49,646 bases of DNA from Lachnospiraceae bacterium (lineage in GTDB: Bacteria > Bacillota > Clostridia > Lachnospirales > Lachnospiraceae): NCBI GenBank assembly GCA_014804785.1, contig JAAUZD010000029.1:12833-62478 (forward strand). The letters run 5' to 3'. How positions within the stretch are numbered: position 1 is the first letter of the stretch; each line of letters opens with the position of its first letter. Below the pieces are notes generated by a model. The model ran no database searches, was not told the origin of the DNA, and saw only the letters and a program-made list of their open reading frames with translations. Made by a program: the position numbers and the translations under genes. Below are positions 1 to 49,646 of this stretch, piece by piece.

Positions 1-603
1 TACCGACTGCTTATACTCATTTGGCGTAAGCCTGACGGCTTTCCTGAAACATCGATCAAAGTGGCTTTGGTCGCAGAACCCTGCGGCGTAAGCCGCTTCG
101 GTCACGCTTTTTCCTTCTTCTAATAGCCTCTGTGCCATTCTGACCCTGCACTGTATCTGGAACTGATGCGGTGTCAGACCGCATACCACCTTAAACTTTC
201 GGATCATGTGGTATGGGCTTATACTGATTCTCCGTGCCATATCCTCAATCGGAAAAACATTCTCCGGTGCATTTAAAATCAGCTGTTTTAATCTCCTGAC
301 ATAACTGACTTCGTTTCCTGAACCGGCATCGCCTTTGTGGACAGGGATACATATACTTACCATTGAATAAGCCGCCCCAGCCGGCTCTATCGCATGCAGT
401 GTATCCGGCATAATATAAAAGAACGCACCGGCATCATATAAAACTTCCCTGCCGTCACAGACAACACGAACCGCTCCATCTAAAACACACCCCAGCATCA
501 TATGGTTTGCATGAGTATGCATGGGATAGGACATGGTAGAATTTTTATAATAAATGCATTCTTTACTGTTGTTTTTCCGGTAATAGATAACATTGCTCCG
601 CAT
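1..603 (-). CDS. AraC-family transcriptional regulator (C-terminus beyond window)
   Basis: The minus strand is open from an ATG at 603 to the window edge: 201 codons with no stop. The first 90 or so residues form a cupin-like sensing domain (early His cluster MHTHANH). The C-terminal part carries the two helix-turn-helix units of AraC regulators: IEDMARRISISPYHMIRKFK, then a second unit containing GFCDQSHFDRCFRK. The protein is almost complete, because the canonical ending TPNEYKQ is reached. GGAAG about 11 nt upstream supports the ATG. AraC proteins of this layout bind a small ligand and activate nearby promoters. The target is unknown; the neighbour at 806 is divergent, so it could share control. 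Confidence 0.9.
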   Translation of the reverse strand, partial: MRSNVIYYRKNNSKECIYYKNSTMSYPMHTHANHMMLGCVLDGAVRVVCDGREVLYDAGAFFYIMPDTLHAIEPAGAAYSMVSICIPVHKGDAGSGNEVSYVRRLKQLILNAPENVFPIEDMARRISISPYHMIRKFKVVCGLTPHQFQIQCRVRMAQRLLEEGKSVTEAAYAAGFCDQSHFDRCFRKAVRLTPNEYKQSV

Positions 604-733
604 ATTTCCACATCTTCCAATAATCAGAAATTGTATCTTTATAGGCTTTCCCAATCAGTATAACGCTAGTTTTAGCCGTCTGCAAGAAACATTACTTAAG
701 CTTTGCATTTCTTATTATTTATGGACACAATTT

Positions 734-764
734 TGTGGAACTATATGTATGATTGTGGTAGAAT
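734..764 (+). promoter_or_regulatory. Extended -10 promoter for the membrane protein gene at 806
   Basis: TGGTAGAAT at 756-764 is an extended -10 element (TGn plus TAGAAT). No good -35 lies at the expected distance, which fits an extended -10 promoter. GGAGG follows at 797-801 before the ATG at 806. Confidence 0.5.
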
Positions 765-805
765 AATGCCATTGAACCATTTCACCGGACTATTACGGAG
801 GACTT

Positions 806-1921
806 ATGAAAAGAGTATGTACCGAATCAGAAAAAGTATTATTGTATAAAAACAGGAGCCAGATGTTGGAAGGTATTTATCAGACCGCGTCCAAAAGTAA
901 ATTAGGTCAAAGCTTTATCTCACTCGCTTTATCGGTCATTTCTATGTTTGCAGGACTATTCTTGATTGCTTATACATTTAATGTTTCAAAACTTGTATTA
1001 ATCATATGGATGTTGGTTTCCCTTTTCGCTTTCAACGCAGTTTTTTCCATGATATTGAATACGCTACGGATCAATAGAGAAAAAAGAGCATTTATGAAAA
1101 GAAAAAACCTTATGATAAATGGAGCCACTCTGGTTGCAATTGAAGATAATAACTGCTTTCTTTACATAGAAGACGATTTTCTCGATGAAGAAGGAAAGCC
1201 GATCCTGATTGAGTATCCTTCGCGTGTTTTTGAAATGTCACAGGAGGATGTTGGGAAAAGATTTCTTGTTATATATGACGGTGCTTCCAATTTTCAACTG
1301 GCAAGGTTAAATGATGCGTTAAAAGATCTGATTCCCGCCTATTCATCTTTTTACCCGTTAGCAGGTGAATCTAGCGAATATTCCCGTGTACCTCATCCCA
1401 ATGTTGCAAATATAGACAAATCCGGTCATGAACTTTCCGGTTCCGAGAAAGAAAAATTTGCAGATTTATATGTCGAAGCGGCACAAAGCATTGGTTCCAG
1501 AGCCCGCAAAATGGGGCTGATCATTGAAACCATCTGTTTTCTATTTATATGCTTCCTTTTAAATATTGTGGATGGCGGATATCCTCTGGAAAAGACACTT
1601 CCCATTTGTGCTATTGCCTGGATTGCTATGGTTTTGTATGTATTCCTTTTGTCCTGCGTCGGAAAAATAAAAAATAAACGCCAGGGAAGAAATCTTGTGT
1701 ATGTGAAAGAAGTTGTTTTTCATTCATATTCAATTGAAAACAGCCACTCTGAGGTAAAAGTATATGAGTGGGATGAGAATCGTGTGCGGGTACGCGAGTA
1801 TCCCATAGGAAAAGTTGCGCCGAACACAGAATACGGAAGTATTTTGTACAAGTTTACCAACCAGAAGGGGGACGACATTTTGATGAACACAAGTCCCCTG
1901 GGGAAACGCAAGACTTTATAG
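806..1921 (+). CDS. Hypothetical four-helix membrane protein
   Basis: This 371-aa protein has two predicted membrane segments near residues 35-90 and two near 240-290. Between them lies a soluble domain of about 140 residues rich in charged and aromatic residues, and the C-terminal tail of about 80 residues is also soluble. I recognise no catalytic motif and cannot name the family. GGAGG at 797-801 sits 4 nt before the ATG. It is transcribed alone, divergent from the AraC gene and convergent with the MFS gene. A role as a membrane-anchored sensor or envelope protein would be a guess. Confidence 0.75.
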   Translation: MKRVCTESEKVLLYKNRSQMLEGIYQTASKSKLGQSFISLALSVISMFAGLFLIAYTFNVSKLVLIIWMLVSLFAFNAVFSMILNTLRINREKRAFMKRKNLMINGATLVAIEDNNCFLYIEDDFLDEEGKPILIEYPSRVFEMSQEDVGKRFLVIYDGASNFQLARLNDALKDLIPAYSSFYPLAGESSEYSRVPHPNVANIDKSGHELSGSEKEKFADLYVEAAQSIGSRARKMGLIIETICFLFICFLLNIVDGGYPLEKTLPICAIAWIAMVLYVFLLSCVGKIKNKRQGRNLVYVKEVVFHSYSIENSHSEVKVYEWDENRVRVREYPIGKVAPNTEYGSILYKFTNQKGDDILMNTSPLGKRKTL

Positions 1922-1926
1922 TCTTG
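1909..1926. terminator. Hairpin between convergent genes, overlapping a stop codon
   Basis: CAAGACT-TTAT-AGTCTTG forms a perfect 7-bp stem with a 4-nt loop. It includes the TAG stop of the membrane protein gene and is followed on the plus strand by TATATTTTA. It lies between convergent genes and could serve both, but the T-tract is weak. Confidence 0.45.
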
Positions 1927-1940
1927 TATATTTTATCCCC

Positions 1941-3185
1941 TTACGGCAGAAGCTTACTAAAAATATTTTTCGTTCTTACAGCTATCATCAGGGAAATAAC
2001 ACCTGCAAACAAAACCACTGCTGCCTCATAACCTTTGTAAACTTCAAAGAGGATGCCATATAACACATTTCCAATCGGCTGCGCGCACATAGCAATGGTA
2101 AGAATGAGCGCTATCACCTTTCCGATTAAATTCTGAGGCGTTTGGGCCTGAACAAAGGACATGACCTGTACTGTAAAAATCGTTGAACACACCATAATAA
2201 AAAAGCAGCATCCCGTCATGACAATGTAGCTTATCGGTCCGGATGTTGAAACCGCCAAGGTGATTCCCATTGGGAACAAGCATCCGGCACAGGCTATAAT
2301 TAGATTCCCTGCTTTCTGTATGACCAGCTTCTTTGCAAAAAAACCTGCACAGATACCGCCCGCCAGTCCTCCTGCTGCCAATGCTCCTTCTGCAAAACCA
2401 TACAGCCGGTTCACCAGCGCAGGATCCAGATTTAATACTTCCGTCACCATATAGGGCAGACCGATGTTAATCATTGCTGACATAAATAAATTGATTCCAC
2501 AAATTACTACCAATCCTTTACCAATGACAGGTTTCTCCTTCCTTATGAATCTGATACTATCCAGAAAATCTTTTTGGACCACCTTCCACATACCAGCATC
2601 AGTACCTTGCTTTACAAATGGTATTTTGATAAAGATCTCCATAACTGCCGACAGCAGAAAACATAAAGTGCAGATCCAGAGCACCGGTTCTAATCCATAT
2701 ATACTATACAAAATTCCGCCAAGTACAGGTCCCAGCAAAGAAGCAAAAGAGCTGATTGTGTTTATGACAGAATTTGCCGCCATAAAATTCTCCTCTCTTA
2801 CCAGCGCGGGCACACTTGCCTGCACAGCAGGCTGATACGCACCCGCAATCCCATATAAACACATCAGCGTAACCGCCATCAGCCCGATGAGACTGACTCT
2901 GCCGTGCATCAAAGAAAAAATCGTGATAACTGCCGCTGTAAAGAAATCCAGCATGACCATAATATTCCGCTTATTTACCCTGTCCGCAAGAATACCGCCT
3001 ACGGGCGATAATACAATTGCAGGGATAAGCGCACAGGCGCTGACGGTTCCATAAAGTGCAGATGATCCTGTTTGATTCAGCAGATACAACGGCAGGGCAA
3101 ATCTTATTACGGCGTTGCCGAACAACGAGATAATCTGACCAATTACCACCAAGGTAAAATCTTTGGAAAACAATTTTGCACTCAC
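1941..3185 (-). CDS. MFS efflux transporter (MefA/EntS-like)
   Basis: This 414-aa protein has about 12 hydrophobic segments. The N-terminal pattern FGNAVIRFALPLYLL, then GGILADRVNKR (the MFS loop 2-3 motif), is typical of the macrolide-efflux/enterobactin-exporter subgroup. It should export a drug or a natural product using the proton gradient. It is the last gene of the TetR/ABC operon, 3 nt after the permease stop. The annotated start is GTG, but it touches the GGAG ribosome site; a TTG at 3173 would be better spaced. The substrate cannot be read from sequence. Confidence 0.85.
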   Translation of the reverse strand: MSAKLFSKDFTLVVIGQIISLFGNAVIRFALPLYLLNQTGSSALYGTVSACALIPAIVLSPVGGILADRVNKRNIMVMLDFFTAAVITIFSLMHGRVSLIGLMAVTLMCLYGIAGAYQPAVQASVPALVREENFMAANSVINTISSFASLLGPVLGGILYSIYGLEPVLWICTLCFLLSAVMEIFIKIPFVKQGTDAGMWKVVQKDFLDSIRFIRKEKPVIGKGLVVICGINLFMSAMINIGLPYMVTEVLNLDPALVNRLYGFAEGALAAGGLAGGICAGFFAKKLVIQKAGNLIIACAGCLFPMGITLAVSTSGPISYIVMTGCCFFIMVCSTIFTVQVMSFVQAQTPQNLIGKVIALILTIAMCAQPIGNVLYGILFEVYKGYEAAVVLFAGVISLMIAVRTKNIFSKLLP

Positions 3186-3188
3186 TCC

Positions 3189-3926
3189 TTAAACCTCCAT
3201 TCTTTCGATTCCTTTTGCGAGAATCTGATACATCACATAAGCTGCCAAAATAAAAAGAACACCTGAAAAAAACATAACGAGCACAATGTGGCTTAGCGAA
3301 CCTGCAATGAGATTTGGTACAAAACACACAATAATCAATGAACAAATAATGGTCGTCATTACAGAACGCTTTTTCCACCCAATCACAGCCGAAATCATGC
3401 CAATCGCAGAAGACAGAATACCGGCAAAAAAACTTGAAAGCAATACCGAAATCAATAAGTACCATTCTGATTTACCGATTGTCCCATTGGGAAGATTTCC
3501 CACTGTCAGTTCAGGTATAATCCCGAATATTCTGGCTGTAATGTACATTCCCCCTATAATCAATATATTGCTTACAAACGTAACAGCTGTCGTAAAGCCT
3601 ATAAGAATAATAGATTTCCTATTCAGGATTGTTCTTCTGCTAACCGGATAAGTAAAAAGGAGAACGGCATTTTTCCCGCAATACTCATCAACAATTATTC
3701 TGGCTGCAATGACCGCTGAAAAAATACTAAAACAAGCGACGTTCAACGCAGTTGACATTGCAAATAATCCACTCCAACTTGTAAATAGCACCTCGTCTTC
3801 AGGTTCACTGTTGCCCAAAAAAAGAAATAAAATTCCCAATGCCAGCAGACTGGCGAACATCCCAAGCAGCCCCCATAGATAAGCAGATAATCGTATTTTT
3901 TTTACCTCAAGTCTATATAATTCCAT
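3189..3926 (-). CDS. ABC-2 type transporter permease
   Basis: This 245-aa protein has about six membrane segments. Its architecture matches the ABC-2 permeases that pair with BcrA-like ATPases: short N-terminus, helix, extracytoplasmic loop, then a helix bundle. The start codon overlaps the end of the ATPase gene by 14 nt and is preceded by GAGGAGG, so the two are probably translationally coupled. With the ATPase it would form an exporter of a toxic compound, for example a peptide antibiotic. The substrate is inference only. Confidence 0.85.
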   Translation of the reverse strand: MELYRLEVKKIRLSAYLWGLLGMFASLLALGILFLFLGNSEPEDEVLFTSWSGLFAMSTALNVACFSIFSAVIAARIIVDEYCGKNAVLLFTYPVSRRTILNRKSIILIGFTTAVTFVSNILIIGGMYITARIFGIIPELTVGNLPNGTIGKSEWYLLISVLLSSFFAGILSSAIGMISAVIGWKKRSVMTTIICSLIIVCFVPNLIAGSLSHIVLVMFFSGVLFILAAYVMYQILAKGIERMEV

Positions 3927-4635
3927 GTTCGTTCCTCCTCATAAAGCTTACAACATAATTTTCAAAATCTTCGCCACATTCTAACACTTTTTCTTCTACT
4001 GAAAATTCCTGTCTGATGCCGCCATCAGACAAAATTCCAATTCGATCCGCTGTATGTCGTATTTCTCCGATAATATGGCTTGACAATAAAATAGACATGC
4101 CTCCATCTGCCAGTTTTCGTAAAAGCTCCCTCATTTCTGTAATCGCAATAGGATCAAGCCCGTTCAACGGTTCATCCAGAATCAGCAGCTTAGGACAATG
4201 AATCAATGCTCTTGCAAGACCAAGTCTCTGCCTCATGCCAAGGGAATATTGTGAAACAGGCTTTTTACCTGCATGTTCAAGCCCTACCATCCTTAATGCT
4301 TCCGATATGTTTCCCTCTTTCTGCATATAACAAAGATGCATGGAAAGAATATCATCTGCACTGAGATGTTCATAGAACACCGGATTTTCAATCATGCTTC
4401 CAACGTTTGCTAAATATTCCGGGGTATTATTTACCTCTTTACCCAAAACAGTAATGCTCCCTACGTCCATCTTCTGTAATCCTAGTATCATCTTCATCAA
4501 GGTTGTCTTTCCTGCACCGTTGATTCCTAAAAGTCCATATATCTCCCCCTCTCTAATCCTAAAACTGCAATTATGAATCACCTCCGATAAACCATAACTT
4601 TTATAAACCGACTTTACTTCAACAACTGTCTGCAT
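3913..4635 (-). CDS. ABC transporter ATP-binding protein (BcrA-like)
   Basis: This ATPase subunit has Walker A GINGAGKT near residues 37-44, the signature YSLGMRQ near 130-136 and Walker B LLILDEP near 150-156. The C-terminal extension resembles bacitracin/lantibiotic export ATPases. An upstream GTG at 4659 is possible, but the ATG at 4635 follows AAAGGAGG at 6 nt spacing, so it is the likely start, giving 240 aa. The palindrome at 4650-4668 lies just before the ribosome site, so the operon is probably repressed by the TetR protein encoded upstream. Confidence 0.93.
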   Translation of the reverse strand: MQTVVEVKSVYKSYGLSEVIHNCSFRIREGEIYGLLGINGAGKTTLMKMILGLQKMDVGSITVLGKEVNNTPEYLANVGSMIENPVFYEHLSADDILSMHLCYMQKEGNISEALRMVGLEHAGKKPVSQYSLGMRQRLGLARALIHCPKLLILDEPLNGLDPIAITEMRELLRKLADGGMSILLSSHIIGEIRHTADRIGILSDGGIRQEFSVEEKVLECGEDFENYVVSFMRRNEHGII

Positions 4636-4649
4636 AACTCCTCCTTTTT

Positions 4650-4668
4650 CATACCGCACCGCGGTATG
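4650..4668. promoter_or_regulatory. TetR operator upstream of the ABC/MFS operon
   Basis: CATACCGCACCGCGGTATG has arms CATACCGC and GCGGTATG around a 3-bp centre. The CATACCG half-site is the same as in the two operators before the TetR gene, which ties this operon to that regulator. The centre contains ACCGCGGT, so there may be three overlapping half-sites. Confidence 0.75.
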
Positions 4669-4683
4669 TATTTATTTTAAAAT

Positions 4684-4711
4684 AAATCTACCCTTATTGC
4701 AGGGCAGATTT
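4684..4711. terminator. Hairpin between the TetR gene and the ABC operon
   Basis: AAATCTACCCT at 4684-4694 pairs with AGGGCAGATTT at 4701-4711 (11 bp with one mismatch-type G-T pair, 6-nt loop). T-rich DNA flanks both sides. On the minus strand it follows the TetR stop and would end that transcript, separating it from the operon. Confidence 0.6.
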
Positions 4712-4725
4712 TTATCATACCTCTA

Positions 4726-5379
4726 TTATTTATTTTTCTGATAAATAGTTGCCAGGTCCTGTAATCTCGCTAGCAGTTCGTCATCTACAATATCCAGCCC
4801 AAAACCTTGCATCATCTGACGAAATACCATAAATTTATGATAGGTTGCTTCCACAGAATCATCAAAAATCATTGGATTCATCCAGATATTTGCAACAAAT
4901 ATAATCAATTCTGCCAATTCTGCCGGATAATTCGTCTGGATAGACCCATCCGAGATACCCTGCTCAATAATCGGCAGGATATAATCAGGTGCCACTTCCT
5001 CCACTGTTTCACGGAAAATACTGAAAAACAATCTTGAATTATTACCTAAATCAGGCGCTACTGTAAATATTTCGTCCTGAACCGGCCTGCAAACGGATTC
5101 CATAAAAAGTGTTTTCAACTTTTCCTTTCCAGTAAGATCAGTACGGTCCCGGATGACTGCCAGCATCTTGTTAGATTCCTCTGTCATTCTATCAGTAACA
5201 GCAACTAAAATATCCTCTTTCGATTTGAAATGATGATAGATTGCCCCTTTGCTGAGTCCACCAAGCTGATCGATGATATCCTGAATGGAAGTGTGTTCAT
5301 ATCCCTTTTCCATGAACAATCGAAAGGCAACATCCAATATCAGATTGACTGTTTCCTCTGGGTGTTTATTTCGCGCCAT
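4726..5379 (-). CDS. TetR-family transcriptional repressor
   Basis: This 217-aa regulator has the TetR N-terminal helix-turn-helix: residues about 10-60, with motifs FRLFMEKGYEHTSIQDI and GLSKGAIYHHFKSKEDI. A larger ligand-binding domain follows. It is preceded by AGGAGAGAAAGATA and by a promoter whose spacer and start region carry two CATACCG palindromes. The same half-site occurs before the ABC/MFS operon. By analogy with TetR/QacR regulators it should repress itself and the exporter operon until the exported compound binds. The ligand is unknown. Confidence 0.93.
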   Translation of the reverse strand: MARNKHPEETVNLILDVAFRLFMEKGYEHTSIQDIIDQLGGLSKGAIYHHFKSKEDILVAVTDRMTEESNKMLAVIRDRTDLTGKEKLKTLFMESVCRPVQDEIFTVAPDLGNNSRLFFSIFRETVEEVAPDYILPIIEQGISDGSIQTNYPAELAELIIFVANIWMNPMIFDDSVEATYHKFMVFRQMMQGFGLDIVDDELLARLQDLATIYQKNK

Positions 5380-5395
5380 TATCTTTCTCTCCTAT

Positions 5396-5443
5396 CATAC
5401 CGTCGGTATGTTTACTTTATCATACCGTTGGTATGTTTGTCAA
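5396..5443 (-). promoter_or_regulatory. TetR gene promoter with two operators
   Basis: On the minus strand TTGACA (5438-5443) and TAAAGT (5414-5419) are 18 bp apart. Operator CATACCGTTGGTATG (5421-5435) fills the spacer. Operator CATACCGTCGGTATG (5396-5410), a perfect 7-1-7 palindrome, covers the region downstream of the -10. This is a textbook autorepression layout. Confidence 0.8.
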
Positions 5444-5492
5444 TCATTAATTAATTTCTTCCCAAATAATCAAAACGAAAGAGTACAACACC

Positions 5493-6068
5493 TCATTGAC
5501 TGATTCTTGCCCTGATATCATTCCAGAGTTTATCCTTCAAGCCTTTTGATTGTAACTGCTTGATTTCGTTAGTCGAGATAATTAAATAGGGTCTATTATT
5601 TTTCTTATGATACGCGCTTCGAAATTCAAAACCTTTGGGCGTGCCCACCGACCTAATAAAAATATCCAAATCTGGATTTTCTTTGTGCAACAAATCGAGT
5701 ATATCTCCATATGCCCAGATATATGGAGATACACGTTCTCTCATTTCTGCGCCAGTATCTCCACTGTCCTCCGCATCCTGGAGTCTCTTTTTGTGTAATC
5801 TGTACGCTTCAGGATCAGACTTCTTCATTCGCTCTGTCAATTCCACATACTCTTCCAATCTAAATCCTCTTAACAGGTTAGATTCTTCATTGGTTAGTTT
5901 CCATGCTCTTAGCCCTGTATCTGTTGGTTCTGTAGTAGGAAGCACACTTCCCTCGTTGGGATTTTTTCTGTTTTTTAAATCATACTTTTGGATGCTTTCC
6001 TTCAATTTCTCCACAGATCCACTTGGCAAATCTGCCGCAGTCATAAGATATCTGTTTGTAACCTTCAT
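5493..6068 (-). CDS. Hypothetical soluble protein
   Basis: This 191-aa protein is charged and has no membrane segment or signal peptide. The C-terminal half (about residues 115-190) contains the stretches YGDILDLLHKENPDLDIFI and RPYLIISTNEIKQLQ, which look like an alpha/beta fold, but I recognise no family. GGGAGG is 8 nt before the ATG. It is a single gene, divergent from the GNAT at 6298. The short gap to the TetR promoter region means upstream readthrough could reach it only from its own promoter. Confidence 0.7.
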   Translation of the reverse strand: MKVTNRYLMTAADLPSGSVEKLKESIQKYDLKNRKNPNEGSVLPTTEPTDTGLRAWKLTNEESNLLRGFRLEEYVELTERMKKSDPEAYRLHKKRLQDAEDSGDTGAEMRERVSPYIWAYGDILDLLHKENPDLDIFIRSVGTPKGFEFRSAYHKKNNRPYLIISTNEIKQLQSKGLKDKLWNDIRARISQ

Positions 6069-6231
6069 TTATCTAACCTCCCATTATAATCTAATAACTT
6101 ACTGACATCAGGAGATTCTTCTCCCCTTTGGAAAATTAAGCCAAAACATACTTTACTTATTATATCGATTTAAATTCAATACATTTTAAATAAATAAAAT
6201 TAAAATTTTTCTGATTTAAAATCCATTTTAC

Positions 6232-6260
6232 TTGTAACAAAACATCCCTTGTGATATAGT
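6232..6260 (+). promoter_or_regulatory. Promoter of the GNAT gene at 6298
   Basis: TTGTAA (6232-6237) and TATAGT (6255-6260) are separated by 17 bp. They are followed by GGAGG at 6286-6290. Confidence 0.55.
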
Positions 6261-6297
6261 AAATTTCAATTAATCCCCTTTTGACGGAGGTATGTCA

Positions 6298-7065
6298 ATG
6301 ATATACGAAATTACAAATAAAGAAAAAGCTGCATCCTTATTTAGCCAATGGGAAGAAACCCTTATCTGGTCCTGTCTTCAAGGCATTATGGGAAGCATCT
6401 ATGCGGACGACTCGGACCACCCGACAGCGGCAATGGCTATCTGTGGGGATTTTGCATTTTTCTCCGGAACGCCCAATATGGAATTAGTATCTTACAAACC
6501 AGACTGGTGTACACAGGATTTTATAATCATGGTTCCGCAGAATGAAGACTGGAAGAATGCAATTGTACAATTTTATGGCAGTAAATCAAAAATCGTTTCG
6601 CGCTATGCCATTAAGAAAGAGCCTGATGTTTTTGATACAGAAAAACTGGAGAAAATCATTTCTTCACTTCCAGATGAATATGAACTTTGTATGATTGACG
6701 AACATCTTTATCAAATGTGCAAGGAAGCATCATGGAGCACTGATCTGGTATCGCAGTTTCAGAATTATGAAGATTATCGCAGCCTCGGATTAGGCTCTGT
6801 AATACTAAAAAATAATGTGATTGTATCCGGCGCTTCCTCTTATTCCCGGTACCGTGAGGGCATCGAAATAGAGATTGATACTAAGGAAGAATACCGCAGA
6901 AAAGGCTTAGCTTGTATATGCGGAGCAAAGCTGATTTTAGAATGCTTAAAGCAGAACTTATATCCCAGCTGGGATGCGCAGAATAAAGCTTCCGTTGCTC
7001 TGGCAGAAAAGCTGGGCTACCATTACAGCCACACTTACACTGCAATCGAAGTATACGGATATTAA
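6298..7065 (+). CDS. GNAT-family N-acetyltransferase
   Basis: This 255-aa protein belongs to the long GNAT type, with a substrate-side N-terminal half and a C-terminal acetyl-CoA domain. The acetyl-CoA site is visible as EYRRKGLACICGAKL. It is followed by NKASVALAEKLGYH, the usual last helix and strand. An ATG at 6292 lies only 1 nt from GGAGG (6286-6290), whereas the ATG at 6298 is 7 nt away, so the latter is chosen. It would acetylate an amine on a small molecule or protein; the substrate is unknown. A membrane protein gene follows 21 nt later and is likely co-transcribed. Confidence 0.88.
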   Translation: MIYEITNKEKAASLFSQWEETLIWSCLQGIMGSIYADDSDHPTAAMAICGDFAFFSGTPNMELVSYKPDWCTQDFIIMVPQNEDWKNAIVQFYGSKSKIVSRYAIKKEPDVFDTEKLEKIISSLPDEYELCMIDEHLYQMCKEASWSTDLVSQFQNYEDYRSLGLGSVILKNNVIVSGASSYSRYREGIEIEIDTKEEYRRKGLACICGAKLILECLKQNLYPSWDAQNKASVALAEKLGYHYSHTYTAIEVYGY

Positions 7066-7086
7066 TTTAAGGAGGAAATACACAAA

Positions 7087-7620
7087 ATGAATCAGAAAAA
7101 GAAAAGATTTTTTCCCATCACATTAGCCATCTGGCCATATTTATATGTTGTTCTTTCATATGTGTTTTCAGCATATGAGGAACTGTATGGCATGTTTTTT
7201 TGGGGAGGAATGGTCCTCACGCTTGTTGTTTATATTTCCAATATCATTTATGCCTGCATATGTAAAGGGGAAGACTCATATTACCATCTGGCTTTTTGGA
7301 ATATGCTGATAAAACTCATTCATATCCCGTTTTATTTAGGTGTTTTTTTGGTTGGCGCAGTGTTTTTGTTGGTTGCAGTTGTTCCGATTTTTACCTTCAT
7401 GGCGCCTTTGATGATTCTGTTCCTGTTTTTTGTGGATGTTTTTTTAATGATCACTTCATCCATGTATGGTGTGAGTGCTCTTGTCCGGGCAAGCAAGAAG
7501 CAGGTAGTATCGAAAACGTATGCTATCATCAATATTATCCTGCAGTTCCTATTTATTGCGGATGTCATCAGCGCTATTGTATTATACATAAAGGTCAGGA
7601 AGAAAAGACTTCATTCATAA
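7087..7620 (+). CDS. Hypothetical membrane protein
   Basis: This 177-aa protein has about five hydrophobic segments and very short loops. It is preceded by GGAGG at 7071-7075 (11 nt spacing) and directly follows the GNAT gene, suggesting one transcript. I do not recognise the family. Its last codons and stop lie inside the terminator stem. Confidence 0.75.
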   Translation: MNQKKKRFFPITLAIWPYLYVVLSYVFSAYEELYGMFFWGGMVLTLVVYISNIIYACICKGEDSYYHLAFWNMLIKLIHIPFYLGVFLVGAVFLLVAVVPIFTFMAPLMILFLFFVDVFLMITSSMYGVSALVRASKKQVVSKTYAIINIILQFLFIADVISAIVLYIKVRKKRLHS

Positions 7621-7647
7621 TCTGAGGATTATGAATGAAGTCTTTTT
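7605..7647 (+). terminator. Strong intrinsic terminator
   Basis: An 18-bp perfect stem pairs 7605-7622 with 7627-7644 around the loop TGAG, and a T-run follows. The stem overlaps the stop codon of the membrane protein gene. It ends the GNAT/membrane protein transcript. Confidence 0.93.
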
Positions 7648-7707
7648 AAACAATATCCGCCTTGCAGAAAATTTAATAATCACTGAACTTATAAAACGGA
7701 GACTTAT

Positions 7708-9048
7708 ATGTATATAAAATTAGTACAACCAAAAATGATAAAACGTCCCATGGACACAGATCTTAAGCTTCATATGGCTCCTCCGCTGGGGTTATTAACA
7801 ATCGTGAATCTTCTTAAGGAAGAACATGAAGTTTCATTGGAAAACGAAAACATACAAAATATCGATTACACCGATAATCCTGATATCGTTGGAATATCCG
7901 TTACTGTTGATACTTTGCCGGAGGCTATCAGAATTGCGAAGAAATTCCGTGATAAGAGCATCATCGTCGTGGCAGGAGGAATACATGTAACAACTGCCTA
8001 TGATACCATTCCGAAGGATGCTTTCGACGTATTGTGCATAGGAGCCGCGGAAGGGACGTGGCCCGATATTATAAAAGATTTTGAAAGCGGAACCTTAAAA
8101 ACAATCTATAAGTGCCATAAAGGTTTTAATGGAAAGGAGATCGTACCTCCGGCATATGATTTTCTGACAAAAGACAAATATTTATATTGTAATGTGATTC
8201 ATACAAGCAGAGGCTGTCCGTTTCGATGTGATTTTTGCTATAACAGCGCCGAAGAGCGAATGTATGTGAACCGTGAAATCGAGGCTGTCTTACAGGATAT
8301 AAAAGCGGTCAAATCAAAACATATTATGTTTATAGATGACAACTTTGCCGGAAATCCGGTGTGGCTTAGGGATTTTTTAAACCGACTTATACCCCTGAAT
8401 ATTAAATGGAACGCTGCCGTTTCTCTAAACGCTTTATGTGACGCTGATTTGCTTGATTTAATGAAACGCAGCGGATGTCAGGGACTGTTTGTTGGGTTCG
8501 AAAGTATACAGGCGGATTCGATTCATAATGTCCACAAAATACAAAATAACATAGAGATATACGAGAAAGCTGTTAAAATGGCGCATGATAGGGGAATCAT
8601 GATCAATGCCAGCTTTGTCTTTGGGCTGGATGGTGACACTCCGGAAACATTCAGAACAACACTTAACTGGATAATAAAAAATAAAATTGAAACTGTCACA
8701 TCCCATATATTAACTCCCTACCCCGGTACGGAATTATATAACAGGTTAAAAAAAGAAGACCGTATTATATCTGATGATTTATCAAAATATAACACGGCCC
8801 ATGTTGTCTTTCGCCCGGCGCATATGTCAGAACAGGAACTGTATGACGGATACATATGGATTTACAAACAAATTTACAGTTTAAAAAATATTATAAAGAG
8901 AATGCCCGAAGATAAAAGTCAACGGACTGCTTATATTTTGTTTAATCTTTTATATCGCAAATATGGCAGATTTACTGATCTGGTATGCAAAATAATCACA
9001 TATAAAAATGTCGGTATTATCGCGGAAAGACTATCTCGATATTTATAA
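7708..9048 (+). CDS. B12-binding-type radical SAM protein
   Basis: This 446-aa enzyme has an N-terminal Rossmann-like cobalamin-binding-type domain (about residues 1-140, including GISVTVDTLPEAI and VVAGGIHVT). A radical SAM barrel follows whose cluster motif is CPFRCDFC (Cys170, Cys174, Cys177). The segment MFIDDNFAGNP is typical of the methylthiotransferase/BchE-like subgroup. Such enzymes methylate or rearrange unactivated carbons on natural products, lipids or cofactors. No classic DxHxxG cobalamin motif is seen, which is common here. GGAG lies 6 nt before the ATG. It is transcribed alone, with no biosynthetic partner nearby. Confidence 0.88.
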   Translation: MYIKLVQPKMIKRPMDTDLKLHMAPPLGLLTIVNLLKEEHEVSLENENIQNIDYTDNPDIVGISVTVDTLPEAIRIAKKFRDKSIIVVAGGIHVTTAYDTIPKDAFDVLCIGAAEGTWPDIIKDFESGTLKTIYKCHKGFNGKEIVPPAYDFLTKDKYLYCNVIHTSRGCPFRCDFCYNSAEERMYVNREIEAVLQDIKAVKSKHIMFIDDNFAGNPVWLRDFLNRLIPLNIKWNAAVSLNALCDADLLDLMKRSGCQGLFVGFESIQADSIHNVHKIQNNIEIYEKAVKMAHDRGIMINASFVFGLDGDTPETFRTTLNWIIKNKIETVTSHILTPYPGTELYNRLKKEDRIISDDLSKYNTAHVVFRPAHMSEQELYDGYIWIYKQIYSLKNIIKRMPEDKSQRTAYILFNLLYRKYGRFTDLVCKIITYKNVGIIAERLSRYL

Positions 9049-9109
9049 TTCGAACTTTCCACACCGATATTCTGTTTGTTCCTTTCGTGGAATGCTCCAA
9101 CACCTTGTT

Positions 9110-9154
9110 GCTTGGGAAATGCAGATAATCCATGCGACTATCTGCATTCCAAGC
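9110..9154. terminator. Long hairpin between convergent genes
   Basis: GCTTGG plus AATGCAGATA (9110-9127, with a small bulge) pairs with TATCTGCATTCCAAGC (9139-9154) around an 11-nt loop. It lies between the convergent radical SAM and esterase genes. T-tracts are not immediate, though plus-strand TTTTTT occurs at 9175-9180, so termination is likely but not certain. Confidence 0.6.
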
Positions 9155-9181
9155 CCTGTCTGTTAATTGCTTACTTTTTTA

Positions 9182-10663
9182 TCAACTTTTCCAAAGAATG
9201 TTGTCAAATGAATATACAGCAAGTTCACGCCACAATGCCCATTGATGTCCGTAGTGCAAATCCGTATTAACCTCGAATTCTACGCCTGCCTGGGAAAGCC
9301 CCCAGATATAATCGTAACAACTTCCATAAGCAATGGTATCTTTGTATATCGGACCATAAACAATAGAATCATACATACCATAAGCTAAAAAGAGCCTTAC
9401 ATCATCCAACCCTTCCTTTGTATATTCAGGGTAGACATTGTTCCTTAAAGGAGCGCTGAGAGAAATATAGTAATCAAACTCATCTGTACAGTGGAAATAG
9501 CCATACATAACATTTGCCGCTCCCTGTGAAAGTCCACCCAGCGCACGCTTTGCCGGTTCTTCCGAAGCATTATATTTTTCTACCATATGAGGAAGGATAT
9601 TGTTCAATGCAAAATCCAAATTCGCTTCGCGGTCCCATCCTTCATCTGGATCAGGGAAGTCCTCGCCGTTAGGCGTAACGACAATTGTAGGTTCCATGCG
9701 TCCTTCCGCAATCATATTATCCAAAATGTTAATCAGACCATTGTTAAACCAGCTTCCCTCAAATCCGCCGCCACCATGATAGAATAGCAGGATAGGATAC
9801 GCCTCCTCGCGACTTGCATCAAAATTATATGGAAGATATACGCCATAAGATGTTTCCGTCCCATCCTCCGTAGTCACAGTTTCAAAAAATACAGTGCCAT
9901 TTTCACCATTTCGGGGTGCCTGTTCTTCAACACAAGTAGTGTTTGCTTGTTTTTCTGCATCATAAGGTACATATACGGAGGTCATATACTGTTCGTTTGT
10001 CAGGTCAGTTTCTGTATAGTCTGCCAAGTAGGGCACATTATTAGGATCGTATGCCAATACTGCATCCGTATAATCTTTCACGTCAGCACCATCTGCCCCT
10101 CCTACATAGAATCGATACCCCCATGTACCATTCGGGAGGGGTATGGTATAGCTCCAGACACCAGTTTCCTCATTTAATTCCATATCGGCAGTAGGCCAGC
10201 CATTACTTTGCCATACAGTATAGCCATCCTGCCATTCCTCTGGCGTTGCGTTCAGACTGGTAAACGCGGTAGCATGTTCAATGTCTGAAAACGCCCATTC
10301 ACCATAGATGCGTACACGAGCAGCATCGGGATCTTTATAACGGAAGGTAACATAATAACCAGTCGGCGATTCATCAGAAGGAATGACCGTTGTGACCTCC
10401 AAGGCATCAAACTCTTCCTGGGTCATTGCTCCACTGCCTGTCTCCTCTTTTGCTTCCTCTTCCTGTTCAGCCGGCTCTTCCTTGGCGATTTCCTTACTGC
10501 CTGCTTCTTCCTTTACTTCCGCTTGTTCCGTCTGCTCAACTGCGGTTGTCGGTGTATCTGCATTACTTTGATTATCTCCAGATGCTCCGCAGCCTGACAG
10601 CATGGATGTGCACATTGCTGCCGCCAATATAAACCCCAGCCACTTGTAATCCTTTCTTCTCAT
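9182..10663 (-). CDS. Secreted esterase lipoprotein (alpha/beta hydrolase, esterase D/Fes type)
   Basis: This 493-aa lipoprotein has a signal peptide ending in the lipobox LSGC (Cys25) and a Glu-rich linker to about residue 85. An N-terminal beta-sandwich of the esterase/CBM48 type (about 90-215, RVRIYGEWAFSD) comes next. The C-terminal esterase domain (about 255-490) shows the oxyanion loop HGGGG (296-300), nucleophile Ser379 in GGLSQG, an acid near Asp432 and His473 (or His470). The family includes feruloyl/acetyl-xylan esterases and siderophore esterases. It is divergent from a two-component system at 10936 that could control it. The carbohydrate substrate is inference. Confidence 0.88.
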   Translation of the reverse strand: MRRKDYKWLGFILAAAMCTSMLSGCGASGDNQSNADTPTTAVEQTEQAEVKEEAGSKEIAKEEPAEQEEEAKEETGSGAMTQEEFDALEVTTVIPSDESPTGYYVTFRYKDPDAARVRIYGEWAFSDIEHATAFTSLNATPEEWQDGYTVWQSNGWPTADMELNEETGVWSYTIPLPNGTWGYRFYVGGADGADVKDYTDAVLAYDPNNVPYLADYTETDLTNEQYMTSVYVPYDAEKQANTTCVEEQAPRNGENGTVFFETVTTEDGTETSYGVYLPYNFDASREEAYPILLFYHGGGGFEGSWFNNGLINILDNMIAEGRMEPTIVVTPNGEDFPDPDEGWDREANLDFALNNILPHMVEKYNASEEPAKRALGGLSQGAANVMYGYFHCTDEFDYYISLSAPLRNNVYPEYTKEGLDDVRLFLAYGMYDSIVYGPIYKDTIAYGSCYDYIWGLSQAGVEFEVNTDLHYGHQWALWRELAVYSFDNILWKS

Positions 10664-10744
10664 TTCTGTCTCCTTTCCTAAAACTGATTCGCATTAGCTT
10701 TCTATCAACTGTATACAGCATACCAATAGCTGCACTATTCAGCA

Positions 10745-10772
10745 ATTATAAATAAAAGTCGTTCAAAATCAA
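10745..10772 (-). promoter_or_regulatory. Promoter of the esterase gene
   Basis: On the minus strand TTGATT (10767-10772) and TATAAT (10745-10750) have a 16-bp spacer. Confidence 0.55.
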
Positions 10773-10870
10773 TTTTGCTGTTTGTCTATTTTATACAATA
10801 AATTTAGGTGTTTTTCCCCTTCGAGCAGTAAAATCATACACATTTTATTGGATTTTACAAATATTGTTTG

Positions 10871-10900
10871 TTGCGCTTGCAAATACCATAACGATATAAT
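10871..10900 (+). promoter_or_regulatory. Promoter of the two-component operon
   Basis: TTGCGC (10871-10876) and TATAAT (10895-10900) are 18 bp apart. They are followed by AGGAGGG at 10923-10929 and a GTG start at 10936. Confidence 0.6.
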
Positions 10901-10935
10901 AATAGTAGTTAAAGTATGAACTAGGAGGGCTTTGC

Positions 10936-12474
10936 GTGATAAAAGTACTACTGGCAGATGACAATAAAATGTCTTTACAATATTTTTCAGAACTAATCTG
11001 CTGGGAAGATTATGGGTATACACTTGTCTCCACATCAGTTGACGGTGAAAATGCATGGTATGATTTTCAAAAATTTATGCCCCACGTCGTGATTACCGAT
11101 ATTCAGATGCCCTTAATTTCCGGAATCGATTTGGCAAAAAAGATATTAAACTTAGCCCCAAATACAATCATACTTTTCCTATCCAGCTACAGTGAATTTC
11201 GATATGCGCGTAAAGCTGTTCAACTAAGGATTTATGATTATCTATTAAAGCATGAAACTACGAAGGAAGCTTTAATCCAGAAGTTGGAAGATATCAAAAT
11301 CTACTTAAATCAAGAGAAAACCAAGCAACATTTGCTGGCAAAAGAAGAAATTTCCTATCTGTTTCTCAGACCCAACGACCAAAATCCAGAAAAAAACGGT
11401 ATCGCTAGTTTTCTTCCCGAAAAGTATGACTGTTTTTTCTTAGATCAACAACATAATTTTCCCTTCCTGACTAAACGTATGGGAGAATATTTTGAGGATG
11501 AAGACATCCTCAGCGAAGAGATGACCATTGAGAACTGTTGCCGCAATTTTACTAACTTCGTGGCTCTTGTTCCGGTTTCTGCATATCAGTTTTTACTTGT
11601 GACAACACCCAATGAGAATCCCTTTGATTTTTGCTGCAAACTTCAACGCGTACTAAAGGATGCGACCTCCTGTGGGTTTTATATCGTAATTATTCAAAAA
11701 AAACAGCATATTCAGAAAAGTGCTGCTTATTTTGAGGAAATAAAGACATACCTTCCCCAGATTTACTTTTATCCCCCATCCACTATCATTGAAGGAACTT
11801 ACCTTACACCTTATCCTCCTCTCACATACCAGCCTGATTATATGAAACAGTACACGCCCATTAAGTCAGATATGCTTGCCAATATGGATCAGCTGTTTCA
11901 TAAAATGGTTGAAAAAAAGGATTATCTTTATTTTTGTTTTACGGCGGATGCGTGGCTGGAAATTCTCTTATCCTATGATCAGCGGATCGTACACCCTGTG
12001 TCTGGGCAAATAGTTTCTCTGTTTACGAAACAGGAAATCCAACACGGATGTGATGTCAATGAGATTTATCTCTGGATACGCAAAAAGTTTTCCAATCTGA
12101 TTGAGATTTTATCTTTATATAAGTTTTCAGAATTTTCACCGTTGATTCAGGAAGCCGTTTTTCTTATCAGCAAAAATTATGGAAATTATGATTTGAATGT
12201 GGACTGGATTGCAGAGAAATTGAAAATCAGCCCAAGCAATCTGAATATACAGTTTAAGCGCGAAACCGGTTTTACACCATGGAGAGTGATTGTAAACACT
12301 CGCCTTTCCCGCGCCTGTTCGTTGTTGGAAAATGGAAAAGACACGCTAAGTCAGATTTGCTTTAAGACCGGCTACAATTCTCTTTCCTATTTCTCTAAAT
12401 CTTTCAAAAAGGCATATGGCATATCGCCTCAGGAATACAGGAGGAGAATAATCCATGAAGCGGATAAAACCTGA
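10936..12474 (+). CDS. AraC-type (YesN-like) response regulator
   Basis: This 512-aa protein has a receiver domain at residues 1-120, with acidic pocket Asp8/Asp9, phospho-acceptor Asp55 in TDIQMP and the conserved Lys in YLLKHE. A variable middle of about 280 residues follows, then a C-terminal AraC helix-turn-helix pair (about 410-505, WIAEKLKISPSNLNIQFKRE and ICFKTGYNSLSYFSKSFKKA). The start is GTG, since AGGAGGG lies 7 nt upstream. It overlaps the kinase gene by 20 nt. Such YesN/YesM pairs usually sense extracellular sugars or peptides and switch on uptake or hydrolase genes, and the divergent esterase is the obvious candidate. Confidence 0.93.
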   Translation: MIKVLLADDNKMSLQYFSELICWEDYGYTLVSTSVDGENAWYDFQKFMPHVVITDIQMPLISGIDLAKKILNLAPNTIILFLSSYSEFRYARKAVQLRIYDYLLKHETTKEALIQKLEDIKIYLNQEKTKQHLLAKEEISYLFLRPNDQNPEKNGIASFLPEKYDCFFLDQQHNFPFLTKRMGEYFEDEDILSEEMTIENCCRNFTNFVALVPVSAYQFLLVTTPNENPFDFCCKLQRVLKDATSCGFYIVIIQKKQHIQKSAAYFEEIKTYLPQIYFYPPSTIIEGTYLTPYPPLTYQPDYMKQYTPIKSDMLANMDQLFHKMVEKKDYLYFCFTADAWLEILLSYDQRIVHPVSGQIVSLFTKQEIQHGCDVNEIYLWIRKKFSNLIEILSLYKFSEFSPLIQEAVFLISKNYGNYDLNVDWIAEKLKISPSNLNIQFKRETGFTPWRVIVNTRLSRACSLLENGKDTLSQICFKTGYNSLSYFSKSFKKAYGISPQEYRRRIIHEADKT

Positions 12475-14242
12475 TACCATTATTAAGAAAAGCAATTATC
12501 TGATACTTGGAGCCGGAATCATCATGATTGCAACGCTCCAACTTGTCATGCCCTTTATTTTTTACCAAATCATGGGGTCTTATATTGCTAATGATATCTC
12601 CAATATATTACGCGCAAGTACCATCAGCCAGAGCTATATCTGGCGCGGCAATGTCAATACTTATTCCCTTGACAGTGATGAAGAAGTTGCATCCGCACTG
12701 TATGCATATTATTATTCGGATGATTCTATGACCCGCGAAAAAATTAGGGAAAACATTCTAGCCAAGTTGGAAACACAGAGAATTGGTCAGCCCAGTCATC
12801 AAGTCGCTGGGGACGGAGCAATCATTTCCGTGTCTTATACCATGATCTACATGGAGAACGGGGAAAGCTTTTACAGGGATGAAGCTTCCGAAGTCGCAAA
12901 GGTCCTCCTTGACTCTGGCTGGCTTACCGAGATTTCTCCCGATTCAGAAATGATTTATTCTCCAGTGCTGGGAGACGATTCCATGCAGGTTATTTGCTTC
13001 GTCGTACCTTTTTTAGTTTATGACATTCAGTGCTATGGAATCCAAGTGATGGATTTCTCGTATATCCGCGTCCTTTTTCAGCAACTGGAAAACATTGGTA
13101 TTCACGATTTCTGTATTCTGCAGAATGATCGCATATTATATAAAAATACAGACTACACAATTGATTTTGAGGCTTATCCTGAATTTATGTTTGAACAGCC
13201 ACAATATGTGACGGCAATCCTGCGCCAGAAAAGTGGAATGGATTTTATGACTCTGGTTTCTTATGAAGGGGAAAATATGAAGATTGCGGCGCATGCCGAT
13301 CGGGATATCCTTCTAAAGCCGTACCAAAAGATTATTTTAATTATTGAAGGATTAATGTATGGAATCATTCTGCTCCTAGTGATACTGATCAGTCTTTTTC
13401 TCAGACAGCTTTTAAAGCGTCTGACCGTTTTAAATCAAAGAATCGAGCGTGTTACAACGGGAAATTACACTCCTCTTCCAGAAGATTATCATAACGATGA
13501 AATTGGCAGCCTGACCACGAACTTCAATGCCATGGTAGAAACTATACAGACTGATATTGATCGAAGAGTGTCACAGGAAAAGCGGGAATCACAAATGCAA
13601 TATTCTCTCCTCGTTTCCGCTATCGATCCACATTTTATTTACAATACTTTAAACACTATCACCTTTCTTGCCCACATGGGGAAAACAAAGGAGATTATAA
13701 AAGTCAATACAGCCATGATCGGTACCCTAAAGGACCGGCTCGCTATCAAAAACTGCAAAACATATGACACTATAAGGGCGGAAAAAGAGGTACTTGCCCA
13801 ATATATGTTGATTCAAAGTTATCTCTGCCACAATACGATTGATTATCAGTTTCAGGTAAGCACGGCAGATGAATCTCTTTTAGTGCCCAAAAATATTTTA
13901 CAGCCTTTGGTAGAAAACTCAATTAAGCATGGACTGCTTCCTCATAAAGATCCCGAAACACACCAAATCTTAAATGGCAAGATATGTGTTCATGTAAAAA
14001 GTGATAACCCTTTTTTAACCATCACCATAACAGACAATGGGATTGGAATTTCATCCCAAAAGGTCGAAAACTATTTTACTTCTCCTTTGCGGGAAATTAC
14101 TGAGACAGATGCTGAACATATCGGAATTTATAATATCCGAAAACGCCTCAGCTATCTTTATGGTGACAAATATACTTTAGAAGTCCTAAGTCCATTTGAA
14201 GGCGGATGCAGTATTTTGTTAAAGATTCCTGTCATTCTATAA
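12455..14242 (+). CDS. YesM-type sensor histidine kinase
   Basis: This 595-aa kinase has one membrane segment near 15-37, an extracytoplasmic sensor of about 250 residues and a second membrane segment near 292-316. A HAMP domain follows (about 317-370). The H-box DPHFIYNTLN carries His393. The ATPase domain has the N-box ENSIKHG (Asn488) and the G-box DNGIGI (527-532). These are hallmarks of the His_kinase/YesM family. The ATG has AGGAGGAG upstream inside the regulator gene. It should phosphorylate the regulator encoded just before it. Confidence 0.94.
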   Translation: MKRIKPDTIIKKSNYLILGAGIIMIATLQLVMPFIFYQIMGSYIANDISNILRASTISQSYIWRGNVNTYSLDSDEEVASALYAYYYSDDSMTREKIRENILAKLETQRIGQPSHQVAGDGAIISVSYTMIYMENGESFYRDEASEVAKVLLDSGWLTEISPDSEMIYSPVLGDDSMQVICFVVPFLVYDIQCYGIQVMDFSYIRVLFQQLENIGIHDFCILQNDRILYKNTDYTIDFEAYPEFMFEQPQYVTAILRQKSGMDFMTLVSYEGENMKIAAHADRDILLKPYQKIILIIEGLMYGIILLLVILISLFLRQLLKRLTVLNQRIERVTTGNYTPLPEDYHNDEIGSLTTNFNAMVETIQTDIDRRVSQEKRESQMQYSLLVSAIDPHFIYNTLNTITFLAHMGKTKEIIKVNTAMIGTLKDRLAIKNCKTYDTIRAEKEVLAQYMLIQSYLCHNTIDYQFQVSTADESLLVPKNILQPLVENSIKHGLLPHKDPETHQILNGKICVHVKSDNPFLTITITDNGIGISSQKVENYFTSPLREITETDAEHIGIYNIRKRLSYLYGDKYTLEVLSPFEGGCSILLKIPVIL

Positions 14243-14370
14243 TACTTATATGATTTTTCTGTATCTTCTGCAGCATATAATCGGTAAATATGTGTGCTTT
14301 TTCCTCCTCAATCTTCATCTCATTCCCAGACGCATAGCTTTCTAATGCATCTGAAATGAGCGGGTGGAAT
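14243..14370 (-). pseudogene. Unidentified 3' gene fragment fused to the type III toxin relic
   Basis: One minus-strand frame, from about 14380 down to a TGA just past the kinase gene, reads as a plausible helical C-terminus (LPSEFHPLISDALESY and EKAHIFTDYMLQKIQ). It lies one frame off the short toxin relic upstream and has no start of its own. I do not recognise the parent family. It looks like the surviving end of a gene left after a deletion that also removed most of the toxin. Confidence 0.4.
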
Positions 14371-14478
14371 TCAGAGGGGAGGTTTTGTATGCTTTTGCTC
14401 TATCTCCGGGTACTTTGCAGAAGGGTACCTTTGATAAAAATTCTCTGATAAAAATACAAAACGTTTTTCTTTTGCCAT
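14371..14478 (-). pseudogene. Truncated ToxN/AbiQ-like (type III) toxin, 35 codons
   Basis: The ATG at 14478 follows AATAGGAGAGAAA. The reading frame starts MAKEKRFVFLSENFYQ and continues with YPSAKYPEIEQK, then stops after 35 codons. This beginning matches my recollection of the CptN/ToxN-like type III toxins of clostridia, which continue with RPY and a long RNase fold to roughly 150-170 residues. The rest is missing, so the endoribonuclease must be dead. Upstream it keeps a hairpin terminator, two RNA repeats and a promoter, exactly in the order of a type III locus. The family assignment rests on a short sequence. Confidence 0.6.
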
Positions 14479-14495
14479 TTTCTCTCCTATTGAAA

Positions 14496-14519
14496 ACAAC
14501 TCCTGTTTCCAGGAGTTGT
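14496..14519 (-). terminator. Hairpin between antitoxin repeats and toxin relic
   Basis: On the minus strand ACAACTCCTG-GAAA-CAGGAGTTGT is a perfect 10-bp stem with a GNRA loop followed by TTTC. In type III loci a terminator at this position limits toxin expression relative to the antitoxin RNA. Confidence 0.8.
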
Positions 14520-14534
14520 CTTCTCATCGAGCAT

Positions 14535-14618
14535 TCCTTTTATTTTACTTGGTCACGCTCTATGACCAAATCTTCTGTTGAACTTTCTTTTTCCTCACGT
14601 TCTATGAGCTATTCTTCT
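14535..14618 (-). ncRNA. Two 42-nt repeats resembling a type III antitoxin RNA
   Basis: Repeat 1 (14618-14577) and repeat 2 (14576-14535) are imperfect copies in exact 42-nt register. Both begin AGAAGA and share TCATAGA followed by CGTGA. Each can form a small stem whose arms differ but still pair: CTCA/TGAG in repeat 1 and GGTCA/TGACC in repeat 2, around loops TAGAACG and TAGAGCG. That is compensatory variation. Type III antitoxins are tandem-repeat RNAs in this position. Confidence 0.6.
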
Positions 14619-14624
14619 AAAAAG

Positions 14625-14654
14625 AATATAATATAATTATATGCAGACAGTCAA
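14625..14654 (-). promoter_or_regulatory. Promoter of the repeat RNA
   Basis: On the minus strand TTGACT (14649-14654) and TATATT (14625-14630) are 18 bp apart. This places the start site at about the first base of repeat 1. Confidence 0.7.
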
Positions 14655-14773
14655 GATTTAACTCTCTTCCATGATGAAAAACATGAAAAAACAGCTCGAA
14701 AATAGCATGTTAAACTCCACCAAACTGATTACCTCTTGCTTTGCAAATGCCATACCATATGGTATTTCTTTAT

Positions 14774-15226
14774 TCATAATTTATACTGCATGAAATTCCC
14801 ATTCTTCTCAAAACCAAAATCCGTATAAAGCAGTACTCCCATATCCGAAGCGGTAATCTGAACTGTGCCGCAGCCATATTCTCTGGCTTCATTTACAACT
14901 CTGGATAGTAATTCTTTTGCAATCCCCTGTCTACGATAATCCTTGGACGTAAACATACTTGAAAGCAATCCCATCTTTCCGCTTGGGCACCCAAAATAAG
15001 GAGGCTTCTCAACAAATGCCATTCCGCTTGTTCCAACAATTTTGTCCCCATCAACAGCCAGCCACGAAATAAATGTACCATCCGCCATGTGGCGGTCATA
15101 ATAGTCCCTTAAAGCTGGTTTCAAATCAATATCTTCCTTTGCCCCTTCTTCTCGGAGCTGATTGATCCGCATATCGATAAAGATATCCAGTTCTTTTTCC
15201 GTTAATTTTTTATATTTTACTGCCAC
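14774..15226 (-). CDS. GNAT-family N-acetyltransferase
   Basis: This 150-aa single-domain GNAT has the acetyl-CoA loop DYRRQGIAKELL near residues 108-119 and the closing motif LLYTDFGFEKNGNF. The start is GTG, since GGAGG lies 8 nt upstream. It resembles the GNAT at 17691 (both share a PSGK-type beta hairpin and TDFGFE/EKYGFI ends), so the two may be paralogues. The TGA stop overlaps the ATG of a 39-codon ORF running to 14658 that I could not identify. The substrate is unknown. Confidence 0.9.
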   Translation of the reverse strand: MAVKYKKLTEKELDIFIDMRINQLREEGAKEDIDLKPALRDYYDRHMADGTFISWLAVDGDKIVGTSGMAFVEKPPYFGCPSGKMGLLSSMFTSKDYRRQGIAKELLSRVVNEAREYGCGTVQITASDMGVLLYTDFGFEKNGNFMQYKL

Positions 15227-15260
15227 AGCTAAAACCTCCAGTCATATTTTTCTACGTTTT

Positions 15261-16205
15261 CTATACATAATGTTGATATAACTCATGTACTTTATGCTTC
15301 ATTAATTGTATCAATTCTATTGGTTCAAGTATAGTTGCATTGTTTCCAAAAGGCAAGAAATATTCGGCAACCCATTCTAAAGTTGATTGGCGTATTTCCA
15401 TATCTATCATTCCCCCGCCTGTTGGAAGAGTCTTCAGTCCCCTTGCCAATAGATATTCAGTTTCACAACGTTTGACTCCTATATCAGTTAATTGGATTTT
15501 TATGTGGTAATCGTTTCCAATTTCCAGGGTTTCAAGATACGCCTGAATGGAAGAAGGAATTGAATATTTTTCTTTATGATATGGTTTTTCCTCTATAATC
15601 TCTTTGATTCGGTCAACGCGGAACTCCCTGATTTGATTTGCAGTTGTGCAGTATGCAGGGCAATACCAGAGCCCATTCATGGCATACAATCCAATAGGAA
15701 TAATTGTGCGCACGCTTTCTGAATGTGCTGACGAATACCGTATTGTGGCTGCAAGCTGACTGACAATAATATGAAACATTGATTTAAGCAGCGGAGAATC
15801 ACAATGTCTGTCCGGCGTCCAGAAAATAACCTTATTCTGTACTTGAGTGATACTGCTTTGTATATCTGTCGGCAGACAATTTAGAAATTTTTTTAATACA
15901 GAAATCGTCTCTTGTTCAAAAGGCAAATCATGATAAAACTGTAAAGCCTGACAAGCAAAAAACACGGCTTTGGCTTCATTCTCTGAAAAAACAATAGGTG
16001 GTAAAATCCGTTCCTTCAAAATATGATACCCACCTGCTGCCCCGACTTCGGAATAAAGAGGGAAACCTGCTTTCTCTAATTCCTGCAGGTCACGCAAAAT
16101 AGTTCTTTTTGACACAGAAAATTCATCCGCCAACTCTCCAACCGTAAAATGCCTTTTAGCATTTATCGTTATCATCATCTCAATAAGCCGCTCCGCCTTT
16201 GACAT
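15261..16205 (-). CDS. YafY-type WYL-domain transcriptional regulator
   Basis: This 314-aa regulator has a winged helix-turn-helix at residues 1-60 (FTVGELADEFSVSKRTILRDLQ) and a WYL domain in the middle, followed by the C-terminal extension of YafY proteins. GGAAG precedes the ATG. It is divergent from the DUF6194 gene at 16312, and the palindrome GTGACA-N5-TGTCAC between them is its probable site. WYL proteins bind nucleic acid or nucleotide ligands and regulate stress genes; the signal here is unknown. Confidence 0.9.
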   Translation of the reverse strand: MSKAERLIEMMITINAKRHFTVGELADEFSVSKRTILRDLQELEKAGFPLYSEVGAAGGYHILKERILPPIVFSENEAKAVFFACQALQFYHDLPFEQETISVLKKFLNCLPTDIQSSITQVQNKVIFWTPDRHCDSPLLKSMFHIIVSQLAATIRYSSAHSESVRTIIPIGLYAMNGLWYCPAYCTTANQIREFRVDRIKEIIEEKPYHKEKYSIPSSIQAYLETLEIGNDYHIKIQLTDIGVKRCETEYLLARGLKTLPTGGGMIDMEIRQSTLEWVAEYFLPFGNNATILEPIELIQLMKHKVHELYQHYV

Positions 16206-16226
16206 TTTATATCTTCCTTTCTAATA

Positions 16227-16257
16227 GTGACATGTTCTGTCACCATTTCATGATAAT
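16227..16257 (+). promoter_or_regulatory. Operator-promoter between the WYL regulator and DUF6194 gene
   Basis: GTGACATGTTCTGTCAC (16227-16243) is a 6-5-6 inverted repeat. The plus-strand promoter TGACAT (16228-16233) to GATAAT (16252-16257), with an 18-bp spacer, overlaps it. A regulator bound there would block or control the -35 region. Confidence 0.6.
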
Positions 16258-16311
16258 ATATACATGTTTCAGATGCAATACAGTTGTTGAAAACGAAAGG
16301 AAAGATACACT

Positions 16312-16761
16312 ATGACACCTAATGATATACTTTCATATTGTTTACGCACTCTCAAAGATGTCGCGTTAGTCGAAAGTTGGGGAGAACAAGGAATTTTTTA
16401 TAATCCGGACCATGTATTAAAGCGTGGAGTATACGTTTTGACAATCAAGGAAAAAGACGGCGCTAATGACAAGGGTTCTATGCTAAACCGTGACAACGTA
16501 TATCGTGTCAATGTTGGAATAAGGAAATCAACATTCATTAAGCGGTTTGGATATATTCCCCAACGTCCCCCTGCCGGAGAAATTGTAAAAATGGATTTTG
16601 ATTTTACTTCTTTAGACACAATCCTCCCTCATCCCGTTTATGCGTGGATGGGTTGGATATGTGTACTAAATCCCTCTGCTCAAACCTTTGAAGAATGTAA
16701 ATTGTTAATACGGGAATCCTATGAATTTGCTAAAGAGAAGTTTAACAAAAAATTGCACTAA
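16312..16761 (+). CDS. DUF6194-like protein
   Basis: This 149-aa soluble protein contains WGEQGIFYNP, TIKEKDGANDKGS, YRVNVGI and a conserved HPVYAWMGWICVLNPS stretch. I recognise this pattern as the DUF6194 family, often found beside YafY regulators. The YjbR/MmcQ-like DNA-binding fold is a possible relation. AAAGGAAAG precedes the ATG. Its product is probably the main target of the divergent WYL regulator. No biochemical role is established to my knowledge. Confidence 0.7.
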   Translation: MTPNDILSYCLRTLKDVALVESWGEQGIFYNPDHVLKRGVYVLTIKEKDGANDKGSMLNRDNVYRVNVGIRKSTFIKRFGYIPQRPPAGEIVKMDFDFTSLDTILPHPVYAWMGWICVLNPSAQTFEECKLLIRESYEFAKEKFNKKLH

Positions 16762-17678
16762 AATCTGGAAGTTCCCCACCAATCAGGGAGAAGTTCCTTT
16801 AATGTAACCGTCTTTCTTGTCTCAAAATCCAAAAGGATTTCAATATCCCCGCTATTTTTATCAAGTTGCATCATATATTCCCTGCAGGCTCCACACGGAG
16901 AGCCTGCTTTCCCATCCGGCTCTATGGCTACCACCTTTGCAATCTGGCTTTCACCATTCGTAATCATATTTGCGATGGCATTTCGTTCTGCACACATTCC
17001 CAAAGTACAGGCTGTATCGATACACACTCCTGTATATATATTCCCCGCCTTAGACATGATGGCAGCTCCTACTCCTCCCGCTTCTATGAATGGGGAAATT
17101 TCTCTTGGCGAAATCACATTCTTAGCTGCCGTATAGAGTCTCTCCCAATCATCCGGAGCCTGTTTTTCAATTCTTTCATCTGTAAGAGCGTACATTTTCA
17201 TATCAATCACTTTTCCATTTTTGACCGCATTCCTGCGCAAAGTCCCTTCAAACGTAAAACCTGCTTTTTCAAGAACTCTGCACGATCCAATATTATGGGA
17301 AAACGGTTCCGCATATATGCGGATAATATCACTGTTTGAGAAAACATAACTGCAAATCTGCTTTACGGCATCCGTCATAATCCCTTTTCCCCAATATTCT
17401 TCTGCTATGTAATACCCCAATTCAGCTGTCCTATAATGAATATTGCTTTGTCGGAATACCCCAATGCTCCCGACTACTTTACTGTCATAAATGATTGCAA
17501 AAGCAAAAGTCGTATTTTCGTCAGCTGCCAGCATCTCTCTAATAAATTCCCGTCCATCCTGCTCAGTGTACGGGTAAGGCAGACCATCACGTAGGTTATC
17601 CTGCACTTTTTTATTAGAAATTGCCTCCGCTAATTCCTTTGCATCATTTAGGTTCCATTTTCTTATCGTACAAACCAT
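16758..17678 (-). CDS. Fused GNAT acetyltransferase - cytidine/blasticidin deaminase-like protein
   Basis: This 306-aa protein joins two enzymes. Residues 1-165 are a RimJ/RimL-type GNAT (YWGKGIMTDAVKQICSYVF, SHNIGSCRVLEKAGF). Residues about 180-306 are a cytidine-deaminase-fold domain with zinc motifs CAERNA (Cys229, catalytic Glu231) and PCGACRE (Cys262, Cys265). Both catalytic cores look intact. An upstream GTG at 17690 abuts the stop of the previous gene, but AGGTGG is well placed for the ATG at 17678. It lies directly downstream of the GNAT at 17691-18200 and is probably co-translated. It may modify the same aminated nucleoside-like compound in two ways; that is inference. Confidence 0.85.
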   Translation of the reverse strand: MVCTIRKWNLNDAKELAEAISNKKVQDNLRDGLPYPYTEQDGREFIREMLAADENTTFAFAIIYDSKVVGSIGVFRQSNIHYRTAELGYYIAEEYWGKGIMTDAVKQICSYVFSNSDIIRIYAEPFSHNIGSCRVLEKAGFTFEGTLRRNAVKNGKVIDMKMYALTDERIEKQAPDDWERLYTAAKNVISPREISPFIEAGGVGAAIMSKAGNIYTGVCIDTACTLGMCAERNAIANMITNGESQIAKVVAIEPDGKAGSPCGACREYMMQLDKNSGDIEILLDFETRKTVTLKELLPDWWGTSRF

Positions 17679-17690
17679 TTTTCTGTCCAC

Positions 17691-18200
17691 CTATATCAAC
17701 TCCATTTCATCCTGCATTTTTATAAACCCATACTTCTCATACAATGGTCGTCCCATATCTGTTGCTTCCAACCCAATCTGCAAAACTCCCCGTTTCTTCG
17801 CAGCCTCTACCAGTAAATCCAGCGTCTGATAAGCAATTCCCTGCCTCCGGTATTCTGGTGCCGTATACATATTCATAATATACGCTTTCTTGCCGCTTGG
17901 GTTGTGATAAGTCGGCATTACCTGATAAAAGCTCACACCGCCTGCGCCAATAAATTTCCCGTTATCATATACCAGATATGCAATATGCTCTCCTGTCTTA
18001 AGCGCACGCTTATAATACTCATAGGATTCTTTTTTTACCTCCGGCATATCTTCCTCATCGGGAAGCTTATTCGCTGCACGAAGGACAATGAGCCTTGTCC
18101 GCACCAATTCCTCTATATCTTCAATTGTTGCCTTCTTATATTCATAAATAGATTCCGATAAGTATTCGTCCATATTATCTTTAAAAATCAAGTTCTGCAT
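17691..18200 (-). CDS. GNAT-family N-acetyltransferase
   Basis: This 169-aa GNAT has the acetyl-CoA loop EYRRQGIAYQTLDLL near residues 116-130 and the end GRPLYEKYGFIKM. A mid-protein PSGKKAYIMNMYT hairpin precedes the loop. AGGAAACA precedes the ATG. It is the first gene of a two-gene unit with the GNAT-deaminase fusion, whose GTG would start on the very next base after this stop. It is similar to the GNAT at 14774. Confidence 0.92.
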   Translation of the reverse strand: MQNLIFKDNMDEYLSESIYEYKKATIEDIEELVRTRLIVLRAANKLPDEEDMPEVKKESYEYYKRALKTGEHIAYLVYDNGKFIGAGGVSFYQVMPTYHNPSGKKAYIMNMYTAPEYRRQGIAYQTLDLLVEAAKKRGVLQIGLEATDMGRPLYEKYGFIKMQDEMELI

Positions 18201-18265
18201 TGTTTCCTACACCTCATTTAATTCTTTATAGGATAATATCAATTTTGTAGTCAAATCAAAGCATC

Positions 18266-19113
18266 TTATGATTCACATTTACCTTCCTTCGCCCTGTGAT
18301 ACTCTTCCACTGTTGTCCCAATTCCCTCACAGGCTCTTTGCAAATCTATTTCAAAATTCTTCATGGCGGCTTCCACACTATTTACAAGCATTTCTGCTTT
18401 GCCCATCTTTATACCTTCACTTCTTCCCTCTTCTTTAATAATTGCCTTTTCTTCCCACAACTGCATGTACTTCACTCCCATTTTTTCCGAGGTTCTGATT
18501 TTTTGACATTTTCATGGATTAGTTTTATCCTGCCGCTTGCCGTCCTACCAGCCACTGCATCCGTCGATGAAACGATGTACTCCATGAAATCCAGAAATTC
18601 CTGTGAAAATTCTTCCTTATTGGTTCCTTTTGTATTAATAAAAATTCTCGTTGCCCCATCCTCAAGCCTTAACTTTGGGCATTCCTTGCAAGTGCCTTCA
18701 AAAGTATACCGGTACAGTCCCTCGCAAAATATATCAAAGGGCGCTATTAGAATAAAACAGCTGTCATTGAGCAGATTGAAGTTTACACATCCCGGCTCAA
18801 GCAGGGACACATCCATCTGCACCTGATAGTATCTGCTTCTCTTTTTCAGATTACCTGTGTCTCTTTTCTGCATCTCTGTGTGGTACACTTTCTTTTGCAT
18901 ATCCATGCTCACTACATCTAACCATACCCGCCACAATTCCGGCGATATCCTAAGTTCCTTTTCTGTCTCTGGCTTTTCAAGCAATTCCACCTCCCGCTCC
19001 AGCAGAATGCTCACCGCTGCCTGATAGGCTTCCCTGTTCTCCATTATTTCGTCAAATAAAAATCTGTCCTCAAGATTCAACTCTGCCAGTTTCGTTGTTA
19101 CATTACTTACCAT
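18266..19113 (-). pseudogene. Rpn/PD-(D/E)XK-type nuclease (putative transposase), frameshifted
   Basis: The gene starts at an ATG at 19113 with GGAGG upstream. It reads 213 codons to 18472, including the Rpn-type pattern YYQVQMDVSLLEPG and the clostridial FINTKGTN and FMEYIVSS segments. A second frame, 18481-18266, gives the natural continuation (GVKYMQLWEEKAIIKEEG plus the charged C-terminal helical tail). The shift coincides with an A6 run near 18480-18490; one extra A would restore a 280-residue protein. Rpn proteins are DNA endonucleases linked to recombination and phage defence. The frameshift could be real or a homopolymer sequencing error. Confidence 0.75.
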
Positions 19114-19434
19114 ACACTTTCCTCCTTTGTGCAGGAAAATGTATTATTCCCTTTGCATCCTACGCGACTGCCTATGCGCTAATCACAGTGCCTGCTGCCG
19201 CTTTCCCCTACATTTCCTGCCATATTCATATAATTGGATTTTTCAAGCAGGATTTCAAGAATAGTAAAATAGACATTTTAAGGCACGATCATGCTCATGG
19301 CAAATTATCGCTATAGAAATCTGATATTTTGAAAATATTTTATCATTAAATTAACGGATTTTCAATCATTAAATGTGTTACTATTTGCACTTTTTTAAGT
19401 TTCGTTCGTTTCGTTCCTATTTCTTGAATTTTAC
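19114..19434. other. Gene-free stretch
   Basis: This is AT-rich DNA between the Rpn gene and the Phd/PIN promoter. It holds a 9-bp direct repeat TCATTAAAT near 19350-19375 and a repeated TTTCGTTC near 19400-19417. I see no gene, RNA or strong hairpin. Confidence 0.5.
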
Positions 19435-19462
19435 TTGAAAATTTGCTAATAAATAGTATAAT
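19435..19462 (+). promoter_or_regulatory. Promoter of the Phd/PIN toxin-antitoxin operon
   Basis: TTGAAA (19435-19440) and TATAAT (19457-19462) have a 16-bp spacer. The 8-bp palindrome TTAGCTAA lies just downstream, a possible autoregulation site. GGAGGG at 19481-19486 precedes the ATG. Confidence 0.7.
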
Positions 19463-19493
19463 GAAATTAGCTAAATTAAAGGAGGGATATTGC

Positions 19494-19736
19494 ATGATTG
19501 GTGCAACTGCAACAGCAACAGAAATGCAGAATAATTTTGGGAAATACCTCAATATGGTCATAAACGGAAATGAAGTTATCGTAACAAAAAACGGAAAAGA
19601 AATCGGAAGGTTTATCCCCAAAAATACAGCAGTTTCCTATCTTACCGATTCCCTTACCGGGATCCTTAAAGGAAGCTATGACCTTAAACAAGAAAGAGAC
19701 GCAAAATTAAAGGAAAAATATGAGATTGTTGATTGA
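19494..19736 (+). CDS. Phd/YefM-family antitoxin
   Basis: This 80-aa antitoxin has the Phd fold signature TEMQNNFGKYLNMVINGNEVIVTKNGKEIGRF (given here as family pattern) at residues 8-40, followed by a charged C-terminal tail that would wrap the toxin. The longer frame from 19443 is discarded, because GGAGGG sits 7 nt before the ATG at 19494. It overlaps the PIN toxin gene by 17 nt. It should neutralise the toxin and repress the operon. Confidence 0.93.
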   Translation: MIGATATATEMQNNFGKYLNMVINGNEVIVTKNGKEIGRFIPKNTAVSYLTDSLTGILKGSYDLKQERDAKLKEKYEIVD

Positions 19737-20133
19737 TGCTAATATTTTATTAGATGTATTACAAAAAAGAGAGCCGTATTTCCATGATTCATCGCTGATA
19801 TGGAAATTATGCGAAACCAACTCTGCTGAAGGTTATGTCTCATCTCTGACTGTTGCCAATCTTATCTATGTGATGAGAAAAGAACTTGATCCTGAAAAAA
19901 TTGAAAATGTCCTATGTCAATTGAAACTGATATTCCAATTAACTGATCTAAGCGCATCTGACATTACCAGAGCAGCAGAAATGAAATGGAATGATTTTGA
20001 AGATGCAGTACAAAGTACAATTGCAGAGCGGATTCATGCAGACTGCATTATCACAAGAAATGTCCGAGATTTCAAGACAAGCAGGACTATTGCTTTTACA
20101 CCGGCAGAATATCTGGCAAGAATTTATTCATAG
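19720..20133 (+). CDS. PIN-domain toxin (VapC-like ribonuclease)
   Basis: This 137-aa PIN domain has the metal-binding acids Asp6 (LIDANI), Asp96 (FEDAVQ) and Asp118 (NVRDF). VapC-type toxins cut specific RNAs such as tRNAs. The gene overlaps its antitoxin gene. All key acids are present, so the pair is probably functional. Pairing of a Phd-type antitoxin with a PIN toxin is a common hybrid arrangement. Confidence 0.93.
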   Translation: MRLLIDANILLDVLQKREPYFHDSSLIWKLCETNSAEGYVSSLTVANLIYVMRKELDPEKIENVLCQLKLIFQLTDLSASDITRAAEMKWNDFEDAVQSTIAERIHADCIITRNVRDFKTSRTIAFTPAEYLARIYS

Positions 20134-20187
20134 CAGATTTCTGCCGGAAAAAGGCAGTCTTTCTCTGCTGCCAGCAAGGATAAGTAT

Positions 20188-20901
20188 ATGAAAGGAACAT
20201 CGCAAGATTTGAAGAAACTGCAATCAGATAAGAAATTGAGAAAATGGGCATGTATATTAGCAATAACGCTTACGTTGTCTGCAGTTATTGCCGGCACGGT
20301 AGGAATCGTGTACAACAATGGAATCTGCATTGGGCTGAGTATAATGCTATTACCGGGAATAATCCTGCTGCTTGCCAGCATACTGACGATTACTTTTGCA
20401 AATGAAAGTAAATATAAGAATCTGCTCTTAAAAATATTCAAAATATTACTAATAATATGGGCTGCCCTTTTAATTGGGGGAATATTGATAACTGGATTGC
20501 TATTTGTATGTGCAGCTGCATTTGTATGGTTTCTGTACGCTCTACTCAGTGGAACACTTTTTGAAATCATAGCAACCGTGATGACGTGCATAGCAGTGCC
20601 GTCTTTTGTACTGTTGTTTTTTACACACATACTATTGGCAGGCAACACCCATAAGAAAAAATACAGACTACCGGCTATAATAATCGCAGTTTTTGACATA
20701 CTTGCCGGTATTCTCGCTGTCATAGAAGATGGAATTAACGCCTCTTCACTGTATGAAATATGCCTAGGTGTGCTGTTGGGACTTGCAGGTATATTGCCAA
20801 AAGCCAACGAAGAAGAAGATATGGATGCGAGACCAAAACTGATAGCAATTGTAATACTCATGATCCTTATGACCATTGCATATTTTACTTCTTCTCTTTA
20901 A
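20188..20901 (+). CDS. Hypothetical polytopic membrane protein
   Basis: This 237-aa protein has about seven hydrophobic helices and a cytoplasmic N-terminus of about 25 residues. AAGGATAAG precedes the ATG. A long opposite-strand frame over this gene is a shadow. I do not recognise the family. It lies 54 nt after the PIN toxin gene and could share its transcript. Its 3' end faces the broken oxidoreductase gene. Confidence 0.65.
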   Translation: MKGTSQDLKKLQSDKKLRKWACILAITLTLSAVIAGTVGIVYNNGICIGLSIMLLPGIILLLASILTITFANESKYKNLLLKIFKILLIIWAALLIGGILITGLLFVCAAAFVWFLYALLSGTLFEIIATVMTCIAVPSFVLLFFTHILLAGNTHKKKYRLPAIIIAVFDILAGILAVIEDGINASSLYEICLGVLLGLAGILPKANEEEDMDARPKLIAIVILMILMTIAYFTSSL

Positions 20902-20947
20902 TATCAAACAGACTATACCTGATAAGGAAACTTAACATGTGATACCA

Positions 20948-21261
20948 TATTACAAAATGTCCACGGTCGATAAATTGCTTTAGCTGTCCTGACACATTGC
21001 TTGCATATGTGGGTGAACCGATGATCAATCCGTCTACGGCTCCGATTCTGTCTGATAGTTTTTCCCATCATCATTCATATAGCACTGCCCTGTTTTATAG
21101 CAAGAGCAGCAGCCTTTACATGGAGCTATATCTAAATCACTGATATCCACAAATTCAATAAAAACATTTTCTTTCTGAAGCAAGTATTTCTCCATTGTAT
21201 GTAATATGGTTGCCGTTGCACCATTTTTTCGCGGACTTCCATTTATTATGAGTATGGTCAT
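20948..21261 (-). pseudogene. NAD(P)H-dependent FMN oxidoreductase, frameshifted and 3' truncated
   Basis: The ATG at 21261 begins a flavodoxin-fold NAD(P)H oxidoreductase (ILIINGSPRKNGATATI, then APCKGCCSCYKTGQCYMNDD). The frame breaks near 21050 at a GATGGG run. The continuation IGSPTYASNVSGQLKQFIDR is found in the next frame down to about 20948. There homology stops abruptly at GHFVI, well short of the usual 170-200 residues. The gene follows the MBL gene by 15 nt and was probably its operon partner. It cannot give an active enzyme. Confidence 0.8.
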
Positions 21262-21276
21262 ATGTTTATCCTTATA

Positions 21277-21987
21277 TTATTTTATATCGTTTTGTATCAA
21301 TCCATAGTGCGCTGTAAACACCTTTTCATACTTCTTCAATTCATCCTTTATACCGCCAATCGTCTCCTTCGCTTGCACTCTGTCCATCGTATATGGATGA
21401 ACCAAAATATTTCTGCCTGTCACTTTAAATGCATCTCCGGTAAATAGATACTTCTCATCCACAGCATATATAGCCGAACCTCTTGTATGACCAGGTGTAC
21501 AAATAATGCGTACCCGGTGTTCGCGTAAATCGATCACTTCATTATCCGACATGTACACCACTTTATTGGAGCTGCTTAAGTCAGGAAGGCTATTTTTCTT
21601 TAAAAACTGCCTTCTGGTACTTCCATTTATCATTTGCTCTTCCCATTTGCTCATGTATATTGTGGCATAAGGAAACAATACAACAGAAGCCACATGATCG
21701 TAATCGGTATGCGTCAGAAAAACACTTTTTACCCTGCGTCCATCGATTGACATCAATTCCATTTCCTGCTTAACCAGCTTAGCATCAGAACCTGCATCAA
21801 TTACAATCCAATCCTCCCCTGAGGGTATAAAAAATAAATTATTGATGCGGTTTTTAATTGCTATCACGTCCGTCCCTTCTACTTCTCCACTGTTAAGCGG
21901 CTGCATAGCACACATAGGAAAAACATATATCACTACTCCCATAGCTAATATAGCTAAAACAACTCCAACTACATTCACCAAAAGCAT
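21277..21987 (-). CDS. Membrane-anchored MBL-fold metallo-hydrolase
   Basis: This 236-aa protein has an N-terminal membrane anchor (residues 4-24) and a metallo-beta-lactamase fold. The first metal motif is HTDYDH (His93, Asp95, Asp97, His98), a variant of HxHxDH in which the second His is Asp. Further ligands are His167 in CTPGHTRG, Asp185 in FTGDAF and His227 in TAHYG. Such enzymes hydrolyse thioesters, lactones or phosphodiesters. AAAAAAGGAG precedes the ATG. A 17-codon ORF and hairpin lie in the 150 nt upstream. Confidence 0.88.
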   Translation of the reverse strand: MLLVNVVGVVLAILAMGVVIYVFPMCAMQPLNSGEVEGTDVIAIKNRINNLFFIPSGEDWIVIDAGSDAKLVKQEMELMSIDGRRVKSVFLTHTDYDHVASVVLFPYATIYMSKWEEQMINGSTRRQFLKKNSLPDLSSSNKVVYMSDNEVIDLREHRVRIICTPGHTRGSAIYAVDEKYLFTGDAFKVTGRNILVHPYTMDRVQAKETIGGIKDELKKYEKVFTAHYGLIQNDIK

Positions 21988-22054
21988 ACGCGTGTCTCCT
22001 TTTTTAGGCTATAATAAGATAAAGTCATAGAAAAAACAATATTGCCATGGCAAG

Positions 22055-22080
22055 TGACACAAATTTATCTAAATGTGTCA
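22055..22080 (-). terminator. Hairpin between the 17-codon ORF and the MBL gene
   Basis: TGACAC and GTGTCA arms with an inner ATTT/AAAT stem form a bulged hairpin. On the minus strand the palindrome TTGCCATGGCAA (22042-22053) and a T6 run (about 22031-22036) follow. It could be an attenuator or terminator. Confidence 0.4.
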
Positions 22081-22131
22081 GGAAGTATCAACCGCTGTCA
22101 TTGCTACGGCTTTTGTAGTCACCTTTGACAT
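22078..22131 (-). CDS. Possible 17-aa leader peptide
   Basis: An ATG at 22131 with GGAGG 9 nt upstream encodes MSKVTTKAVAMTAVDTS and then TGA. The stop overlaps the hairpin at 22055-22080. It has a promoter of its own upstream and the MBL gene 90 nt downstream. It may be a leader peptide controlling that gene, a free small peptide, or chance. I recognise no family. Confidence 0.4.
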   Translation of the reverse strand: MSKVTTKAVAMTAVDTS

Positions 22132-22167
22132 TCTCCCATTCCTCCTTTCATAATTTTACCTTCAATC

Positions 22168-22197
22168 TATATACATGTCTCTTAGACTAAGGTTCAA
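22168..22197 (-). promoter_or_regulatory. Promoter with 11-bp palindrome in the spacer
   Basis: On the minus strand TTGAAC (22192-22197) and TATATA (22168-22173) have an 18-bp spacer containing CTTAGACTAAG (22181-22191). It drives the 17-codon ORF and probably the MBL gene. Confidence 0.5.
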
Positions 22198-22641
22198 TCA
22201 AAAATTTTTATATAAAGCCACAACACTGTCATCTTGTTCAAAACCAAGGCTTTTATATAATTTATAAGCATCCGTTTTCTTATCGGTATGAATCAATATT
22301 GATACGCAACAATTTTCTTCCAACAAATCTTTAACTTTATTAATCAAGCTAGTACCAATTCCCCTTTTTCTTGCTTCTTTTGTAACGCAAAGTTCATCAA
22401 TATACAGAACATTACCAGCTGCACTTGGTTTAATAAAGTACGTTATAAATCCATACATTTTATTATCGTAAGCAACATATCCACCGTATAAAGTATCATT
22501 ACAGCAATGTATAAAATACTTTTTAATCATATCGGTATCATATATTTCATACCAAGGCTCTTCTGCAAAAGTCTTTTTATATATTAGTGCACATGCATCA
22601 ACATACTCTGTACCTATCTTTTTTATTTCCATCATACTCAT
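22198..22641 (-). CDS. GNAT-family N-acetyltransferase (AAC(6')-like size)
   Basis: This 147-aa GNAT begins with the pattern YKKTFAEEPWYE and has the acetyl-CoA loop KEARKRGIGTSLINKV near residues 88-103 and the end AYKLYKSLGFEQDD. GGAGG precedes a cluster of ATG codons (22641, 22635, 22632), so the start is uncertain by three codons. It is monocistronic. The N-terminal pattern is seen in aminoglycoside-type acetyltransferases, but the substrate cannot be assigned. Confidence 0.9.
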   Translation of the reverse strand: MSMMEIKKIGTEYVDACALIYKKTFAEEPWYEIYDTDMIKKYFIHCCNDTLYGGYVAYDNKMYGFITYFIKPSAAGNVLYIDELCVTKEARKRGIGTSLINKVKDLLEENCCVSILIHTDKKTDAYKLYKSLGFEQDDSVVALYKNF

Positions 22642-22698
22642 CTGTCCTCCATATTAGTGTTAGAATAATTTTAGTACAAAAGAAAATGAGACATTCCC

Positions 22699-23132
22699 TT
22701 AATCATAGTGTATAATAAACTTTATCGTTGAGCGAAAACTGCTTAACTTTGGACTACCTTTTTGATTCTCAACATGAATCATTCTGTGATTTTTTAGGTA
22801 AATAACAAACAGCGAAAATGGTGCAGCGCTATATCTATCATCCATTTCAACCAGATTTCCATTACTGTCTAAATCAGATAATCTCTCCAGCACCATCTTT
22901 TTAACAATATATCCTGTTAAAACATATTCCCCTTCTTCCGACTCCACGACATCAGTATTCATAATGATATATTTATCATCATTAACGGTTCTTTGAATTC
23001 CACTTTGCAATGCAGGCATCACAATTGAATCAAAATACTCTAATAATGGTGCCTCAACATCATTTTCTTTTAAAAATACTGTGTTAAAATTTGCAACCGA
23101 TACCTTTTTAGATTTTTTGTACTTTTGCTCAT
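22699..23132 (-). pseudogene. Unidentified gene, frameshifted and probably 3' truncated
   Basis: An ATG at 23132 with AAAGGGG upstream starts MSKSTK. At an A6 run (about 23114) the frame must shift by one to continue KKVSVANFNTVFLKEN, reading through EYFDSIVMPALQSG and APFSLFVIYLKNHRMIHV to a stop at 22699. One extra A restores 144 continuous residues. The end is abrupt, suggesting a lost C-terminal part. I do not recognise the family with confidence; the tone resembles accessory or phage-linked DUF proteins. It adjoins a phage capsid relic. Confidence 0.6.
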
Positions 23133-23345
23133 CTTTTCGCCCCTTTGTATTTTATTTAACTTACATCTCATTTGTAAACGATTCTGTCGCTTAGTACCAT
23201 TAGCCAAATCAATACAATACTATTTTTCATTATACAATAGCACAAAAGGTGCCACAATGCATACTCTATTACCTTTAGTTCGTGTTGTTGCAATACCTCC
23301 AAATAAGGGGCACCCTTTTCAGATGCCCTCATTAAAATCCATATT

Positions 23346-23580
23346 CTATTCGTTGACTGCGATGCCTTCCCTCCTCATGTGCCGCCGGATGATGGCATGG
23401 ATCCGGCACAGAAACCGGTGCGCCTGCAACAATCACCGCCAACCTATATGTGTCCATTGCGGGGATTACCATATCGTCAATGTTTTCTGCCAATGTAGCT
23501 GCGGCTTCCATTGTTTCGTTCATGTCCTGCTCGCTTGCTGCATCAATGGTATAAGTAAAGCCAAGGGGTTTTTCGATACA
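23346..23580 (-). pseudogene. Phage major capsid protein relic
   Basis: On the minus strand 23580-23422 reads KPLGFTYTIDAASEQDMNE through to PAMDTYRLAVIVAGA. This fits the siphophage capsid pattern in which an FxxDxxDxxE stretch is followed some 30 residues later by VxPExDxYRxxK. It has no start and no intact frame on either side. A second short frame, 23396-23346 (AIIRRHMRREGIAVNE then stop), may be the end of another phage gene. It marks an almost erased prophage. Confidence 0.5.
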
Positions 23581-23636
23581 TCATCTCGTAAGTTAACCAA
23601 AGTGTAACTAATACTCTTTCTTTTGTATTAAGAGTA

Positions 23637-23684
23637 AAACAGAGGTTGTTAGATAATATTTTCTAACAGTCTCTGTTTATATTT
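23637..23684 (+). terminator. Strong intrinsic terminator
   Basis: Positions 23637-23653 pair with 23662-23678 (17 bp including two G-T pairs, 8-nt loop). ATATTTTTT follows. No intact plus-strand gene lies upstream, so it is probably a leftover of a lost gene. Confidence 0.8.
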
Positions 23685-23704
23685 TTTATCCGACAAATTG
23701 TTAA

Positions 23705-23793
23705 GGAAACAATCGGAGTTGATGTAAACGAAAAAGCAGTCTTGCGGTTTAATGGAAAACTGCCCCTTCGTTTACATCAATTTCGATTTTTCC
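23705..23793. repeat. 89-bp imperfect inverted repeat
   Basis: The arms TTGATGTAAACGAA (23719-23732) and TTCGTTTACATCAA (23767-23780) are perfect 14-mers. The match extends outward imperfectly to about 28 bp per arm (23705-23732 and 23767-23793) and inward with GCAGT/ACTGC. The 34-bp centre encodes nothing visible. It resembles a MITE-like element or a recombination/phage site. Confidence 0.65.
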
Positions 23794-23907
23794 TTGGTGA
23801 ACAAAGTCGCGTCCCTTTAGCCACTATCTATGGGGATTCAATCTTTACTCTCTTCCATAAGTTTATCATATCACGTGTTTTATATTACCATATAAACGCT
23901 CGTTTTT

Positions 23908-24909
23908 CTATAAAAATGCGGCATCAATCTCCATTTCTATACACTTCCATTTCTGCCCTAATATGCTGTAGTATTCTTCTTTTTCTAAAGCCGCTTCATT
24001 AAATCCTGCCGCTTTGTAACAGTAATATGCTGCTTCATTATTTTCAAAAACCCCCAGCGTTACTTTGGCAGCCTTTAATATGTCAAAGGCATATTTAAGG
24101 GCAAGTAAGAGCATTTGTTTTCCGTATCCCTTGCCACGCTTTGCATCGTCTACTATGACAAATCCAAATCGCAAAACCTGCTTTTCTTCATCCACAAATC
24201 TCATAATCAAGTGTCCTACAACACCGCTTTCATCAAATGCCGTCATTGGATAAAAATCATCCACCTTGGAGCAGTCTCCATTACACTCCATATACTTCTT
24301 ATTTATATCTTCTTCTGTAATAGGAAAAGACTCGTATCTGTCTGAACTCCATTTTCTAAAAGATATTTCGTCATGAATCCAGGTTACAATCGTTTTCGCA
24401 TCGCAGGTTTTGTAAGGACGTAATCTCAAATTATTACATCTATCACTTATTTTCTTAAGCTGCTTTTCCATAATCTCATAAACCTGTATCACACCGTCTG
24501 CGCATTCCCATATACCGTGATCTATCGTTTTATATCCCCGATTATAATATAATTTGCATGCCGGCAGAGAGGCATCTATTTCTGCCTTATCATATTGCTT
24601 TCCGATTTCCGCTTCCAGCTGATTCATGATAAAAGTTCCAAATCCTTTTCCTTGAAAATCCGGCGATACATATACTCTTGTAATGTGATTTTCTTTTATA
24701 GTTCCGGTTCCTATTATTCTGCTGTGCTCCAAAAGAACATAAACATTCCCATTTTCAATGTCTTCACCGATATTCTCCTTATCGTGGAATTCACAAAACA
24801 TATCTACTATTTCCGGTAGATAATACTTGGGATATATCCTCTTAATTGTATCCTGTACTATTGCGTATACCTCTTTTGCATCTTCCGGCTTTGCCAATCT
24901 GTATTCCAT
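23908..24909 (-). CDS. Tandem two-domain GNAT acetyltransferase
   Basis: This 333-aa protein has two complete GNAT domains. Residues 1-145 carry VSPDFQGKGFGTFIMNQLE and LYYNRGYKTID. Residues about 157-333 are a RimJ-like domain with DDAKRGKGYGKQMLLLALK and AAYYCYKAAGFNE. The upstream ATG at 24954 lies inside a terminator hairpin; GGAGG directs the start at 24909, 6 nt away. It has no room for a promoter between that terminator and the start, so expression probably needs readthrough from 25241. Two-domain GNATs can use one domain for catalysis and one for substrate binding. The substrate is unknown. Confidence 0.9.
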   Translation of the reverse strand: MEYRLAKPEDAKEVYAIVQDTIKRIYPKYYLPEIVDMFCEFHDKENIGEDIENGNVYVLLEHSRIIGTGTIKENHITRVYVSPDFQGKGFGTFIMNQLEAEIGKQYDKAEIDASLPACKLYYNRGYKTIDHGIWECADGVIQVYEIMEKQLKKISDRCNNLRLRPYKTCDAKTIVTWIHDEISFRKWSSDRYESFPITEEDINKKYMECNGDCSKVDDFYPMTAFDESGVVGHLIMRFVDEEKQVLRFGFVIVDDAKRGKGYGKQMLLLALKYAFDILKAAKVTLGVFENNEAAYYCYKAAGFNEAALEKEEYYSILGQKWKCIEMEIDAAFL

Positions 24910-24944
24910 AATAATCCTCCATATCAAACGCTTTGCAAATAAAA

Positions 24945-24980
24945 ACACCACCAAACAATATTTCTATTGCCTGATGGTGT
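24945..24980 (-). terminator. Intrinsic terminator directly before the tandem GNAT gene
   Basis: A 16-bp stem (24945-24960 with 24965-24980, three G-T pairs, GAAA loop on the minus strand) is followed on that strand by TTTTTATTT. It ends 28 nt before GGAGG of the GNAT gene. It probably acts as a conditional terminator. Confidence 0.85.
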
Positions 24981-25016
24981 ATCTATACATTGCAAATCTT
25001 GTTAAATTTATATACT

Positions 25017-25056
25017 TAATCCCAATCTAAGTATTTATGTACTTCATATGGGATTA
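25017..25056 (-). promoter_or_regulatory. Leader hairpin overlapping the end of the 41-codon ORF
   Basis: TAATCCCA (25017-25024) and TGGGATTA (25049-25056) pair outside an inner AAGTA/TACTT stem. The TGA stop of the short ORF lies inside the structure, so a ribosome there would disrupt it. The terminator follows 36 nt later on the minus strand. Confidence 0.5.
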
Positions 25057-25169
25057 TCAGAATTTCGCAATACTGTATAAATTCCATCAGCAACAGACCC
25101 CTGATTGACGTAATGCACGGGCACGACTGAATTCACATATTGCTGTAGAAATCTATTCATATTCTGCAT
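25044..25169 (-). CDS. 41-aa leader ORF
   Basis: An ATG at 25169 with AAAGGA 9 nt upstream opens 41 codons (MQNMNRFLQQYVNSVVPV, ending LRNSDNPI). It sits between a consensus promoter and a terminator, ahead of the tandem GNAT gene. I know no homologous family. It may be a leader peptide in an attenuation system, a small functional protein, or the head of a truncated gene. Confidence 0.5.
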   Translation of the reverse strand: MQNMNRFLQQYVNSVVPVHYVNQGSVADGIYTVLRNSDNPI

Positions 25170-25194
25170 TGCTGTAATTCCTTTCTCAAATTTC

Positions 25195-25246
25195 TTATAT
25201 CGATATAATTGTGATTAATAATACTATCATAAAACACAGATGTCAA
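25195..25246 (-). promoter_or_regulatory. Consensus promoter with palindrome at the start site
   Basis: On the minus strand TTGACA (25241-25246) and TATTAT (25218-25223) have a 17-bp spacer. The perfect 14-bp palindrome TTATATCGATATAA (25195-25208) lies just after the expected start at about 25211 and could be an operator. Confidence 0.8.
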
Positions 25247-25290
25247 TTACTTTTCCATTGATTTAACCATAGATTAGTTTTATTCTCAGT

Positions 25291-25551
25291 CTAATCCTCA
25301 TAATGCCCTTTGCATGACGCTATAACAATCGCTCCATCTATTTCCTTGTAAACAATTCGATTGGCTTCATCAATTCGTCGGCTCCACCAACCGCTCAAAT
25401 TATTTTTTAATGGTTCCGGTTTTCCAATACCCTCATAACACTCCCTTTGTATGTCTTTAATAAGTATATTAATTTTTTTCAATGTTTTCTTGTCCTGTAT
25501 CTGCCACTTAAGGTACTCTTCCCAAGCACGTTCCTCCCAAAGTATCTTCAT
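25291..25551 (-). CDS. yoeB: YoeB/Txe-family toxin
   Basis: This 86-aa RelE-fold toxin has WEERAWEEYLKWQ at the start, GIGKPEPLKNNLSGWWSRRID in the middle and the end CKGHYED. These are the Txe/YoeB signatures, including the Glu, Arg and His-Tyr catalytic region. It cuts mRNA at the ribosomal A site. It starts 3 nt after the antitoxin gene. All expected regions are intact. Confidence 0.95.
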   Translation of the reverse strand: MKILWEERAWEEYLKWQIQDKKTLKKINILIKDIQRECYEGIGKPEPLKNNLSGWWSRRIDEANRIVYKEIDGAIVIASCKGHYED

Positions 25552-25554
25552 ATA

Positions 25555-25815
25555 TTAATCCTCAATCAGTTCATGCTCAACAAGAACCGACTTCCCTGAT
25601 TCAATATCGTCTATTACTTTTTTCAAATATGTTATATTACTTTCAGAATAAAACGAATCCACAGATACATCAAACGGTATTCTTTTCTCTCTTGTCATTT
25701 TCTTTGCAAATATAGTAAATGCCGTCGTCATACTTAATCCCAAATCTTTACATATTTCCTCCATATTCTTTTTTAGTTCTTCATCCATACGAAAATTGAT
25801 CATTGTTTGTGCCAT
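25555..25815 (-). CDS. relB: RelB/DinJ-family antitoxin
   Basis: This 86-aa ribbon-helix-helix antitoxin has MINFRMDEELKKNMEEIC, LGLSMTTAFTIFAKK and a C-terminal toxin-binding tail. The longer frame from 25845 is rejected, since AAGGAG is 8 nt from the ATG at 25815. It precedes the YoeB gene and should repress their joint promoter together with it. Confidence 0.93.
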   Translation of the reverse strand: MAQTMINFRMDEELKKNMEEICKDLGLSMTTAFTIFAKKMTREKRIPFDVSVDSFYSESNITYLKKVIDDIESGKSVLVEHELIED

Positions 25816-25837
25816 AATTATCACTCCTTTTCTATAT

Positions 25838-25890
25838 TTTATCATTCCCCTTTTTCCTTGTAAAGCATTTGCAGTACTTTTGCTTTACAA
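25838..25890 (-). promoter_or_regulatory. RelB/YoeB promoter with inverted repeat
   Basis: On the minus strand TTTACA and TAAAAT are 17 bp apart (about 25834-25862). TTGTAAAGC (25858-25866) and GCTTTACAA (25882-25890) form a 9-bp inverted repeat with a 15-bp gap overlapping the -35. This is a likely autoregulation site. Confidence 0.65.
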
Positions 25891-25941
25891 TATTATATTC
25901 AATCCCCGTCTATATGTTCAATATTGCTTTACGTGCAAAAA

Positions 25942-25966
25942 GGAACCCTGATTTTTTCAAGGTTCC
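25942..25966 (-). terminator. Terminator of the 56-aa gene
   Basis: GGAACCCTGA (25942-25951) and TCAAGGTTCC (25957-25966) form a 10-bp stem with one G-T pair. On the minus strand TTTTTG follows. The stop codon of the gene lies in the stem. Confidence 0.8.
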
Positions 25967-26127
25967 CTTTCCTGTTTGCTTTGCTTCCCCATCGGATAAC
26001 CATTTCCCTGCTGGTCAACCAAGACCGTTGAAGCATTATTTTTCTCTTTATCCTGAACCGGTCTGCTGCTTTCCCATACACCCTTTGGTACGGTATCAAT
26101 GGGCTTCTTTTTTTCTGTGATTTTCAT
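25957..26127 (-). CDS. Small hydrophilic protein, 56 aa
   Basis: This short protein is Lys/Glu/Gln-rich (MKITEKKKPIDTVPKGVWES, then VLVDQQGNGYPMGKQSKQ). GGAGG at 26132-26136 is 5 nt before the ATG at 26127, and a strong terminator follows, so the unit looks real. It has no membrane segment or known motif. Function is unknown. Confidence 0.6.
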   Translation of the reverse strand: MKITEKKKPIDTVPKGVWESSRPVQDKEKNNASTVLVDQQGNGYPMGKQSKQEREP

Positions 26128-26230
26128 AAGGACCTCCAATGTTTTTATTAGTATTGGAATATTAGCAAGGAAATATTCGGATTTACTTCCTTTACATGCC
26201 TTATTTGCTACTAAACTAAGGTAAAATACC

Positions 26231-26998
26231 TTAAAGATTCATTCCATCAACAATGCTCCTAGGTTTTGCGGTCATTTCCACCCATGCCGGAATAAATCCG
26301 CTCTTGATGGCATTTCGCGCAGATCTGATATTAGACCATGCAGAACAATAAAAAGGTACTTTATCTCTTTTCATAATTTCTACAGCCAAATGACTGGTAA
26401 GCGCAACCGCTATTCCGTTTCTGCGATACTCCGGCAGCACATCCACCCCAATCTGCCACATAGTATCACAATCGGCTGAGCAGCCCGCAAGTCCAATCAG
26501 CTTGCCCTGGGTATATGCTCCCACACCTAGAATGTCCAATTCTTTTCTATCTTCGCACAGAGCATTACTCCATTCTTCTTTATATAAACCTTCAAAATCT
26601 TGCTGTTCCAAAATATTAAGTTCATAATCGCATGGCAAAGCATGTAGCTTTTCAACATCCGGCAAATAGTACTCTGCCATAAAGCAAACTTTTTGCCCTT
26701 TCTCCGACAGCCTCTCATCCAGCCAATGCATATTAGGTGTTTCAAAACAATGATAAAACTCAAATTTTCTTATGTATTCTTCTACTACTGCTCTATATTC
26801 ATCCCGCACCGATGCAACAATGTTATTTCCATAAGAAACCAGGTTGCAGGCAATCGGTTCTTTATAATACTTTCGTGCACCAGCCCCCAAACCGGACTTA
26901 ACAATAACATGATTGCTGCAAAGGAAATCTGATGCTTTACAATTAATATCAAGCGCAGATTGCTCCATTGCAATCTGCAGTATCTCTTTATTCGTCAT
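26231..26998 (-). CDS. GNAT-family N-acetyltransferase, long type
   Basis: This 255-aa protein has an N-terminal substrate-side domain (ALDINCKASDFL, YYKEPIACNLVSYGNNIVAS) and a C-terminal GNAT domain (VLPEYRRNGIAVALTSHLAVEI near residues 193-214, then SNIRSARNAIKSGFIPAW). GGG is present before the ATG at moderate spacing. It lies 45 nt after the NERD gene and may be the third gene of a mazG-NERD-GNAT unit. The substrate is unknown. Confidence 0.9.
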   Translation of the reverse strand: MTNKEILQIAMEQSALDINCKASDFLCSNHVIVKSGLGAGARKYYKEPIACNLVSYGNNIVASVRDEYRAVVEEYIRKFEFYHCFETPNMHWLDERLSEKGQKVCFMAEYYLPDVEKLHALPCDYELNILEQQDFEGLYKEEWSNALCEDRKELDILGVGAYTQGKLIGLAGCSADCDTMWQIGVDVLPEYRRNGIAVALTSHLAVEIMKRDKVPFYCSAWSNIRSARNAIKSGFIPAWVEMTAKPRSIVDGMNL

Positions 26999-27043
26999 AA
27001 CTTTACCCTTTCTATAGCAAGTTTACAATAAACGATTGTCATT

Positions 27044-27943
27044 TCACTCTCGATTTTTAATGCTCTGCACGTACTTACATTTGGGATAATTACTGCATCC
27101 ATAGAACTTATTTCCCGCAAAATCACCTTTTCTAGCCACTCTCAACACCAATTCTCCACCGCACTGTGGACATTTTCTGTCTTGTGATTCTGAAGCAGTT
27201 CTAATTGTGGCAGGATGCTCATAGCGATTCTTTATGTGCTCTATATGCAGGGTCTTCTTTGCTTCATCGACTTGTGTTAAAGGATATAGCTTTTTATATA
27301 CTTCATCAATTAAAGATTTCGTCATTCTCATATTAGATGTGGCTGCATTGCGAGACACCGCTTCCAGCAAATTTTCTCTTTTAACGACAAAATGATTCCC
27401 ACTTGTTAATGTTATATTCTTTAATTCACATCGTCTGCTAAAAACTATGTAGGAATAGAATATTAAACTTTCAAAATCCTTTAGATATGTCTGGATCCAT
27501 TTAAGATGAACTTTATTTTGAATAATTGGATTAAGAAAATGCTCTTTTCTTGTTTTTCCTTTCCCTGTGGCAAGCGTTTGTGTCCATTGCTTTTGTGTCT
27601 CGGTTCCGAATATCCATCCGCTATAGTTCTTCGACTCAAGAACATATATCCCCGATTCGTGAAGTAATATCGCATCCACTTCTGTCATCGTTCCATCTTC
27701 TTTCGGAATATAGCAATTGAAAAGGAACTTTTTATATCCCTCTAAGGCTCGTAAACATTGATATGTATCGTATTCTCCCTTTTTCCCTATGTCGGAAAGC
27801 ATTGCCCAATACGTAATGTGAGTCACATGATAATAATCTGAATTCATGTATTCCTTATATTCAATAATAAATTTAATTAATTCAATTAATAATACTATTA
27901 TTCCCAGTACTATTACTATTGCTATTGCAAATATTAAAATCAT
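27044..27943 (-). CDS. NERD-domain nuclease-like protein with zinc ribbon
   Basis: This 299-aa protein has an N-terminal membrane helix (residues 3-28) and a NERD domain (about 55-165). The PD-(D/E)XK-like core is TEVDAILLHESGIYVLESK, followed by YSGWIFG. A C-terminal topoisomerase-type zinc ribbon occupies about 258-297 (CPQCGGELVLR and FYGCSNYPKCKY). Such proteins are thought to process DNA or RNA at the membrane; the role is not settled. It follows mazG by 22 nt. Confidence 0.9.
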   Translation of the reverse strand: MILIFAIAIVIVLGIIVLLIELIKFIIEYKEYMNSDYYHVTHITYWAMLSDIGKKGEYDTYQCLRALEGYKKFLFNCYIPKEDGTMTEVDAILLHESGIYVLESKNYSGWIFGTETQKQWTQTLATGKGKTRKEHFLNPIIQNKVHLKWIQTYLKDFESLIFYSYIVFSRRCELKNITLTSGNHFVVKRENLLEAVSRNAATSNMRMTKSLIDEVYKKLYPLTQVDEAKKTLHIEHIKNRYEHPATIRTASESQDRKCPQCGGELVLRVARKGDFAGNKFYGCSNYPKCKYVQSIKNRE

Positions 27944-27965
27944 TTTTACTTATCTCCCCCAGTAC

Positions 27966-28439
27966 CTACTCAAATCCCTTTCTCCTTTTCGCCACATCAA
28001 TCAACTCTTTTGCCTCATCAAAAGCATCCGGAAGGTAGTTTTCCGTCCATTCCTTTCCAGCTTTCTCCTTCTTCTTGATGTCACCCCACTTATCCAGCGC
28101 TTCTCCTGAATCAGATACCGTTTCCTCTCCAAAGACATGGGGATGACGCCGGATCATCTTTTCACTGATGCCCTGAATGACATCATCCATTGTAAACAAG
28201 CCTTCCTCTTCTGCTATCTGCGCATGCATAACTACCTGCAAAAGCAGATCTCCAAGTTCTTCTATTAAATTATCCGGATCACCGGTATCCTCCAAAATAT
28301 TGATGCCGCAGATTACTTCGGCTGCCTCCTCAATACAAGCAGCTTTGAGGCTGAAATGGGTCTGCTCTCTATCCCATGGACAGCCATCAGGGGCACGCAG
28401 ACGCGTCATAATATTTTGCAGTTCTTCAAATTTTGTCAT
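27966..28439 (-). CDS. mazG: MazG-type nucleoside triphosphate pyrophosphohydrolase
   Basis: This 157-aa enzyme starts RLRAPDGCPWDREQTHFSL. It shows the metal motif EEAAEV near residues 37-42 and EELGDLLLQVVMHAQ near 60-74, then RRHPHVFG. It hydrolyses NTPs or dNTPs to NMPs, cleaning the nucleotide pool and lowering stress signalling. AAGGAG precedes the ATG. It is the single-domain length, half of E. coli MazG. It leads a unit with the NERD gene. Confidence 0.93.
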   Translation of the reverse strand: MTKFEELQNIMTRLRAPDGCPWDREQTHFSLKAACIEEAAEVICGINILEDTGDPDNLIEELGDLLLQVVMHAQIAEEEGLFTMDDVIQGISEKMIRRHPHVFGEETVSDSGEALDKWGDIKKKEKAGKEWTENYLPDAFDEAKELIDVAKRRKGFE

Positions 28440-28550
28440 AAGTTACTCCTTCTTTTCAATTTAAGATTTCCGCTAATTGTATTCCCCATTCCAACTACAT
28501 CCTTAATAATCTTATTGTAAACTCTAAAATAGAAATCACAAAAAATTTAT

Positions 28551-29113
28551 CTATTTCTCGTAAAATCCTTCTTTGCTGTATGCCGCCCATTTCAAATACA
28601 TTTCTTGATAATTTTTCTTAATATCTTCTGAATCATGATTGCATTTTTTCCAGTTTATGAATCTCTTCTGATAACTGCTCCCTTTCCTTTAATGCATGCT
28701 CGATCTGTACTCTTACAGCATTCTTTCCAATAAAGGGTGTCTCGAAGATAGTCGGTTTAATCGCACTTGCCACATGATTCTGATACCTCATACATTCTTT
28801 CGTGATAGAAATAGGGTAATTCTTTAGTTCACTGTAATGCTTACACATATGAACTTTTCCCAAAATCATATTGACAAACTGACTGGCATATTTATTTTTT
28901 GAAGAAACCACTTCTGCAAGCGTTCCTTCTGGCAATTCCCAGTGCAATATCAAAGTTCTCAGGTTCCACCAAAATATAAAAACGCTGCGTATTCAAATAA
29001 CCTTCCACTACATTTCGCCACTGCTCATCCGTGATTTCCAGCAGTTCATCAACCAACACGTCCCGTTCCATACCAAAAGAAAGCTGATTATCCATAACGG
29101 AAAACAGCTTACA
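28551..29113 (-). pseudogene. Fragment of an SMC-like ATPase, probably Wadjet JetC
   Basis: Three minus-strand frames join into one relic. From about 29113: KLFSVMDNQLSFGMERDV, then ITDEQWRNVVEGYLNTQRFY and VEPENFDIAL. After an internal deletion with a frame change (near 28950), LPEGTLAEVVSSKNKYASQFVN and ISITKECMRYQNHVASAI follow to 28633. After a further shift at an A6 run, a tail ends YSKEGFYEK at 28551. The pattern fits my memory of the middle of JetC/MukB-like proteins (over 1000 residues) of anti-plasmid Wadjet systems. No JetA, JetB or JetD remains. Confidence 0.55.
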
Positions 29114-29257
29114 AATACATTCCTAATATACCAATTTACTTGGAGAAGCCAGTGGAACGAAAAAACCGTCTGATATAATATCGAACATGATGATCCTTTC
29201 TCAAAATATTACTTTTTATTTCATTGTACCATGATTATGATACTGTTATTGCATACT

Positions 29258-31222
29258 CTACATTTTTTTATCCACATATACTTTGGTTTCCCCAAGGAGT
29301 ATCATCTCATCATTCTCTTCCATGCTGCCATAAACATGAACGCAATAAACGCCTTCCCTTTCGTAACCTGACAAGTCCAGTTCATATGTGAAGCTGCTTT
29401 CATGATTTCCGGGTACGCTAAACCATTGCAGGTCATCCTGCTCTCCCTCCTCGCTCCAGAGGGCGTAGTTGATCATATCCCAGGCATCTGCATTATATAG
29501 TTCTGCCGTAATCGCAGTTTGGTCATCATTTACTTTCGCATAGACATGCTCTGCCTCTTCAAATTCTTCATAAATCAGATTATCGGAAAGCTTTAGGGCA
29601 TAATATTTTGCAAGCTGGGTTTCAAATTCCTGCATCTGCTCTGCCGAAAGGATGTTGACCTCCCCGTCTGCAGTATCATAACAGATTCCCATGGATTCAA
29701 AATATGTATCATAATTGCTCTCACTCTCTAAAGCAAACAGGCTGTCTCCCAAAAAGTAGTTTGGTGCGGACATATCAAGAAGGTCAAGTATCGTAGGCGC
29801 CATATCCAGCGAATTTCGCCCATTTGCATCATATTGCTTTGGAACGATTCCTTTATAATAGACCATCAGAGGTATGCGGTCGAGAGAAGGGTATTCCCGC
29901 CTGTACTCAGGAAAAGCCGTGACAAAGTCCGCATCCTGATAGGTCGCATGGTCAGATGTCAAAATTATAATAGTATTTTCAGCCAGTTTGCTTTCACAAA
30001 ACCGATCCAGAAATGTTCCAATCTGCACATCAAGATCATAAAACCTGTTCAGCAATGCATTTGATCCGCCTTCAAATTCCTCATAAACGCCATCCAAAGT
30101 CGCATGTGTCCCAAAAGAATACATTGCAAGAAAGAACGGTGTCTCCCCTTCATTTTGCTCAAGCGCTATTTCAAGCAGCATCTCGTAAGCCGACTTGTCA
30201 CTAAGCGCACCAGCCATGCCATCCGCCCTGCTTTTATCAGCAAGCAGTTCATCAAAACCAAAATTTGCAAGATATTCCGAGAATTCTTCATTTTCCGGTT
30301 CTGTATTAATGAAGGTAGTCCCATATCCATAGTTTTGGAATATTTCCTGCACAGAAACTAAGGGATTTACATCATAATTTTCACGCTGATAGTCCGAATA
30401 AAGCTGACCACTTAGCCCCATGTAGGTGGCAAATGTATGGTTGTAATAATTTGTAAAGTTGATTGATTTATCCTGCAGAGCCGATACATTTGGCATTATA
30501 TTCCGTGGATCATCAATAAGATTCTGTGACATTCCCTCCACAAAAATAAGTATCACATTGGGATTTTCCGGAATCCCCTCCGGCTTACTAATATAATCGG
30601 ACACTGAATCCGAATAAAATTCATTTTTCTCATATGAACGCTGTGTATTACCTTCCATACCACCTGCCATATTACTCATGACATCATTCACTGCTTTGTC
30701 CGCCATCCTGCTTCGCTGCGTTTGCTGATAAAGCACGTAAACCGCACGATATGGTGAATATTCTATCATACCTGTCAAAATAATACTGACATACAGTATA
30801 GCTGTTACACTCCCCAACGTAAATGTCGCTTTTTTATTGCCGGGAATAGAACAAATCGGCAAAAAGGAAAATAATAGAACCATTACAACTGTAAGCCCAT
30901 ACACAAAGAACTTTCCGCTGATTGCATTGACTGAATCCAGATTTGCCAGCATCACGGCACTTACAAAAGTACTTCCCCAATATAACACGCCAAACTGAAC
31001 ATTCATAAGCAATAATGCCAACGCATTAAAAATATACCCCAGCCAGCTTTTAACATGGCACAGCAGATTGGTAAAAAAAGCTATCAGAAACACTTCGGCC
31101 AGTGCAACCACAATATAGCGCCATGTCATCCTATGCATCACCACTGCTAAAATCGGAAACAGCATTGCAAAAAGATATTTCAATATCAGACAAGTATAAG
31201 CGTACATCCTTTTTCTTTTCAT
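29258..31222 (-). CDS. LtaS-like membrane sulfatase / phosphoglycerol transferase
   Basis: This 654-aa protein has five membrane helices in residues 10-155, then an extracellular sulfatase-fold domain (about 220-560). Visible features are VILIFVEGMSQNLI (metal-binding Glu229), the nucleophile region NHTFATYMGLSGQLY (Thr263 or Thr266) and ILTSDHATYQD (Asp-His pair). A beta-rich C-terminal part of about 90 residues follows. LtaS-type enzymes transfer glycerol phosphate to build lipoteichoic acid or decorate envelope glycans. It is monocistronic. The exact acceptor is unknown. Confidence 0.88.
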   Translation of the reverse strand: MKRKRMYAYTCLILKYLFAMLFPILAVVMHRMTWRYIVVALAEVFLIAFFTNLLCHVKSWLGYIFNALALLLMNVQFGVLYWGSTFVSAVMLANLDSVNAISGKFFVYGLTVVMVLLFSFLPICSIPGNKKATFTLGSVTAILYVSIILTGMIEYSPYRAVYVLYQQTQRSRMADKAVNDVMSNMAGGMEGNTQRSYEKNEFYSDSVSDYISKPEGIPENPNVILIFVEGMSQNLIDDPRNIMPNVSALQDKSINFTNYYNHTFATYMGLSGQLYSDYQRENYDVNPLVSVQEIFQNYGYGTTFINTEPENEEFSEYLANFGFDELLADKSRADGMAGALSDKSAYEMLLEIALEQNEGETPFFLAMYSFGTHATLDGVYEEFEGGSNALLNRFYDLDVQIGTFLDRFCESKLAENTIIILTSDHATYQDADFVTAFPEYRREYPSLDRIPLMVYYKGIVPKQYDANGRNSLDMAPTILDLLDMSAPNYFLGDSLFALESESNYDTYFESMGICYDTADGEVNILSAEQMQEFETQLAKYYALKLSDNLIYEEFEEAEHVYAKVNDDQTAITAELYNADAWDMINYALWSEEGEQDDLQWFSVPGNHESSFTYELDLSGYEREGVYCVHVYGSMEENDEMILLGETKVYVDKKM

Positions 31223-31324
31223 TGGTATTCTTACTTTCCTGTTCTTTTTTGTTGTCAGCCGTCAGACAACCTTCTCGTGTAATTTTCTAAATAATTGTAC
31301 TATAAAATATTAGAAATGTCATTC

Positions 31325-31376
31325 AAAAAAGACCTTGCCGATATTCAACTTTCGTATCTGAACATCAGCAAGGTCT
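31325..31376 (-). terminator. Terminator after the DUF5131 gene
   Basis: AGACCTTGC (31330-31338) pairs with GCAAGGTCT (31368-31376), with further GAT/ATC and TTCA/TGAA pairing inside. On the minus strand TTTTTT follows. It ends the MerR-DUF5131 transcript. Confidence 0.88.
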
Positions 31377-31391
31377 CCCGAACCTTTACTA

Positions 31392-32105
31392 TCAGAAAAT
31401 TAAATTTATATTTGCTTTCCTCGCCTGGCTGCACAATTCCCTGACCTGCAGTGTATAGCTTTTACCATCTTTGATAAAATGAGTCCCGCACTGCTTGAAT
31501 TCAAAATTGACATGATGGGCGGCACACTGGCTGCGGACCGCGAGCACCCAGTTATAATCCAGCGGACGGGCATTTCTGTTTGATTCCCCTCCGACCACCA
31601 CCAACTCTATATCCTCAAGGTGGGCAGAAAGATCTATTTCCTCAATCATTGGCTGGCACACGATATTTTTATGTTTTATCGGCAGACTGTCAAAGATTTC
31701 CAGACGGAAATCTGCCCGCTCCTGATTCTCAACGGTACAGCTTACAATCACGTTATCATAACCCTCTCCCCAATCAGGCGGAATGCAGTCCATAAATCGC
31801 TCAATCCTTTTGGTTAGAAAAAGAAACGTCAAATCTGAACGTTCCTTAATCATGTTCCAGCACTCTTCCCGCCACACATCTGCCTCTTCAATCAGAAAAT
31901 CTGTAGAAAAACACAGAAACACCAGCTGCCCCGGCTTTATTTTATAATTACCTTTTTTATCCTTCTCCACTGGCGCATAAAACTTTTCTGTTTTCACAAT
32001 CTGATTGGTATCCATCCCTCTTTTCTGATCGCCCTTGTGAATATAACAAAATTTACACCCCTCACTACATCTGTGGCATCCTCTCCACGGATCCCATCTT
32101 GCCAT
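31392..32105 (-). CDS. DUF5131 (phage Gp37/Gp68-type) radical SAM-like protein
   Basis: This 237-aa protein starts MARWDPWRGCHRCSEGCKFC, the Cys-rich signature of the Gp37/Gp68 family, whose cluster resembles radical SAM proteins. It continues with VFLCFSTDFL, FLFLTKRIERF, VVVGGESNRNARPLD and the C-terminal FEFKQCGTHF. The upstream ATG at 32120 precedes GGAGG, which fits the ATG at 32105 better. It lies 36 nt after the MerR gene and shares its promoter. The reaction is unknown. Confidence 0.88.
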   Translation of the reverse strand: MARWDPWRGCHRCSEGCKFCYIHKGDQKRGMDTNQIVKTEKFYAPVEKDKKGNYKIKPGQLVFLCFSTDFLIEEADVWREECWNMIKERSDLTFLFLTKRIERFMDCIPPDWGEGYDNVIVSCTVENQERADFRLEIFDSLPIKHKNIVCQPMIEEIDLSAHLEDIELVVVGGESNRNARPLDYNWVLAVRSQCAAHHVNFEFKQCGTHFIKDGKSYTLQVRELCSQARKANINLIF

Positions 32106-32141
32106 GGTCTGCCTCCTCATTTCCTCATCATGTCACAATTT

Positions 32142-33110
32142 TTATGACTCTCGTTTCTTTATTGGAATCAGTAAATCCAACTGCTCTGCTTTTTCTGCAC
32201 CTTCCAGAATCTTTGTATAAATATTCAGCTCTTCCTCCAGACAGCCTCCCATCCCCTCCGGCTCTCTCCACTGGACTTCATACTCCTGATTACGCATGGT
32301 CAGATTGACGAACGGTTCCCATTCATTAAAATCACCAAAATTGATACAATGCGCCGCATATAACCCTCCAGCAAACTGTTTGATCTCAATCGGAGCTTTC
32401 ACTTCCATATCTTCAGGAATTGTCACCCAGAATTCATAACCGTACTCCCTCTGTCCTTCCTGAGGGGTTGGATTGTTAAACCCGTATAACCTGAAATCCG
32501 GTTTCACCTTCGGCAGATTTGCTTCCCTGATAAAAGAATAAACCACCTTCTTTGCCGGCTCCTCCGGGCTCTCTCCAACATACCTGTATGCCGCTATTTT
32601 TGCCGGCGGCAGATAGACGATTCTGACATCCATCTTTTCCTCCAAAACCTTGTTCGCATCCATCAACTGATCCATATACAATTCCTCCTTTAAATTGGTT
32701 TTCGGAGGCTTCATGACATGGAGAATTTCCAGAAGCTCAGTGTCCTTCAAAATATCCAGCCTAACTCTTTCCCGGATGCTCTCATTCAGCTTGAATACTA
32801 AAGTTCCCAAGATATCACGGAGTGTTCCCAGCGCGGCTATTTCCTCATCCAGTTCCGAAAGATTTTTCTGCAATATCTCCAGTGCCTGTTTTTGACTGGC
32901 ATCATCAAGAATCACTGCAATCTGCTGCACCGGTATCCTTAGTTTTCTGAGCACCAGAATCTGCTGTATACGCTTAACAGCCTCTTCATCATATACCCGG
33001 TAGGAATAATCGGGGATACGCATACTTGAAATCAATCCCTTTTTTTCATAGTAACGCAGCATTCTGGCAGATATATTAAATTGTTGTGATACCTGACTTA
33101 TCGTTTCCAT
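32142..33110 (-). CDS. MerR-family regulator with GyrI-like ligand domain
   Basis: This 322-aa regulator has the MerR helix-turn-helix at residues 1-70 (VSQQFNISARMLRYYEKKGL), a dimerising coiled coil (about 80-125) and a C-terminal GyrI/AraC-E-binding domain (about 160-310, VYLPPAKIAAYRYVG and GYEFWVTIPEDME). Such proteins bind small, often cationic, ligands. The promoter shows the long 19-bp spacer typical of MerR-controlled promoters. Probable targets are itself and the DUF5131 gene. Confidence 0.93.
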   Translation of the reverse strand: METISQVSQQFNISARMLRYYEKKGLISSMRIPDYSYRVYDEEAVKRIQQILVLRKLRIPVQQIAVILDDASQKQALEILQKNLSELDEEIAALGTLRDILGTLVFKLNESIRERVRLDILKDTELLEILHVMKPPKTNLKEELYMDQLMDANKVLEEKMDVRIVYLPPAKIAAYRYVGESPEEPAKKVVYSFIREANLPKVKPDFRLYGFNNPTPQEGQREYGYEFWVTIPEDMEVKAPIEIKQFAGGLYAAHCINFGDFNEWEPFVNLTMRNQEYEVQWREPEGMGGCLEEELNIYTKILEGAEKAEQLDLLIPIKKRES

Positions 33111-33133
33111 CGCTTTCTGCCTCCTTAATGCTC

Positions 33134-33164
33134 AGTTTAAAGTGCGACACGGTGTCAGAGTCAA
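33134..33164 (-). promoter_or_regulatory. MerR-type promoter with 19-bp spacer
   Basis: On the minus strand TTGACT (33159-33164) and TAAACT (33134-33139) have a 19-bp spacer containing the dyad GACACGGTGTC (33146-33156). This overlong spacer and central dyad are the hallmark of MerR activation. Confidence 0.8.
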
Positions 33165-33185
33165 GGTGTAATATAATAAATCATT

Positions 33186-33782
33186 TTACTTCTTATCTGC
33201 ACGCTGATTGCCTTTGAATTCCTTTTCCACATGACAGTGCTCGTACTTACCGACCAATTTATTGCCCTCAAATTCTAATTCGATAATGTATGGCATCCAG
33301 TCTATAATTCTTAAAAAATCTTCACAGCCAAAGCTGTTATCATAAAAATTCAATATTGTACTAAGAGCAGTACCATGAGTTCCTATTACAATTTCCTTAT
33401 CCGGATTATCGGATAAAATTTTATTCAAAGCTTCCATATTACGTTTCTGAACCATAGCAATAGATTCGCCACCATCTTCATGATAGTCATGGTCAGCCCA
33501 GCGTTTCTGAAACATACCATGATTATTACCATCCGGACCTTTTTCACGTTCCCTAAAGCGTTCGTCTTTTATTATTTCTTTTCCGAAAAAGGCAGCCGTT
33601 TCTGCTATAGTATCTATGCTTCGCTTGTATGGACTACAATAAAACACATCTATTTTCTTCTCTTTTAAAAATTCTAATACAATCGTTGAATCTTTTTTAC
33701 CTTCTTCCGTTAAAGGTCTTGTTCTATCTTCCTTCCACGCATGTTCCGGTTGCGCATGACGCACAAAATATATCTTTGTCAT
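33186..33782 (-). CDS. Histidine phosphatase family protein
   Basis: This 198-aa protein has the phosphohistidine motif FVRHAQPEH (His9), Arg residues in SPYKRSIDT, and the second His in IGTHGTALS. It is a phosphoglycerate-mutase-type phosphatase acting on an unknown small phosphate ester. The real start is the ATG at 33782, as the longer frame begins at TTG inside the upstream gene; AGGAGATAGGAG precedes the ATG. It lies 7 nt after the methyltransferase gene. Confidence 0.92.
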   Translation of the reverse strand: MTKIYFVRHAQPEHAWKEDRTRPLTEEGKKDSTIVLEFLKEKKIDVFYCSPYKRSIDTIAETAAFFGKEIIKDERFREREKGPDGNNHGMFQKRWADHDYHEDGGESIAMVQKRNMEALNKILSDNPDKEIVIGTHGTALSTILNFYDNSFGCEDFLRIIDWMPYIIELEFEGNKLVGKYEHCHVEKEFKGNQRADKK

Positions 33783-33789
33783 AATGCTC

Positions 33790-34491
33790 CTATCTCCTTT
33801 CAATCATTAAATGATGAAAAAATGCAATATCTTTATATTCATCCATATCAGACACACGCATCTCAATCTCCGCCATTTTGTCCTGCCAATCGGTATCCTT
33901 GTGAATCTCCTGATTCTGTTGCATGTCCCAAAATGTTCTCATGCCAAGTGTCTTTGTAATCATAAGTTCAGGACACCATTTTTCAATATCTGAATCCTCA
34001 TAATAACGAATTGCTCCGTACTTGGAAGCCATTCCATCATTTCCATCCAGCAGACTATGTGCATGCTCAAAATCATTTAAAAGTACAACCATCTGCATAA
34101 CCCTTCCTGCACGGTTATGTTTCACTATCGAAATCTTTCCATCCTGCTTAAGAATTCTTGCAAACTCCTTAACAATATCTACTCTATCCTCCGCATATTC
34201 TAAAACGTTGTGACAAATTATCATATCAAATGTCTCATCAGCAAATTTACGCACCTCATCCGTACTTCCGGTAATTTGCGTATACTGATTATCTGACCAT
34301 CTTTCCCTTACACTTTCTTCGTCCGGTTCAATAGCTGTTACATCGTTATGATCTGCCAGATAATTTGCGGTCACTCCTATACCACTGCCAAAATCAAGTA
34401 TCTTCTTATCATGAACGTCTCCTAATTGCTTCCATACAATTCTTTTCATCAAACATTCCCATGGTTGTAAATCCGTCACTCTTCTGCTCAC
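33790..34491 (-). CDS. Class I SAM-dependent methyltransferase
   Basis: This 233-aa protein has motif I ILDFGSGIGVTANYL, the acidic post-I VTAIEPDEESV and motif IV/V FDMIICHNVLEYAEDR. It is of the small-molecule type; the substrate is unknown. The start is GTG at 34491 with GGAG 8 nt upstream. It is followed at once by the phosphatase gene, so the two probably act on the same metabolite. Confidence 0.9.
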   Translation of the reverse strand: MSRRVTDLQPWECLMKRIVWKQLGDVHDKKILDFGSGIGVTANYLADHNDVTAIEPDEESVRERWSDNQYTQITGSTDEVRKFADETFDMIICHNVLEYAEDRVDIVKEFARILKQDGKISIVKHNRAGRVMQMVVLLNDFEHAHSLLDGNDGMASKYGAIRYYEDSDIEKWCPELMITKTLGMRTFWDMQQNQEIHKDTDWQDKMAEIEMRVSDMDEYKDIAFFHHLMIERR

Positions 34492-34517
34492 TATACCAAC
34501 TCCATTTCCTCTATATT

Positions 34518-34586
34518 TTCACATATCCTTTGGCTCTTTCCGATGGACGTATTGAATATCCAATGAAATAGACATCATTTTTGCTT
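34518..34586 (-). pseudogene. Relic of a second methyltransferase-GNAT gene pair
   Basis: On the minus strand a piece encoding AKMMSIS is fused directly to one encoding GYSIRPSERAKGY. These match the end of the methyltransferase at 36486 (AKMMPIS) and the acetyl-CoA loop of the GNAT at 36054 (GYSIRPSERGKGY). A 31-nt block (34534-34564) is identical to 36254-36284, and 34562-34586 matches 36511-36535 with one change. An old copy of the pair has been deleted down to 70 bp. Confidence 0.8.
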
Positions 34587-34593
34587 GTTCATG

Positions 34594-35220
34594 TCAAATG
34601 GATTTCAGATTTAAAACCTTCTGAAAGAACAGTAAAAATCCGTCTTCTACCGCAAACTGATCCAATTCATCAGCCGCCAGATCGTAATAGTACTTATTGG
34701 TTTTCACATCAATCGACATACTATCCAACGGAAATCCCTTTTTTCTTATTGCACTGTGAGGCTTGTCTGTTAATATAAATTTCTCACTAGCCATAGAAGG
34801 ATCCATAGATTCATAAATATGATTTTCATCCATTACAAAGCAAATTGCATTTCTGTACCTTGCAATAAGGTTCCCATACTGTCTTACCAGACCTGCGTAG
34901 TATTCCACCATCTCTTCATCTGATAAACATTTACCATTTACATTGCGCACATGAACACCCGGTTGAACTTCATCTGGAACATTATCAAAGTACAATCCCG
35001 AATCGCAGGAAAATACAGGCATCTGAAAGGCTTTGTAATATACCATTGCTTTCAATTTTGCATTTTCAAGTGGTGTATTACCATTCTCTGTAACTTCTGG
35101 AATACTCTTCCCTTCCGTTCTTAAATCATTTAAGCCAATCAATTCTATTCCTATCTTCTCAAGCCTGCTTTTCATTACAGATAATTTTGCCTGATTACCT
35201 GTTCCAAATAATAATTCCAT
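34594..35220 (-). CDS. HAM1/RdgB-like non-canonical purine NTP pyrophosphatase
   Basis: This 208-aa protein has the HAM1 start LLFGTGNQAKL (nucleotide-binding loop at residues 7-12), IPEVTENGNTPLENAKLKA and SCDSGLYFD. The family hydrolyses ITP, XTP and related damaged nucleotides. The C-terminal half (VMDENHIYESM, KKGFPLDSM) is divergent from housekeeping RdgB, so it is probably an accessory paralogue. It lies within a run of minus-strand enzyme genes with 30-100 nt gaps. Confidence 0.82.
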   Translation of the reverse strand: MELLFGTGNQAKLSVMKSRLEKIGIELIGLNDLRTEGKSIPEVTENGNTPLENAKLKAMVYYKAFQMPVFSCDSGLYFDNVPDEVQPGVHVRNVNGKCLSDEEMVEYYAGLVRQYGNLIARYRNAICFVMDENHIYESMDPSMASEKFILTDKPHSAIRKKGFPLDSMSIDVKTNKYYYDLAADELDQFAVEDGFLLFFQKVLNLKSI

Positions 35221-35251
35221 TTTATTATTACCTGCTTTCCTTTCAATTCCT

Positions 35252-36019
35252 TTACATCACTATCTCGCTATCAAAATACTGTTCCTGAAAATAAATCTGT
35301 TTCTTGATTTCTTCTTTTGTAAAAGTCATTCCCTCCGGTGCAACAATCCACTTTTCTTCCACATCATCATTTCTATAAACAATTGCAATAATCTTACCGG
35401 TGAACTTTTCTACTGCTTTACTCACGCCTAATATATAAACATCCTGTTCCTCTCCGTCCGGTGCCATAATTCCTTTCACATACCCATAATTAATTGGATA
35501 ATACATATCCTTATGGTCAGGGTGGTAACTGCCTAATGGTCTATCAACCATTACAGTTACTGTTCTGCCAATAACAGAATCAACTAATTTCTTCGTAAAA
35601 CAAATAATTCTATTCGCTTCTACAAATCCCATCTTTAAGTGAAATTTCAAGCTTTCTTCATTATCCAGTTCACAGTCACTGGCAAATTCAGTACAGCCCT
35701 GCTCCTTTGCCCATTCCTGACAAGTCTCCAGCATTTCTTTTGCTAATCCCTTTTTTCTATATTCCTTTTCTACAAAAATTCCTTCCAGATATCCCACCGG
35801 ACCAGAACCTGTACCTTCTACATAGTCATGTCTTAATCCACATTGCGCAAATCCAACCGCACATTCATCTGCCATGGCAAGAAAAACAATACTACTTTCT
35901 TTACTCATGTAATCACAAAATTTCTCTACCAATTCTTCAATTTTGTGTGATTCCCACATCTGAATTGCCAATCTTGCAATTTTTTGTGTATCCTCCAAAG
36001 TAGCTTCTCTAATCTTCAT
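35252..36019 (-). CDS. GNAT acetyltransferase fused to a small inorganic-pyrophosphatase-like domain
   Basis: This 255-aa fusion has an AAC(6')-like GNAT at residues 1-145 (EYRKKGLAKEMLETC, SLKFHLKMGFVEA). Residues about 149-255 are a pyrophosphatase-like domain with YPINYGYVKG, APDGEEQDVYILG (187-198) and RNDDVEEKW (216-224), known from stand-alone clostridial proteins of about 110 residues. Both halves look complete. The first ATG at 36064 is replaced by the one at 36019, which follows AGGAGAGAC. It sits between a GNAT and a HAM1-like gene. The link of an acetyltransferase with pyrophosphate release is unexplained. Confidence 0.87.
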   Translation of the reverse strand: MKIREATLEDTQKIARLAIQMWESHKIEELVEKFCDYMSKESSIVFLAMADECAVGFAQCGLRHDYVEGTGSGPVGYLEGIFVEKEYRKKGLAKEMLETCQEWAKEQGCTEFASDCELDNEESLKFHLKMGFVEANRIICFTKKLVDSVIGRTVTVMVDRPLGSYHPDHKDMYYPINYGYVKGIMAPDGEEQDVYILGVSKAVEKFTGKIIAIVYRNDDVEEKWIVAPEGMTFTKEEIKKQIYFQEQYFDSEIVM

Positions 36020-36053
36020 TTTCACTGTCTCTCCTAAGCTCTTGCTAAAACAT

Positions 36054-36455
36054 TTATACACCAAAATAAATCCAATATCTTTGAATCACTTCCCCATCAA
36101 CATGTACATCCTTTTCATACACACCGCCATTTGCGATTATCGTTCTTGCACTTGCTACATTTTGCGGGCTGCAAGTTACCATAACCTTGGTCATTCCTCT
36201 TTCGCGGCATTTTTCCAAATTAAGTCTGAGCATTTCTTTCCCATATCCCTTGCCTCTTTCCGATGGACGTATTGAATATCCAATATGTCCTCCCCACAGA
36301 CCTAATATCGGATGGTCGATATGATGTCTCAAATCAATAATCCCAATAATTCTGTTGTCACTTAACTTGACAGCCAAATATACCTCCTTGAGCACAGTAT
36401 ATCCTTTAAAAATGTCAGTTCGACCGCTTATATCACCAGCCGTTTTCTTTGTCAC
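36054..36455 (-). CDS. GNAT-family N-acetyltransferase, N-terminally short
   Basis: This 133-aa protein has LAVKLSDNRIIGIIDLRH, GYSIRPSERGKGYGKEML and VASARTIIANGGVYEKD, the C-terminal two thirds of a GNAT family usually 170-180 residues long. The probable start is a GTG at 36455, only 30 nt after the methyltransferase gene. The first 40 or so residues expected for the family are missing, so it may be a truncated, inactive copy. Confidence 0.75.
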   Translation of the reverse strand: MTKKTAGDISGRTDIFKGYTVLKEVYLAVKLSDNRIIGIIDLRHHIDHPILGLWGGHIGYSIRPSERGKGYGKEMLRLNLEKCRERGMTKVMVTCSPQNVASARTIIANGGVYEKDVHVDGEVIQRYWIYFGV

Positions 36456-36485
36456 ATCATCCTTATTGTTTGTATTCTTAAGCTT

Positions 36486-37256
36486 CTAAAGTTTTCTTGC
36501 CTTAATGCAAAATGAAATAGGCATCATTTTTGCTTTCTTGGTTTTAGGATCAACCTCTCCTATTGCCTTTAATGATTCCTCATCTGTTTCTTCTACAAGC
36601 TGCTCTATTGCAAAGCCAGCTTTAGCCAAAGCATTAATATATGTCGATATCTTTCTATTACATAAGACTATTTCACTATCATGTACTGGCATTTTAAAAT
36701 AGGACTCATCATAATAACTTTTTGTCATTACCAGCTTATCATCCTCAAAAACTTCTCTACGGTCATCACATGACCACGCAACACAGTAATTCAATGTATG
36801 ATGCCAGCTAAATATAAAAATACCATCCTTTTTCAAGTAAGAGGCAATTTTATCAAATGTTCCTTGCAGGTCTGTAGTCCAGCCAATGCCATATATGGAA
36901 TATACATAATCAAAATAATCTTTTGGCACATCAAGTTCATCTTCCATCTTCGAACATATAAGCTTTGCCGAATATCCACTATTCTTCAAAAGCTTAGCTG
37001 CATTATCAAGCTGCTTTTGTGACAAATCAACGCCATATAACTCTGCCGCACCTTTTTCAGCATTATATTTCAAAGAATGTCCGCTACCACAGCATATCTC
37101 CAACATTTTCTTACCTGCAACATTACCGAATAAATGCAAATCATCTTCTGTTGGAAATCGTACCCCGTATACCGGCAGTGCCGTTGTCCCAAACCACAAA
37201 TCAGCATGGTCATTCCAATATGTCTTATTACTTTCAATTATCTCATTACTCTTCAT
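36486..37256 (-). CDS. Class I SAM-dependent methyltransferase
   Basis: This 256-aa protein shows MLEICCGSGHSLKY (motif I), ELYGVDLSQKQLD (motif II) and FDYVYSIYGIGWTTD. It belongs to the Methyltransf_11/25 type and its substrate is unknown. AGGAAGAG precedes the ATG. Its 3' end is duplicated as a relic at 34562-34586. It is the partner of the GNAT that follows. Confidence 0.92.
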   Translation of the reverse strand: MKSNEIIESNKTYWNDHADLWFGTTALPVYGVRFPTEDDLHLFGNVAGKKMLEICCGSGHSLKYNAEKGAAELYGVDLSQKQLDNAAKLLKNSGYSAKLICSKMEDELDVPKDYFDYVYSIYGIGWTTDLQGTFDKIASYLKKDGIFIFSWHHTLNYCVAWSCDDRREVFEDDKLVMTKSYYDESYFKMPVHDSEIVLCNRKISTYINALAKAGFAIEQLVEETDEESLKAIGEVDPKTKKAKMMPISFCIKARKL

Positions 37257-37339
37257 ATTCTCTTCCTAACTCAATCCTATTCCCTTTAAAGCTCCGTTTG
37301 TTGTAATGATTTGATACACATTCATTTCCGCGCAAAACA

Positions 37340-38110
37340 TTATTTAGTAATTGCTTGAATTAGAATTTTGTAAAATTCATCTTTTGCATATTTTTCCATA
37401 AATGGACTATGTCCGCATTTCCCTAAAATATAAGTTTTACACGTTACACCATTTTCTTGTAATGGTATCGTTACGCCTTTTACCGGATGAGGATCAAATT
37501 GCCCTTGTATTAAATATATTTTGCTCTTAACATTCTTAAAGGATGTCAGTAATTCTCCACTAGTTCTTAGCTTAGCAGCTTCATTCCAAACTTTGTTATG
37601 CATTTCGCTATCTGCTTTATCTGCCTTATGTTTTTCTCTGTTTTCAAGACAATAGTTATCTGATCTTTCAAGTATGTCCGGAATTTTCTCCATATCCTCA
37701 TCTGTTGCCTGATTGTCAATCAATCTTTGAAATATTGCTCCATCTTCTTCAGATAGATTTTGAAATCTACGGGCACCTATTTCCGAAACATATTTATCTT
37801 CAAGCGGACCACTGCCAATTAAAATTAAATGCTCAATCAGTTCTGGATATTTTTCTGTAAAAAGTGCTGCTAACCATGCCCCCCAAGAATGCCCAACCAA
37901 AGACACTTTATCACTGCAATTATCCTTGATTTGATTATACAATTCTTCTATAAGTTCGGCTATGGAGTATTTTGATTGTATAGCTTCAACAACACCAATC
38001 TGCGATAGTTCCGTCAATTCTTGTGCACATCTTTTTAATAATCCTATTGCTCCGGGACCGCCATGAACCAAAACTATTTTATAAGGCGCTTTACCATATA
38101 GTCGTACCAT
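37340..38110 (-). CDS. Alpha/beta hydrolase (proline-iminopeptidase-like)
   Basis: This 256-aa enzyme has the oxyanion motif HGGPG (16-20), nucleophile Ser75 in VGHSWG, acid Asp206 in GQFDPHP and His234 in KCGHSPF. The lid is helical (about 105-170). It hydrolyses an ester or peptide of unknown identity. GGAG precedes the ATG. It heads a minus-strand run of seven enzyme genes to 33186 with no gap above about 100 nt. Confidence 0.9.
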   Translation of the reverse strand: MVRLYGKAPYKIVLVHGGPGAIGLLKRCAQELTELSQIGVVEAIQSKYSIAELIEELYNQIKDNCSDKVSLVGHSWGAWLAALFTEKYPELIEHLILIGSGPLEDKYVSEIGARRFQNLSEEDGAIFQRLIDNQATDEDMEKIPDILERSDNYCLENREKHKADKADSEMHNKVWNEAAKLRTSGELLTSFKNVKSKIYLIQGQFDPHPVKGVTIPLQENGVTCKTYILGKCGHSPFMEKYAKDEFYKILIQAITK

Positions 38111-38147
38111 TTCTATTTACTCCTCACGTCAGAGTATTTTTTCTCCA

Positions 38148-38176
38148 ATTATACCCCTTACATACTCTATTTGCCA
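38148..38176 (-). promoter_or_regulatory. Promoter of the hydrolase-led gene run
   Basis: On the minus strand TGGCAA (38171-38176) and TATAAT (38148-38153) have a 17-bp spacer. Confidence 0.55.
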
Positions 38177-38198
38177 CCACAAATATAGGGCACGTGCA

Positions 38199-38253
38199 CC
38201 TCCATGAGTGTTTACAGTTATATTTTACTATTGATATTTCATGGAGGCTTTTT
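38199..38253 (+). terminator. Hairpin with T-run
   Basis: CCTCCATGA (38199-38207) and TCATGGAGG (38239-38247) form a 9-bp stem with a 31-nt loop. CTTTTT follows. No plus-strand gene lies upstream, so it may be a relic or stop antisense transcription. Confidence 0.5.
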
Positions 38254-38277
38254 ATATAGTAATGCATTTACAGATTT

Positions 38278-38297
38278 CCAAAAATAAATATTTTTGG
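38278..38297. repeat. 20-bp inverted repeat upstream of the rhomboid gene
   Basis: CCAAAAATAAATATTTTTGG has 9-bp perfect arms around AA. It lies about 105 bp before the rhomboid start and may be an operator. Confidence 0.55.
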
Positions 38298-38402
38298 TAA
38301 AATTAAGGAAAAGGGGTGTCTTCTATCCTGATACTGATTGTTCACAAATTAATTTGCAGGGATGATAAATCCAATTTAAATAGTGAATAAGCGGAGTATA
38401 TT

Positions 38403-39005
38403 ATGAAATCTGTAACTAATTGGTCGAAAAATAATATAATGGCAATCATTTTAGTATTGTGCTTTATCCCTATTTATGTTTTTTCGCAAATAACTGGAAC
38501 AGCATTTGAGCACTGGGGATCCACAAGTATGGAATATCTTAATTCTGAATATTTTCGATGGTTGACATGTATTTTTCTGCATTTCAATTTTGTACATATC
38601 TTCTTTAATTCTATTGCACTATTAGCCATTGGCTCTTTAGTGAGTCCATTTATTGGAAAATGGAAAACTCTTTTTCTGTTTATCTTGTGTGGAATATTGG
38701 CAGAAATAGCTTGTTCTATTATAATAAGCTATTCAGAACCTGTTTATGGAGGCGGCTCATCAGGAGGAATATTTGCACTAATAGCTGTTTTTACTGTATG
38801 CTATTTAAGGTTTCCGCAAAATTTCACTCTTAAATGGTATAGATTGGATGTCATAATTGTAATTGCTTTTTTCATTTTTGCAAACGATAATATGGGTTCA
38901 TTTATGACACACATTTTTGGTTTTGTTGCGGGAATAATTGTAAGCTTTGTAATGGTATTAGCTGGATGGATAAATAATAAAGAACAAAAATCCATTGAGG
39001 GATAA
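38403..39005 (+). CDS. Rhomboid-family intramembrane serine protease
   Basis: This 200-aa protein has six membrane helices. The rhomboid signatures are HFNFVHIFFN (residues 60-69), GGGSSG with catalytic Ser120, and His170 in MTHIFGF. It cleaves transmembrane helices of unknown partner proteins. GCGGAG precedes the ATG. It is a single gene, convergent with the phosphatase. Confidence 0.93.
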   Translation: MKSVTNWSKNNIMAIILVLCFIPIYVFSQITGTAFEHWGSTSMEYLNSEYFRWLTCIFLHFNFVHIFFNSIALLAIGSLVSPFIGKWKTLFLFILCGILAEIACSIIISYSEPVYGGGSSGGIFALIAVFTVCYLRFPQNFTLKWYRLDVIIVIAFFIFANDNMGSFMTHIFGFVAGIIVSFVMVLAGWINNKEQKSIEG

Positions 39006-39074
39006 AATCTATATTTTTCAATAGAAACAGACACCTACAATCCAATTTACCCTGTTCCCTAGTCCAAATAACGA

Positions 39075-39638
39075 TTATAATTGTTTCAGCAATTGTTCCA
39101 TATTATCCCTGTGCGGAATAATAATTTCTATATCCACTTCGGGATGAGTATTCACATATGCAGTAAGCATATCCATTAAATTATCTTTAGACTTCATATA
39201 GTCATCAATGATTATTTCATCACTGAATCCAAGACGTTTCAAAATAAGCGCAGATACCACACCCGTGCGATCCTTGCCCGCCGTGCAGAAATACATCACA
39301 TTGGATTCCGCATTCATGATTGTATCGATAATATTTTTCATTTTATCATCTATCATCTGTTGATATACAATATGCAGATGTTCAAGTGATTTTGGCGTAT
39401 CACCACCGCCCGTAACCGGAAGATGAAAATATCTAAATCCTTCTATCTCTTTAAGATTGCATGGCTTTTTGGCAATCTCCTCATCTGACCTCAAGTCTAC
39501 AATCGTAGTTATATTATTATCTAATAACCACCGGATTTCTTCATCGGTCAAATTCTCTGGATAGTCACTTCTAAAATACCGATTTGTACCTGTCGGCAGC
39601 ACTCGTGTGTTTTTCGTCGATTGCAATAAGGAACTCAT
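39075..39638 (-). CDS. Tyrosine phosphatase (Y_phosphatase3 type)
   Basis: This 187-aa protein has NITTIVDLRSDEE and the P-loop CTAGKDRTG (Cys118, Arg124), followed by VVSALILKRLG and the helix DDYMKSKDNL. The family removes phosphate from protein tyrosine or inositol lipids. GAGG lies before the ATG at good spacing. It is monocistronic and intact. Confidence 0.93.
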   Translation of the reverse strand: MSSLLQSTKNTRVLPTGTNRYFRSDYPENLTDEEIRWLLDNNITTIVDLRSDEEIAKKPCNLKEIEGFRYFHLPVTGGGDTPKSLEHLHIVYQQMIDDKMKNIIDTIMNAESNVMYFCTAGKDRTGVVSALILKRLGFSDEIIIDDYMKSKDNLMDMLTAYVNTHPEVDIEIIIPHRDNMEQLLKQL

Positions 39639-39702
39639 ATCAATAACCTCGCTAAATTTCCTGTTTTATTGGTTTTGAGAGACGACTCAGACAAGAGAAA
39701 GG

Positions 39703-40188
39703 TTAATTCCCGAATCTTTCGTTTTTCTTATCTAATTCCACAATTCTGTCATATCCATTTTGGATAATGTTCTCTATCCGCTCAAACAAAATTGCATCTT
39801 TGTCAACGTTCCCTGTACTGCCACCCTTATAATCTCCCTGTTCGGCAGCGTAAGCGACCAGCTCCGCTTTCATATTTTCCGCCGCTTTCCGACAAGTCTC
39901 CTGTTTATCGGAACATTTCAAATAGGCAAATATCCCCGATGCCGCTGTCGCAACTGACGTGGTGCAAGCAATCCAGCCCTTATCTGCGTCGCATGCCGTA
40001 AGGATAGTGGCCAGCGCAGGTAATACAATTCCCAGAATCGATAACGTCATTCCTACATATTTGTAAAAATTCGCATTTTTGATATAATACTCAAAACTGT
40101 TTTTTATCCTTTTTTGAAAATACTCATTCTCAATTTTTTCACAAAGATATAGGTAGTTTTTCACTTCTTTTCTCCCCAAAATAATCAT
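39703..40188 (-). CDS. DUF4231/SLATT-type two-helix membrane protein
   Basis: This 161-aa protein has an amphipathic start of about 45 residues, two membrane helices (about 45-65 and 72-90) and a C-terminal helical stretch. This is the SLATT/DUF4231 layout. SLATT proteins are predicted membrane effectors of nucleotide-signal or reverse-transcriptase defence systems. Here no SLOG, SMODS or RT gene is adjacent, so it is an orphan. GAAGG lies upstream of the ATG. Confidence 0.75.
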   Translation of the reverse strand: MIILGRKEVKNYLYLCEKIENEYFQKRIKNSFEYYIKNANFYKYVGMTLSILGIVLPALATILTACDADKGWIACTTSVATAASGIFAYLKCSDKQETCRKAAENMKAELVAYAAEQGDYKGGSTGNVDKDAILFERIENIIQNGYDRIVELDKKNERFGN

Positions 40189-40342
40189 ATCTTTCTCTAT
40201 ACCTTCCTTCTCTATTTCACTATGAAAAATTTGACCTCGATATGCATTATGATACTAATAAATTCATTAACTGTTTGACGAGATATGAGGTTATCATTTC
40301 CTGCATATAAGATTTCTGTGGGAATATTCCACATTATAGAAT

Positions 40343-40795
40343 TTAAAGTTTTTTCTTCATGCAAACCGATTCTTCCATATCAACATATTGTCCATAATTA
40401 GGTATAACCTTATAACCACTTTTTCTATATAATGCCATAGCCGATACAAGTGGTTCACCAGACTCCAATATAAAATACTTAAATCCTTTTTCCCTTGCTC
40501 GCTCTTCAAGCATTTTCATAAGTATATTTGATATTCCACGTCCGCGGTATTCTTTTTTTACAAATACTCTCTTTACTTCCGCACATTCATCGTCATATTT
40601 CTTAAAACTTGCACTCCCCACCGGCACATCATTCTCATATGCTACAACAACATCATGAATGTCATCTAATTTGTTATATTGAAGATATTCAGCTATATTT
40701 TCTTCGCCTCCTACAATTTCATTTAAAAAATCATCTAATTCATGGCACAATTCTATAAAGTTTCGATCACGTCCATCTGTATATTCAATTCTCAT
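40343..40795 (-). CDS. GNAT-family N-acetyltransferase
   Basis: This 150-aa GNAT has VKRVFVKKEYRGRGISNILMK near residues 73-93 (acetyl-CoA loop YRGRGI) and ALYRKSGYKVIPNYG at the end. GAGGAA precedes the ATG. It is monocistronic. The ending resembles GNATs acting on amino acids or small amines, but no substrate can be assigned. Confidence 0.92.
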   Translation of the reverse strand: MRIEYTDGRDRNFIELCHELDDFLNEIVGGEENIAEYLQYNKLDDIHDVVVAYENDVPVGSASFKKYDDECAEVKRVFVKKEYRGRGISNILMKMLEERAREKGFKYFILESGEPLVSAMALYRKSGYKVIPNYGQYVDMEESVCMKKKL

Positions 40796-41060
40796 AATAT
40801 GTATTCCTCTATCAATTCAATCAGTATATTTCCTGCCTTGTACCTACATTCTAGCGAGCGCAAAGAGGAAAGTCAATAAAACTATCCATTAGATGAAATT
40901 GATACCATATGAAAGCAGTATGATATTCCAAAATGCTTTTTTAGCTACACACTCATCTTCAAAAAGGTCTTTAAATTCAAAGTTTTCTCTTATTCCGAAT
41001 TGATTATTTCACTCGATCACGTTTTTCCATTGTAGTCAGTGTATGCTTTATTTGGCAAAA
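40796..41060. other. Gene-free stretch with a weak coding relic
   Basis: A minus-strand frame near 41010-40890 reads NFEFKDLFEDECVAKKAF and ends NIILLSYGINFI without a start codon. It may be the tail of a lost gene. Nothing else is seen before the MerR promoter. Confidence 0.3.
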
Positions 41061-41074
41061 ATATAATTTTATTA

Positions 41075-41105
41075 TTGACTTGAAGCACACTTCATAGTTT
41101 ATGCT
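41075..41105 (+). promoter_or_regulatory. MerR-type promoter with 19-bp spacer
   Basis: TTGACT (41075-41080) and TATGCT (41100-41105) are separated by 19 bp. The spacer starts with the dyad TGAAG-CACA-CTTCA (41081-41094). Confidence 0.85.
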
Positions 41106-41127
41106 AAAAAGAAAAAGGCAGGTTTAT

Positions 41128-41547
41128 ATGTATTCAGCAAAAGAAGCATCAGAAATAACAGGATTATTAACAGCAACTTTAAGATATTATGAAAAAGAAA
41201 AACTATTGCCGCAGATAGCCAGAAACAACCAAAAATATAGACAATATACAGATGAGGACATTGAATGGATAAAAATGATACAGTGCATGCGTATGGCAAA
41301 TATCCCCATTCAGTCCATTAAGGAGTATGTTTCCCTGCTAGTACGAGGCGGAGAAACCATTGAGCAGCGTTATGCTATGGTACAAAATCACATGAAGGAT
41401 ATTAAAAATCAAATGGCCAATTTAAAAAATGCATTTATTTTGACGCAAAAGAAATTATTATTTTATGAAAAGCTTTTAGAAGATCCTTCATGCAGAAGTA
41501 TATCATATATTGAAGAATGGAAGTTATTTAACCATGGAGAAAATTAA
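41128..41547 (+). CDS. MerR-family regulator
   Basis: This 139-aa protein has the MerR helix-turn-helix (MYSAKEASEITGLLTATLRYYEK, residues 1-25, continuing to about 70) and a C-terminal coiled coil. The frame upstream to 41101 is rejected, because that ATG lies in the -10; the ATG at 41128 follows AAAGGCAGG. It lies 12 nt before the SDR gene. Regulators of this subtype control oxidoreductase genes in response to electrophiles or organic compounds. Confidence 0.93.
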   Translation: MYSAKEASEITGLLTATLRYYEKEKLLPQIARNNQKYRQYTDEDIEWIKMIQCMRMANIPIQSIKEYVSLLVRGGETIEQRYAMVQNHMKDIKNQMANLKNAFILTQKKLLFYEKLLEDPSCRSISYIEEWKLFNHGEN

Positions 41548-41559
41548 TGGAGGAAAAGA

Positions 41560-42333
41560 ATGAAAAATGTTTTAATTACAGGGACAACAAGCGGAATCGG
41601 AAAAGCGTTTGCTGAGAAATTTGCCAGTACCGGGAATAACATAATACTTATTTCAAGGGATAGGCAGAAATTGGAACAACAACAATTATTTTTACAGGAT
41701 CAGTACCATGTAACAGTAAATTTTATTGCATATGATCTGACAAAAGAAGATGCCGTAGATTTGATTATGGAGCAAATAAACAACTGGAATATATCTATTG
41801 ATTTCCTTGTCAACAATGCAGGTTTCAATGAATGTGGTTTATTCTCCGAAACAGATATAATCAAAGAGAGAAAAATGATTGACCTGCATATACGTTTTGT
41901 TACATGCCTTACGAAACGTATTCTGTCAATTATGGAAAAGAACAACTACGGGCACATCCTTAATATCGGTTCTACAGGTTCTTTCATTCCCTCTCCCTCT
42001 GACGCAGTTTATTCAGCAACGAAAGCATATATCATGTCTTTTTCAAATGCCCTTTATGGTGAGTATGAAAATACAGGAATAAAAATCACCCTGCTTTGCC
42101 CCGGAGCAACGGAAACCGAATTTGCCCGAAAAGCAAATATAGAACATACTCTACTTTTTAAATTCGCTGTGATGAAACCCGATAAAGTTGTTAATATGGC
42201 ATATCCCAAAATGCTAAAGGGAAAACGCTTAATCATTCCGGGATTGTATAATAAACTTCTTGTTTTCTTCTCAAAAATAATGCCTGTCAAAATTACAAAC
42301 AGGCTGACTATGATTATGATGAACAGTCATTAA
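41560..42333 (+). CDS. Short-chain dehydrogenase/reductase (SDR)
   Basis: This 257-aa enzyme has the NAD(P)-binding motif TGTTSGIG (7-14), NNAG (85-88) and the catalytic Ser138, Tyr151 and Lys155 (YSATK). The C-terminus is hydrophobic (KLLVFFSKIMPVKITNRL), suggesting a lipid-like substrate, as in DltE/YqjQ-type SDRs. GGAGG precedes the ATG. It is co-transcribed with the MerR regulator. Confidence 0.93.
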   Translation: MKNVLITGTTSGIGKAFAEKFASTGNNIILISRDRQKLEQQQLFLQDQYHVTVNFIAYDLTKEDAVDLIMEQINNWNISIDFLVNNAGFNECGLFSETDIIKERKMIDLHIRFVTCLTKRILSIMEKNNYGHILNIGSTGSFIPSPSDAVYSATKAYIMSFSNALYGEYENTGIKITLLCPGATETEFARKANIEHTLLFKFAVMKPDKVVNMAYPKMLKGKRLIIPGLYNKLLVFFSKIMPVKITNRLTMIMMNSH

Positions 42334-42337
42334 AAGA

Positions 42338-42427
42338 CTGGGTGAATCAGTAAAAACAACGCTCGACACTTATGCACACTTATATCCAGATTGTACGATT
42401 TTAGCAATGCGTTTAGCTAAAACTTAT
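42338..42427 (+). pseudogene. Tyrosine recombinase C-terminal relic
   Basis: Reading LGESVKTTLDTYAHLYP, then about 12 more codons, this is the last part of a phage/ICE integrase, with the catalytic Tyr in TLDTYAH. Nothing upstream in the same frame belongs to an integrase; the SDR gene ends at 42333. It marks the edge of a lost mobile element. Confidence 0.7.
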
Positions 42428-43665
42428 GGAAACTCCACCCCTAAATCCTCAAACTTCGCCTCAATAGGGGTATAATATCTGCTGACAAAAGTAATCAGCC
42501 CCAAACCATCCTGTGTCAAATAAAAATCCGAATCCATTTTATCTAATGAATCACTGTCATCGTTCTCCCATTCCTCTCGTACATTTTGCAGCCACGATTC
42601 ACTGCTCTCCTCATTACTTCCGTCTTCCCAAAACCACAAGCACTGAAAAGCGCCCGTATCAAGCAATGATACCAGCGTCCAGTCATCACCTATCACATCC
42701 CGCAGTTGCAGTACTTCTCCGGTTTGCATATTGATGGTAATGCCTGTTTCCCATTCATTCGGATGATTGGCACCGCGGAAAGAATTATATTCATAAATAC
42801 GCACGGAAAAATATGTTTCATCCTCTCTTGTAATAACATAATTCCTGTTGATATCCGAATATGCCACACCGCCGGGATTCCACTCTTTTTCCTCCGCACC
42901 ATACATATAAAAGAAAGCCTCTCTCAATGCGGCATTAATCCGTTCTTCCAATTCATCATCCTCTAACCAAACCTGCGGATATTCAATTGTGATATAGATA
43001 TCCATCCTGTCATCATAATAGGTATAAAGGTAATGTCGTACATATCTGCCCATCCATTCGGAATCGGACAACATCTGCCTCTCATCATGCTCAATTGGTC
43101 CATTTTCCGAATCGTAATGTATCGAAACCCCTATATCCAGATTCTTTATAATCTGCGTCTGATATACATAGTTTTCCCATATTTCTTTTGCAAAGGAATC
43201 ATCCTCGCGTAATGCCCAGAAAGAGTCTTTTGTAAAAATATTTTCCCACTGTCCTTTAAAAGAATACCATCCGCTTTGCTCATCGTAGGTATAAGAAATT
43301 CTTTCACCCCACAGTTCGCCTTCCCCTTCTAGCAGGATATCACATGCATATTTTCCGTCTTCGCCTTCTATTTCGCCAAAATACGCCTGATATATTCCCT
43401 CTATCCCGTAGGTGCGGAATCCTTCCTGAATATAAAGCGTCAACTGCTGGTAGGCATCTATCTGCTCCGGAGAAAGTCCTGCAAAATCATTCTCCTTCAC
43501 ATCTTGCGCAGTTGTTTCTGATTCCGACAGCACTTCCTCCACTGAAGATTCTGCCACATCACTCACTATCTCTGTTTTTTCCTGTCCGGCATTGCCGCAG
43601 CCTGCAAACAGAATGCAGATAGCAAAACAGGCAACGAATATGGTATAACGCATTGCTTTTTTCAT
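42424..43665 (-). CDS. Lipoprotein with DUF3298/RsiV-like domain
   Basis: This 413-aa lipoprotein has the signal MRYTIFVACFAICILFAGC with lipobox FAGC, an acidic linker and a middle beta-rich domain. The C-terminal part (about 290-400) is of the DUF4163/DUF3298 type (NRNYVITREDETYFSVRIYEY, NPGGVAYS). The frame start at 43791 is rejected in favour of the ATG at 43665 (GGAG upstream, signal peptide start). It follows the GNAT gene by 37 nt. Function is unknown, probably surface sensing. Confidence 0.8.
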   Translation of the reverse strand: MKKAMRYTIFVACFAICILFAGCGNAGQEKTEIVSDVAESSVEEVLSESETTAQDVKENDFAGLSPEQIDAYQQLTLYIQEGFRTYGIEGIYQAYFGEIEGEDGKYACDILLEGEGELWGERISYTYDEQSGWYSFKGQWENIFTKDSFWALREDDSFAKEIWENYVYQTQIIKNLDIGVSIHYDSENGPIEHDERQMLSDSEWMGRYVRHYLYTYYDDRMDIYITIEYPQVWLEDDELEERINAALREAFFYMYGAEEKEWNPGGVAYSDINRNYVITREDETYFSVRIYEYNSFRGANHPNEWETGITINMQTGEVLQLRDVIGDDWTLVSLLDTGAFQCLWFWEDGSNEESSESWLQNVREEWENDDSDSLDKMDSDFYLTQDGLGLITFVSRYYTPIEAKFEDLGVEFP

Positions 43666-43702
43666 GATACTTTTACTCCATATTGAACTGGCATATGATG
43701 AA

Positions 43703-44218
43703 TTACATTTCTCCTTCATATTCCATTGACCGCATTTGTATACTTCCGTCCAATTTTTCAAATTTTCCATATCCCACAAAATGCAATCCACACTTTTTCA
43801 TAACATTTCCCGAAGCAAGATTAGGCTCACAATGAGAGGAAGCAAATTTCCGTGCACCAAAGTTTATATGGGCATAATTCATCATTGCTTTTACCGCCTC
43901 TGTAGCATATCCCATCCCCCAACAATCATATCTGAAATTATAACCAAATCCCCAACAACCTTTTGAAGAATTAAATCCAATATCTCCGCTACCAATTAGC
44001 TTGCCATCTGAAATACGTTCAAAGCCAAAATTATATGTGCTTGTATCCTTTTCGACAAAAGCGAGCCACTGTCTTACTTGCTCAATATCAATATAGGTAG
44101 TGTAAACCATATACCTGGAAACCCTTTCATCACTAACCCATTCAAATACATCTTCTGCGTCAATAATTTTAAGAGGACGCAGCAGCATACGTTCTGTATT
44201 TATTTGAATATCATGCAT
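43703..44218 (-). CDS. RimJ/RimL-like GNAT acetyltransferase
   Basis: This 171-aa protein has the RimJ-type start INTERMLLRPLKIIDAEDVF, then YDCWGMGYATEAVKAMMNY and ASGNVMKKCGLHFVGYG. Its ATG shares a base with the stop of the YitT gene (TAATG), so translation is coupled. It may acetylate a protein N-terminus or an antibiotic-like amine. The gene order is YitT, GNAT, lipoprotein. Confidence 0.92.
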   Translation of the reverse strand: MHDIQINTERMLLRPLKIIDAEDVFEWVSDERVSRYMVYTTYIDIEQVRQWLAFVEKDTSTYNFGFERISDGKLIGSGDIGFNSSKGCWGFGYNFRYDCWGMGYATEAVKAMMNYAHINFGARKFASSHCEPNLASGNVMKKCGLHFVGYGKFEKLDGSIQMRSMEYEGEM

Positions 44219-45084
44219 TATTTATCCGCCTTCTTTTTAATATGATTTCCAATAATCTCTGACACATCACTAATCGTAATAAAAGCCCTTGCATCTGCCT
44301 CTTTGATCAGTTGCTTCAGTTGATAGATTTCAAGTCGGTTCAGTACACAGTAAAGGACCACCTTTTTTCCGCTAATCAGGCCCTCACCCTCCAACATTGT
44401 CACGGTGCGTCCCATCTTCTTATAGATTTCATCCGCAATCCTGCGTCCCTCATTCGTGATTATCATGGCAGCTTTTGCCTGCTCCACGCCTGTCTCTACA
44501 AAATCAATCACTTTCGACGTGATAAAATACGTCAGCAGGCTGTACATGGCCCGGTCAAATCCAAACAGAAAACCTGCGGTCGTATAGATCATAATATTGA
44601 TGAAAAGAACCGTCTGTCCCACCGGAAGATTAAAACGCCGGTTCAGAAAGATCGCCACCGTCTCCGTTCCGTCGAGGCAGCCGCCGGAGCGAATGACAAG
44701 CCCCACGCCTATTCCCAAAAACACTCCTCCGAAACAGACGGCCAGAAGATAATCCCGCGTTATATCCGTAAGCGACGCAAATATTTCCAGAGAACCCGAA
44801 AATGTCACCATGGCAACCGCAGATTTGGCAATAAATTTGGTTCCCAGCTTCCGCATACCGACGATCAGGAACGGAAGGTTGAGCACCAGAGTCAGTACTC
44901 CCAGCGGAATCCTGCTAAGATTATTGATCATAATCGAGATTCCCACGATCCCTCCATCCAGGATCGTACATGGAACCAAAAATTCTTCAATGGAAAAAGC
45001 AGCGATCATCGCACCTGCCACCAGCGTCACATAACTAAAAATCTCCTTCATATAATCTTTCGACTTTGCAACATGTTCTGACAT
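44218..45084 (-). CDS. YitT-family membrane protein
   Basis: This 288-aa protein has an N-terminal membrane domain of five or six helices (residues about 18-190, EEFLVPCTILDGGIVGISIM and VIRSGGCLDGTETVAIFLNRR) and a C-terminal DUF2179 domain (about 215-285, AAMIITNEGRRIADEIY and GEGLISGKKVVLYCV). YitT proteins are probable small-molecule transporters or sensors. CGGAGG supports the ATG at 45084 rather than upstream codons. Confidence 0.93.
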   Translation of the reverse strand: MSEHVAKSKDYMKEIFSYVTLVAGAMIAAFSIEEFLVPCTILDGGIVGISIMINNLSRIPLGVLTLVLNLPFLIVGMRKLGTKFIAKSAVAMVTFSGSLEIFASLTDITRDYLLAVCFGGVFLGIGVGLVIRSGGCLDGTETVAIFLNRRFNLPVGQTVLFINIMIYTTAGFLFGFDRAMYSLLTYFITSKVIDFVETGVEQAKAAMIITNEGRRIADEIYKKMGRTVTMLEGEGLISGKKVVLYCVLNRLEIYQLKQLIKEADARAFITISDVSEIIGNHIKKKADK

Positions 45085-45422
45085 AGACATTACCTCCGAA
45101 ATTATCATATCAATGAAAACCGTACCCGTCAAACAAAAAAAATGTAGTTCTGCTTTTGCAATCAATTACTTAAATACTACGCTATTTAACATATAATTAT
45201 CCCCAAACTTCAAAAAGCAGACGAGATGTATCAGCTACCCTTATAACAAGGGGCGGTCCCCTTGTGTTGGGCATTATATCAAGAAGATACCGAAAAAACA
45301 CCGAGTCGGAGCATTGAACAGTTCAAAAAAATTAAGCAGTATTTAATGGAATTGTTTGTGCATTGGTGATAAGATAATGGCGATGAACAATTAAACAAAT
45401 TGGGATTTAAAGGAGAGCGAAA
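45085..45422. other. Gene-free stretch with a hairpin and a short frame
   Basis: CAAGGGG-CGGT-CCCCTTG (45247-45264) is a 7-bp hairpin without a T-run. A frame 45262-45369 (ending FKKIKQYLMELFVHW) may be a gene relic. AAAGGAGAG precedes the GNAT at 45423. Confidence 0.4.
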
Positions 45423-45911
45423 ATGGATATTGAATTTAGAAAAATAACGGAGTTCCCTCGCGGAACACTTGCATCTCTTTTGAAAGACGGTTATTCCTTT
45501 GAACCGAAATTCGAGCGCGATTGGCATAAACAATGGCAAGAGTTTGATGACTTCTTTTATGATAACCCTCATATTGCTGAGTTTAGTGGATTTATGACCG
45601 TCTTGGACGGAAAACCCATCGGGTTTGTTTCGTGGAATCCAACAAATCTACCCGAATCAACAGAAGTTGGACACAACTGTATTTTAACGAAATACAAGGG
45701 AAATGGCTATGGGAAACGACAGATGCGGGAGGCGGTTCAACGCATGATTGCGCAAGGAGCAAATAAGATAGTTGTTTGGACAAGTGAAATTTGTGTTTCC
45801 GCTCAACACACCTATGAAAGTGCAGGCTTTCAATTTGTAAAGAAGAGCGAGGAAACATTTCACCCCGAATATTCAGGACAAAGAATACATTACGAATTTG
45901 TAGTAAGCTAA
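45423..45911 (+). CDS. GNAT-family N-acetyltransferase
   Basis: This 162-aa GNAT has HNCILTKYKGNGYGKRQMREA (acetyl-CoA loop KGNGYG, near residues 92-104) and SAQHTYESAGFQFVKKSEE. AAAGGAGAG precedes the ATG. The dehydrogenase gene follows 47 nt later and may be co-transcribed. The substrate is unknown. Confidence 0.92.
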   Translation: MDIEFRKITEFPRGTLASLLKDGYSFEPKFERDWHKQWQEFDDFFYDNPHIAEFSGFMTVLDGKPIGFVSWNPTNLPESTEVGHNCILTKYKGNGYGKRQMREAVQRMIAQGANKIVVWTSEICVSAQHTYESAGFQFVKKSEETFHPEYSGQRIHYEFVVS

Positions 45912-45958
45912 ATCTTCATTTGAAGAGCACTTGATGGAAACACATTAGAAAGGAAAAA

Positions 45959-46927
45959 ATGATACGAATTATTGCTATAATCAAAAAATGTTTGGAATGT
46001 GAGAAAGAACTTATTTTATCATCAGTTGAAAAAGAGGATAAGGTTTTGTTTTTTGACAATGAGGAGGAACTTCTTAAAAGCGAGGATTATGCGAATGTAG
46101 AAATTGTATTTGGTGAACCTGAATACAGTACGATTCACTGTATGAAAAATCTTAGATGGATTCAAATGACTTGGGCAGGTGCCAATAAATACACTTCTGC
46201 ACCGGATTTTCCTGATAATATTATTCTTACCAGTGCATCAGGTGCCTATGGATGTGTTATTTCTGAATATATCGTTTCCGGAATTCTTGCATTATATAAA
46301 AATCTGTTCTCATATCGTGCGCAAATGAAAAGCGGCGGTTGGAACCAAATTGAGGGTGATGATACTCTAGAGGGGAAAAGAGTACTTATTTTAGGAACAG
46401 GAAATATTGGACAGGAAACTGCAAAAAAGCTTAGATGTTTTGGGTCTTATACTGTTGGAATATGTCGTACTCCAAACAATAAGGATTTGCCCTTTGATGA
46501 AATATATACAATAGACAGTGTTGATGCGCAACTGCAAAGTGCTGATGTGGTTATTATCACGCTTCCGGGTACAGCAGAAACAGCGGGAATGTTTGATGCA
46601 GAAAGAATAAAAAAGATGAAGGGAAACGCCATACTCGTAAATGTTGGACGCGGATTTGTTGTGAATACGGACGAATTAACAAATGCTCTGCAGAAAGGAC
46701 TACTCAGAGGTGCAGTTCTTGATGTTACAGATCCTGAACCTTTACCTGAAAAGCATCCTCTCAGATATATGGAAAATGTGTTATTGACTCCGCATATTTC
46801 AGGAATAAGCTGGGGCGAAAATAAGTTTACAAGAAAGAGAATTTTAGATATATTCTGCGAAAATATGAAGCGGGATAGAAATAATGAGCCTAAAAAGAAT
46901 ATGATTGATTTCAATAAAGGGTATTGA
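45959..46927 (+). CDS. D-isomer-specific 2-hydroxyacid dehydrogenase
   Basis: This 322-aa enzyme has the Rossmann motif LGTGNIG (145-151) and the catalytic triad Arg231 (VNVGRGF), Glu260 (DPEPLP) and His279 (TPHISG). It belongs to the GhrA-like branch and reduces 2-keto acids with NAD(P)H. AAAGGA precedes the ATG. All catalytic residues are present. Confidence 0.94.
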   Translation: MIRIIAIIKKCLECEKELILSSVEKEDKVLFFDNEEELLKSEDYANVEIVFGEPEYSTIHCMKNLRWIQMTWAGANKYTSAPDFPDNIILTSASGAYGCVISEYIVSGILALYKNLFSYRAQMKSGGWNQIEGDDTLEGKRVLILGTGNIGQETAKKLRCFGSYTVGICRTPNNKDLPFDEIYTIDSVDAQLQSADVVIITLPGTAETAGMFDAERIKKMKGNAILVNVGRGFVVNTDELTNALQKGLLRGAVLDVTDPEPLPEKHPLRYMENVLLTPHISGISWGENKFTRKRILDIFCENMKRDRNNEPKKNMIDFNKGY

Positions 46928-47060
46928 TTTACAAGCAAAGCATATACAGTACGATGTGATGAATCAGCCTAAGGTTACGCTTTTACCTTCGATAACGTGA
47001 AGAGACTAAATTACCCTTTTACGTCACATATTACGTTAGCAAATTATTAATACAAATATC

Positions 47061-47113
47061 TTGACAAGGCAAAAATTTAGTGATATATGTGTATATACAC
47101 GGTGCATATACAC
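47061..47113 (+). promoter_or_regulatory. MarR gene promoter with two operator palindromes
   Basis: TTGACA (47061-47066) and TATATG (47084-47089) are 17 bp apart. GTGTATATACAC (47089-47100, perfect) and GTGCATATACAC (47102-47113, one mismatch) lie directly downstream, centres 13 bp apart. This is a typical MarR autorepression site. Confidence 0.85.
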
Positions 47114-47185
47114 AGAAAGAAGAATAGGCGACAAAATGGAAGAGGAATTTTCCATGATTAAATCTTTTTGAAGGAGAAATATTTT

Positions 47186-47620
47186 ATGTCAAATTTATAT
47201 AAAAGCGAATGTTACTGTACTAATTTGAGGCGAAGCGCAAATGCTGTTTCGGATTTTTATGACAGCGCATTAAAAGATACGGGGCTTACAATAGCACAAT
47301 ATTATCTACTTATTAACTTATCAAGACTGCAAAGCGCAAATATTACACATTGGGCAGAACGAGTGGGATTAGACAGAAGCACAATGGTTCGGAATATTAA
47401 ATTATTAGAATCGCGTAATTTGATTGAGAAAACAGAGGGGCATGGTAAAACTTTTACATTATCAGCGGTAGGAAAAAAATCTTTAGAAGCAGCCGTTACT
47501 GTCTGGAACGAAGCTCAAAAGAAGATGGAACTATTTTTAGGGAAAGAAGATGCAGAAGCAATTCTGCGCATTGGCAGTAAACTTCAAACCTTGAAAGAGA
47601 CAGAAATAACACTTTTATAA
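47186..47620 (+). CDS. MarR-family transcriptional regulator
   Basis: This 144-aa protein has the winged helix-turn-helix of MarR (AQYYLLINLSRLQSANITHWAERVGLDRSTMVRNIKLLESRNLI, here cited as positions about 38-81) and the wing TEGHGKTFTLSAVGK. The ATG at 47186 follows GAAGGAG; the upstream TTG at 47168 is rejected. It is followed by the MFS gene after 22 nt, which it should repress until a ligand binds. Confidence 0.93.
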   Translation: MSNLYKSECYCTNLRRSANAVSDFYDSALKDTGLTIAQYYLLINLSRLQSANITHWAERVGLDRSTMVRNIKLLESRNLIEKTEGHGKTFTLSAVGKKSLEAAVTVWNEAQKKMELFLGKEDAEAILRIGSKLQTLKETEITLL

Positions 47621-47642
47621 AAGGATAAAGGTAAAAAGCAAA

Positions 47643-48860
47643 ATGAATCGGATAACAAAAAATAATTTTTGGCAGTATCTAATTGCCGTGGTAGCAGCGT
47701 GTCTTGTTTTTGGCATTATGCAGGGAACGAAAGACAACTACGGCATTATGATGAATGGCATTATAGAACATACAGGAATCAGTTACGCTGCTGTTAGTTT
47801 TGCCATTGGCATTGGTCAAATTTTATACGGAGTTACACAACCTTTATTTGCTATGCTGGCATTGAAAAAATCTAATGCCTTTGTATTGCTATGTGGTATT
47901 ATTTTAATGGCAACAGGATTGATTGCAACTCCATTTTGTACACAGATATGGAGCATGCTGTTGTTTTTTGGCATTATTTTACCTACTGGTACAGGAGCAC
48001 TTTGTTTAGGAGTTGTGATGGGGGCAATCTCTCCAATCATTGGTGAAAAACGGGCAGCAGCGGCTTCTGGTATTATACAGGCAAGTGCAGGAATTGGTGA
48101 TGCATTGATGGCTCCGGCCCTTCAACATTTGACGGCCTGGCGTGGAATTACTATAGCCATGCCGGTTTTTAGTATCCCTATTTTGTTTATGCTTCCTGTA
48201 ATTATATGGCTTTCTCAAGGCAAAAAGAAAAATGAAACACAAACATTTCAAGCTAACAATACCGATGATGACCACCACCCCGAAACTCTGTCCGTTATTC
48301 TGCGTGCAGCATTTCGTGATCGAACCTATTGGTGCTTACTGATTGGATTTTCTACTTGCGGTTTTCATATGTCGATTATTGAAACACATTTGTTTTCGCA
48401 GTATTTATCTAATGGCATACCGGGCAGTATCACCTCATTAGCGCTAACGGTTTACGGAATTGCCACCATGCTTGGAGCAGTAATCACCGGTTTTTTAGGG
48501 CGGTACTTTCGCATGAAAAATGTGCTTGCTTCGGTGTATGGAATCCGTGTTTTGATTGCGATTGTATTTATTTTTCTGCCGAAATCTATTCCATTTGCCT
48601 TTATTGTTACGGCAGCTTTGGGATTAACGGGCGATTCCACTGTACCGCCGACGACAGGTATCATTAGCGGCAAAGTAGGAATTGCAAAAATGGCAGTTTT
48701 ATATGGTTCCCTTTGCATCGGGCATCAGGTTGGAGCATTTGCCAGCGCATGGCTTGGAGGTATTCTTGTTACTACTCCTCTTAGCTATACTGCATTATGG
48801 ATTGTTGATTTGTGTCTTTGCTCCATTGCATCAACGGTTAGTTTTCTAATAAAGGATTAA
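47643..48860 (+). CDS. MFS transporter (OFA/NreB-like)
   Basis: This 405-aa protein has 12 hydrophobic segments. The N-terminal half starts with LIAVVAACLVFGIMQGTKDNYGIM, typical of the OFA/monocarboxylate MFS branch. Symmetric motifs include GEKRAAAASGIIQA. It should move a small organic acid or drug. It is co-transcribed with the MarR gene, whose loss of repression would switch it on. Confidence 0.9.
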   Translation: MNRITKNNFWQYLIAVVAACLVFGIMQGTKDNYGIMMNGIIEHTGISYAAVSFAIGIGQILYGVTQPLFAMLALKKSNAFVLLCGIILMATGLIATPFCTQIWSMLLFFGIILPTGTGALCLGVVMGAISPIIGEKRAAAASGIIQASAGIGDALMAPALQHLTAWRGITIAMPVFSIPILFMLPVIIWLSQGKKKNETQTFQANNTDDDHHPETLSVILRAAFRDRTYWCLLIGFSTCGFHMSIIETHLFSQYLSNGIPGSITSLALTVYGIATMLGAVITGFLGRYFRMKNVLASVYGIRVLIAIVFIFLPKSIPFAFIVTAALGLTGDSTVPPTTGIISGKVGIAKMAVLYGSLCIGHQVGAFASAWLGGILVTTPLSYTALWIVDLCLCSIASTVSFLIKD

Positions 48861-49024
48861 TGATCAAGGACATAACCGCCATTGCCATGCGTGATCCATT
48901 TATTATAAATGTCTGCGCGTTTTTTATCTGGTCAACGTTGGCACTAGTTCTATTTGTCCGTAAGATAACAATTTATCAAGGTTTTATTCAGTATATCAAA
49001 GCGGGCACTACAGAGGTATCCTAG
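48860..49024 (+). CDS. Possible 54-aa membrane ORF coupled to the MFS gene
   Basis: The ATG overlaps the MFS stop (TAATG). The frame has one hydrophobic segment, FIINVCAFFIWSTLALVLFV. It overlaps the beginning of a GNAT relic in another frame, so it may be only degenerate DNA. Confidence 0.25.
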   Translation: MIKDITAIAMRDPFIINVCAFFIWSTLALVLFVRKITIYQGFIQYIKAGTTEVS

Positions 49025-49257
49025 TGGCAGAGGTTGACGGTAAAGTTGTTGGGACTGTTTGGGTTCGCATTATGAACGATTATGGACATATAGACAATGA
49101 AACGCCTCTTTAGCACTCTCCCTTTATAAAGAATATCGGGGATTTGGCTCTGCAATATGCCTTTCAGATAACTGGCGCAAAGGCGGTTCAACTGAATGTT
49201 TTCAGTGAAAATACTTTAGCGAAACAATGTTATGAAAAAGTTGGCTTTATTGAATGA
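48969..49257 (+). pseudogene. Degenerate GNAT acetyltransferase
   Basis: One frame reads VAEVDGKVVGTVWVRIMNDY, continuing GHIDNETP, and then hits a stop. LYKEYRGFGSA follows in another frame, and then AVQLNVFSENTLAKQCYEKV, ending GFIE, in the first. These are the successive parts of a GNAT, with at least one internal stop and frame changes and no start. The acetyl-CoA loop has lost residues. It is dead. Confidence 0.75.
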
Positions 49258-49343
49258 AATATTGATAAAGATGTATTTTCATATAAAGACGAGTTATGGA
49301 GCAGATGTAACATGATAGTTTCAAAACAATCATCTTCTAATTT

Positions 49344-49568
49344 TCAGAAACTATCCGGCTCATGAATTTCTATCCCTTCTTCAATCGCCGCTTCAATCCA
49401 TGTTTTCTTTGCATCTAATGCATTCGCTACTGCTGACTCTACGGTTTCACCACAAGTAATACAACCCGGAAGATCAGGATAGGAAACCACATAGCCGCCC
49501 TCACCCTTATCTTCTACAATTTCCATGCGATAAGACATTTCCATATACTCATTCAGCGTCTTCATCAT
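49344..49568 (-). CDS. hicB: HicB-family antitoxin, short form
   Basis: This 74-aa protein has the HicB core GGYVVSYPDLPGCITCGETVESA and ALDAKKTWIEAA. The usual C-terminal DNA-binding helix-turn-helix or ribbon domain is missing (it stops at HEPDSF), so it may be truncated or a short partner type. It overlaps the 3' end of HicA by 20 nt. It should block the HicA RNase. Confidence 0.9.
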   Translation of the reverse strand: MMKTLNEYMEMSYRMEIVEDKGEGGYVVSYPDLPGCITCGETVESAVANALDAKKTWIEAAIEEGIEIHEPDSF

Positions 49569-49646
49569 TTTTCACCTCACCTTCCACAATCTGCTTCACC
49601 ATCTCCACATAAACTTTCTTAATTGGTTCATGTTTCGGTATCGTAA
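49549..49646 (-). CDS. hicA: HicA-type toxin, C-terminal part (5' end beyond window)
   Basis: The frame TIPKHEPIKKVYVEMVKQIV with a charged tail enters from the right edge and stops at 49549. The TIPKH pattern and its position just before HicB fit the end of HicA, a double-stranded-RNA-binding-fold mRNA interferase. Only about 32 codons are visible. Confidence 0.6.
   Translation of the reverse strand, partial: TIPKHEPIKKVYVEMVKQIVEGEVKNDEDAE

Follow-up and report, generated by a model that had tools for sequence, protein, structure and literature searches.

What becomes of an RNA antitoxin when the toxin beside it is lost? The question is raised by a cassette on the minus strand of a 49,646-nucleotide stretch of a Lachnospiraceae genome (hereafter, the window). 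Read from 14654 to 14371, the cassette begins with a promoter and two diverged hairpin repeats, continues with a terminator and a ribosome site, and then reaches a toxin head. This is the order of a type III toxin-antitoxin locus (Table 1). A first-pass annotation took it for the relic of a ToxIN/CptIN-like locus that keeps its antitoxin RNA. The order, the head and a deletion junction bear out a type III relic with a retained RNA; its affinity, however, is to TenpIN. We find it very probable that a TenpIN-type locus lost its toxin here by a deletion through about codon 31, leaving promoter, both repeats and terminator whole, and that the remaining RNA may serve as an antidote.

Cassette layout and loss of the toxin

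Table 1. Features of the cassette and of its deletion junction, in window coordinates.
Feature	Position	Strand	Details
Sigma-70-type promoter	14625..14654	-	TTGACT (from 14654), 18-base spacer, TATATT (to 14625)
Antitoxin repeat 1	14572..14612	-	S1 CTCA/TGAG; pseudoknot S2 GAAC/GTTC
Antitoxin repeat 2 (RF02925 6A at 14522-14573)	14521..14573	-	S1 TTTGGTCA/TGACCAAG; pseudoknot S2 GAGC/GCTC
Intrinsic terminator hairpin, between antitoxin and toxin	14492..14523	-	Arms 14492-14505 and 14510-14523
Ribosome site AGGAG	14484..14488	-	5 bases ahead of ATG, read in the sequence
Truncated TenpN frame, 35 codons and stop	14371..14478	-	Derived from the toxin as far as the junction (14386-14389)
Deletion junction, 4 bases common to both sides	14386..14389	none	Sides 2,856 bases apart in G404 (L043)
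AadA-like nucleotidyltransferase gene tail, 46 open codons	14232..14389	-	In a different frame from the toxin head

The regulatory elements ahead of the toxin are largely as first described. The promoter boxes are present; a promoter scan of the window was by itself not above chance (1 found, against a shuffle mean of 2.1), and similar boxes recur at the same place in four related loci whose flanks differ (L011, L012, L021 and L022). The promoter regions show 36-44 identities over 60-65 aligned columns, compared with 76-86 of 91 positions in the RNA. Two repeats do follow, although not of 42 nt each as had been claimed: the hairpin units, which lie within 14610-14520, measure about 41 and 51 nt and are too diverged for a repeat finder, which did not report the pair in the window. 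The claimed terminator hairpin and ribosome site are both there. The terminator has 14-base arms that are 93% complementary, and its hairpin is the same in L021 and L022 and near-identical in L012. The 123-nt window leader folds at -41.8 kcal/mol (z -7.5).

On sequence similarity, the toxin is a TenpN and not of the ToxIN/AbiQ type. The head scores 19.1 bits (E 0.0011) against the TenpIN model NF047358, well below the 90-bit cut-off since it is a fragment, and a profile built from four intact toxins, with the window excluded, finds it in its own genome at E 2.3e-10. Over 33 residues, it also shares 70% identity with P0001, the L012 toxin (L012 being the Hespellia sp. MAG contig of L020). P0001 and P0002 reach 153.7 and 138.7 bits on the TenpIN model (cut-off 90). 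The search of the head against type III toxin families, which had been proposed as a check, thus found its family. Membership of the head in AbiQ/ToxN was considered and rejected, with no Pfam or PADLOC match; P0001 itself scores 20.3 bits on the ToxN profile PF13958, below the 25-bit cut-off, and P0002 is not among the matches listed. Intact loci, also sought as a check, exist in relatives: L012, L013, L021 and L022 carry the same repeat RNA above the Rfam cut-off, a hairpin before the toxin and an intact TenpN of 143-150 amino acids, in the same order. Neither of the two outcomes named beforehand as refuting the relic was thus obtained.

The head is shorter than the 35 toxin codons first assigned to it. 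About 31 codons derive from the toxin, a count that a 4-base overlap leaves uncertain by a codon or two, and the remaining codons and the stop come from the deletion partner. No complete TenpN gene above the 90-bit cut-off occurs in the window, which therefore holds a relic and not a working member of the family.

A same-genus genome, G404 (59% complete), indicates how the toxin was lost. It keeps the neighboring GNAT gene (460/478 bases) and the toxin-head region (113/118), and it has an AadA-like nucleotidyltransferase gene (AadA_C, 109 bits) whose tail matches window positions 14253-14389 (118/137). The window passes from toxin head to nucleotidyltransferase tail inside the 4-base overlap, whereas 2,856 bases separate the two sides in G404. 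From this comparison, a deletion fused the toxin head to the tail of the AadA-like gene, probably at the 4-base microhomology. The view that the toxin was deleted while promoter, repeats and terminator stayed whole agrees with this junction and with the presence of every element. A toxin origin for the 46-codon tail was rejected, as it has no real similarity to P0001 and is AadA-like instead. In G404 itself, a stop and, by reading, an internal deletion interrupt the toxin gene, and there is no 6A match, the RNA having been lost. The breaks differ between the two genomes, and the two relics have thus decayed separately.

Other features of the window were noted in passing. At 16758-17690 on the minus strand, a GNAT acetyltransferase domain is followed by a cytidine-deaminase-like domain in one frame. 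At 19443-20133 on the plus strand, a Phd/YefM-like antitoxin (25.3 bits, below its cut-off) precedes a PIN-domain protein (75 bits), likely a type II toxin-antitoxin pair.

The own genome has no TenpN above the cut-off outside the window, and a complete TenpN elsewhere was rejected as the reason for retention of the RNA. A frame at L002 1423-1854 (contig C28) matches TenpIN at 31.9 bits over positions 28-121, with neither a TenpN start nor a 6A RNA; this is probably a second TenpN remnant, one that has lost its RNA. The genome also carries a complete ToxIN at L001 1501-2150 (contig C20), with a ToxN of 170 codons (PF13958, 149 bits) and about three 34-nt repeats ahead of it.

Identity, fold and toxin association of the RNA

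The antitoxin RNA belongs to a known Rfam family. Repeat 2 is a full-length match to RF02925, “6A RNA”, with 59.7 bits against a gathering score of 41.2 (E 1.5e-9 over the whole window). Repeat 1 scores 18.3 bits, below the cut-off on its own. The window copy is the sole above-cut-off 6A in its genome.

The repeats fit an H-type pseudoknot, a fold supported by covariation. Each repeat forms a hairpin, S1, with GAGC, GAAC or GGGC as its loop; this loop can pair with GCTC, GTTC, GTCC or GCCC further downstream (S2). Both stems are kept in both window repeats. The earlier observation that the stem arms differ between repeats yet still pair is thereby upheld for S1 in the window and extended by S1 and S2 covariation across units. 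Among 27 repeat units from 13 loci (alignment A3; 25 distinct rows, assembled before the order-level and phage loci were found), S2 is paired in 100/100 cells (shuffled 92.9%), and both sides have changed in 10 cells, compared with 2.9 in the shuffles; two of five measures did not exceed the shuffles (pairs changed on both sides, 138/500; further pair types, 489/500). The first repeats of L013, L067 and L073, which the loop pattern had missed, were entered by hand. Both stems were then scored on 18 of these units (alignment A4; 17 distinct), leaving out the first repeats of L013, L066 and L071, five further first repeats with short linkers, and a duplicate L070 unit. Here S1 and S2 are paired in 153/153 cells (shuffled 77.2%). 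Both sides have changed in 34 cells, where the shuffles give 8.1, and the covariation score reaches 0.685 (shuffles, 0.216); further pair types do not exceed the shuffles (272/500). With the partner shifted by 1 to 3 columns, pairing falls to 21-37%. All these shuffles ignore the relatedness of the units. A sequence search for solved structures of relatives returned none.

6A RNAs in cellular genomes mostly adjoin TenpN genes. Searches with RF02925 over overlapping draws of 397, 37, 391, 373 and 348 genomes gave 21 distinct above-cut-off cellular loci, which are not independent (L086/L087, L081/L082 and L078-L080 are close kin). Fifteen adjoin an intact TenpN: just downstream of the RNA in 14 (L012, L013, L067, L070-L073, L081, L082 and L084-L088) and just upstream in L083. 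Three adjoin a broken one, namely the window, L011 (7 head codons and a C-terminal piece) and L068 (stops and frame changes). The three loci with no TenpN, L078-L080, represent one site in three related genomes. Intact relatives overall score 125-154 bits on the family model, and the frames of L067, L070-L073 and the viral locus L066 all exceed its cut-off (125-151 bits). Because 15 of the 21 cellular loci adjoin an intact TenpN and three more a broken one, 6A is best read as a TenpI antitoxin.

Weaker and more distant matches were also collected. Five 6A matches below the cut-off (L014-L017 and L069) have no TenpN among the frames listed and were set aside as chance; the four-toxin profile matched 20 of 397 genomes, and none of these is a genome of L014-L017. 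In plasmids, TenpN occurs in 2 of 72,556 records, at 35-36% identity. L100 has a reversed order at 3716-4470, with a 183-codon TenpN-like gene just upstream of its 6A repeats. L049-L059 and L101 have TenpN-like toxins behind a different repeat RNA, by eye of the GTGACGGTT...GACGGTAAAATAAAA type; in the two scanned (L049 and L055), this RNA has no Rfam match.

Persistence of toxin-less copies in chromosomes and phages

Is the orphan RNA kept for a reason, or has it simply not had time to decay? Under the proposed explanation, the window promoter would still make an RNA of roughly 125 nt ending at the terminator, and with no TenpN in the cell this RNA would stay uncut. A near-cognate TenpN arriving on a mobile element would cut it into repeats, which would inhibit the toxin, and the cell would thus be immune in trans. 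The orphan RNA could in this way still protect, as the first-pass annotation had suggested. Cross-protection is plausible within the group of L012, L021 and L022, whose toxins are 73-77% identical to P0001 and whose RNAs are identical at 76-83 of 91 positions. Loss of the antitoxin first would harm the cell; toxins should therefore go first, and RNA-only stages should recur, as is seen.

The strongest competitor is that the toxin was lost recently, with too little time for RNA or promoter to decay, and that the RNA has no present function. We regard this as quite possibly correct. Rates of change show no significant selection in the window or in the L067/L068 pair. The 91-nt RNA has three private changes in the window, none in a stem, and one in L011, two in L012, one in L021 and five in L022; faster decay of the window RNA than of its relatives was looked for and not seen, in a test of little power. 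Between L067 (toxin intact) and L068 (toxin broken), RNA and terminator differ at 1/145 sites, against 26/717 for the upstream region and toxin (p 0.068). Decay is moreover under way in other loci: the terminator hairpin is gone from L011, which kept its RNA, and the RNA itself is gone from G404.

Genus g574 argues against an inert leftover. Three of its genomes carry the 6A RNA at one site, downstream of an arsenate-reductase-like gene (identified by eye), with no TenpN in the regions read or, at E 0.01, in the genomes (G843, one contig, 99% complete; G872, 98%; G898, 78%). Between L097 and L099, promoter and repeat 1 have 0/144 differences, against 20/408 at the end of the upstream gene (p 0.003), although this stretch of 144 bases was picked post hoc, and the whole cassette, at 8/229, is no different from the upstream gene (p 0.55). 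The downstream gene differs at 67/495. In L079, by reading, one S2 pair of repeat 2 is broken. Taken together, these comparisons and the rates above are suggestive of selection on orphan RNA, not proof of it. The same genomes offer some room for another account, in which the RNA was taken over for a different host regulatory role and is no longer an antitoxin: there is no TenpN for it to meet at E 0.01, and repeat 2 varies (4/52). We consider such a takeover improbable for the window, which keeps both of the stems that mark intact antitoxins.

Toxin-less copies in phages also speak against an inert leftover. Pattern scans of IMG/VR gave 24 loci, of which 23 were scanned with Rfam (L119 was left out). 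Six of the 23 have an above-cut-off 6A (L109, L110, L111, L113, L114 and L129), and five of these are distinct, as L109 and L111 do not differ within the 1.3 kb compared. At E 0.05, no TenpN match occurs in the DNA read from any of the six; this DNA amounted to 1.5 to 11 kb per contig, for contigs 44 to 122 kb long, and L111 was read whole. The scan patterns demanded S2 pairing, which makes these loci no fresh test of S2; S1 is present though the patterns did not demand it. L109 has a head-maturation protease match and weaker terminase matches, and L114 has tail-fibre and holin matches. A seventh viral 6A contig, L066, is the one among the seven with a TenpN in the DNA read; this toxin frame is cut at the contig end and lacks the family's end, and a gene read as serine recombinase-like lies next to it. 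A 27-base RNA pattern had no match in viral contigs. Searches of INPHARED phages yielded neither TenpN nor 6A DNA, so the phage evidence rests on the IMG/VR contigs.

Some phage copies lie in RNA-rich regions. In L109 and L111, 6A stands beside a skipping-rope RNA, with a tRNA at a distance of about 1.2 kb; L113 and L129 likewise contain tRNAs, and L129 has a ROOL RNA about 2 kb away (regions L109 6792-7013 and L129 927-3480). Such surroundings, and the viral contigs with no TenpN in the DNA read, would suit a phage RNA unrelated to toxins that adjoins the toxin head by coincidence. This is very unlikely, being contradicted by the TenpN gene or remnant next to 18 of the 21 above-cut-off cellular loci and in viral L066; the matches at L014-L017 and L069, with no TenpN in the frames listed, are below the cut-off. 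That there is neither a real RNA nor a toxin remnant is scarcely credible: the repeat finder saw no pair and the promoter scan was at chance level, but the Rfam E-value, the fold z-score and the head profile contradict it, and the same cassette occurs in loci with other flanks.

Returning to the antidote reading, the toxin-less viral copies suggest phage antitoxin mimics. More broadly, we tentatively propose that 6A RNAs, as TenpI antitoxins, can also exist independently of a toxin: in chromosomes they would give trans immunity to incoming TenpIN elements, and in phages they would be standing mimics for counter-defence against host TenpIN. The window would then hold an addiction module turning into a stand-alone antidote; this wider proposal may well be right, and we hold it with clearly less confidence than the loss of the toxin itself. 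RNA antitoxins are not readily seen by protein-based surveys. Our results link a toxin family with an Rfam family whose name is silent on function, for which we also propose a pseudoknot, and they reveal RNA-only loci of three sorts: relics, a chromosomal site common to three related genomes, and phage contigs. Two ideas thereby become testable with short RNAs in laboratory strains: immunity through an antitoxin alone, and counter-defence by phage RNAs against type III systems.

Comparison with known systems

Loci of this type are known, and what the window holds is a relic of one. As far as the open-licence literature shows (most subscription papers and the original 6A description lie outside it), the new elements are RF02925 as TenpI, its pseudoknot and the recurrence of toxin-less copies. 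In that literature we found no paper on the name 6A RNA or on RF02925 and, among the matches listed, no RNA paper for “skipping-rope”. The Rfam model describes one hairpin, without the S2 stem, and the Rfam entry names no toxin link. Orphan-antitoxin counts in the available text of a marine survey name types I, II, IV and VIII, and not III (PMC12654330). Chromosomal type II antitoxins are described as giving anti-addiction immunity (PMC10305079).

Antitoxin RNAs of the better-known type III systems resemble 6A in form. ToxI and CptI are reported to be pseudoknots (PMC4627078), and in CptIN and ToxIN, too, repeats folded as pseudoknots precede a terminator and then an endoribonuclease toxin (PMC4627078, PMC5086642); they differ from the window in toxin family and repeat sequence. 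A single CptI repeat supplied in trans neutralised CptN with full protection, according to the available text of the same study (PMC4627078), which also describes these antitoxins as selective, 0 of 6 non-cognate CptI/CptN pairs at 35-44% toxin identity having worked.

Toxin-less repeats acting in trans have a counterpart in phage PhiTE, in whose escape mutants pseudo-ToxI repeats are reported to block ToxIN (PMC3475682). Counter-defence would thus be the natural reading of the phage 6A RNAs. The PhiTE repeats, however, concern another toxin family and were expanded in escape mutants, whereas 6A is a covarying RNA of chromosomes and metagenomic phage contigs with putative activity. The closest comparison is TenpIN itself (NCBIfam NF047358), whose founder is described from Photorhabdus (PMC5086642). 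The window likewise has a promoter, tandem RNA repeats, a terminator and a TenpN start, in order; it differs in that the toxin ends after about 31 codons and gives way to the tail of the next gene.
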